From assembly GCA_905479975.1 (NCBI GenBank), contig CAJQOS010000109.1, positions 1 to 39,865 on the forward strand: a stretch of 39,865 bases of DNA, given 5' to 3'. The notes under the pieces are model-generated. The model saw nothing but the letters and a program-made list of their open reading frames with translations, was not told the DNA's origin and searched no databases. Every line of letters starts with the position of its first letter. The stretch's first letter is position 1. Below are positions 1 to 39,865 of this stretch, in pieces. This stretch comes from an uncultured Puniceicoccaceae bacterium (lineage in GTDB: Bacteria > Verrucomicrobiota > Verrucomicrobiia > Opitutales > Coraliomargaritaceae). The position numbers were made by a program, and so were the translations under genes.

Positions 1-357
1 TGCAGCTTCGAGCTTCTTCTTGATCTCTTCTGCTTCGTCCTTAGTAGCACCTTCCTTGACAGGCTTAGGTGCACTTTCTACGAGGTCCTTAGCTTCCTTC
101 AGACCGAGGCCTGTGATAGCGCGAACTTCCTTAATGGAAGCAATCTTGTTAGCACCTGGAGCTACGAAGATGACGTCAAATTCGTCTTTTTCTTCAGCAG
201 CTTCTGCAGGAGCAGCACCGCCAGCAGCAGCAACGGCTACAGGAGCAGCAGCGCTTACGCCCCACTTCTCTTCGAGTTCTTTAACGAGATCTGCTACTTC
301 AAGCACTGTAAGTGCGGAGAGAAAATCTACTACTTGTTCTTTTGTGATATCTGCCAT
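1..357 (-). CDS. rplL: 50S ribosomal protein L7/L12 (3' end cut by window edge)
   Basis: Reading from the ATG at 357 gives 119 codons with no stop before the window edge, so only the last few residues are missing (family length about 120-128). The N-terminal dimerisation helix region is followed by an Ala/Pro/Gly-rich hinge at about residues 35-52, and a C-terminal domain containing [28 protein letters not shown] and [13 protein letters not shown], typical of L7/L12. It forms the flexible ribosomal stalk with L10 and recruits translation GTPases such as the EF-Tu encoded upstream. It is the last gene of the secE-nusG-rplKAJL order visible here; rpoB would be expected next. A 147-nt spacer separates it from rplJ. 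Confidence 0.97.
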
Positions 358-449
358 GATGTTTTACCTTTCAATTGGTTAGCACCCCAAGTGTTGGGAT
401 ATTTAAGAGGGGAATACCTCCTAACCGGATTATATTGGTTATTGTTTGA

Positions 450-475
450 GGCCGCCACCTCGAGAGGCAGCGGCC
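450..475 (-). promoter_or_regulatory. GC-rich hairpin in the rplJ-rplL spacer
   Basis: The spacer holds a symmetric inverted repeat: GGCCGC, CA, CCTC, GA, GAGG, CA, GCGGCC. On the transcribed strand it is not followed by a T-run, so it does not look like a simple terminator. It sits between L10 and L7/L12, whose products are needed in a 1:4 ratio. A role in RNA processing, stability or partial attenuation is inference only. Confidence 0.4.
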
Positions 476-504
476 AAAAAGTTTTTCGATTACGTGTGGA
501 TGAA

Positions 505-1020
505 CTACTCGCCGTCTTTTTCGGCCTTGGCCTGAAGAGCGAAGAGTATGCTTTGTGGAACAGCATTGAGGATGCGGACGAATCCGGTCGCAGGCTGTGT
601 GAACAATCCGAGAAGCTGAGCGCGAAGCGATTCGAGGCCTGGAAGTTTTGCCAGGACTGCGATTTCTTCTTTAGTCAGCGCCTTCTCGTTCAGGATGCCG
701 ACCTTGATGTCGATCTTCTCCTTCTTCTTAAAGAATTCACCAACGATCTTAGCGACGCCGGATGGGTTCTCACCACCGACGATGATTGCGTTTTGACCAA
801 CGAGGTGCTCACTGAGGTCAGGGAGATCCTTGGCAGCAGCAGCAACACCGAAGATGCTGTTTTTGATAACGTGAAACTCAGCACCGTGCTCTGCAAGAGA
901 GGCACGAAGCTCAGCGATTTCTTCCACTGTGATACGCTCGTAATTAGCGAGGTAAACGTAATCGGACTTGTCGAGGTGTGTATTCACCTCTTCAACGAGA
1001 TATTGTTTTTCTTGTCTCAT
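505..1020 (-). CDS. rplJ: 50S ribosomal protein L10
   Basis: 171 aa, the usual length for L10. The N-terminal RNA-binding part contains DYVYLANYERITVEEIAELR and HVIKNSIFGVAA, and the middle contains the L10-type segment GGENPSGVAKIVGEF. The C-terminal tail (LNAVPQSILFALQAKAEKD) is the helix that carries L7/L12 dimers. The protein anchors the ribosomal stalk on 23S rRNA next to L11. In many bacteria L10 represses its own mRNA by binding a leader upstream of rplJ; here only 16 nt separate rplJ from rplA, so any such site would have to lie within or before rplA. Confidence 0.97.
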   Translation of the reverse strand: MRQEKQYLVEEVNTHLDKSDYVYLANYERITVEEIAELRASLAEHGAEFHVIKNSIFGVAAAAKDLPDLSEHLVGQNAIIVGGENPSGVAKIVGEFFKKKEKIDIKVGILNEKALTKEEIAVLAKLPGLESLRAQLLGLFTQPATGFVRILNAVPQSILFALQAKAEKDGE

Positions 1021-1036
1021 ATGATGTCAGTCTCCC

Positions 1037-1741
1037 TTAGCTCTTGTTAGCAGATGCAGTGTCAACGCTGATGCCGGGGCTCATTGTCGAGCTCAATGCG
1101 AGCGACTTGATGAACTTACCAGTAGCACTCTGAGGGCGGGCTTCATTCAGGGCTGCGACAGCAGCCACTGTATTGTCCACGATTTGCTCAGGTGTGAAGG
1201 AACGCTTGCCCACGACGATGGCGACATTTGCAGTCTTATCCATCTTGAACTCAACGCGGCCAGCTTTCACTAACTTGATGCCTTCAGCAACATCGTCAGT
1301 CACAGTGCCGGACTTTGGATTCGGCATCAGGCCACGAGGCCCAAGCACACGAGCTACCTTACGGACGCTCTTCATCGCACTAGTTGTGGAGATCGCGACA
1401 TCGAAGTCGATCCATCCACCGATCACCTTCTCGATAAGATCATCGAAGCCAGCTACGTCTGCGCCAGCTGCAAGAGCTTCTTCAGGATTTTCGGTGAACA
1501 CGATAACGCGAACAGTCTTACCGCTACCGTGAGGAAGCTGGAGGGTGCCGCGCACCATTTGATCGCTCTTACGAGGATCGACTGTAAGGTTAGCGTAAAG
1601 CTCAACAGTTTCGTCGAACTTCGCCTTCGGTAGTTTGTTTAGTAACGCAGACGCATCTTCGACCGTGTAGGTCTTCTCCAAGTCAACCATTTCGGCTGAT
1701 TGGCGATAGCGCTTGCTTCCCTTAATTTGCTGGGTGGCCAT
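1037..1741 (-). CDS. rplA: 50S ribosomal protein L1
   Basis: 234 aa, full length for L1. Characteristic stretches include FDETVELYANLTVDPRKSDQMVRGT near residues 42-66, the central segment VRKVARVLGPRGLMPNPKSGTV and the C-terminal GKRSFTPEQIVDNTVAAVAAL. It binds 23S rRNA in the mobile L1 stalk that helps release deacylated tRNA, and in other bacteria represses its own operon. It lies 30 nt after rplK and 16 nt before rplJ, consistent with one transcript. Confidence 0.97.
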   Translation of the reverse strand: MATQQIKGSKRYRQSAEMVDLEKTYTVEDASALLNKLPKAKFDETVELYANLTVDPRKSDQMVRGTLQLPHGSGKTVRVIVFTENPEEALAAGADVAGFDDLIEKVIGGWIDFDVAISTTSAMKSVRKVARVLGPRGLMPNPKSGTVTDDVAEGIKLVKAGRVEFKMDKTANVAIVVGKRSFTPEQIVDNTVAAVAALNEARPQSATGKFIKSLALSSTMSPGISVDTASANKS

Positions 1742-1771
1742 AGTTATTTATATTTTTGTGGTTTAAAAATC

Positions 1772-2197
1772 TTATCCTGCAACTTCAAGACCCATCGAAC
1801 GCGCAGTGCCTTCGATGATCTTAACTGCAGCATCTTCATTCTGGGCATTCAGATCATTCTTCTTGATCTCAACGATCTCGAGGATCTGCTTGCGTGTCAC
1901 CGTGCCGACTTTGTCGCGGTTTGGCACACCAGAACCCTTAGCAATACCGGCTGCCTTTTTAAGGAGCACAGCTGCTGGTGGAGATTTCAGGATGAAACTG
2001 AAAGAGCGGTCAGCATAGACTGTAATGACAACAGGAAGGATCATGCCTGCCTGGTCTTTAGTCTTCGCGTTATACTCCTTACAGAAGCCCATGATGTTTA
2101 CACCCTGCGCACCGAGAGCTGGACCAACCGGAGGGGCTGGGTTAGCTGCACCTGCGGGCAGTTGTAAGCGAATTTGTCCTATTACTTTTTTAGACAT
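1772..2197 (-). CDS. rplK: 50S ribosomal protein L11
   Basis: 141 aa, exactly typical. The N-terminal proline-rich motif [21 protein letters not shown] (residues about 9-29) is the hallmark of L11 and the part that contacts the GTPase centre of 23S rRNA together with L10. The C-terminal rRNA-binding domain ends with [18 protein letters not shown]. It starts 5 nt after the nusG stop, so translation is probably coupled. Confidence 0.98.
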
Positions 2198-2202
2198 GCT
2201 GT

Positions 2203-2775
<573 letters not shown>

Positions 2776-2837
2776 ATTTACGTCTGGATCTGAATAAAAT
2801 TAAATGTGCTGGAGATCAATAATGACTCAGCGACGTG

Positions 2838-3041
2838 CTACCGAACCCAAGAGGTCAGGAGCTCTACACCATTCATGAGCGAGAAATCGGTCAGCGCGAT
2901 AAAGGAGCCCAAAATTGCAGTTGCGACCAAGACAACGATCGTCGAGTCGCGCAATTCAGTTCGGCTAGGCCACGAGGCCTTCTTGAGCTCGGTCATCGTC
3001 TCCTTGTAGAAGAGACGGGTGCTTGTGAATGGATTTTTCAT
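2838..3041 (-). CDS. secE: Preprotein translocase subunit SecE
   Basis: 67 aa with the single-helix SecE layout: a short amphipathic N-terminal part containing ELKKASWPSRTELRDSTIVV (the conserved KVxWPxxxE-type signature) followed by one membrane segment, VLVATAILGSFIALTDF. I chose the ATG at 3041 because the longer reading frame would start inside the CCA end of tRNA-Trp. SecE clamps SecY in the protein translocation channel. Its place directly after tRNA-Trp and before nusG is the conserved bacterial arrangement. Confidence 0.95.
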   Translation of the reverse strand: MKNPFTSTRLFYKETMTELKKASWPSRTELRDSTIVVLVATAILGSFIALTDFSLMNGVELLTSWVR

Positions 3042-3056
3042 TTTAAAAATTAAAAA

Positions 3057-3135
<79 letters not shown>

Positions 3136-3169
3136 ATTTTTGAACTAAAGTTCTGTTTAAGACAGTAAA

Positions 3170-3198
3170 GCCGAGAGCCCTTTTTAAGAGCCCTCGGC
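3170..3198 (-). terminator. Weak hairpin after tuf
   Basis: An inverted repeat GCCGAG ... CTCGGC with a partly paired interior (GGGCT/AGCCC-like) lies 26 nt beyond the tuf stop. On the transcribed strand it is followed by TTTACTG rather than a strong T-run. It could attenuate transcription between tuf and tRNA-Trp/secE or mark a processing site; it is not a canonical strong terminator. Confidence 0.5.
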
Positions 3199-3224
3199 AG
3201 AAACTGGAATCGATCTAACTTAGA

Positions 3225-4415
<1,191 letters not shown>

Positions 4416-4459
4416 GATTGATGTTATTTAGTGTTTAGAGATTGTGATTATGTTTATGC

Positions 4460-4535
<76 letters not shown>

Positions 4536-4671
4536 CATTAGCAAAGACTGTTAAAAGAGCTATTCCTTTCCCCACACGGACAGCGTGGAAAATGAAAGTC
4601 CGCGAAAATGCTCCCCGCCCCTAGCCCCGTCAACACTTATTTCAAAAAAATAAGCACCACGTTGAGCCCCC

Positions 4672-5529
4672 TCATTTACTGGGTTTCCAGCTACCCCACA
4701 GCCGCGAAAATGCATTCACGAACAGATAAACCAAAGCAGCGATCAGAATAACAGACGGCCCACTCGGTAAATCCAGCGAAAAACTCAACCCCAACCCCAC
4801 GAACACAAAGGCCACATTCAGCAAAATCGCCACAACCAGCATACGCCACAGGCTGCGCGCACCCAGCGCCGCAATCGCCGGCGGCAGTGTCAGCAGTGCG
4901 ATCACCAGCACGATCCCCACAAACGAGACCATGATCACCACCGTCAGCGCCGTCAGCATCAACAGCAACATATAGACCCAGTCCGAGCGCACTCCACGGA
5001 TCGACGCATACTCCGCATCGAAGCACACCGCAATGATCTGCCGATGCCACACACCGAGAATCCCCAGAATTAATACTCCGACGCCCCCCGCAATCCATAG
5101 ATCCGAAGCCGTCACCAGTAATATATCGCCAAAAAAGTAGGCCATCGGGTCCACATACCCCGGCGTCCTTGCGATAAAGAGCAGCCCAACAGCCATGCCC
5201 GTCACCCAAATCGAGCCAATCAGCGCATCTTCGCGCTGTCGCGACCGCAGCGACACCCAACCAATCAAGCCCGCAGCCGCCAGCGCGACCACCAAAGCCC
5301 CGAGCATCGGGTGCAACCACTCCCAGCCATATATACTGCGACAATACAACGCCGCACCGATCCCACCGAGGGCCGAGTGCGCAATCGCCGCCGCCAAATA
5401 ACTGATCCGCCGAGCCACCACAAAGGTGCCCACCGCTCCGAGCGGGACACTGCCAATCAGCCCCAAACACAGCGCATAGCGCAAAAAAACCAAATCCGGA
5501 TCCATCAATGCCTGTAAAAAATTCACCAT
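4672..5529 (-). CDS. znuB: Metal ABC transporter permease, ZnuB type
   Basis: 285 aa, about eight to nine hydrophobic segments, typical of the ABC-3 permease family (ZnuB/MntB/TroC). Family-like stretches are GSVPLGAVGTFVVARRISYLAAAIAHSALGGIGAAL (residues about 26-61), VGIVLVIALLTLPPAIAAL near residue 205, and a C-terminal LPSGPSVILIAALVYLF. It forms the inner-membrane channel of an importer with the ATPase and binding lipoprotein encoded just upstream (61 nt away). The histidine-rich partners suggest zinc, but permease sequence alone does not separate zinc from manganese. Confidence 0.9.
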   Translation of the reverse strand: MVNFLQALMDPDLVFLRYALCLGLIGSVPLGAVGTFVVARRISYLAAAIAHSALGGIGAALYCRSIYGWEWLHPMLGALVVALAAAGLIGWVSLRSRQREDALIGSIWVTGMAVGLLFIARTPGYVDPMAYFFGDILLVTASDLWIAGGVGVLILGILGVWHRQIIAVCFDAEYASIRGVRSDWVYMLLLMLTALTVVIMVSFVGIVLVIALLTLPPAIAALGARSLWRMLVVAILLNVAFVFVGLGLSFSLDLPSGPSVILIAALVYLFVNAFSRLWGSWKPSK

Positions 5530-5590
5530 TCTAAATTCTAAATTGCCACTCTCTCACTCTCACTCGCGAAGCGTTCACTCGCCGAAGGCG

Positions 5591-6394
5591 TCAGTGATGA
5601 TGCCCCCCATGACTGTCCAGATGCTCATGATCATGCTGCACCATCCGCATCTCGAAACCATACAGCTGGCGCAGCCGCTCGTGCGTCAACTCCGTCGTCG
5701 GGTGCACATGCACGCAACGATTCACGCAGACCACCTTCGGCACCGAGCGCGAAACAAAGGCCAAATCATGCGACACCGTGACCAGCGTCAAATCCTCGTG
5801 CAGCGACTTCAAGCTCTTCAACAAGCGCTCCTCCGCTGCCACATCCACATGCGCAGTCGGCTCATCCAGTAGCAACACATCCACCTCAGCAGCCAATGCC
5901 CGAGCGATCAACACCGCCTGCCGCTGCCCACCAGATAGCGCCGCAAACGAATCCTGCGCCCGATCCGCCAAGCCCATCTGCTCCAGCGCCTCCAGCGCAC
6001 GCAACGTATCTTTACGGCGACTAAAGCCAAAACTCTTCCGCGATAGACGCCCCATCAGCACCACATCCAACACCGTCACCGGAAACAATGGATCAAAATC
6101 AATATGCTGCGGCACATAGCCCACGCGCGAACGCGAGCGCTTCGGCGAATCGCCCAACAAATGCACCTGCCCGACATCTGGCTGCAACAACCCCAGCATC
6201 AGCTTCAACAGGGTCGATTTCCCGCCCCCGTTCGGGCCAACCACACAAACCGACTCGCCTTTATATATGTCAAAGTCCGCATCCTCGACCACCAGCGAAC
6301 GCCCGTAGCTAAAAGACACGCCTTCAAAGCAAATCACCGGCTCACCCGAATGATGCTCACAGCCGCAAGTCGCATGTGCGCCACAATCACTCAT
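5591..6394 (-). CDS. znuC: Metal ABC transporter ATP-binding protein with histidine-rich ends, ZnuC type
   Basis: 267 aa from the ATG at 6394, which overlaps the znuA stop by 8 nt and gives tight translational coupling. Walker A is GPNGGGKST at residues 53-61, the signature is LSGGQRQ, Walker B is VDVLLLDEPTAHVD, and the H-loop is in VTVSHDLAF. Family members usually start close to the nucleotide-binding domain. Here an N-terminal Cys/His stretch (SDCGAHATCGCEHH) and a His-rich tail (HDHEHLDSHGGHHH) are added, likely metal-binding and cytosolic. It powers uptake through the ZnuB-type permease. Confidence 0.92.
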   Translation of the reverse strand: MSDCGAHATCGCEHHSGEPVICFEGVSFSYGRSLVVEDADFDIYKGESVCVVGPNGGGKSTLLKLMLGLLQPDVGQVHLLGDSPKRSRSRVGYVPQHIDFDPLFPVTVLDVVLMGRLSRKSFGFSRRKDTLRALEALEQMGLADRAQDSFAALSGGQRQAVLIARALAAEVDVLLLDEPTAHVDVAAEERLLKSLKSLHEDLTLVTVSHDLAFVSRSVPKVVCVNRCVHVHPTTELTHERLRQLYGFEMRMVQHDHEHLDSHGGHHH

Positions 6395-7280
6395 TGCGAA
6401 AGCCCCCTTCCAGCGCATTCGCGATCTCAGTCAGCCCTGCAAGATAGTCGGCCGGCAGTAAATTCACCTCAACGACCGGCACCTCCAGCGCATCCGCCAA
6501 AATCCTCGCCGTGGTGCGCCCAAACTCAGGCTGCGTAAAAATCGCCCCAACCCTCGCCTCGCGCGCCTGAGCGATCAAATCCGCCACCCGCCCAGCCGAC
6601 GGCGCCGTGCCAGACTGCTCGATCGATAGCTGCACCAGACCATAGCGCCCTGCGAAATGCCCCAGCGCCGGATGGTTAATAAAAAACGCACGCCCTGCAT
6701 ACGGTGCCAACTGCGCACGCACGGTCACGTCGAGCGCAACCAGCTCTGCAATCAAAGCCTGCGAATTACCCCGAAAGACATCCGCCGACTCAGGCTCTAC
6801 CTCGATCAATGCCTCGCGCATCTGCTCCACCACGCCGACCATTTGCACAGGATCGAGCCAGATGTGCGGATCATTGTCACCATGATCGTGATGGCCATGA
6901 TCATGCCCCGGATGACCACACTGCGACGCAATCTCGCCACCAGTCTGCACCACTCGCACGCCAGGCATCGACGACTGCATACGCGCAAACAACGGTGCCT
7001 CGATCGGCATCCCGATGCCAAAATACACATCCGCCCGCGCCAACTGCGCCACCTGCGCCGCACTCGGCGCATACATCTCAGGGCTCTGCCCTGGGCGCAC
7101 CAGCACCTCCGAAGCGACCAAGCCGCCGCCAATCCGCTCAACGAAATACGCCTGTGGCAGCACCGTGCTCCACGCGGTCAAGCCCTGCTCCTCCTTTTGA
7201 GGTGCGCAGGCACTGAACAACAGCACGACCAAACAGGTCAGGCCTCCTAAAACGAATGATTTGATCCACTGCATCTGCAT
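6387..7280 (-). CDS. znuA: Zinc-binding lipoprotein of the ABC importer, ZnuA type
   Basis: 297 aa. A hydrophobic N-terminus ends in the lipobox FSAC with the lipidated Cys at residue 25, so the protein is probably membrane-anchored and exported. It belongs to the cluster A-I (ZnuA/TroA) metal-binding proteins: PQAYFVERIGGG, then a charged His-rich loop at residues 121-139 (CGHPGHDHGHHDHG), then DPHIWLDP, and later FINHPALGHFAGRYGL and IFTQPEFGRTTARILAD. The His loop is characteristic of zinc rather than manganese binding proteins. It is the first gene of the operon. I searched the 121 nt in front of it and found no copy of the 23-bp operator seen at 34.2-35.0 kb. Confidence 0.92.
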   Translation of the reverse strand: MQMQWIKSFVLGGLTCLVVLLFSACAPQKEEQGLTAWSTVLPQAYFVERIGGGLVASEVLVRPGQSPEMYAPSAAQVAQLARADVYFGIGMPIEAPLFARMQSSMPGVRVVQTGGEIASQCGHPGHDHGHHDHGDNDPHIWLDPVQMVGVVEQMREALIEVEPESADVFRGNSQALIAELVALDVTVRAQLAPYAGRAFFINHPALGHFAGRYGLVQLSIEQSGTAPSAGRVADLIAQAREARVGAIFTQPEFGRTTARILADALEVPVVEVNLLPADYLAGLTEIANALEGGFRNE

Positions 7281-7401
7281 AATTCCGAGAAACTCAAGTC
7301 ATCACCCATGACACCCGAGCCCTCTGCGACAATAACAAAACTGTCAAGTCACTCAAATCCACAGACTGGAATAACTCACCACACAGGCACCTCAAATCCC
7401 C

Positions 7402-7605
7402 ATGAACACAGAAAAAGACAGTTGCTCGACCAGTGGTTGCGGGGGACCAGGCATGTGCCCCGGCATCGCACTCTTACTATCGACCCTCATCGGCGCTGGC
7501 ATCGCGGAGCTCAGCAGCAGTATATCACTCGGCTGGCTGATTGGAGCACCACTCTTCCTCGCCCTGATCATGGGTTGGCACAAGAAACTCCTTGGCTCCC
7601 ATTGA
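7402..7605 (+). CDS. Small Cys-rich membrane protein, unknown function
   Basis: 67 aa, start ATG at 7402. The first 21 residues contain the motif CSTSGCGGPGMCPG, with three cysteines in a Gly-rich context. They are followed by two hydrophobic stretches (IALLLSTLIGAGIAELSSS and LGWLIGAPLFLALIMGW) and a short basic tail. I do not recognise a family. It diverges from znuA with 121 nt between starts and ends 34 nt before the convergent PEP-CTERM gene. The clean membrane pattern supports a real gene, but there is no clear ribosome-binding site. The cysteines next to a zinc importer make metal binding conceivable; that is inference. Confidence 0.5.
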   Translation: MNTEKDSCSTSGCGGPGMCPGIALLLSTLIGAGIAELSSSISLGWLIGAPLFLALIMGWHKKLLGSH

Positions 7606-7639
7606 AGATGACTGCCGCAGCAACCGCGTGGCACGAAAA

Positions 7640-8596
7640 CTAGCGACGACGGCGAACAGCCACCACGCCTAGAACCGAAAAACCAAGGAGCAGCGCATAC
7701 GTCGCAGGCTCTGGGACTGGCGACTCGCCACTGGCCGTGTAAGGACTGGAAGAGATACCCAACTCATCCCAAGAACCGTCCGGATCATAGTCAAAGGCAT
7801 CATCTTCTACCCCGCCGAAATCCTGATTCAATGCATTTGGATTGGTTGCTGTCATCAAAATGAATGACATTTCAGTGTTTTCGGTTAAATCGGCAGGCGT
7901 AGGGTCAGTAGGATGGTCTAGGGCGAACATTCCCAAGAAGGCCGTATTCAAAGCGACCATATCAATTTTAAAGCTAACAAAATAGTCAGGACTCCCCGCA
8001 CCATCAATATCATTCGTGCCTTGCGCCCCTGCTCCCGTAGTATAGTAACTATCATTCGTAGTGGTCACTTCGTCAAAAGACGCAAAGTCACCAAAAAGAG
8101 GACTAGTTGAATCCCCTGCGATATAGTCATCATAATGGGCAATATCCGTAGAGGACGGCGAGGTGTTAGCCAAGGGGTCAGTAGCACTACCGGAACGATA
8201 AAAGGCGATTACATCATGCTTAGACTGGTTATTATCAACACTGACATCGATAAAGAAATCAATGGCTCCTGGATTGCCAACACCTTTGATATCAATACCG
8301 ACAAAAATATGCGAAGTGGGAACACCCGCCAAACGCGCGCGGAAGGCCAGCTCATCACCCGAAAGTGTATTATCTCCGCCATCAAAATACTGTTTGTAGA
8401 ACCCTGACTGCACGTCAGTCTCGCTTCCCACGATATCGCCACCTTCGCTCTGAGCCTGCTCGTCTTCGAGGAAGTCGGAACGCCCCCCAAGCTGCAACGC
8501 AGTCCAGTCATCAGTGGGACCGTTCAGCGCGATCACCGCCCAAGCGGAAGGAGCGACAAATAAGGCGAAAAGGGGGAGTAAAGCTAACTGTTTCAT
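7640..8596 (-). CDS. PEP-CTERM exported protein
   Basis: 318 aa. An N-terminal signal peptide (MKQLALLPLFALFVAPSAWA) is followed by an acidic, Gly/Asp-rich body and a C-terminal sorting signal: PVPEP at residues 293-297, a hydrophobic stretch (TYALLLGFSVLGVVAV) and the tail RRRR. PEP-CTERM signals direct proteins to exosortase for surface or extracellular-matrix display in biofilm-forming bacteria. The body (many Asp/Asn turns, FVGIDIKGVGNPGAIDFFIDVSVDN) looks like an extracellular beta-rich domain; I cannot name a domain. It has its own promoter region in the 138 nt upstream. Confidence 0.9.
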   Translation of the reverse strand: MKQLALLPLFALFVAPSAWAVIALNGPTDDWTALQLGGRSDFLEDEQAQSEGGDIVGSETDVQSGFYKQYFDGGDNTLSGDELAFRARLAGVPTSHIFVGIDIKGVGNPGAIDFFIDVSVDNNQSKHDVIAFYRSGSATDPLANTSPSSTDIAHYDDYIAGDSTSPLFGDFASFDEVTTTNDSYYTTGAGAQGTNDIDGAGSPDYFVSFKIDMVALNTAFLGMFALDHPTDPTPADLTENTEMSFILMTATNPNALNQDFGGVEDDAFDYDPDGSWDELGISSSPYTASGESPVPEPATYALLLGFSVLGVVAVRRRR

Positions 8597-8734
8597 AAGT
8601 CGGGTTAATTCAAAATATCAACCAAACTAATTGATAATTCAGGCGAATAATGGGCAATACGCCACCTAAGGCAAGCAACAAAGGTAAAAACCGCAGCAAA
8701 AATACAGAAAACACCCTAGAGCCCTAGACGCACC

Positions 8735-9592
8735 TCAATTACCGACCACATCGACCACCCGCCCCTCGGCGTATCGAACTTGCTTCCCGTGGATAATACA
8801 GTTGAACAAGATGCGCCCGACATAGTCTTTGGTGAAATATCCGTGCGCGCTCTTCTCCACCTGCGAAACGACGATCTGCTCATCCGCATCGATGATCTCA
8901 ACATCTAGATTCGCGAATTCCCAAAATCGTGGATGCGAATGATGCAAGTCCGCGCTAAAGCAAATGAACTTGCGCCCATTCACCCAATAAAACCACAGAT
9001 CATTTGAAACGACTGAAACGGGTGCCACATACGCAATTTGCAAAGGCTCATCGACGCCCATCGAATCCGCATGATGCCCCTCGGCTTCAAACACGCGCCG
9101 CGCTTCGGCACGCAGACGACTCAATGTCACTTCATCTGGAAAATGCTGATCATTGCGCGTGCGAAACAGATATGCCATCGCCTCATCGTAGTCGTAGCGA
9201 AGCAACTCATACTGCGACGCATCCCACTCTAGATTCCGATAGTGCTGCGCCGACTGCACCTTGAAATAAGGATCCTTCAACTCCAGATTCAACTTCTCGA
9301 TCGTATATTCTGAGCGCTTCAACAGCACCACCATCTTAGTCAACGGAAATACAATCTCCAAATATTCGGACACATCGCCCGCATCACGCGTCGGCTCTAA
9401 GTAGCGATAGTGCAAATCGATCGTATCCGTCTTCTCCAAAGTCTCAGCCAGCACAGCGTCATCCATATGCCAACGATACAGGTAGCGAATCAGCTCATAG
9501 CCATACGTCTGATCAAACGGCGCAGCCTTCGCAGCCGAGAGGCTGACGATACCGCAACAAGACAACAGGAAAAATGCAAAGAGGGTTTTCAT
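8735..9592 (-). CDS. Exported protein of unknown function
   Basis: 285 aa with a signal peptide (MKTLFAFFLLSCCGIVSLSAAKA). The mature part is rich in aromatic and charged residues (LIRYLYRWHMDDAVLAE, LHYRYLEPTRDAGDVSEYLEIVFPLTKMVVLLKRSEYTIEKL) and ends with VGRILFNCIIHGKQVRYAEGRVVDVVGN. I do not recognise a domain. Its ATG overlaps the stop codon of the preceding gene by one base (TAATG), so the two proteins are likely made together and may act as a pair outside the cytoplasm. Confidence 0.8.
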   Translation of the reverse strand: MKTLFAFFLLSCCGIVSLSAAKAAPFDQTYGYELIRYLYRWHMDDAVLAETLEKTDTIDLHYRYLEPTRDAGDVSEYLEIVFPLTKMVVLLKRSEYTIEKLNLELKDPYFKVQSAQHYRNLEWDASQYELLRYDYDEAMAYLFRTRNDQHFPDEVTLSRLRAEARRVFEAEGHHADSMGVDEPLQIAYVAPVSVVSNDLWFYWVNGRKFICFSADLHHSHPRFWEFANLDVEIIDADEQIVVSQVEKSAHGYFTKDYVGRILFNCIIHGKQVRYAEGRVVDVVGN

Positions 9593-10317
9593 TAGCGATT
9601 TAAGTCTCTCAAAGTGAAGAAACGGTTTCCCGCCAGCGAGCCGTTCTGGTCATTAGGAATCCGAACAAAGTTGCCGCCGGAATGGAAGCAGTGCCGATCC
9701 GTCATCCACGAATATGCGCGCCCCGTCACCGGAGTGCCATGCACCTTCCGCAGATCGATAAACAAATTCTCTGGACGATTCAGATGCGCGACATACCCCG
9801 ACGCAATACTACCAGCATAATTGAGCAAACTCGCAAAACGCCCAGGCGCGCCATCTTCGGCAATCTTCATCAAGTAGCTCATACGCTGTTGAATCCGAGG
9901 CACCACCACCGCAGCTCCACTATCATCACGATAGAATCCTTCGACCTGTCCATGCACGCCGCCCGCCGTCATGACGTCCAACAATTTCGCCGAACTGGTC
10001 TGCGCGATATGCACACGCTGATAAGGCACTGGAACAAATTTGATACGCGCATCCAAGACCAACAGTATATTCGCCATCGCGCGCTTGGCATCCACCTCAC
10101 TGATGTAGCCGCGTTCGCCAGGAAAGGACGCCTCATTGACTAAGAGCGTCGCCAAATACCCCGCCTCTGAGTGAAACGAAGGAAAGGTCACATTATTCGC
10201 ACACATCGACGAACTCGCCACCACAAACACCCCGCACAACAGCAATACACGACGCAGCGTGTGCAACACACTCAGAACAGAGCAGGCAAATAAATCAAAA
10301 TAGACCAAGACACCCAT
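9592..10317 (-). CDS. Exported protein of unknown function, partner of the next gene
   Basis: 241 aa using the ATG at 10317. A longer frame exists, but it would run through the lysC terminator and into lysC, while the chosen start gives a long hydrophobic signal-like segment (LHTLRRVLLLCGVFVVASSSMCA). The mature part starts SEAGYLATLLVNEASFPGERGYISEVDAKRAMANILLVLDARI, which faintly resembles the start of SleB-type cell-wall hydrolases; the later part (SGYVAHLNRPENLFIDLRKVHGTPVTGRAYSWMTDRHCFHSGGNFVRI) is unfamiliar. That resemblance is weak and I do not assign a function. Coupled by TAATG to the gene at 8735-9592. Confidence 0.75.
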   Translation of the reverse strand: MGVLVYFDLFACSVLSVLHTLRRVLLLCGVFVVASSSMCANNVTFPSFHSEAGYLATLLVNEASFPGERGYISEVDAKRAMANILLVLDARIKFVPVPYQRVHIAQTSSAKLLDVMTAGGVHGQVEGFYRDDSGAAVVVPRIQQRMSYLMKIAEDGAPGRFASLLNYAGSIASGYVAHLNRPENLFIDLRKVHGTPVTGRAYSWMTDRHCFHSGGNFVRIPNDQNGSLAGNRFFTLRDLNR

Positions 10318-10341
10318 TACTGAAAAAATGCCGCCCTGCAT

Positions 10342-10374
10342 CAACAAAGAAATCGCCGACTGATCGGCGATTTC
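10342..10374 (-). terminator. Rho-independent terminator of lysC
   Basis: A perfect 11-bp stem, GAAATCGCCGA / TCGGCGATTTC with a 4-nt loop, begins 29 nt after the lysC stop and is followed on the transcribed strand by TTTGTTG. It separates lysC from the two-gene unit downstream. Confidence 0.85.
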
Positions 10375-10402
10375 TCGATAAAACTTCGACTGGAACGAGC
10401 AA

Positions 10403-11617
10403 CTACTGGCCCAAACCAAAGGCGGCATGCACCACACGTGTGGCTTCTTCCGCATCCTTGGGATCGATGCCGACTGAGATCTTAATCTCAGACGTGCTGA
10501 CCAGCTGAATATTCACGCTAGCATCTGCGAGCGCATCAAAGAGCTTGGCAGCCACGCCAGAGTGCGAGCGCATTCCAACTCCAACCACAGACACCTTCGC
10601 GATATCATTGGCCTCAAACAGCTTGCCGCTATCCTCATTCGGGAACGATTCAGTCACGACCTTCTCGGCGCGGTAAATATCCTCACGCGGCACGGTAAAG
10701 GTCATGTTAGCCTTACCGTCACGCCCGATATTCTGGACGATCATATCAACGCTGATATTCGCATCGGCTAATGCCTTGAACAGCTTGGCAGCAGTTCCGG
10801 GGCGATCCGGCAAATCGCTTGCGACGATCTTTGCTTGGTTTTTATCAAGTGCGACGCCGCTCACGACGACGTCTTCCATGGAGGCTGCTTCTTCTTTCAC
10901 GATAGTTCCGGGATTGTTGTTAAAACTGGAGCGGACTTCAAATATGACATTAAATTTTTGTGCAAACTCGACCGCGCGATTTTGCATGACCTTCGAACCA
11001 CTACTAGCGAGTTCGATCATCTCTTCATAAGAGATCTCGTCGAGCTTCGTCGCATTGGGCACGAGGCGTGGATCTGCGGTGTAAACACCATCCACATCGG
11101 TGCAGATCTGGCAAAGATCTGCATTCATCGCCGCAGCGATCGCAATGGCACTGAGATCGGAGCCACCACGACCGAGCGTCGTGATCTGCCCATCAGCCGA
11201 GTGCCCCTGAAAGCCTGCGAGAATCACGACCTTACCCTCATCGAGCTGAGTTTGAATATCGCCCCCTGAGATACTGGTGATGCGTGCACGTGTGTGCGCC
11301 GGATCGGTCAAGATGCCTGCCTGCGCGCCTGTGCGAGACACCGCTGGCACGCCCAGCGCATGCAGCGCCATCGCAGTCAAAGCGATCGTCTCTTGCTCGC
11401 CAACAGTGAGCAGCATGTCCATCTCGCGCTCGTCCGGCTGAGGGTTGAGCGCCTTCGCCCGCGCGATCAAATCGTTGGTCACACCTGATCGGGCAGACAC
11501 GACGACAATCACTTGGTTACCAGCGTCACGTGTTTCTTTCACCCGACGAGCTACATTCTTGATGCGGTCGACATCGCCAACCGATGTGCCGCCATATTTT
11601 TGAACGATGAGTGCCAT
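10403..11617 (-). CDS. lysC: Aspartate kinase (monofunctional)
   Basis: 404 aa. The kinase domain begins IVQKYGGTSVGDVDRIKNVA and contains GFQGHSADGQITTLGRGGSDLSAIAIAAA and DVDGVYTADPRLVPNA. The C-terminal third holds two ACT regions (IVASDLPDRPGTAAKLFKALADANISVDMIVQN and VSVVGVGMRSHSGVAAKLFDALADASVNIQLVSTSEIKISV). Length and architecture match the class with an internal beta-subunit-like regulatory part. It makes aspartyl phosphate, first step to lysine, methionine and threonine. It is presumably feedback-regulated through the ACT domains. The 310-nt upstream region shows no L-box or other riboswitch that I recognise. Confidence 0.96.
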   Translation of the reverse strand: MALIVQKYGGTSVGDVDRIKNVARRVKETRDAGNQVIVVVSARSGVTNDLIARAKALNPQPDEREMDMLLTVGEQETIALTAMALHALGVPAVSRTGAQAGILTDPAHTRARITSISGGDIQTQLDEGKVVILAGFQGHSADGQITTLGRGGSDLSAIAIAAAMNADLCQICTDVDGVYTADPRLVPNATKLDEISYEEMIELASSGSKVMQNRAVEFAQKFNVIFEVRSSFNNNPGTIVKEEAASMEDVVVSGVALDKNQAKIVASDLPDRPGTAAKLFKALADANISVDMIVQNIGRDGKANMTFTVPREDIYRAEKVVTESFPNEDSGKLFEANDIAKVSVVGVGMRSHSGVAAKLFDALADASVNIQLVSTSEIKISVGIDPKDAEEATRVVHAAFGLGQ

Positions 11618-11927
11618 GTTTTGAAAAGCTGAAAATCTAGAAAAACTGTTCCGAGGAACGAAGTGACGACAAGACCGTGCGCGGAGCGTTCCGGATCAAT
11701 GCTGATAGGTTAATTTGAAAAGAAAGAGAATGCCGAAGGGAATACTAGGTCAGATAAGTTTCAAGAACAGACTTTGGGGCTCAGGTAGAGAAATTTTCCC
11801 TCCTGAAGCCTCAACTGGTGTGATTGCAATTACACCACCCCTCGACCCGAATTGCAGTGCCCGAATTGACAGGTAGCCGCCTCAAGCCATAGACTAGAGG
11901 CAAGTCCCCCATCGGCGACCAAAGCTC
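11618..11927. other. Intergenic region between divergent lysC and SDR genes
   Basis: 310 nt with no credible gene. It must hold the promoters of lysC (leftward) and of the SDR gene (rightward). The notable signals are a 20-nt near-palindrome at 11817-11836 and a direct repeat of CCCGAATTG at about 11846 and 11860. I see nothing else convincing. Confidence 0.6.
11817..11836. promoter_or_regulatory. 20-nt near-perfect palindrome, possible operator
   Basis: The sequence GGTGTGATTG CAATTACACC is an uninterrupted inverted repeat with 9 of 10 matching positions. No T-run follows on either strand, so it is not a terminator. It lies 92 nt upstream of the SDR start and 200 nt upstream of lysC. It could bind a dimeric regulator; no candidate regulator is adjacent. 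Confidence 0.4.
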
Positions 11928-12872
11928 ATGTCTCATCGCAAGCCCGTCATACTCGTCACTGGATGCAGCTCTGGCATCGGTCTTGCCCTAACTCGGCTGC
12001 TCTTTGGACGACTCGACGACTACCGCCTCGTCGCTACAGCGCGCACGAGTTCTCTGCCAAAAATCGCCAAGGCTGGCATCCCCTCATCTGAGAATCTGCG
12101 CCTACGCCCACTCGACGTCACTTCAGGCGAGGAGCGCACAGCTCTGATCGCGGAGATCGAACGCGACTGGGGCGGCGTTGACATCCTCATTAACAACGCC
12201 GGCATCTCCTATCGCTCGGTGGTCGAGCACCTGACCGAGCAGGACGAGCAACTGCAATTCAACACCAACTACTTCGGCCCCACGCACCTGATTCGCCTGT
12301 GCCTACCTGGGATGCGTCAAAAGCGCGCAGGGCGGATCATAAACATCTCATCGGTCGGCGGCATGATGGCGATGCCGACCATGGGAGCCTACAGCGCCTC
12401 GAAGTTTGCCTTGGAGGGAATCACCGAAGCGCTGTATTATGAAATGCGTCCGTGGAATGTAAAAGTATCCCTGATTCAGCCCGGCTTCGTGCGCTCGAAC
12501 TCGTTTAAAAATGTCACTGTCAGCGAGCAAGCACGCCAAGCAGTGGAAACCTCGTCCACGTATGCCAACTATTACTGGCACATGAGTCGGTTCATCGCAG
12601 GGCTGATGAACCGCTCCAAAGCCACGCCTGAGCACATCGCGGCTAAGATCATCCAACTCATGGAGCAGCCACACCCTCAGCTTCGCGTGCCAGCGAGCCT
12701 CGACGCACGCTTTTTCACTTTGATGACACGCCTCATCCCGAGGCGAATCTATCACGCCATCTTATACCGCAACTTACCGGGCATCAAAACATGGGGCACA
12801 GGCCAACACGAAGCGCTCGAATCACCCGCCGAAGTCAAAGAAGCCCTTTTCGAGAAACGATCGACCCGATAA
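11928..12872 (+). CDS. Short-chain dehydrogenase/reductase (SDR) family oxidoreductase
   Basis: 314 aa. Classical SDR motifs are present: nucleotide-binding TGCSSGIG at residues 11-18, NNAG in DILINNAGIS, and catalytic Tyr155-x3-Lys159 in GAYSASKFALEG, with a preceding ISS serine. The C-terminus extends about 60 residues beyond the classical fold (FIAGLMNRSKATPEHIAAKIIQLM ... IPRRIYHAILYRNLPGI), as in membrane-associated steroid- or retinol-type SDRs. The substrate cannot be read from sequence. The stop lies two bases before that of the convergent gene, so there is no room for a terminator between them. Confidence 0.9.
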   Translation: MSHRKPVILVTGCSSGIGLALTRLLFGRLDDYRLVATARTSSLPKIAKAGIPSSENLRLRPLDVTSGEERTALIAEIERDWGGVDILINNAGISYRSVVEHLTEQDEQLQFNTNYFGPTHLIRLCLPGMRQKRAGRIINISSVGGMMAMPTMGAYSASKFALEGITEALYYEMRPWNVKVSLIQPGFVRSNSFKNVTVSEQARQAVETSSTYANYYWHMSRFIAGLMNRSKATPEHIAAKIIQLMEQPHPQLRVPASLDARFFTLMTRLIPRRIYHAILYRNLPGIKTWGTGQHEALESPAEVKEALFEKRSTR

Positions 12873-12874
12873 AC

Positions 12875-13657
12875 TCACAATAGGTCTTTATCGATCGTGA
12901 GTTGTTTATCTTCAGCAGGCTCCCCACGCTCGCCTTTCTTTTTTTTATTCTTCTTGCCGGAGCCTTTCAGCCTAGAGCGCAGGGCATTTTCCATACCACG
13001 ATACTCATCCAACAGTTTATTCGAAGTGGCATACTGCGCAACGACATCCCCAGTCGCGTTATAAACAAATACCACAGCCCCCGCCTTACTATCGCCATAC
13101 TTATAGCTGCTGCTATAGCCATACGAAGATTTATAATTTCTTTCAGTATGTGAAACCAACTTCGACACTTGCGTCTCGACTGGCTCGGCAAAAGAGACCT
13201 GCTTCGATAGCGTCCCACAATCCACCTCGTCCTCTGAAATGATGAAATACTCGATCCTCAGTTCGCTCACGAAATGAGACGACGAGCCCAAGCTCATCTC
13301 AAAATAGTTCATCTTTTTTACATTCTTTTCCTCGCTGGAATAGGTGTAATACCCAGTGCTGGTGCTACGATCCGTGTCCGTCGATGTCTTGGTGCGCCGC
13401 ACCACCTCCAGAGAGATCTTCGCATCCTTCGCCATCTCCTGACTCAATTCGGCCCAACACTTCTTAGACAGTAACTCAGGCGGGATTTTCATTTTATTAT
13501 ACGCACCGACACGGCGCACGGAGAGATTCACGCCATCATAAAAGAGCTGATCGACCACGATATCGCGCCCCTGCGTATCCGTTAAGGTCCACGTTTCCGC
13601 CGACAACATCTGCCCCAAGCACAGCAACGCCCCTAATAATAGAATTCTAAACTTCAT
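12875..13657 (-). CDS. Secreted protein with an SHD1-like domain
   Basis: 260 aa from the ATG at 13657, which starts the signal peptide MKFRILLLGALLCLGQMLSA. The next 45 residues (WTLTDTQGRDIVVDQLFYDGVNLSVRRVGAYNKMKIPPELLSKKCWAEL) follow the SLA1 homology domain 1-like pattern often found in exported planctomycetal and verrucomicrobial proteins. The middle is Ser/Tyr-rich (SSYGYSSSYKYGDS). The C-terminus has a lysine cluster (GSGKKNKKKKGERGE). Function unknown. It is convergent with the SDR gene, two bases apart. Confidence 0.78.
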   Translation of the reverse strand: MKFRILLLGALLCLGQMLSAETWTLTDTQGRDIVVDQLFYDGVNLSVRRVGAYNKMKIPPELLSKKCWAELSQEMAKDAKISLEVVRRTKTSTDTDRSTSTGYYTYSSEEKNVKKMNYFEMSLGSSSHFVSELRIEYFIISEDEVDCGTLSKQVSFAEPVETQVSKLVSHTERNYKSSYGYSSSYKYGDSKAGAVVFVYNATGDVVAQYATSNKLLDEYRGMENALRSRLKGSGKKNKKKKGERGEPAEDKQLTIDKDLL

Positions 13658-13822
13658 CAATAGGAACAAAGATGCCTCCTCCTATGAGCGTCCGTCAAGC
13701 CACTAAACCGCAACGCCCCCGAGGCACCTTGAAGCAAAAGCCTTTTGACCTCTCACCATCAATACCGCTTATATGGACCTAAAGTCGTCCGCCACCTACC
13801 CACTCAGCCAACCCAATTGTAA

Positions 13823-14572
13823 ATGAAAATCCTGCTTGTTGCCGACCTGCACTACACGCTACGCCAATGGGACTGGCTGAACGACACCGCTGACCGCTTC
13901 GACCTCGTCGTCGTCGCTGGCGACCTCCTCGACATCGCCTCCATCGTGCCACTGGAAGCGCAAATCATCGTCGTGCGCAAATACCTGCAACGCCTCGCAC
14001 CTCAGGCTCCCATTCTAGTCTGCTCCGGCAACCACGACATTTTGAGCGAAGACGATACGCAGCCCCGCGATGCCGCATGGCTACGCGACAAAAAAGGTGA
14101 CAGCTATCTAGCCGATGGTGATCACTTCGAGCGAGATGAGTTCTATTTCAGCGTGATCCCTTGGTGGGAAGACGACGCACAGCGCGCTCAAATCGAGCAA
14201 CAACTGATCGCCCAACAAGCCGAAGCCGCCGGCAAACGCTGGATCTGGGTCTACCACGCACCGCCCAAAGGCAGCACCGTCGCATGGAACGGTCGACGCG
14301 ACTTTGGCGACGACGCGCTGCCCGCATGGATCGAGCGCTTTGAACCCGAGCTGGTGCTCGGCGGACACATTCACAATGCCCCCTTCTACGCCGACGGCTC
14401 CTGGATCGACCACATCCACGGCGCATGGGTGTTTAACGGCGGCAAGCAAATCGGCAGTATCCCTTGCTTCACCGTGATCGATACCGACAATAACAAAGCC
14501 ATGTGGATGTCCGCCGGCGAAGCCGAACAAGCCGAGCTTAGCATGCCGCTCGCCCGCCAGCCACTCGGGTGA
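13823..14572 (+). CDS. Calcineurin-like metallophosphoesterase
   Basis: 249 aa. All five metal-site blocks are visible: D8-L-H10, GDLLD with Asp34, GNHD at 69-72, the histidine of VYHAPP (His145) and GGHIH at 180-184 with His182 and His184. Such enzymes hydrolyse phosphomono- or diesters with a two-metal centre; the substrate is not evident. There is no signal peptide, so it is probably cytosolic. An identical 11-nt sequence (CCTAAAGTCGT) lies on both sides of the gene at 13778-13788 and 14594-14604. Confidence 0.9.
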   Translation: MKILLVADLHYTLRQWDWLNDTADRFDLVVVAGDLLDIASIVPLEAQIIVVRKYLQRLAPQAPILVCSGNHDILSEDDTQPRDAAWLRDKKGDSYLADGDHFERDEFYFSVIPWWEDDAQRAQIEQQLIAQQAEAAGKRWIWVYHAPPKGSTVAWNGRRDFGDDALPAWIERFEPELVLGGHIHNAPFYADGSWIDHIHGAWVFNGGKQIGSIPCFTVIDTDNNKAMWMSAGEAEQAELSMPLARQPLG

Positions 14573-14602
14573 CATAACCTGCCAGCTCTTGAGCCTAAAG
14601 TC

Positions 14603-14627
14603 GTAGGTGGCTTGCTTAAGCTGGCCA
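14603..14627 (+). repeat. Dispersed 25-nt repeat, copy 1
   Basis: GTAGGTGGC, two variable bases, GCTT, one variable base, AGC, one variable base, GGCCA. The same 25-nt pattern occurs on the opposite strand at 25298-25322. The surrounding 90 nt are rich in short palindromes (GATCGAT, TCGATCGA). It is probably a REP-like intergenic element. Confidence 0.5.
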
Positions 14628-14738
14628 GCCGCTGGGAGCAGATGCGATCGATAGCCGTGTCGATCGACCACCTAAAGGAAGCCGACTACATTTTTCACAA
14701 ATCATAAGGCACACCACTATATTTCTGCCGAATCAGTA

Positions 14739-15179
14739 TTAGTGCTTCGTATGCAAAAACGAGTTGAGCACCTCATTCACCATACCAAGGTGACCACCCT
14801 CATCCGCATATTGCTTTTTGATATCAGTCAAATAACTTGCCATAAAATTCACCTTGCGAGCCATACCACGTGCGAGGTGCAGCAACAACTCAGGGCGCTC
14901 CAGTAAAAAGGCTTCCGCATCGTGCACCACATAAGCACTGACCAGACCGTCTGCCCGTGACTCTGTCAACGCAGGGTGATCCATCAAAGTCGCCACATCT
15001 CCAAACGCGAAACCGAACTCATTGATATCAGCCACCCGTTCGCCCTCGCGTTCCACCGCCACCTGACCTGACTTTAAAAAGTAGATGGCATTGGCCTTCT
15101 TCCCCTCTGCGACAATCACATCCCCATCTTGAAATTCCAAGACGGGTAACTCAGCCAAAGCAGCATTCAAATCAAACAT
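14739..15179 (-). CDS. Cyclic nucleotide-binding domain protein
   Basis: 146 aa from ATG 15179. It is a stand-alone cNMP-binding (Crp-type) beta-roll: LPVLEFQDGDVIVAEGKKANAIYFLKSGQVAVEREGERVADINEFGFAFGDVATLMDHPALTESRADG, followed by the C-helix region. There is no HTH after it, so it is not a Crp/Fnr transcription factor. The phosphate-binding cassette lacks the usual GEx(A/G)LLxxxxRxA form: it reads GDVATLMDHPALTESRADG, so cyclic nucleotide binding is uncertain. It follows hom by 65 nt on the same strand and may share its transcript. Confidence 0.82.
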   Translation of the reverse strand: MFDLNAALAELPVLEFQDGDVIVAEGKKANAIYFLKSGQVAVEREGERVADINEFGFAFGDVATLMDHPALTESRADGLVSAYVVHDAEAFLLERPELLLHLARGMARKVNFMASYLTDIKKQYADEGGHLGMVNEVLNSFLHTKH

Positions 15180-15244
15180 AGCGCCAGACAAGCAGATCAC
15201 GGGCCATCATGCACGGTCGAAATACGGAGTCAGCAACCAGCGCG

Positions 15245-16573
<1,329 letters not shown>

Positions 16574-16906
16574 ACTAGAAGTGAGAGTGAGCCTTTGGCT
16601 AGTGAGAGTGAAAGTGAGTGAGTGAGCGGGAGTGCGACTAAAAATGACAGTGGAGCAACTCGCCCGAGGGACTTAGGCTGCTCAATCCGTCCTGCGCGAA
16701 ACGCCCCAGACAATATGAGGCCTGATAAGTTTCAAGAGTGAAACAGACATTCTTGTCTGTCGCAACAGTCGTGACACAGTGATTCCTGCCTGTCTTGCGC
16801 AGAAATGTTCATAAAACAGGCAAGACGGAGGCCTGCCGGAGATGGCATCGCAATGCCTGTGCCACTAGCTCCGCTACAGGCAGGAATGCCTGTGCCACAA
16901 CCAGCA
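16574..16906. other. Repeat-rich intergenic region
   Basis: 333 nt between the lipoprotein gene and hom, with no credible gene. 16574-16632 is a run of degenerate GTGAGAGTGA units. 16743-16912 holds short repeats: AATGCCTGTGCCAC twice (16852-16865 and 16888-16901), CAGGCAGGAATGCC, CAGGCAAGAC and CAGACATTCTTGTCTG. It does not have the unit spacing of a CRISPR array. It must also contain the hom promoter. Confidence 0.6.
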
Positions 16907-16912
16907 CTACAA
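16743..16912. repeat. Cluster of GCAGGAATGCCTGTGCCAC-type repeats
   Basis: Within 170 nt the unit ATGCCTGTGCCAC occurs twice in direct orientation, and the related inverted motif CAGACA...TGTCTG at 16744-16759 can form a hairpin. Spacers are irregular and units are diverged. It ends just inside the 3' end of the lipoprotein gene. Best described as degenerate dispersed intergenic repeat. Confidence 0.5.
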
Positions 16913-17857
16913 CTGCTGCAAGTTCTCGATTCGCACGCGTTGCTCCTGCCCCGAGCTTGGCAGGAAATAAGCCGAGACGACTCCCAACTCCACGCGGACG
17001 ATAACGGTGCCGTGCCCCTTGACCTCAAACGAACCATCCTCCGCAGCAAACCCAGATCCCAACAGATGATCTGAAGTATCCATGATCAGCATATGCGCAT
17101 ACATCGCAGCATATGTATCCCAATCCGTCGGCTCGGCAGGAGTCGGCTGCTCTACTGCTTGCGCCTGAATGTAGCGATTCTTCGCATCATTATAATCATG
17201 CGCCAACGTGACATACTCGGCGAAATAAGACTGCACCGACTTCAACCAAACAATGTTCGCTTCCGCCTGACGGTAGCCGACATCATCTGCCTTCTGCCCG
17301 GCAGCGAGGATCTCCCGACCATTTGCCTCCACCTTCTCGCCAATAAACTTCAGCCCACGCTCCAAGTTATCCCATTTCAGAGAACTAAACAGGTATTTAT
17401 ACTCTTTATGCAGCTCACCATCACTCTGGAATTTACGCAGACGATTATTCCCGAGGTCCACATCCATCACCTGCACCTCAGGGAACTGCCCCTTTAACAC
17501 ACGCATCGCAGCATCGAGTTTCACGGCATCTGCCGGCGCGACATCTGGAATCGCACTGACGGCTTCCTCCACTTCCGTCCGCCCAGTGATTTTATATTCA
17601 AACAGTTCGCGTTGACGCTCGATCCGTTCTCGCGCGTCATCGCTCAACTCAGAGACGATTAATACCTCTGCCGCACTGATACTCTCAGGCGGAAGACCGT
17701 CAAACTTCAGCACGCCTGCAGTCTTCGCTACTGGCTTAGCAACTTCAACAGCGACAGGCTTGGGCGCAGCAACCGGCTCAGACGGTGCATCCGAGCAGGC
17801 GACAAAGAAAAACAAGCTAACTAAAGCGAACGAGACTGGCAACCGACGTAAAGACAT
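16907..17857 (-). CDS. Lipoprotein of unknown function
   Basis: 316 aa from ATG 17857. The signal peptide [21 protein letters not shown] ends in a lipobox with Cys21. It is followed by an Ala/Pro/Val-rich linker (APSEPVAAPKPVAVEVAKPVAK), then a mostly helical, charged body with two Tyr-rich stretches (ELHKEYKYLFSSLKWDNLERGLKFI; YFAEYVTLAHDYNDAKNRYIQAQ). The end (FEVKGHGTVIVRVELGVVSAYFLPSSGQEQRVRIENLQQL) looks beta-rich. I do not recognise a family. It follows plsY by 57 nt and probably sits in its transcript. Confidence 0.75.
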   Translation of the reverse strand: MSLRRLPVSFALVSLFFFVACSDAPSEPVAAPKPVAVEVAKPVAKTAGVLKFDGLPPESISAAEVLIVSELSDDARERIERQRELFEYKITGRTEVEEAVSAIPDVAPADAVKLDAAMRVLKGQFPEVQVMDVDLGNNRLRKFQSDGELHKEYKYLFSSLKWDNLERGLKFIGEKVEANGREILAAGQKADDVGYRQAEANIVWLKSVQSYFAEYVTLAHDYNDAKNRYIQAQAVEQPTPAEPTDWDTYAAMYAHMLIMDTSDHLLGSGFAAEDGSFEVKGHGTVIVRVELGVVSAYFLPSSGQEQRVRIENLQQL

Positions 17858-17914
17858 AACGCATCGAATCAAAACTAACCCTCCGAAGTTCGTCAACTCA
17901 TTGCGTCTGCCGAG

Positions 17915-18514
17915 CTACTTTTTAAAACTATTTTCCGTACCTTGAAACATACGTGCGATATTCGAGCGGTGACGCACGACAATCAAGACCGCCAACACCA
18001 AACCGAGCGTAAAGCGAGGATCACTCGCCCCATAAAGAAAGTAAGCACTCACTGCCAAACTCACCGCAAACAACATCGAGGCGATGGCGACCATCTTTGT
18101 TGTAAAGTAAATCGCCGCCCACACAGCGACTCCAATAAACAGCACCACTGGCATAATCGCGACCAGCCCACCCATGGTAGTGGCCACGCCTTTACCGCCT
18201 TTAAATTTCAAAAAGACCGAGAAGCTATGACCAATGATCGACGCAATCAAACCAATGATACCGAGCTTCAGCCCCGCCTCCCCCATACAAAGCAACGGCC
18301 AACCTGCGGCAATGAACCCTTTGAGCGCGTCACAGGCAAAGACGATATTGCCAAATTTCGAGCCCAGCGCACGCGTCACATTCGTCGCCCCCGGATTGCC
18401 ACTACCATACTTCAAGATATCGACGCCTTGGCTGCGGGCGACGATCACGGCAAAACTAATGGCGCCGAGCAAATAGCCGACAATGGAAACGAGTGCGATG
18501 TTGAGACTGCTCAT
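17915..18514 (-). CDS. plsY: Glycerol-3-phosphate acyltransferase PlsY
   Basis: 199 aa from ATG 18514. PlsY hallmarks are visible: a first membrane segment followed by the motif GSGNPGATNVTRALGSK, then GHSFSVFLKFKGGKGVATTMGG, and the ending RHRSNIARMFQGTE. Five hydrophobic segments match the family. It transfers acyl groups from acyl phosphate to glycerol-3-phosphate in the first step of phospholipid synthesis. It is transcribed after the serA terminator. Confidence 0.95.
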   Translation of the reverse strand: MSSLNIALVSIVGYLLGAISFAVIVARSQGVDILKYGSGNPGATNVTRALGSKFGNIVFACDALKGFIAAGWPLLCMGEAGLKLGIIGLIASIIGHSFSVFLKFKGGKGVATTMGGLVAIMPVVLFIGVAVWAAIYFTTKMVAIASMLFAVSLAVSAYFLYGASDPRFTLGLVLAVLIVVRHRSNIARMFQGTENSFKK

Positions 18515-18524
18515 AGTTAGGCAT

Positions 18525-18592
18525 AAAAAAAACCGCAGAGGGCGCGATGGCAACAGAGAATCAATCCCTGCGTCCGGCGCGCACCCTGCGGC
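18525..18592 (-). terminator. Rho-independent terminator of serA
   Basis: On the minus strand the arms CCGCAGGGTGCGCG and CGCGCCCTCTGCGG pair over 14 positions with two mismatches, around a loop of about 30 nt, and are followed by eight T residues. It starts 16 nt after the serA stop and ends just before the plsY start, so plsY probably has some other promoter or depends on read-through. Confidence 0.8.
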
Positions 18593-18608
18593 TGATCAAA
18601 TAATACCC

Positions 18609-20195
18609 CTAGAGGCGAATCACGCGATACTTCTCGATCGCAGCGTTATCAGTGATCTTCTTGATAGCGACCTCTGAAGGCGCACTGTCCAACTCGAAGA
18701 CGCTGACTGCAAAACCTTCACCCTGATCGCGGCTAAGCGACATATTCGCGATGTTCACATTGTCTTCGCCCAGAGTCACACCGATGAAACCAACGATACC
18801 GGGAACGTCCTTGTTCTTTAGAACCAGCAGTGTCGCGTCAGTGCTGACCTCAACACCATGTCCGTCAAGTGTGACGATACGTGGAGTCTGGTTTTTACCA
18901 ACCAATGTGCCACCGATCGTGCGTGTCTTGCCGCCCTTGCAGGTGACTTCAACTTCGACCAGTTCAGTGAATTCGGCGTGAACCGAAGTCTTCACCTGCT
19001 CAGTCACTATGCCGAGGCGCTCGATCTTCTTCGGCGCATTGACGTCGTTCACGTTCTCAGAGATATCGCGCAGGTAACCGCGTTGGATCGCATAAGTAAG
19101 CGGCAGCGTGTCGAGCTCAGTGATCTTACCGAAGTAGCGGATCGTGATCTTCTCCACACCATCCGGAGCCATTTGCTGCGAGAATGTGCCGAGTTTTTCG
19201 CCCAGCGTCATGTAAGGCGCAAGCTGTGCCAATGTCTTCGGGTCAAGCGATGGCATGTTCAGCGCATTGCGAACCATCTCGCCCTTGAGGGCTTCGATCA
19301 TCTGCTTGGCCACGTCGATGCCGACATTCTCCTGAGCTTCCTGAGTGGAGGCTCCAAGGTGTGGAGTGAGCACAAGATTGTCGATTTGACGCAAAGGGCT
19401 ATCAGCTGCTGGTGGCTCGTCTTCGTAAACGTCGAGGCCTGCTGCGGCAACTTTGCCAGATTTCAACGCTTCGATCAGTGCAGCCTCGTCAATGATACCA
19501 CCACGCGCGCAATTGAAGACGCGAACGCCATCTTTCATGCGGCCGAAAGCATCTGCGTTCAGCATGTGCTTAGTCTGTGCAGTGAGCGGCATGTGCACCG
19601 AAATATAATCCGCCTGCTCAATCACTTCGTCGAGTGTTGCCTGTGTCACGCCGAGCGTCTTGGCGCGCGACTCCGTGAGATACGGATCATAAGCGATAAC
19701 GGTCATGTTAAATGCTTGAGCACGCTTCGCAAGTTCAGCACCAATACGCCCCATACCGAGGACGCCGAGCGTCTTACCGTTCAACTCGGAACCAGTGTAA
19801 AGCTTACGATCCCAACGACCAGCCGTCATGCTTGCAGCAGCCTGCACGATCGGACGTGTGCCAGCGAGCATGTGCGTGAAAGTCAGCTCTGCAGTGGCCA
19901 GCGTGTTACCAGTCGGCGTGTTCATGACGATCACACCGCCGTCTGTGGCTGCTTCGATATCGATATTATCGACACCGACACCAGCACGACCGACGACCTT
20001 GAGCTTCGGCGCAGCAGCGACGACCTCAGCAGTCACACGCGTGTCGGAACGCAATGCAATTGCATCGACGTCCTTTACGATTTCAAGGAGCTGCTCAGGA
20101 GTGGAGCCATAGGCCTCGATTACTTCAAAGCCTGCTTCAGCTTTGAACAAATCAACACCAATGGGAGAGATACGGTCTGCGACTAGAATTTTCAT
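18609..20195 (-). CDS. serA: D-3-phosphoglycerate dehydrogenase
   Basis: 528 aa from ATG 20195. NAD-binding GMGRIG is at residues 147-152. Catalytic-domain stretches are VVGRAGVGVDNIDIEAAT, NCARGGIIDEAALIEAL and LVLTPHLGASTQEAQENVG. After residue about 315 comes the extra intervening domain of the long type and a C-terminal ACT domain (DVPGIVGFIGVTLGEDNVNIANMSLSRD). This matches the long (about 525 aa) SerA form that is typically serine-regulated. It starts serine biosynthesis by oxidising 3-phosphoglycerate. Confidence 0.96.
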   Translation of the reverse strand: MKILVADRISPIGVDLFKAEAGFEVIEAYGSTPEQLLEIVKDVDAIALRSDTRVTAEVVAAAPKLKVVGRAGVGVDNIDIEAATDGGVIVMNTPTGNTLATAELTFTHMLAGTRPIVQAAASMTAGRWDRKLYTGSELNGKTLGVLGMGRIGAELAKRAQAFNMTVIAYDPYLTESRAKTLGVTQATLDEVIEQADYISVHMPLTAQTKHMLNADAFGRMKDGVRVFNCARGGIIDEAALIEALKSGKVAAAGLDVYEDEPPAADSPLRQIDNLVLTPHLGASTQEAQENVGIDVAKQMIEALKGEMVRNALNMPSLDPKTLAQLAPYMTLGEKLGTFSQQMAPDGVEKITIRYFGKITELDTLPLTYAIQRGYLRDISENVNDVNAPKKIERLGIVTEQVKTSVHAEFTELVEVEVTCKGGKTRTIGGTLVGKNQTPRIVTLDGHGVEVSTDATLLVLKNKDVPGIVGFIGVTLGEDNVNIANMSLSRDQGEGFAVSVFELDSAPSEVAIKKITDNAAIEKYRVIRL

Positions 20196-20449
20196 AGGAA
20201 AGCGGAGCACTAAATCTCACCTGTCTCGAATTGCAACGAAAAGAAGCACGTTAACTCATCTTCTTTTCTATCAGGCCGATAGCACTGCCCCCAACCAGCA
20301 GTATTAAGACATCGCAGCCCCAATCAAAGACGAGAAGTTGGCGCTTATATAAGATTTTTACAGTGAAGGCAATAGCGTTAATTTAAAGTCTCTAAAAGTC
20401 GCAATTTACGTTGTCAGGGCGCCCTAACAGCTTAGTATTGAACTTAGTT

Positions 20450-20737
20450 ATGAGTCGTATAAAAAAGCCCATCCTCTACGTGAAATCCGGCTGCCCATGG
20501 TGCCGGGAAGCGCTCTCGTTTTTCAACACCCAAGGAGTCGATCTCGACATCCGCGATGTGTCCGAAAATTCCAAAGATATGGACGCGATGGTTTCGATCA
20601 GCGGCCAAACTAAAGCACCCACTTTCGAATATGACGACTTCGTCGTCGCCGACTTTTCGGTGGATGAGTTCCTCGCCGAACTCAACGAATTCCCCGAAGC
20701 GCGACACAACCTCGGCATCGGCGACGACGAGAACTAG
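20450..20737 (+). CDS. Glutaredoxin (CPWC type), copy 1
   Basis: 95 aa from ATG 20450; an upstream TTG frame exists but adds only unlikely residues. The thioredoxin fold starts KPILYVKSGCPWCREALSFF with active-site Cys15-Pro-Trp-Cys18. The conserved cis-proline segment is QTKAPTF, followed by the hydrophobic strand FVVADF. It is clearly paralogous to the protein at 26588-26851 (shared pattern SGCPWC, SGQxKxPT, FxVADF). The probable role is glutathione- or thiol-dependent disulfide reduction in the cytosol. Confidence 0.9.
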   Translation: MSRIKKPILYVKSGCPWCREALSFFNTQGVDLDIRDVSENSKDMDAMVSISGQTKAPTFEYDDFVVADFSVDEFLAELNEFPEARHNLGIGDDEN

Positions 20738-20835
20738 AGAACGTTGAAGCAAGTGCGAGCCTCCAGTAAGGGCACAAGTCCAAATTCAGCGTTCGATGTT
20801 GAATGTTCAACGTTCGAAGTTCATCACTGCTGCCT

Positions 20836-21792
20836 ATGTATCCGTGGAACCACGAACGGCGCTTCAACGCCTACCCTCAATATTTTAAGAAAACCTTCGG
20901 GCAGCGCGTTCAGAAAGTCTCAATCGACGCAGGCTTCAGTTGCCCGAACCGCGACGGCACTGTCGCCTATGGCGGTTGCACCTTTTGCGATAACCGCTCC
21001 TTCAACCCCTCCTACTGCGACCCCGCAAAATCGGTGACGCAGCAAATAGACGAAGGCACCGAGTTCCACAGAAAGCGCTACCACAACCCTGGCAAATACC
21101 TGGCCTACTTTCAGGCGTTCACCAACACCCACGCGCCACTTGCAAAACTGAAAGAACTCTACAGCGAGGCACTGAACGTGCCCGGCGTCATCGGCCTAGT
21201 CATCGGCACACGCCCCGACTGCCTTGACGTCGAGAAGCTCAAATACTTCCGCGAACTCGCAGAGACCCATTATGTGATCCTAGAGATCGGCATCGAGAGT
21301 TGCTACGACGCCACACTCAAGCGCATCAACCGCGGGCACAACTACCAGCAAGCAATCGACGCCATCGAACTGACCGCCTCCTACGGCATCAAAGTCGGCA
21401 CCCACATGATCCTCGGCCTCCCGAGTGAGACCGAAGACATGCTGCTCGCCGAAGCCGAAATGCTCTCAAAGCTTCCACTCAACACGATCAAGTTCCATCA
21501 ACTGCAACTCATCCGAGGCACGGCAATGGTCACCGACTACGAGCGCAACCCACAGGATTTTCGATTCTACGAACTCGATGAATACACCGACCTCATCATC
21601 CAGCTCATCGAGCGCCTCAATCCGCAGTTTGTCATCGAGCGCTTCTTCAGCGAAGCTCCACCAGCCGACAACCTCACCCCGATCCAATGGAATCTGCGCA
21701 ACGACCAAATGCTGAACCTACTCGAAAAGAAGCTCGCCGAAAGAGACACTTGGCAAGGCCGAGCATATAGAGACTTCACCTCACTGATTTGA
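20836..21792 (+). CDS. Radical SAM protein, TIGR01212/YhcC-like family
   Basis: 318 aa from ATG 20836. The N-terminus carries the 4Fe-4S cysteines Cys36, Cys48 and Cys51 in [17 protein letters not shown], the wide spacing (CX11CX2C) that defines this family. Other family stretches are [48 protein letters not shown] and [12 protein letters not shown]. Proteins of this type have a conserved but poorly defined role. The upstream 60 nt contain a self-complementary repeat (GTTCGATGTTGAATG/TTCAACGTTCGAA). Confidence 0.9.
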
Positions 21793-21833
21793 ATTGCCCA
21801 GAACGCGGATAACGGACATTCATCTTTCTACTT

Positions 21834-23042
21834 ATGAAAACCCTGATCTACTCAAACGAATTCCCACCTAATATTTACGGCGGCGCAGGCGTCCACGTGG
21901 ACTACCTCACCCGCGAACTGGCCAAGTTGATGGACGTCGATGTGCGCTGCTTCGGCGAGCAAGACGTCAAACAGCCAACGCTGACTGCCAAAGGCTACCA
22001 AGTCGACAAGAGCGGCTACACCTGCCCTGAAAAATTACAAAGCGTGTTCGCCTGCCTTCAGCAAGGCCTCGACTTCAACACCGACGGCAACGATGCCGAC
22101 GTCGTGCACTGCCACACCTGGTATACCCACATGGCCGGCATCCTTTCGAAGCTCAACTATGGCATCCCACTCGTCGTCACCGCGCACTCCCTCGAGCCAC
22201 TGCGCCCATGGAAGCGTGAGCAACTCGGCGGCGGCTACGACTGCAGTAGCTGGGTCGAGAAGACCGCAATCGAAATGGCCGACGCCGTCGTCTGCGTCTC
22301 CGAAGGCACCAAGGCCGACGTGATGCAGCACTTCAACGTCGATCCCGACAAGCTCCACATCATCTATAACGGCATCGATCCCGACGAATATTACAAGCAA
22401 GACGCGACCGAAGCACTCGAGCGCTTCGGCATCGATAAGCAGCAGCCTTACGTGCTCTTCGTCGGCCGCATCACTCGCCAGAAGGGAATCATCCACCTCG
22501 TTGACGCCATCAAGCACATGCACCCTGGCTACCAGATCGTGCTCTGCGCCGGCGCACCCGACACACCTGAGATTGCCGAGGAAATGAAAGTCGCGATCGA
22601 CGAAGCCAAGAAAACACGCGACGGCATCTTCTGGATCGACGAAATGGTCGACAAGCCAACCGTCATCAAACTCTACTCTGGCGCGGCCGTCTTCTGCTGC
22701 CCATCCGTTTACGAACCTTTCGGCATCATCAACCTCGAGGCCATGGCCTGCGAAACACCCGTCGTCGGCTCCGCTGTCGGCGGTATCCCCGAGGTCGTTG
22801 TGCATGACGAAACAGGCTACCTCGTGCCACTCGCACAGAGCCACGAGAGCCCGTTCAGCCCGCTCAACCCCGAAGCATTTGCCAAAGACCTAGCGCACCA
22901 AGTCAATCGACTCATGGAAAACCCGGAGAAGCGCGAAGCCTTCGGCAAGGCCGGTCGCCAACGCGCCATCGATCACTTCAGCTGGGCATCCATCGCCAAG
23001 CAAACGCAGGCGCTCTACCAACAACTAATCGACCAGAAGTAA
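21834..23042 (+). CDS. glgM: GT4 glycosyltransferase of the GlgM / actinobacterial glycogen synthase type
   Basis: 402 aa. GT-B fold with SNEFPPNIYGGAGVHVDYLTREL at the start, HCHTWYTHMAGIL, TAHSLEPLRPWKREQLGGGY, VLFVGRITRQKGI and the C-terminal donor site SVYEPFGIINLEAMACETPVVGSAVGGIPEVV. This is the pattern of the corynebacterial-type GlgA (now usually GlgM) that makes maltose-1-phosphate from ADP-glucose and glucose-1-phosphate. The next gene is glgE, which uses that product, so GlgM is more likely than a classical GT5 glycogen synthase. Confidence 0.88.
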   Translation: MKTLIYSNEFPPNIYGGAGVHVDYLTRELAKLMDVDVRCFGEQDVKQPTLTAKGYQVDKSGYTCPEKLQSVFACLQQGLDFNTDGNDADVVHCHTWYTHMAGILSKLNYGIPLVVTAHSLEPLRPWKREQLGGGYDCSSWVEKTAIEMADAVVCVSEGTKADVMQHFNVDPDKLHIIYNGIDPDEYYKQDATEALERFGIDKQQPYVLFVGRITRQKGIIHLVDAIKHMHPGYQIVLCAGAPDTPEIAEEMKVAIDEAKKTRDGIFWIDEMVDKPTVIKLYSGAAVFCCPSVYEPFGIINLEAMACETPVVGSAVGGIPEVVVHDETGYLVPLAQSHESPFSPLNPEAFAKDLAHQVNRLMENPEKREAFGKAGRQRAIDHFSWASIAKQTQALYQQLIDQK

Positions 23043-23045
23043 CCT

Positions 23046-23080
23046 TCTCTCACTTCCCACCTTCCCACCTTCCCACTTTG
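23046..23080 (+). repeat. Polypyrimidine CTTCCCAC repeat
   Basis: A short run of CTTCCCACCTTCCCAC-like units ahead of the glgE leader. A related run is at about 38639-38684 before rodA. Likely a slipped or dispersed low-complexity repeat; no function proposed. Confidence 0.45.
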
Positions 23081-23173
23081 TTCCTTCAGCCGCCCAAAGG
23101 GCACCCGGCTTCAGTCACCCCTTCGGGGCAAACCGCAGACGGTTCACCATCTCCGCGCTACTCGCGCTTCGTC
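23081..23173 (+). repeat. Hairpin-rich leader element, copy 1 (upstream of glgE)
   Basis: 93 nt ending 10 nt before the glgE ATG. Successive small hairpins are GCCC-aaa-GGGC, CCCC-ttc-GGGG and AACCG-caga-CGGTT, then CCATCTCCGCGCTA and CTCGCGCTTCGTC. Copy 2 (28943-29034, minus strand) matches at roughly nine of ten positions, lies in the same orientation relative to its downstream gene, and also ends shortly before a start codon. It could be a dispersed repeat or a structured 5' UTR element. Confidence 0.75.
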
Positions 23174-23183
23174 CCACTCAACT

Positions 23184-25154
23184 ATGAGTTCGCCTAAACA
23201 ATTCATTCGACGCAACCGCGTCATCATCGACAGCCTCACCCCTGCCCTCGAAGCAGAAACATATCCACTCAAGCGGGTAATCGGCGACGCGCAGGAATTC
23301 CGCGCGCATGCCTTCACTGACAGCCACGACCTCATCACCGTCGACTTCTGCCACCGCCGTAAAGGCGCTAAAGAGTGGATCAAGCAACCGATGCACGACG
23401 CGGGTAATGATGAGTGGACCTACACCCTCCAACCATGGGAAGTCGGGCTGTATGAATACTGCGTCATCTCCGCAGTCGATCACTTCGCATCCTGGAAACA
23501 CGGGTTCGCACGCAAGCTAGCCGACGGCCAAGCGCCCGACCTCGAACTCCTGATCGGTGGCGACATCGTGCTCGAAGCCGCCAAGCGCGCCAAGGGCGAC
23601 GAGAAGGTCCGCCTCAAAGGATTCGGCAACGCACTCAAAGACTCCGAGCGCAACGTTCGTGAACGCATCGACGCTGCCCACAGCGAAGAGCTGCGCTGGC
23701 TCGTCTCTCGTTGCATCGATCCAAAGCTCGACAGCCATACCCCGATTCACCTGCTCATGGTTGAGCGCGAACTGGCCGCCTTCAGCACCTGGTATGAATA
23801 CTTCCCACGCTCCTGCGGGCCAGATGCCAATACCCACGGCACCTTCGAAGACGCCAAGAATCGCCTCTTCGAAATCGACCGCATGGGCTTTAACATCGTT
23901 TACTTTCCACCGATTCACCCGATCGGCCACGCCTTCCGCAAGGGTAAGAACAACACGCTCACTCCAACCGACACCGACGTCGGCAGCCCTTGGGCAATCG
24001 GCGCATCGACTGGAGGACACAAAGACATCCTGTCCGAACTCGGCACGCTCGATGATTTCAAGTCATTCATCGACGCCGCAGCCGACTATGAGATCGAAGT
24101 CGCGATGGACATCGCCTTTCAATGTTCGCCCGATCACCCATGGGTGAAAGAGCACCCGCAATGGTTCAAGTGGCGCCCCGACGGCACCTGCCAATACGCA
24201 GAAAACCCGCCCAAGAAGTATCAGGACATCCTGCCGATCAACTTCGAGAGCGACGATTGGGAAAACCTATGGCTAGAGCTGAAGTCAGTGTTCGATTACT
24301 GGATCAGCGTCGGCGTTAAAGTCTTCCGCATCGACAACCCTCACACCAAATCCTTCCCATTCTGGAATTGGTGCATCTTGGAGATCAAAGCGGCGCACCC
24401 GGAGGTCATGTTCCTCGCAGAAGCGTTCACCCGCCCGAAGCGGAAATACAATTTAGCCAAGGCCGGCTTTACTCACGGCTACACCTATTTCACATGGCGC
24501 AACACGCCTTCCGAACTGCGTGAATACGTGACCGAGCTCACTCAATCCGAGACCAAGGACTACTTCTGGCCAAACTTCTGGCCAAATACACCGGACATCC
24601 TCCACGAAGATCTACAGGTCAACAGCCGCGCCGCCTACCTCGGTCGCTACGTGCTCGCCGCCACCCTCTCCTCCAACATGGGTATCTACGGCCCCGCGTA
24701 TGAGTTGATGGACTTCGAGCCCTTCCCTGGTAAAGAAGAGAATAACAACAGCGAAAAATACGAGCTCAAGCAGTGGGACTGGGACAAGCCAGGCAACCTC
24801 AAGAATGAGATCGCGCGCATTAATGCCATCCGCAATACGCATCCGGCCTTGCAGCGCACGTTTAACGTCACCTTCGCCGACACCGACAACCCGCACTTCC
24901 TCTGCTACATCAAGCAGAACTGGAACCGCACGGATCAAATCCTCGTCATCGTCAACATGGACTGGGAGCACACCCAAAGCGGCTTCGTTTACCTGCCACT
25001 CGACCACCTCGGCCTCGGCGAGCACGACGGCTTCACCGTCCGCGACCTCTACGATCCCTTTGAAGCCGAATACACCTGGCAGGGCTCACGCAACTTCGTG
25101 AAGATCAATCCGCACCAGCGTCCGGCGCACATCTTCAAGATCCGCCGCCTCTAG
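23184..25154 (+). CDS. glgE: Alpha-1,4-glucan:maltose-1-phosphate maltosyltransferase
   Basis: 656 aa, the usual GlgE size. An N-terminal beta-sandwich and helical insert lead to ERELAAFSTWYEYFPRS (residues about 193-209) and the GH13 barrel: FNIVYFPPIHPIGHAFRKGKNN, MDIAFQCSPDHPWVKEHP, the nucleophile Asp384 in VKVFRIDNPHTKSFPFWNW, and the acid/base Glu413 in FLAEAFTRP. Their spacing (29 residues) equals that of characterised GlgE. It extends alpha-1,4-glucan using maltose-1-phosphate, probably supplied by GlgM encoded upstream. No branching enzyme, TreS or maltokinase gene is in the window. Confidence 0.95.
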   Translation: MSSPKQFIRRNRVIIDSLTPALEAETYPLKRVIGDAQEFRAHAFTDSHDLITVDFCHRRKGAKEWIKQPMHDAGNDEWTYTLQPWEVGLYEYCVISAVDHFASWKHGFARKLADGQAPDLELLIGGDIVLEAAKRAKGDEKVRLKGFGNALKDSERNVRERIDAAHSEELRWLVSRCIDPKLDSHTPIHLLMVERELAAFSTWYEYFPRSCGPDANTHGTFEDAKNRLFEIDRMGFNIVYFPPIHPIGHAFRKGKNNTLTPTDTDVGSPWAIGASTGGHKDILSELGTLDDFKSFIDAAADYEIEVAMDIAFQCSPDHPWVKEHPQWFKWRPDGTCQYAENPPKKYQDILPINFESDDWENLWLELKSVFDYWISVGVKVFRIDNPHTKSFPFWNWCILEIKAAHPEVMFLAEAFTRPKRKYNLAKAGFTHGYTYFTWRNTPSELREYVTELTQSETKDYFWPNFWPNTPDILHEDLQVNSRAAYLGRYVLAATLSSNMGIYGPAYELMDFEPFPGKEENNNSEKYELKQWDWDKPGNLKNEIARINAIRNTHPALQRTFNVTFADTDNPHFLCYIKQNWNRTDQILVIVNMDWEHTQSGFVYLPLDHLGLGEHDGFTVRDLYDPFEAEYTWQGSRNFVKINPHQRPAHIFKIRRL

Positions 25155-25181
25155 TCCGGCGACGATCCACAATATTCCTCA

Positions 25182-25213
25182 AAGCCTCGGCGTTCATACG
25201 CCGGGGCTTTTTT
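25182..25213 (+). terminator. Rho-independent terminator of glgE
   Basis: Arms AAGCCTCGGCG and CGCCGGGGCTT around the loop TTCATA, followed by six T residues. It starts 28 nt after the glgE stop. Confidence 0.93.
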
Positions 25214-25297
25214 GTTAGGTCGGCAGCGCTGTAGTAGTCGAGTCGCTTCAGCCGCTCGACCGACATGGCGAGTGCGTAGCATACCTTGCCTGCGGGG

Positions 25298-25322
25298 TGG
25301 CCGGCTGAAGCGGGCCACCTAC
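25298..25322 (-). repeat. Dispersed 25-nt repeat, copy 2
   Basis: Reverse-strand partner of the repeat at 14603-14627 (GTAGGTGGC..GCTT.AGC.GGCCA). It lies in a 136-nt spacer between the glgE terminator and the Fic gene that also contains an inverted CGCTTCAGCCG / CGGCTGAAGCG pair. Confidence 0.5.
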
Positions 25323-25349
25323 GTCCTCAGCTGTGCCTGCCCCTAATAT

Positions 25350-26333
25350 CTATTCTTGATCCAGTTTTCCTTTGATTTCACTCAAGGTAAACCGTTGCCC
25401 TTGAAGATCGCGGATCTTCGCTGCACGCGCAATCATTCGCGGGCGATACAGCTGATAACCAGCGTCTGTGGTATCAGCCACATGCAACAGTCCTTCCTTG
25501 GTCCAGTAGCGAATCGTCGCAGTGCTCTCACCTGTCTCACGAGCCAGTTGCCCGATTCGAAGCAAGTCTAACTCCCGCGATTCCGCATCCGCAACCTCGC
25601 CAGCAACTGCCTTAAGGTAAATGTCTAGTGATCGCTCAACCGCACTTCCAATCACTTTGTTATAGCCGTCCTTGGTTCCACCTAGCTGTGCCTTTTCCAA
25701 GCCCCCGATATACTTCAATCGGTCACGCGTCCTAATGATTGCCGGAGGATAGCCATGCTGCATCAGGATCAAATTCATCAACAGTCGAGCGGTGCGCCCA
25801 TTGCCATCCACGAAAGGGTGAATCGTCACTAATTGATAGTGAGCCTCTGCGGCGAGTTCAACCGGATGTAAATCTGCGGTCGTCACCAGCCACTCAATAA
25901 AGGCCTCCATCAAGTCTGGCAGTTTGACAGGGTTCGGCAAAATCACTGGTGAACCCGAAATTCGAACAGGTAACCTTCGAAAGTGGCCCGCGTGGTCGTC
26001 ATCAATCCCGCGCAGCACGGTCTCATGAATACGCAGCACATCAGCCAGCCTCAGTTCACTGGTCGGCATTTGCGATAGTCGCATCACATCCCTCAGCGCT
26101 TTAGCATGATTCGTTGCCTCCAAGTGCTCGACCAAGGTCTTCCCTCCAACAGTGAGCCCCTTCTCCACCACTGCCGCGGTTTCTTTGCGCGTCAGAGTAT
26201 TCCCTTCAAGCGCATTACTGGTATAAGTCAGCTCGACTAAAAACCACTCTTCCAGATTACGCACCAACTCAGGTGGCAAGGGACGAGATCCATCCAATTG
26301 CTCTTTTCGCCCTGATAACACTTCTAATTTCAT
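25350..26333 (-). CDS. Fic-domain protein with C-terminal MerR-type HTH
   Basis: 327 aa from ATG 26333; the longer frame would start with TTG upstream of the palindrome and is unlikely. The N-terminal part has the class II autoinhibitory motif Ser39-x3-Glu43-Gly44 (TSNALEGN). The active site is HPFVDGNGRTAR from His172. After residue about 255 comes a MerR-like winged HTH: IGQLARETGESTATIRYWTKEGLLHV...GYQLYRPRMIARAAKIRDLQGQRFTLSEI. Fic enzymes usually transfer AMP to a hydroxyl of a target protein; the fused HTH suggests it also binds DNA, possibly its own promoter. Target unknown. Confidence 0.9.
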   Translation of the reverse strand: MKLEVLSGRKEQLDGSRPLPPELVRNLEEWFLVELTYTSNALEGNTLTRKETAAVVEKGLTVGGKTLVEHLEATNHAKALRDVMRLSQMPTSELRLADVLRIHETVLRGIDDDHAGHFRRLPVRISGSPVILPNPVKLPDLMEAFIEWLVTTADLHPVELAAEAHYQLVTIHPFVDGNGRTARLLMNLILMQHGYPPAIIRTRDRLKYIGGLEKAQLGGTKDGYNKVIGSAVERSLDIYLKAVAGEVADAESRELDLLRIGQLARETGESTATIRYWTKEGLLHVADTTDAGYQLYRPRMIARAAKIRDLQGQRFTLSEIKGKLDQE

Positions 26334-26337
26334 AGAT

Positions 26338-26364
26338 AAACCATAAAGTGATACTTTACGGTTT
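26338..26364. promoter_or_regulatory. 27-nt palindrome at the start of the Fic-MerR gene
   Basis: Two 12-nt arms, AAACCATAAAGT and ACTTTACGGTTT, flank GAT with 11 of 12 positions paired. It ends four bases before the Fic-MerR ATG. On the minus strand TTGTCG precedes it and TTTATG lies 19 nt further on. A 19-nt promoter spacer filled by a palindrome is the classical arrangement for MerR-family regulators. Promoter assignment is inference. Confidence 0.6.
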
Positions 26365-26372
26365 GTCGACAA

Positions 26373-26587
26373 TGAAAGACCTCACCTCCACCCTGAATAT
26401 GGCTCGCGGCATGGATTGACTCCGCACCGACGACCGAACAACGACACAATCGACCGCGCTAGCGCGTGGTCGCTACAAAATAACACTGACACCCGAAATG
26501 TAGACAGCCGTAGCGATGCGACGGCAGTCGTGTCGATCCCTGTTTTTAGAGTAGCCCTCCCCGCTTCGATCCGTTTAACCTGCGTGC
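26373..26587. other. Intergenic region with REP-like palindromes
   Basis: 215 nt between divergent genes with no credible ORF. 26451-26472 is a hairpin with a 9-bp stem (CGACCGCGC/GCGTGGTCG, one G-T pair) and loop TAGC. A second hairpin, GCCGT...ACGGC, lies near 26508. These look like REP-type elements. Confidence 0.5.
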
Positions 26588-26851
26588 ATGAATACACCGA
26601 TCCTTTACATTAAGAATGGCTGCCCATGGTGCGACGAAGCCCTCAGCTACTTCCGCACAAACAACGTCCGCCTCGAAACACGCGAAGTGCGCAGCAATAA
26701 AGTCTTTATGGAGCAAATGCTAAAGCTCAGCGGACAAAGCAAGACGCCTACACTCGTGCTTGGTGATTTCATCGTCGCCGATTTCGATATCGGCGAGTTC
26801 CAGACGGCGCTCAATCAAGCACCCACCGTCAAAGCGCAGCTCGGACTGTAA
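26588..26851 (+). CDS. Glutaredoxin (CPWC type), copy 2
   Basis: 87 aa. The active site is Cys12-Pro-Trp-Cys15 in PILYIKNGCPWCDEALSYF, followed by GQSKTPTLVLGDFIVADFDIGEF with the cis-proline after Thr. It is a near full-length paralogue of the protein at 20450-20737 and lacks that protein's acidic C-terminal tail. No neighbouring gene indicates a specific partner. Confidence 0.9.
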   Translation: MNTPILYIKNGCPWCDEALSYFRTNNVRLETREVRSNKVFMEQMLKLSGQSKTPTLVLGDFIVADFDIGEFQTALNQAPTVKAQLGL

Positions 26852-27010
26852 GCCGAAACCTCAGATGTACAGTCGCCAGCGAAGAGGAGTGCGGCGACCG
26901 CCTCGCACAGAACCTACAACGCTCACTGAGCTTTGTAGGTTTTTTCATATAAACGTCTAAACGCGGAAATTTTCGAGGTTCACAGGCGTCTCAGACGCTT
27001 GCACTGGATA

Positions 27011-27100
27011 ACTGGGACCGGCTGCTTTAGCTGCCGACGAGGAATCACTCAGTCACAGCCGACCAGACGAATGCGGGCAGCTAAAGCAGCCTATCCCAGT
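27011..27100. repeat. Inverted-repeat (MITE/REP-like) element, copy A
   Basis: 90 nt with terminal arms of 25 nt. The left arm begins ACTGGGACCGGCTGC and the right arm ends GCAGCCTATCCCAGT; they pair at 23 of 25 positions. The 40-nt centre differs from that of copy B. No ORF and no transposase are inside, so mobilisation would need a protein acting in trans. Confidence 0.75.
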
Positions 27101-27133
27101 GACAGCAACCGAGCCCTCGGCCATCCCAGCCAC

Positions 27134-27168
27134 AAAAAAGCGCCCTCCCTTTCGGGACGACGCTTTTT
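27134..27168. terminator. Bidirectional hairpin terminator
   Basis: AAAAAAGCG, then a stem CTCCC-TTTC-GGGA, then CGCTTTTT: the outer A and T runs extend the pairing, so it can terminate from either side. It lies between the plus-strand glutaredoxin and the minus-strand MazG remnant. Confidence 0.75.
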
Positions 27169-27301
27169 CCAAACAACAAACTTATGAAAAAACCTATAAA
27201 GATTATATAAACATAGACGGGGCTGCGGCATAAACGTTCAAAATACTTTTAGTTTTTTCTGAATTAAATTCAAGATGCGCACCCAATAAACCCACAAGCC
27301 A

Positions 27302-27517
27302 CTACAGATCAGTATACTTAGCACTATTCCCACGCACCTTCTCCACCGGATATTTTTCTGCGTTCCGCTTCATTTTCTTCTCAATAATCGCCGCAATGTC
27401 GATTCCGGTGACATTCGCGAACTCGATGGCAAAGAGAAAGACGTCGGCCAGCTCCTCCTCGACCTTTTCGCGCAGCTTGGGCGCCTCGGCATCCACATGG
27501 CCTTTACTTTGAGGCGG
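27302..27517 (-). pseudogene. Truncated MazG-type nucleotide pyrophosphohydrolase
   Basis: About 71 in-frame codons down to the stop at 27302, with a TGA stop upstream at 27518-27520 and no good ATG. The visible part is the C-terminal half of the family: EAPKLREKVEEELADVFLFAIEFANVTGIDIAAIIEKKMKRNAEKYPVEKVRGNSAKY, with the second half of the metal site (EExxD). The N-terminal helix carrying the first ExxE is absent. Upstream sequence turns into a dispersed repeat (27541-27574). It is therefore probably inactive, though a short product from GTG at 27496 cannot be excluded. Confidence 0.75.
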
Positions 27518-27540
27518 TCAGGGAGGAATGATGGCGTTCG

Positions 27541-27574
27541 GCGCGGTCGCGGTCTTCGCAAGCAAAGCCCCTAC
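27541..27574 (-). repeat. GTAGGGGCTTTGCTTGCGAAG repeat, copy b
   Basis: Reads GTAGGGGCTTTGCTTGCGAA on the minus strand, then a CG-rich tail. It matches copy a (29057-29094) at about five of six positions. It lies just beyond the broken end of the MazG remnant, so insertion or recombination at such a repeat may explain the truncation. Confidence 0.65.
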
Positions 27575-27633
27575 GAATTCAACTATATTTTTGAGAGCAC
27601 CTCCAAGCAGCGACGCCACGATCAGACATTGTA

Positions 27634-27678
27634 AACAAAAACACCACTGCACCAATCGACGACCGGAGCAGTGGTGCT
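27634..27678 (-). terminator. Rho-independent terminator of the sugar-acid operon
   Basis: Arms AGCACCACTGC and GCAGTGGTGTT around a 16-nt loop, followed on the minus strand by TTTTTGTTT. It lies about 155 nt beyond the stop of the Ldh_2 gene, after MITE-like copy B. Confidence 0.75.
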
Positions 27679-27707
27679 GCACGACCTTAAAGCAGTTTTA
27701 GTGAAAA

Positions 27708-27801
27708 ACTGGGACTGGCTGCTTCAGCTGCCGAATATTTTAAGTCTATTCACCCAAATATCTGATGGCAACGCGAGGCAGCTGAAGCAGCCTATCCCAG
27801 T
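27708..27801. repeat. Inverted-repeat (MITE/REP-like) element, copy B
   Basis: 94 nt. The left arm begins ACTGGGACTGGCTGC and the right arm ends GCAGCCTATCCCAGT; the 25-nt arms pair at 23 positions. The change of T to C in the left arm (GCTTCAGC) is compensated by A to G in the right arm (GCTGAAGC) relative to copy A, so pairing is conserved while sequence drifts. Confidence 0.75.
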
Positions 27802-27832
27802 AGCATGACCACTACCCGCACGGAGGATAAAC

Positions 27833-28921
<1,089 letters not shown>

Positions 28922-28942
28922 AGTTGGAGAATTAGGAATTAC

Positions 28943-29034
28943 GACGGAGCGCGAATAGCGCGGAGATGGCGAACCGTCTGCGGTTTGCCCCGCAGGGGTG
29001 ACTGACGTGGGTGCCCTTTGGGCAACTGAAGGAA
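28943..29034 (-). repeat. Hairpin-rich leader element, copy 2 (upstream of the Ldh_2 gene)
   Basis: 92 nt, nearly identical to 23081-23173. The hairpins GCCC-aaa-GGGC, CCCC-tgc-GGGG and AACCG-caga-CGGTT are all kept; differences fall mostly in loops and linkers (ttc/tgc; GGCTT/ACG). It ends 21 nt before the ATG at 28921 and is read in the same direction as that gene. Confidence 0.75.
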
Positions 29035-29056
29035 CAATTAGGATGAACGTATAAAA

Positions 29057-29094
29057 CGTGGCGGAGTGGCGGGCTTCGCAAGCCAAGCCCCTAC
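29057..29094 (-). repeat. GTAGGGGCTTGGCTTGCGAAG repeat, copy a
   Basis: 38 nt beginning GTAGGGGCTTGGCTTGCGAA on the minus strand, with a CG-rich tail. Its TAG is the stop codon of the upstream D-2-hydroxyacid dehydrogenase gene (29091-29093), so the repeat boundary coincides with the end of that reading frame. Related to copy b at 27541-27574. Confidence 0.65.
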
Positions 29095-30068
29095 ATGAGT
29101 GCGGCCGGTGGCTCGACGTCGTTGACCTGCGCGAGGGCTTTTTCGCCCTTGAGTAGGTTGACTAGGTTTTGAGTGGCCATGCCTGCTTGACGTTGGACGC
29201 TTTCGAAGGTGCGTGAGCCGACGTGCGGTGTGATGATGCAGTTCTTTGCACCGAGCAGCGGGTGATCTGCAGGAGGTGGCTCTTGGTCGAGAACATCCGC
29301 GCCATACCCGCCGAGCTTGCCACTGGCGAGCGCTGCTGCGATATCTGTGGTGTTGGTGAGTTCACCGCGACCACAGTTGATCAGTGTCGCTCCATCTTTC
29401 ATGTTCTTGATGGTGGCTTCAGAAATCATGTCGCGTGTTTCTTCGGTCAAATTGGTATGAAGTGAGACAATGTCGGACGCGCGCAGAAGTTGCGTCACCC
29501 CGTCGGCGCGTTCGATGTTTTGCTCTTTGGCAAACTCTTCGGGCCAGTAGAGATCGTAGCCGACGCACTTCATACCAAAGGCATTGGCACGGATCGCGAC
29601 TTCGCGGCCGATACGACCGAGACCGATGATACCGATGGTCTTACCCATAATTTCGTGGCCTGTCATACGCTTCCAACCGCCAGCAGCGGTTGTGTTGGCC
29701 TGCTCCATCAGGTTCTTGTTGAGTGCTAGGATGAGCATGAAGACGTGCTCGGAAACTGTGGTATGATTCACGCCTGGGCAGAAGCTGACCGGGATCTGTT
29801 TCTCAGTCGCATAGGCGACGTCAATCTTGTCGACGCCGATGCCGTATTTAGCGATGACTTTCAACTTCGGCAGTGACTTCTCGATCACCGCTTGAGTGAT
29901 CTCGTCGTCGCCGCAAAGAAAGGCGTCGAAGTCGCCCGCGAGTTCAAGCATTTGAGCTTCCGAGAGTGGACCGCGTTCGCGAACGATTTCAGCGCCTGTG
30001 CTATCAAGGAGCGCGTGGTGATCGCCTGGGCAATCTTGGTAGGAGGTGGTGGTGAGTAGGATTTTCAT
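29091..30068 (-). CDS. D-isomer-specific 2-hydroxyacid dehydrogenase
   Basis: 325 aa. NAD-binding GLGRIG is at residues 149-154. Catalytic elements include KVIAKYGIGVDKIDVAYAT, NCGRGELTN with the catalytic Arg, DVLDQEPPPADHPL with Glu, and ITPHVGSRTFESV with His. There is no ACT domain, so it is not SerA; the window has a separate long SerA at 18.6-20.2 kb. It lies 9 nt after uxaC, implying reduction of a 2-keto acid derived from uronate breakdown. The stop codon lies inside a dispersed repeat, so the original C-terminus may have differed by a few residues. Confidence 0.9.
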   Translation of the reverse strand: MKILLTTTSYQDCPGDHHALLDSTGAEIVRERGPLSEAQMLELAGDFDAFLCGDDEITQAVIEKSLPKLKVIAKYGIGVDKIDVAYATEKQIPVSFCPGVNHTTVSEHVFMLILALNKNLMEQANTTAAGGWKRMTGHEIMGKTIGIIGLGRIGREVAIRANAFGMKCVGYDLYWPEEFAKEQNIERADGVTQLLRASDIVSLHTNLTEETRDMISEATIKNMKDGATLINCGRGELTNTTDIAAALASGKLGGYGADVLDQEPPPADHPLLGAKNCIITPHVGSRTFESVQRQAGMATQNLVNLLKGEKALAQVNDVEPPAALM

Positions 30069-30077
30069 GAGATTAGA

Positions 30078-31484
30078 TTAAGAGGATAGCCCAAAGTAGT
30101 TGCGGGCGTTGTTTGAGCAGATGTCACGGATGAGAGAATCGAGCAGCTCGGCATCATTCGGGATGAGCCCGTTTTCAACGTCCTGCCCGATGAGTTCGCA
30201 CAGAATACGACGGAAGTATTCATGGCGCGGGAAACTTAGGAAGCTGCGCGAGTCTGTCAGCATACCCACGAATTTGGAGATGAGCCCGACGCCGGAAAGC
30301 GTGTTCATCTGAAGGCGCATGCCCTCAATGGTATCGAGGAACCACCAGCCACTGCCGAGTTGCATCTTGCCTGCGGTCTTGCCGTCTTGGAACGCGCCCA
30401 TGAGCACCGCGATCGGATGTAGCATGGCGGGATTGACGTGATAGAAGACGCATTTGGGCAAGGCGTCTTCCTTATCGAGACTATCGAGGAACGGTGCCAT
30501 CTTATCAATAATGCCATTATCGTAAACCGAATCGTGGCCAGTATCGGCACCGAGCTTCTCGAGAATGCGGGTATTCGGGCGACGGATCACACCGATGTGA
30601 AACTGCATGGCCCAACCGCGTGCGGAATTCCAACGAGCTATGTGCTGCAGGATATACGTCCACCATTGCTCATTCTCCAGTTCGGTCAACGCGGTCTGGC
30701 TGCGAAGCTTGTGGAAAATCGCATCAGCATCTTTCTCACTGCATGGCGCATAGGGAAAATGATTCACGTCGTGATCGGAGAAGCGCCCACCGCATTCGTG
30801 GAAGAAGTCGTGCCGAGTCTTCAGCGCCGCGAGATAACTACTTGCGTCGCGAATGAGCATGCCACTGAGCGTTGCCAATTTATCAGCCCACTCATTCCAG
30901 CCCTGTAAGTCGCCAGTGAGCATGGCTCGGTCAGGGCGGAAAGTCGGGCAGAGACGAGTCGGATGCTCGGATTTATTAAACGCAATGTGATGCTCCAAGT
31001 CGTCTGCTGGGTCATCGGTGGTGCCGACGGCTTCGATCTTAAAGTCCTTTAAAATCTGCTGAGGACGGAAGTGCTCCCCTGCGAGTTGTTCGTTGGTGAG
31101 CTCCCAAATCGCGTCTGCTGTCCGAGGGCTGAGCACGAGATCGCAATCGAAATAGCGTTTGAGCTCTAGGTGCGTCCAGTGATGCAACGGGTTGCGCACT
31201 AGTTGTGGCACGGTGCGTGCCCATGCGTTGAACTTGTCGCGCGGGTCGGCGTTGGGGTTCGTGATCAGATCTTCTGATTCGCCAGCGGCACGCATGGCGC
31301 GCCACTTGTAATGATCCCCGCCAAGCCAGATATCTGCAATGTTACCAAACCGCGTATTTTGCGCCACCTCATCGGGAGCCAAGTGGGTATGGTAATCAAT
31401 GATCGACTGATCAGATGCCACGTCATGAAACAAACGCTTGGACGTTTGATTTGTCAGGAGGAAATTGTCGTTGAGATAGGACAT
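30078..31484 (-). CDS. uxaC: Glucuronate (uronate) isomerase
   Basis: 468 aa, full family length. The metal-site motif DYHTHLAPDEVAQN has His32 and His34 near the N-terminus. Further family stretches are DHYKWRAMRAAGE, NPLHHWTHLELKRYF, CPTFRPDR, WAMQFHIGVIRRPNTR and SDSRSFLSFPRHEYFRRILCELIG. It converts D-glucuronate to D-fructuronate and D-galacturonate to D-tagaturonate. It starts 4 nt after the SDR gene, so the two are translationally close. This gene defines the operon as a hexuronate pathway. Confidence 0.95.
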   Translation of the reverse strand: MSYLNDNFLLTNQTSKRLFHDVASDQSIIDYHTHLAPDEVAQNTRFGNIADIWLGGDHYKWRAMRAAGESEDLITNPNADPRDKFNAWARTVPQLVRNPLHHWTHLELKRYFDCDLVLSPRTADAIWELTNEQLAGEHFRPQQILKDFKIEAVGTTDDPADDLEHHIAFNKSEHPTRLCPTFRPDRAMLTGDLQGWNEWADKLATLSGMLIRDASSYLAALKTRHDFFHECGGRFSDHDVNHFPYAPCSEKDADAIFHKLRSQTALTELENEQWWTYILQHIARWNSARGWAMQFHIGVIRRPNTRILEKLGADTGHDSVYDNGIIDKMAPFLDSLDKEDALPKCVFYHVNPAMLHPIAVLMGAFQDGKTAGKMQLGSGWWFLDTIEGMRLQMNTLSGVGLISKFVGMLTDSRSFLSFPRHEYFRRILCELIGQDVENGLIPNDAELLDSLIRDICSNNARNYFGLSS

Positions 31485-31488
31485 CGGA

Positions 31489-32274
31489 TTAAATGGTCAT
31501 GGAAGCGTAACCGCCGTCGACGACGATTTCCGAGCCGTTCATGAAGCTGCCGGCATCGGAGGCGAGAAGGAGTGTTGCGCCGATCAACTCTTGGGCTTCA
31601 CCGAAACGATTGGCCGGAGTGTGCCCCATAATGGAGGCGATGCGCTCTGGATTGAGCACCTTCTTGTTTTGCTCGGCGGGAAAAAAACCGGGGACGATGG
31701 TGTTGACGCGCACCTTTTGTTCGGCCCATTCGCGGGCGAGGTTCTTGGAGAGGTTGTGCACTGCGGCTTTGGTCGCGGAATAGGTAAAGACGCGCGAGAG
31801 CGGAATGATGCCGCTCATGGAGCCGATGTTAATGATGCTGCCACCTTCGCCGCGTTCGACCAGATATTTGCCGAAGATCTGCGAGGCAAACAGCACTGCC
31901 TTCAGGTTGGTATTGAGGATGGAGTCGAATTCGTCCTCTTCGATGTCGAAGATCGGCGTGGGAGAATTCACGCCTGCCCCGTTGACCAAAATGTCGACTT
32001 TGCCCGACTTCGCGATGACGTTGTCGAGCAATGCCTGAATGGAAGCCTTGGAATTGACGTCGACCTGCTCGAAGTAGGCCTTACCGCCTGCGGCTTCGAT
32101 TTTCGCGAGACGAGCGGCGGCTTTTGTTACGCTGCGACCAACGAGCACCGTTTCGGCACCCGCAGCTGCGAGGCCCTCGGCCATCGCGCCGCACAGTTCG
32201 CCGGTGCCGCCGATGACGACTGCGACCTTGTTTTCCAGATTAAAGACAGAGTGTAGGTATTCAGATGGGTCCAT
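31489..32274 (-). CDS. SDR oxidoreductase, probable D-mannonate (fructuronate) oxidoreductase
   Basis: 261 aa. The cofactor motif reads GGTGELCG (residues 22-29) instead of the common TGxxxGIG; NGAG is at 98-101 and the catalytic Tyr165-x3-Lys169 lies in YSATKAAV. The ending [13 protein letters not shown] is typical of classical SDRs. SDRs in uxaC operons, such as YjmF in Bacillus, reduce D-fructuronate to D-mannonate. That is the best functional guess here because it is the first gene of the operon and lies 4 nt before uxaC. No mannonate dehydratase (uxuA) is present in the window. Confidence 0.85.
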
Positions 32275-32352
32275 GGCGGCATTATAGCAGCTTCACTCGA
32301 CATGATAAATGGATTGCCTCGGCATACATTTGCACTTTTTAATCATTTAAGG

Positions 32353-33171
32353 ATGGATTACATCGATTCAGAGTTACCCTTCGACGGACTGCATTTAGTC
32401 AATCGCCCGTGGTTCCCCTATGTGTGCACCGAAGTCGACCACTGGCAGTGGCAGTCAGACGACGGGCGGGCGCACTACAACTTCTGGGCAGTGCTGGAGG
32501 GCGATGGATACCTAGAGGTAAACGGGCAAACATTCCGACTACGCCCAGGCATGTTTTTCATTTTTTCACCAGAACAGCGCATTTCGGCCGCGCACTACTC
32601 AGGGGAACGGATCACCCGTTTTTCAGCGCACTTCATCCCACTGAGCGGCGCAACGATTATGGATGCGGTGCCGGACTTCCCGATACTGGGAGGCGACGTA
32701 GGCTCGGTGGCTTTATTTAAACGGCAGATCGATGTGATCATGCGCATGGCAATCCACCGAGCCGATGAGGAAGCACTGCACCGACTCATGCATCAACTCA
32801 TTGGGCGCGTTTGCTCAACAAAGGATTCGAGTGTGGAAGTATTGCTCAATCCGAAGGTGGCTGAGGCGATTCAATTGATTCGTAAGAATCCAGGTGATAT
32901 CGAATCCATGAATACAGTGGCACAGCACTTAAGCTGGTCGCGTTCACACTTCGACCGAGTCTTCAGCCAGCAGGTTGGCCAGGCGCCCAAACAGTTTTTA
33001 CTGAACTGTAAAATGATCGAAGCGCGCCGCTACTTGGAGAGCAGTTCACTGCGCATCGGAGAAATCGCCGAGGCGCTGGGCTACCGCGACATCTATTTCT
33101 TCAGCCGCCAGTTTAAACATTTTTTCGGTCAACCGCCGCTCGCCTATCGACGCTCGCTACACCAAGACTAA
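32353..33171 (+). CDS. AraC-family transcriptional regulator
   Basis: 272 aa from ATG 32353. An upstream ATG at 32302 would leave only 27 nt to the divergent SDR gene, too little for two promoters. The N-terminal half is a cupin-like sensor domain ([35 protein letters not shown]). The C-terminal pair of HTHs is canonical: [86 protein letters not shown]. It probably controls the divergent uronate operon in response to a sugar acid. Confidence 0.9.
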
Positions 33172-33192
33172 TCATTCACACGAACACTTCAC

Positions 33193-33639
33193 ATGACCGC
33201 CATCACAGACTGGATACAAGCCAACCAACAGCTACTCCAGCTGCTGGGCAGTTTGTCGCTGCTACTGTTGGCGCTCACGCTGGTCGCACTGGCACTGGTC
33301 GTCATTACACTGCCGAAAGACTATTTCACCCGCGACCATCGTGCGCCTGCCAGCCTAGCGCACCCGCACCCGCTGCCATGGCGGGCGCTCTCAGTGCTAA
33401 AAAACCTAGTCGGCATTCTGTTTATTTTGATCGGCATCGCCCTACTCGTGCTCCCAGGCCAAGGTGCATTGACGATTCTCATCGGCCTTACCATGACGAA
33501 TTTCCCTGGGAAATACCGACTGGAACGCCGCATGATGCGTCAACGTGCGATCCACAAGTCGCTCAATAAAATCCGCAGTATGGCGAATAAGGCACCGCTG
33601 GAGGTGCCAGTTCAGCACACGCCAAAAAATAAAGAATGA
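33193..33639 (+). CDS. Membrane protein with a PGPGW-like segment
   Basis: 148 aa. There are two or three hydrophobic segments (LLGSLSLLLLALTLVALALVVITL; VLKNLVGILFILIGIALLVLPGQGALTILIGLTM). The second contains LPGQGALTILIGL followed by NFPGKYRLERRMM, which resembles the PGPGW family of small membrane proteins of unknown role. The C-terminus is basic and cytosolic. It follows the AraC gene by 21 nt and is convergent with the Fur-family gene. Confidence 0.75.
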   Translation: MTAITDWIQANQQLLQLLGSLSLLLLALTLVALALVVITLPKDYFTRDHRAPASLAHPHPLPWRALSVLKNLVGILFILIGIALLVLPGQGALTILIGLTMTNFPGKYRLERRMMRQRAIHKSLNKIRSMANKAPLEVPVQHTPKNKE

Positions 33640-33680
33640 TAAAGACAACGTGATTCCCCGCTTTAGCCCCGCAGCGGAAA

Positions 33681-34118
33681 CTAGCTGTGATTATCACAGT
33701 CTTTGCACACCCCGTAGACTTCCATAACGTGTGTAATCTGGGAGTAACCGTGAGCCTTCGCGCGTCCCAACACTTCTTTGCCGACGCACAGGTCCAAGCG
33801 TTCAGCTTGATGGCACTCTCGACAAATCAGGTGATGGTAGTGCTCCCCGGGGGCAGTTAGCTCGAAGAGTTGTGTGCCATTTTCAAGCGGAATGCGTTGA
33901 ATCACCCCAATGCTTTGCAGCGCCTCCAAGTTTCGATACACAGTCACTAGATCGGTTTCCAGTAGCCCAGCTCTCTGCCGAATTTCGTCGGCGCTCGCAG
34001 GATGCTCGAATTGCGTCAACGCTTCTACGATACGGACCCGCTTTTTCGTAATCCGTCCGCCCCCAGCGCGCATGCGCTCTAAAATGGTCTCTATCAAACT
34101 GTCAGGGGCGGAGTTCAT
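33681..34118 (-). CDS. Fur-family metalloregulator, probably Zur-like
   Basis: 145 aa from ATG 34118; a 180-aa frame from 34223 adds an N-terminus unlike the family and would crowd the operator. The winged helix contains RITKKRVRIVEALTQFEHPASADEIRQRAG and DLVTVYRNLEALQSIGVIQRI. Metal sites are suggested by GEHYHHLICRECHQAERLDL (first Cys pair) and the C-terminal VYGVCKDCDNH (second pair). Whether it senses zinc or iron cannot be read from the protein. Zur is favoured because the neighbouring target genes resemble zinc-acquisition genes and share a palindromic operator. Confidence 0.88.
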   Translation of the reverse strand: MNSAPDSLIETILERMRAGGGRITKKRVRIVEALTQFEHPASADEIRQRAGLLETDLVTVYRNLEALQSIGVIQRIPLENGTQLFELTAPGEHYHHLICRECHQAERLDLCVGKEVLGRAKAHGYSQITHVMEVYGVCKDCDNHS

Positions 34119-34246
34119 TGTGCCTATACTGTGAGGGCTCAATTCAGATTCAAGTTCATTCCCCTCGATATCGCGTGGGCAAGTGAAGTATGAGCGCACC
34201 CCACTATCGAAAACGACTTGCATTAGAATAAAAAATACGCTTCGTG

Positions 34247-34269
34247 TTAATGAAAGTCACTTACACTTA
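34247..34269. promoter_or_regulatory. Fur/Zur-like operator 1, in front of the MerC-domain gene
   Basis: Pattern TTAATGAAA, GTCAC, TTACACTTA. The left arm is identical to that of operator 3; the right arm is degenerate (6 of 9 positions pair). Its last base is the A of the MerC-domain ATG. It lies between the divergent Fur-family and MerC genes, so it could also serve autoregulation. Confidence 0.6.
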
Positions 34270-34868
34270 TGCACACACACTCTCTTAGTAGCCGTTTTTT
34301 AGATCAAGTCGCCATCTCGATGGCTGTCATCTGCGCGATCCATTGCTTAGTCACTCCGGTCTTGCTCGTTGCGCTACCTATTTTAGCGACGACTTTTTGG
34401 GTGGATGCGAACTTTCACCTATGGATGATTCTGTTGGTGATTCCGACCACTACGTTGGCTGTTTGGAGTGGGTGTCGCCGGCATCGGGACAGATGGGTGA
34501 TTGGCATCGCAGCCGTTGGCTTGGGGCTTCTGTCGATTGCAGTCGCCAGCGAGCGCTATGCAAAGGCTTCCGCTCGGAGCGATTCGGCATCAGCGATTCA
34601 ATTGTCGTCGGGGCCAGATGCGCGACTAGCGATAGAATCAAACGCCTCTGACTGTGCGGCCTGCAGCACGTGTGTTCCTAGCTCGAAGGAGGGCGGCAAC
34701 ACTGCAGGCAAGACCACTACACGTGCGGGACTCCCATGGCATTTGTTACTCAATATCGCTGGAGGCCTCTTATTGGCAACTGCACACACGCGTAACTTCC
34801 TCCTCTGCCGGAAAGACAGCTGTCAGCATTCAGATAAAACGCACAGCGGCTGCGACCTCAAGAGATGA
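34269..34868 (+). CDS. MerC-domain membrane protein with Cys/His-rich loops
   Basis: 199 aa. Four hydrophobic segments are visible. The first carries the MerC-type metal motif Cys22-Ala-Ile-His25-Cys26 (MAVICAIHCLVTPVLLVALP). An insert before the last membrane segment holds SDCAACSTCVP, and the tail is rich in Cys and His (LCRKDSCQHSDKTHSGCDLK). MerC proteins were first known from mercury transport, but stand-alone homologues near Fur/Zur regulators are likely to handle zinc or another metal. It is divergent from the Fur-family gene and carries an operator at its start. Confidence 0.85.
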   Translation: MHTHSLSSRFLDQVAISMAVICAIHCLVTPVLLVALPILATTFWVDANFHLWMILLVIPTTTLAVWSGCRRHRDRWVIGIAAVGLGLLSIAVASERYAKASARSDSASAIQLSSGPDARLAIESNASDCAACSTCVPSSKEGGNTAGKTTTRAGLPWHLLLNIAGGLLLATAHTRNFLLCRKDSCQHSDKTHSGCDLKR

Positions 34869-34892
34869 GCTGGCAGCATAGGACGCTAACCA

Positions 34893-34915
34893 TTAACGAC
34901 AATCACTTTCATTAA
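34893..34915. promoter_or_regulatory. Fur/Zur-like operator 2
   Basis: Pattern TTAACGACA, ATCAC, TTTCATTAA; the 9-nt arms pair at seven positions. Its centre is 41 nt, about four helical turns, from that of operator 3, so two repressor dimers could bind the same face of the DNA. Confidence 0.7.
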
Positions 34916-34933
34916 CACTTGACTCGTGCGCCA

Positions 34934-34956
34934 TTAATGAAAATGACTTTCGTTAA
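34934..34956. promoter_or_regulatory. Fur/Zur-like operator 3, at the pseudopilin start
   Basis: Pattern TTAATGAAA, ATGAC, TTTCGTTAA; eight of nine arm positions pair. The core TGAAAATGACTTTCG is close in form to Zur boxes described in actinobacteria. The last base is the A of the ATG at 34956, so bound repressor would cover the translation start and probably the transcription start. Confidence 0.75.
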
Positions 34957-35672
34957 TGACTCTTTTACGAAAACCCTACGCTGCAGGTATTGCCGCTTTT
35001 ACTTTGATCGAGCTCTTGACGGTCATCGCAGTGATCGGAGTGCTGACGGCGATTCTGATACCTGCAATCGGGGCGACCCGGCAATCTGCACAAAAAGCCA
35101 AGTGCGCATCCAATCTTCGTCAGATTGGACAAGCGATCAGTCTGTTCGCGATGAACAACAAAGGCTACTTCCCTCTGTCAACGCACACGGTGCGAAATGT
35201 CGAGGAGAGCTGGATTTACACAATAGCCCCCTACTTAGGCGAAGTTGACGAAGTGCGCATATGCCCGGCAGATCCTCAAGGAGCCGAGCGTCTGGAACGG
35301 AATTTAACAAGCTACGTGTTAAATGAATTCGTGGTGGTTCCGAACATGGACCCTTTCGGCCAAATGCGCACGGACAGCTATACCAACCTGTGGCGACTCC
35401 ACAACCCTGCGCGGACGATGGTGGCATTTATCGCATCAGACAGTATGGCCTTGGGCGATCACTCTGACCACACCCACTCTCGGGGCTGGGGAAACTGGAA
35501 TCGCGTGATCGCAGACATTCAACCCAATCGCTTCGGTTCAGAGAGCTCGGACGGGCTAGGTGGCTCGTCAAACGTTCTCTTCGCGGATGGCCATGTCGAT
35601 ACGATTGAGGCGGAAGCGCTGCGTCAAAAAGTTCTATCCGGGAATAATCCAGCCGATCCTGCAAGTTTCTAA
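34956..35672 (+). CDS. Pseudopilin-like protein with prepilin N-terminal signal
   Basis: 238 aa. The N-terminal FTLIELLTVIAVIGVLTAILIPAI is the type IV pilin/pseudopilin helix, with Glu19 at position +5 of the mature protein. The residue before the cleavage point is Ala instead of the usual Gly, which may slow or block processing. The C-terminal part contains the SSNVLFADGHVDTI motif common in verrucomicrobial and planctomycetal members of this large family. The presence of operators 2 and 3 and the 64-nt gap to the next gene suggest it is expressed with the surface protein under metal limitation. Confidence 0.85.
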   Translation: MTLLRKPYAAGIAAFTLIELLTVIAVIGVLTAILIPAIGATRQSAQKAKCASNLRQIGQAISLFAMNNKGYFPLSTHTVRNVEESWIYTIAPYLGEVDEVRICPADPQGAERLERNLTSYVLNEFVVVPNMDPFGQMRTDSYTNLWRLHNPARTMVAFIASDSMALGDHSDHTHSRGWGNWNRVIADIQPNRFGSESSDGLGGSSNVLFADGHVDTIEAEALRQKVLSGNNPADPASF

Positions 35673-35736
35673 CTGATCACCCGCTCCGCCCCCGAATCGT
35701 CTTTTCTTTTTAACCACCAACTAGACACACAAACAC

Positions 35737-36456
35737 ATGCATACAAAATACACGACTCTACTGAGCCTATCTGCGCTCAGCTTATTGACCGCCCAGGCTC
35801 ACGGGCAGCTTATCTACAGCGCTGGCCATATCGATATTGGCATCGCTTATGAAAGCGGCGAATGGGAGCCTCATGTTCACGACGAAGAAAATGATATCGA
35901 ATACGAATCCGATGCATTGCTCTTTCATGGAGATGAGACCAATAGCGCCAACTTCAAGCTAGCTGCACCCGGGGCAGGCCTTTTTGGTTTTCTAGGGGAT
36001 GCGGGAGACGACATCTTCATTTTTCCGCAAGTTGAAGATACCTCGCTGCCATTCATCGGCATTGCTGCCGAAGAGATCGACCAAGCCGACTTCGCGACAA
36101 CTGAAATCACGCTAGAGCTGTCTGGATTCTCGGGGCCAGGTGATTTCTTTCTCTACCAAACAGACGGCTTTGGTGCACCCTCCCTACTTTACGATACAAC
36201 AGACGGACTGAATGACGTGCTAACGCTGAATATCGGTTCTCACGCTCACTACAACTTCGCCTTCACAGCTGAAGGTGTCTATGCGTTGACATTGACTGCT
36301 TCGGGATTCCTTAACGACGGATTCAGCACATTGTCCACGAGTGCACCTGCAACGTTTCTCTTTGGGATCAATGCAGTGCCGGAGCCTTCGGCCTTCGCGT
36401 TGATCGCAGGCTGCATGACAATGGGCTTCGTCGCCATGCGCCGCCGCCGCTCCTAA
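35737..36456 (+). CDS. PEP-CTERM surface protein resembling choice-of-anchor M domain
   Basis: 239 aa. A signal peptide ends at about AQAHG (residue 23). The mature start LIYSAGHIDIGIAYESGEWEPHVHDEEN and the later SHAHYNFAFTAEGVYALTLTASG (His169 and His171) match the two ends of the surface domain known as choice-of-anchor M, found on actinobacterial surface proteins beside metal ABC transporters. The C-terminus is a PEP-CTERM signal: VPEP at 214-217, a hydrophobic stretch and RRRRS. The several His pairs suggest metal binding at the cell surface. It is the last gene before a strong terminator. Confidence 0.82.
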   Translation: MHTKYTTLLSLSALSLLTAQAHGQLIYSAGHIDIGIAYESGEWEPHVHDEENDIEYESDALLFHGDETNSANFKLAAPGAGLFGFLGDAGDDIFIFPQVEDTSLPFIGIAAEEIDQADFATTEITLELSGFSGPGDFFLYQTDGFGAPSLLYDTTDGLNDVLTLNIGSHAHYNFAFTAEGVYALTLTASGFLNDGFSTLSTSAPATFLFGINAVPEPSAFALIAGCMTMGFVAMRRRRS

Positions 36457-36477
36457 TTCAGCACCTTCTTATTGAGC

Positions 36478-36512
36478 AAACGGCGTGTCACCTCTTTGGC
36501 ACGCCGTTTTTT
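36478..36512. terminator. Terminator between the surface-protein gene and mgtE
   Basis: Arms AAACGGCGTGTC and GCACGCCGTTT (one bulge) around a short loop, followed by TTTTTT on the plus strand. It ends the metal-regulated operon. Confidence 0.9.
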
Positions 36513-36610
36513 GATGGATACAGCGAACAGTTAATCGGCGCAAGGTGGAGAGCATCATAGGATGCAACGACCCAATACGACGAATCATTCCCTCTCAGAC
36601 TCTCTCAGTG

Positions 36611-37960
36611 CTACCCCAGCACGACCATTGCGATCGAGAAGTAGATCAGCAGCCCGAGCACATCCATCACTGAGGTGATCAGCGGACTACTTGCGGCTGC
36701 GGGGTCGACATTCAAGCGACTCAGCACAAATGGCAGCAAGGCCCCGAAACTATTGGCCACAAACACGATCGCAATCATACTCAGCCCGACGATCCATGCG
36801 ATGTGACTATCACCGCCATACAACTGACTTACGACACCGGCGATCACCGCCATTGCGATGCCGAGCAACATACCGACGAACAGTTCCTTGCCGACGGCCA
36901 TCAGCCAATCGCTCAGCTCAAGGTCACCTGTGGCAATCGCACGCACCATCAAGGTGGCTGATTGTGCGCCGCAATTACCTCCACTGGCGATCACCAGAGG
37001 CATGAACAGCGCCAAGGTAATGAACTCCATCACAAACTCTTCGTAGCTAGAGATCACACTCGCTGAGATCAAATTGACGAAAATCAATACAAGCAACCAG
37101 CCGATACGTTTACGAAAGAGCTGCGCGGGCGAAGCCACACTATAGCGCGTCTCCAAGGGCGCGACCGCCGCACCCTTCTGAATATCTTCCGTGGCTTCTT
37201 CTTCGGCCACATCGAGAATGTCATCGACCGTCACAATACCGAGCAACACGCCGTCCGAATCGACCACAGGCAAGGCATTGACGTCGTAGCGTTGAATCAT
37301 CTCAACAGCCACCTCACGGTCATCATACGCCGAAATACTCACACAATTATAGTTGAGCATACCCTGAATGAGCGTCTGCGGCTCAGTCATGATCAACCGC
37401 CGCATACGCACGATATCCACCAATTTCCCGGCGGTATCCGTCACGTAGAGGATATTAAAAATCTCGGAGTCGCGGCCGAATTTGCGAATATGAGCAAGCG
37501 CTTGTTCGCAGGTCCACTCCGCACGGATACGCAGATAGTCAGGCGTCATCAAACGTCCCACACTCTCTTCTGGATAGCCCAGCAATTGACGCGATTCCGC
37601 CAAATCCTCGGGACTCAGCAACTGCATCAAACGTCGAGTCACCGTCGCCGGAAGCTCTTCGAGCATCGCGGTGCGGTCATCGGGACTCAAATTCGCCAAC
37701 AGCGAACGCGTATCTGCATCAGTCAACGCCGCCAACACATCATCCTGATCTTCGGGCTCGAAATACGCAAACACATCGGCGGCACGCTCACGCGGCAACG
37801 CACGATAAACCAGCACCTGGTGCGGTTTATCCAGTCGTAGAATCAAGTCGGCAACTTCCGGATTCGCCCAGCTGGTCAATGACTCGGAAAGCGCCTTCAA
37901 GTGGCCCTTTTCGACCAGTGCCTCGATCTCCGAGTCCGTAACTATGTTTTCTTCGAGCAT
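36611..37960 (-). CDS. mgtE: Magnesium transporter MgtE
   Basis: 449 aa, full length. The N-terminal superhelical domain ([48 protein letters not shown]) is followed by two CBS repeats ([50 protein letters not shown]) and five membrane helices. The ion pathway shows the family's [17 protein letters not shown] and [28 protein letters not shown]. The cytosolic domains gate the channel by sensing magnesium. No M-box riboswitch fits in the roughly 110 nt upstream. Confidence 0.96.
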
Positions 37961-38109
37961 CCAGCCTCAGGTAATAGAAGACCGCTCAGTAGAGTAAAGC
38001 CGCGAAATCCAAGCGACCTACTTTTTTAGCACTTAAATCGAGCCAACGATGGTTTTCCTGCGCTTGAGTCTTGCTCATCTCACATTCAACCCTTGGCTGT
38101 AACAATCTT

Positions 38110-38571
38110 ATGCGCCCCATTCGCACAGCCGCCAGAGCCCTCATCATCCTAGAGGGCAGACTACTCGCCATTAAAATGCGCGATCAGTCGGGTGTGTTCT
38201 ATATTCTACCTGGAGGCGGCCAACGCCACGGTGAGACGCTACGCCAAGGCTTGCAGCGCGAATGCCTCGAAGAGATCGGCACCGATGTCGATGTCGGCGA
38301 GCTCCTTTACGTGCGCGAATACATCGGTAAAAATCACGAGTTCCGCCATGCACACCGCAGCTTTCATCAACTTGAGAGCGTGTTTCGCTGCTCACTGCCG
38401 AATCCCGACGGCATCGGCCCCGGCACCGAGCACGACAAGAAGCAAATCGGCGTCGAATGGTTGCCGCTGGACGAACTTCAGGATCGCCGTTTCCTGCCAA
38501 GCGTCATCATCCCGTTTTTCACCACAGATGGCTTTGAGCCTCCATCGAACTACCTCGGAGACGTTAATTAG
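38110..38571 (+). CDS. Nudix hydrolase
   Basis: 153 aa from ATG 38110. The Nudix box runs from Gly36 to Gly57: [22 protein letters not shown], with the metal-binding REUxEE core at 50-55. The preceding stretch VFYILPGGG is typical. The substrate (NDP-sugar, NTP or similar) cannot be told. It diverges from mgtE and precedes rodA by about 160 nt of repeat-like spacer. Confidence 0.92.
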
Positions 38572-38730
38572 CGCTTCGCGCTCAATTGATGTGAGAATGT
38601 GCAAAAGTATGAAAGTGTGAATGTCACTTCCGCTTCCCGACTTGCCCCCTTCTCAACCTTCCCACCTTCCTACTTTCCCACTTCAACGTGAGCATCTACC
38701 GCCGAATATTCAGTAAGGAGAATCAGAGCA

Positions 38731-39865
<1,135 letters not shown>

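Follow-up and report, generated by a model that had tools for sequence, protein, structure and literature searches.

Extracellular proteins that serve zinc acquisition have been described in bacteria both with and without an outer membrane. In Corynebacterium diphtheriae, homologues of the choice-of-anchor M proteins respond to zinc and to Zur (PMC6711530), and ZnuE, ZnuF and ZnuG bind zinc and carry an HxD/HxH pair (PMC12445094). In these three proteins and in CmrA/CmrA2 the HxD and HxH bracket ~150 residues (138 in the protein studied here). The pair counts as a putative zinc site, since published 3xAla mutants showed no clear loss of zinc binding (PMC12445094). The znu cluster resembles our locus further in its several proteins with C-terminal anchoring signals, in its zinc/Zur regulation (PMC12445094, PMC6711530) and in its zinc ABC transporter, which some relatives of our locus also have; it differs in belonging to a Gram-positive organism with sortase-type signals, whereas here we find an exosortase-type tail, a dedicated pilin and, in sister loci, TonB receptors. 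A sequence-only reading of this DNA had likened its surface protein to actinobacterial surface proteins found beside metal ABC transporters. This comparison was correct, and for the C. diphtheriae homologues both zinc/Zur regulation and zinc binding have been published.

The second close system is ZepA (All3515) of Anabaena, with homologues that include PVC bacteria: a Zur-controlled PEP-CTERM exoprotein with a beta-sandwich domain and with COG0523, TBDT and Fur neighbours, whose mechanism of zinc delivery is stated to be unknown, with an outer-membrane receptor suggested (PMC10957091, whose main text nowhere uses the word pilin). The ZepA motif H-X2-9-H-F/Y-H given there occurs in 0 of the 34 surface proteins that we aligned, and on this motif we reject ZepA homology; among the 25 of 37 families listed for these proteins there is no ZepA or all3515 model. 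Third, the surface-protein and SBP models of the 'anchored repeat' ABC systems (TIGR03770-TIGR03773) match our surface protein (1.3e–23 and 4.8e–12), and the SBP, ATPase and permease models match an ABC operon at 4672-7280; all these matches fall below the curated cut-offs, however, and the operon lies 26 kb from the locus. Two more families bear on the pilin: the ZnuD zinc-piracy TonB receptors (NF038289), to which it is unrelated, and the DUF1559 / H-X9-DG pilins of Planctomycetota and Verrucomicrobiota. In PMC2754498 the DUF1559 family is described as one of solute-binding proteins.

The window, by which we mean the whole analysed stretch of 39,865 nt, comes from an uncultured Puniceicoccaceae bacterium (GCA_905479975.1, contig CAJQOS010000109.1, positions 1 to 39,865). 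The gene order given by the sequence-only reading, a Fur-family gene divergent from a MerC gene that is followed by a pilin-like gene and a PEP-tailed surface-protein gene, was found at the same coordinates (Table 1). The terminator that it noted likely corresponds to a strong hairpin with U residues at 36478-36512: the segment 36470-36520 folds at –23.5 kcal/mol (z = –5.44, with 0 of 200 shuffles equally stable), and the hairpin is absent from the list of a consensus scanner. A promoter scan found 2 promoters against 2.2 expected. The Fur-family gene may start at 34118 and not at 34223, since the reading frames of three relatives (L278, L026 and L031) begin at or near the matching methionine.

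Table 1. Genes, candidate operators and terminator of the locus (window coordinates)
Feature	Position	Strand	Basis or remark
Zur-like Fur-family regulator	33681..34223	-	PF01475; start may be 34118
Operator copy 1, Zur-box-like	34204..34226	+	3 mismatches; 17.6 bits
Operator copy 2, between zur and merC	34247..34269	+	2 mismatches; 14.7 bits
MerC-domain membrane protein	34269..34868	+	PF03203
Operator copy 3, 5' of pilin	34893..34915	+	0 mismatches; 15.9 bits
Operator copy 4, reaching pilin start	34934..34956	+	0 mismatches; 20.8 bits; among the 10 training sites
Dedicated DUF1559-type pilin, DHTH motif at aa 171-174	34956..35672	+	PF07596, TIGR02532, structure model
Choice-of-anchor M PEP-CTERM surface protein, H31-x-D33 and H169-x-H171	35737..36456	+	NF038134
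Hairpin with U-tract, likely intrinsic terminator	36478..36512	+	Folding energy against shuffles

We think it probable, with good confidence, that this is a Zur-controlled zinc-starvation locus with a zinc-capturing surface protein and, as the outer-membrane partner of that protein, a pilin where relatives use a ZnuD-like receptor. The regulator matches PF01475 (64.3 bits, cut-off 23.1), and its best solved relatives are 3mwm (1.2e–17) and 7vo0 (1.5e–17), filed as 'putative metal uptake regulation protein', both of which we take to be Streptomyces coelicolor Zur, followed by 2o03 (1.3e–15), 'zinc uptake regulation protein FurB'. Its three paralogues in the genome differ, their best matches being a PerR or Fur entries. 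The Zur equivalog NF008646 gives the regulator 26.6 bits against a cut-off of 167; NCBIfam Fur models give it higher scores than the Zur model does, with every score far below cut-off, and none of the Fur/PerR equivalogs listed for it reaches its own cut-off. Aligned to what we assume to be the sensory ligands of S. coelicolor Zur, the regulator has one Cys replaced by Thr and one His by Tyr and keeps the other His. It is most likely a Zur; we judge Fur unlikely from the Zur-type solved relatives and from the operator targets in relatives, which are zinc genes.

The sequence-only reading had not included a 26-nt operator, four copies of which flank merC. With its 23-nt core we obtained 7 matches in the window, which fall at 4 sites, against 0.03 expected. 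We built an operator model from 10 training sites and applied it to 109 held-out loci, obtained from 134 by removing 15 near-identical ones (leaving 119) and then the training loci. In this set, in which related but non-identical loci remain, the 88 kb of sequence upstream of the locus genes and zinc genes held 48 matches of ≥18 bits, as against 17 in 1.52 Mb of other sequence and 0 in one shuffle; 35 of the 109 loci had an upstream match at 18 bits, and 42 at 15 bits. The genome of the window itself yielded no convincing copy beyond the four, its three further weak pattern sites (C15, C76 and C115) having no evident zinc gene near, and the zinc-type ABC operon of the same window has no operator site. 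Because this genome gave no second operator target, the evidence for zinc comes from relatives: operators at their zinc genes would fit control of zinc-sparing and uptake genes by Zur, the targets found in the window's own genome all lying in the locus.

Operator sites unlinked to the locus precede ZigA-type GTPases in two genomes (G055 and G060), a type-B L31 in a third (G123; L31 at 96.5 bits, cut-off 86) and a ZnuD-like receptor in a fourth (G308), and in a genome of the same genus as ours (G005) operators precede an oxidoreductase/GTPase/ZigA/CysRS run, HisI and a second COG0523 gene. A scan of 16 chosen genomes returned 24 sites, 17 of them inspected as loci and three placed by distance to known pilins, against 4 sites in a reversed control; 11 of the 24 were at the locus or at zinc genes, and the other 13, four of them uninspected, had no zinc gene seen. 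A second scan covered 8 chosen genomes, with sites inspected in 20 regions and at loci already in the set. Thus in relatives similar operators precede zinc-starvation genes as well, and the motif offers a candidate Zur box for these bacteria.

Both HMM searches proposed by the sequence-only reading gave matches above cut-off. The surface protein matches choice-of-anchor M (NF038134) at 112.7 bits (cut-off 55), as well as TIGR03769 at 33.3 bits (cut-off 30.9). PEP-CTERM models fall just short (TIGR02595 at 15.9 vs. 16 and PF07589 at 17.2 vs. 20.7); the sequence nevertheless shows a C-terminal PEP together with a hydrophobic stretch and a basic end, all 34 aligned proteins share P215 and E216, and two exosortase genes score above cut-off in the genome. 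Display via exosortase is likely. The HxD...HxH pair is present in 31 of the 34 proteins. The structure model (pLDDT 91.0, pTM 0.82) gave only weak beta-sandwich matches (the PAD family from 4.3e–4, cupredoxins at ~5e–3), and a search for solved relatives returned no sequence match at E 0.1. The MerC protein matches PF03203 at 80.4 bits (cut-off 27.6), with C22, H25 and C26 the same in all 5 homologues aligned, of which two are near-identical to each other.

The new part of the locus is the pilin. It matches DUF1559 (PF07596) at 26.5 bits (cut-off 23.3) and the GFxxxE leader model TIGR02532 at 19.9 bits (cut-off 16.3), and stays below cut-off for PF07963 (16.2 vs. 21.2 bits) and for the H-X9-DG model of the C-terminal motif, TIGR04294 (16.1 vs. 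19 bits). The N-terminal pilin helix and the DUF1559 start are shared by 51 of 51 family members with the DUF1559 / H-X9-DG pilins; the head is distinct, the other 6 pilin matches of the genome lying within model positions 7-79 of 241. Conserved residues of the pilin are H77, D171, H172, H174, D211 and H213, and DHxH occurs in 113 of the 120 family members, a count with near-duplicates left in, against 0 of 5 other pilins. The structure model has a pLDDT of 94.0 and a pTM of 0.86. No solved relative of the head was found: the top Foldseek match was the Myxococcus xanthus pilin (E 0.59, 63 columns), and the matches of a profile search covered only the N-terminal part of pilins.

Across 384 genomes of the class, 50 of 61 full-length matches to the pilin family lie ≤2.5 kb from an anchor M gene (genome-level Fisher P = 1.2e–45); because no more than 7 pilin candidates, out of up to 189, were scored in any one genome, 61 may be an undercount, and for anchor M up to 8 candidates were scored in some genomes. 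Among named loci reaching into Planctomycetota, anchor M lies ≤6 kb from the pilin in 75 of 80. These two counts rule out a chance neighbourhood, though linkage and swap statistics (below) alike take genomes as they stand, shared ancestry not being corrected for. Other genes are found less often within 6 kb of the 80 pilins: Fur at 13, a zinc-type SBP at 11, ZigA at 8, a permease at 5 and MerC at 3, with any of these at 27. The full set of Zur, MerC, pilin and anchor M was seen in the window and also in L024, its near-identical counterpart L025, L026 and L153. Loci from cultured relatives are those of Cerasicoccus arenae KCTC 12870 and C. frondis NBRC 105381 (L152, L155) and of Verrucomicrobium sp. 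BvORR106 (L164). The neighbourhood that the sequence-only reading expected in relatives is conserved, while the four-gene combination on which it settled is the less common form; the widely conserved core, which it did not pick out, is pilin plus anchor M.

Some close relatives carry a TonB receptor where others carry the pilin. The 53 anchor-M neighbourhoods comprise 36 with the pilin only, 11 with a TonB receptor only, 6 with neither and 0 with both within 4 kb; one locus (L085) holds both, its receptor 5 kb from anchor M. We scanned the receptors of 6 of the 11 TonB-type loci, and ZnuD was the best model in 6 of 6, all below its cut-off of 950, with heme-receptor models second. A TonB census of 60 genomes drew on 49 of the 57 that had a pilin match, on 10 of the TonB type and on G333, the last of which was dropped from the comparison; it gave a median of 2 TonB receptors per genome in the pilin type vs. 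14 in the TonB type. Seven of the 49 pilin-type genomes hold 9 to 18 plug domains, and therefore TonB-rich genomes can carry the pilin; in 9 of the 49, several of them incomplete, no TonB plug domain was found at E 0.001. Two genera (g3 and g125) each contain both types. PilT is uninformative here and does not separate the types, because all 59 genomes have it.

When zinc is sufficient, Zur would occupy the four operators and shut its own gene, merC, the pilin gene and the surface-protein gene; zinc starvation would free the operators. The choice-of-anchor M protein would then be exported, processed by exosortase and held at the cell surface, its HxD/HxH pair binding zinc, and the pilin, assembled by type IV filament machinery, would act as its partner on the outer-membrane side, in the place of the ZnuD-like receptor. 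Periplasmic zinc would pass to a ZnuABC/Azt-type ABC transporter, such as the one at 4672-7280, with MerC perhaps an extra inner-membrane zinc protein. The metal-starvation response that the sequence-only reading proposed, with zinc or a similar metal captured at the surface and passed inward, is upheld in part: zinc as the metal and Zur as the regulator are now better supported, and the membrane step that it gave to MerC is a possibility.

What the pilin does in this scheme is less certain. We tentatively suggest that it may carry zinc inward: a zinc-regulated type IV pilin would form a TonB-independent outer-membrane zinc route in Verrucomicrobiota and Planctomycetota, its metal-binding head taking zinc from the anchor M protein and retraction bringing it to the periplasm, the job of the ZnuD-like receptor in sister lineages. 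The strict adjacency of the pilin and anchor M genes would fit a type II secretion pseudopilin that pushes the anchor M protein across the outer membrane and has no zinc role; PEP-CTERM proteins need a way outward, and among NCBIfam models the pilin scores best against GspG, a type II pseudopilin, though below cut-off (35.5 vs. 88.85 bits). Such a role seems rather unlikely to us, as three TonB-type loci (L030, L031 and L032) keep a PEP-tailed anchor M protein with no such pilin nearby, so that the pilin is not always required for export of anchor M; moreover, one locus (L219) has Fur, pilin, MerC and ZigA with no anchor M within 6 kb, and the conservation of DHTH and further residues suggests that the head has a function of its own. 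Adhesion is a common task of filaments, and these genomes have PilT as well as other pilins; a zinc-starvation filament for adhesion or biofilm might keep the cell close to a source of zinc or retain the surface protein, importing nothing; this too we consider doubtful, since by itself it leaves the pilin in the place of the ZnuD-like receptor unexplained. That the locus answers to iron or another metal, with a Fur as regulator and a surface protein that captures iron or manganese, is very improbable: besides the Fur-model and heme-receptor scores given above, the ABC transporters of the window and of neighbouring loci also resemble Mn-type ABC models, but the nearest solved structures of the regulator are Zur-type, the genome has other Fur-like and PerR-like proteins, the operator targets in relatives are type-B L31, ZigA-type GTPases and HisI, and the C. 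diphtheriae homologues follow zinc and Zur (PMC6711530).

How zinc passes from surface or secreted proteins over the outer membrane is an open question, so stated for ZepA in PMC10957091. At one and the same locus, close relatives here offer two solutions, one a ZnuD-like receptor and the other a dedicated pilin. Should the pilin move zinc, this would be a new job for type IV filaments, and it would suggest that these phyla, with their many DUF1559 pilins, use further head domains of such pilins for nutrient uptake. Even if it moves no zinc, a candidate Zur box and a widespread, testable pilin family have been named.

The locus in the window, whose genes are listed below, ends in a strong hairpin and U-tract. 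Its surface protein scores 112.7 bits against the choice-of-anchor M (anchor M) model, double the curated cut-off of 55, and is the only anchor M protein found in its own genome (~95% complete), which encodes two exosortases over cut-off.

Genes of the locus
Gene	Positions	Strand
Fur-family (zur)	33681-34223	minus
MerC, divergent from the Fur-family gene	34269-34868	opposite to the Fur-family gene
Pilin	34956-35672	
Anchor M with PEP-CTERM tail	35737-36456	

The surface protein bears H31-x-D33 and H169-x-H171; among 34 aligned anchor M proteins D33 and H169 are invariant, with H31 (32/34), H171 (33/34), E112 (31/34) and E113 (32/34) conserved. It has this HxD/HxH pair in common with Corynebacterium diphtheriae ZnuE, ZnuF, ZnuG, CmrA and CmrA2, of which the pair is the mark according to one report (PMC12445094); there, zinc shifts the thermal stability of ZnuE, ZnuF and ZnuG, triple Ala mutants retain the zinc response, and cells that have lost ZnuE grow less when zinc is limiting. 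A putative role in zinc capture at the surface is well supported by comparison and these published homologues. Identity with ZepA, the Zur-controlled PEP-CTERM exoprotein of Anabaena, was rejected because ZepA's own motif occurs in 0 of the 34 aligned proteins. Three loci (L079, L090, L177) encode very long proteins (1033 to 2047 residues) with several anchor M repeats each, recalling multi-motif CmrA-type proteins.

Among solved structures the Fur-family protein is closest to 3mwm and 7vo0, which we take to be Streptomyces coelicolor Zur, and to FurB of M. tuberculosis, whose entry names it a zinc uptake regulator; the genome's other three Fur-family proteins best match a peroxide regulator (contig C2) or Fur entries (C117, C28). 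At L232 (C28 of genome G000) a TonB receptor gene is directly followed by a short Fur-family gene, and nearby genes resemble, by eye, those of vitamin B12 uptake and synthesis. A 26-nt near-palindrome flanks merC in four copies: the zur-merC region and the merC-pilin gap hold a pair each, and the fourth copy extends to the pilin start; the pilin and surface-protein genes therefore possess operators of their own. All seven window matches to a 23-nt pattern fall at these four sites (0.03 expected), and the whole genome holds a single further match, with 3 mismatches, at the start of a molybdate-type ABC permease gene (by eye); a looser pattern gave three more weak sites in this genome, none beside an evident zinc gene. 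An operator-like sequence at window position 20048 (18.5 bits), within the serA reading frame and with a weaker counterpart at L024 position 1389, is probably a coding coincidence.

Across loci, a looser operator with a consensus close to AATGCAAATNATTTGCATT lies upstream of many pilin, anchor M, TonB receptor, MerC, Fur and ZigA genes. Tested at a threshold of 18 bits on 109 loci, none used in building it, the operator model hit 48 times in the 88 kb lying upstream of genes of interest and 17 times in the other 1.52 Mb; an upstream hit was present at 35 loci, so that the majority lack one at this threshold. Genome-wide search of 16 chosen genomes gave 24 sites, of which 11 accompany a pilin gene, an anchor M gene or another zinc gene (the reversed control gave 4 sites). 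Targets included ZigA-type GTPase genes, one in G060 that scores above the cut-off (677 bits vs. 600) and one in G055 that stays below it (305 bits), a type-B L31 gene in G123 (96.5 bits, cut-off 86) and a TonB receptor gene in G308 (best model ZnuD, below cut-off, the receptor being cut by the locus end). Sites were also seen in G005, a member of the window's genus, ahead of HisI, a second COG0523 gene and a run of oxidoreductase, GTPase, ZigA and CysRS genes. The Zur regulons of a review include COG0523, L31, HisI and TonB-receptor genes (PMC6103462). These targets are the strongest evidence for zinc, and they belong to relatives; predicted Zur control responding to zinc is likewise well supported by comparison and published homologues. 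The G005 cluster (L271) is of zinc-starvation type, with three operators and genes for FAD oxidoreductase, GTPase, ZigA, CysRS, a RibD-like deaminase, HisI and the second COG0523 GTPase.

Operator hits lie 2 to 45 bp upstream of MerC in the window and at L026, L031, L032, L275, L276, L278 and L289, and we infer that MerC would be an inner-membrane zinc protein. At L278 (G010, same genus) a zur-merC pair with operator stands in a genome where no anchor M gene was found; the pair can therefore occur without the remainder of the locus. In G005 and G006 (L275, L276) a second MerC gene is preceded by an operator at a distance of 14 bp; at L276 this gene adjoins a second Fur-family gene on a contig other than that of the pilin locus. 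The window's ABC operon (4672-7280, minus strand) matches zinc (Azt, Znu), manganese and anchored-repeat models, every score below cut-off, and a pattern search of the window found no operator of the locus type at it. Upstream, 7640-8596 (minus strand) encodes, by eye, a PEP-CTERM-tailed protein for which NCBIfam gave no match at 1e-10; at about 7404-7595 there is also a small reading frame rich in Cys.

The window pilin is matched by the pilin family model over its full length, and six other matches in its genome stay within positions 7-79 of the model's 241. The motif DHxH is present in 113 of 120 full-length family members (near-duplicates included) vs. 0 of 5 other pilins, and DHTH in 102 of the 120 vs. 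3 of 10,277 other open frames; structure matching and profile search found no solved relative of the pilin head. A search of the class (384 genomes, no more than 7 candidates scored in each, E-value limit 1e-35) gave at least 61 matches in at least 57 genomes, 50 of the 61 within 2.5 kb of anchor M and two further at 3.0 and 3.2 kb; over 160 bits, 50 of 55 were within 2.5 kb. Both pilin and anchor M are present in 51 of these genomes (Fisher P = 1.2e-45, uncorrected for ancestry). Among the best 80 of 395 pilin relatives, mainly from Verrucomicrobiota and Planctomycetota with one filed as Chthonomonas, 75 had anchor M within 6 kb and none a TonB receptor. L175 and L213, lacking anchor M in that range, are near contig ends; L219 (Verrucomicrobia bacterium SCGC AAA164-E04) has no anchor M gene within 6 kb of a pilin accompanied by Fur, MerC and ZigA, and L221 and L229 show neither anchor M nor Fur, MerC or ZigA within 6 kb.

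Beside anchor M, pilin and TonB receptor largely take one another's place. After leaving out one of 54 loci examined (L034, without an anchor M gene), the 53 neighbourhoods held within 4 kb a pilin in 36, a TonB receptor in 11, both in 0 and neither in 6 (P = 1.6e-7, the loci not being independent); the six belong to genomes with a pilin elsewhere (L079, L083, L089, L103) or a TonB-type locus (L027, L036). L085 departs from this pattern: it has a pilin, and a TonB receptor lies at a distance of 5 kb from its anchor M. Anchor M exceeds cut-off in 62 class genomes. The pilin is present in 51 of them, and in 10 a TonB receptor accompanies anchor M instead; the one left, G333, has its anchor M close to a contig end and is counted with neither type. 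ZnuD was the best model for all six scanned receptors of TonB-type loci (177-283 bits, cut-off 950), followed by heme-receptor models. Because families f1, f20 and f24 and genera g3 and g125 each contain both types, these distributions suggest several switches. Median plug domains were 2 per pilin-type genome vs. 14 per TonB-type genome (P = 2.5e-6), or 0.56 vs. 3.1 per Mb (P = 6.5e-6); 9 of 49 pilin-type genomes have none, the maximum is 18, and the window's genome has 6.

Of three candidate roles for the pilin, putative zinc uptake across the outer membrane in place of a TonB receptor fits this exchange best; a starvation filament is the second. The third, secretion of the surface protein, loses weight, since PEP-tailed anchor M proteins persist at TonB-type loci that have no pilin, L030-L032 among them.

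Zinc-binding HxD/HxH surface proteins and Zur-controlled PEP-CTERM zinc proteins are already known; a search among open-licence papers, judged by titles and abstract openings, yielded no description of a pilin of the window's type or a zinc link for it. What appears to be new is the operator found in these bacteria, the dedicated pilin and the way it alternates with ZnuD-like receptors.
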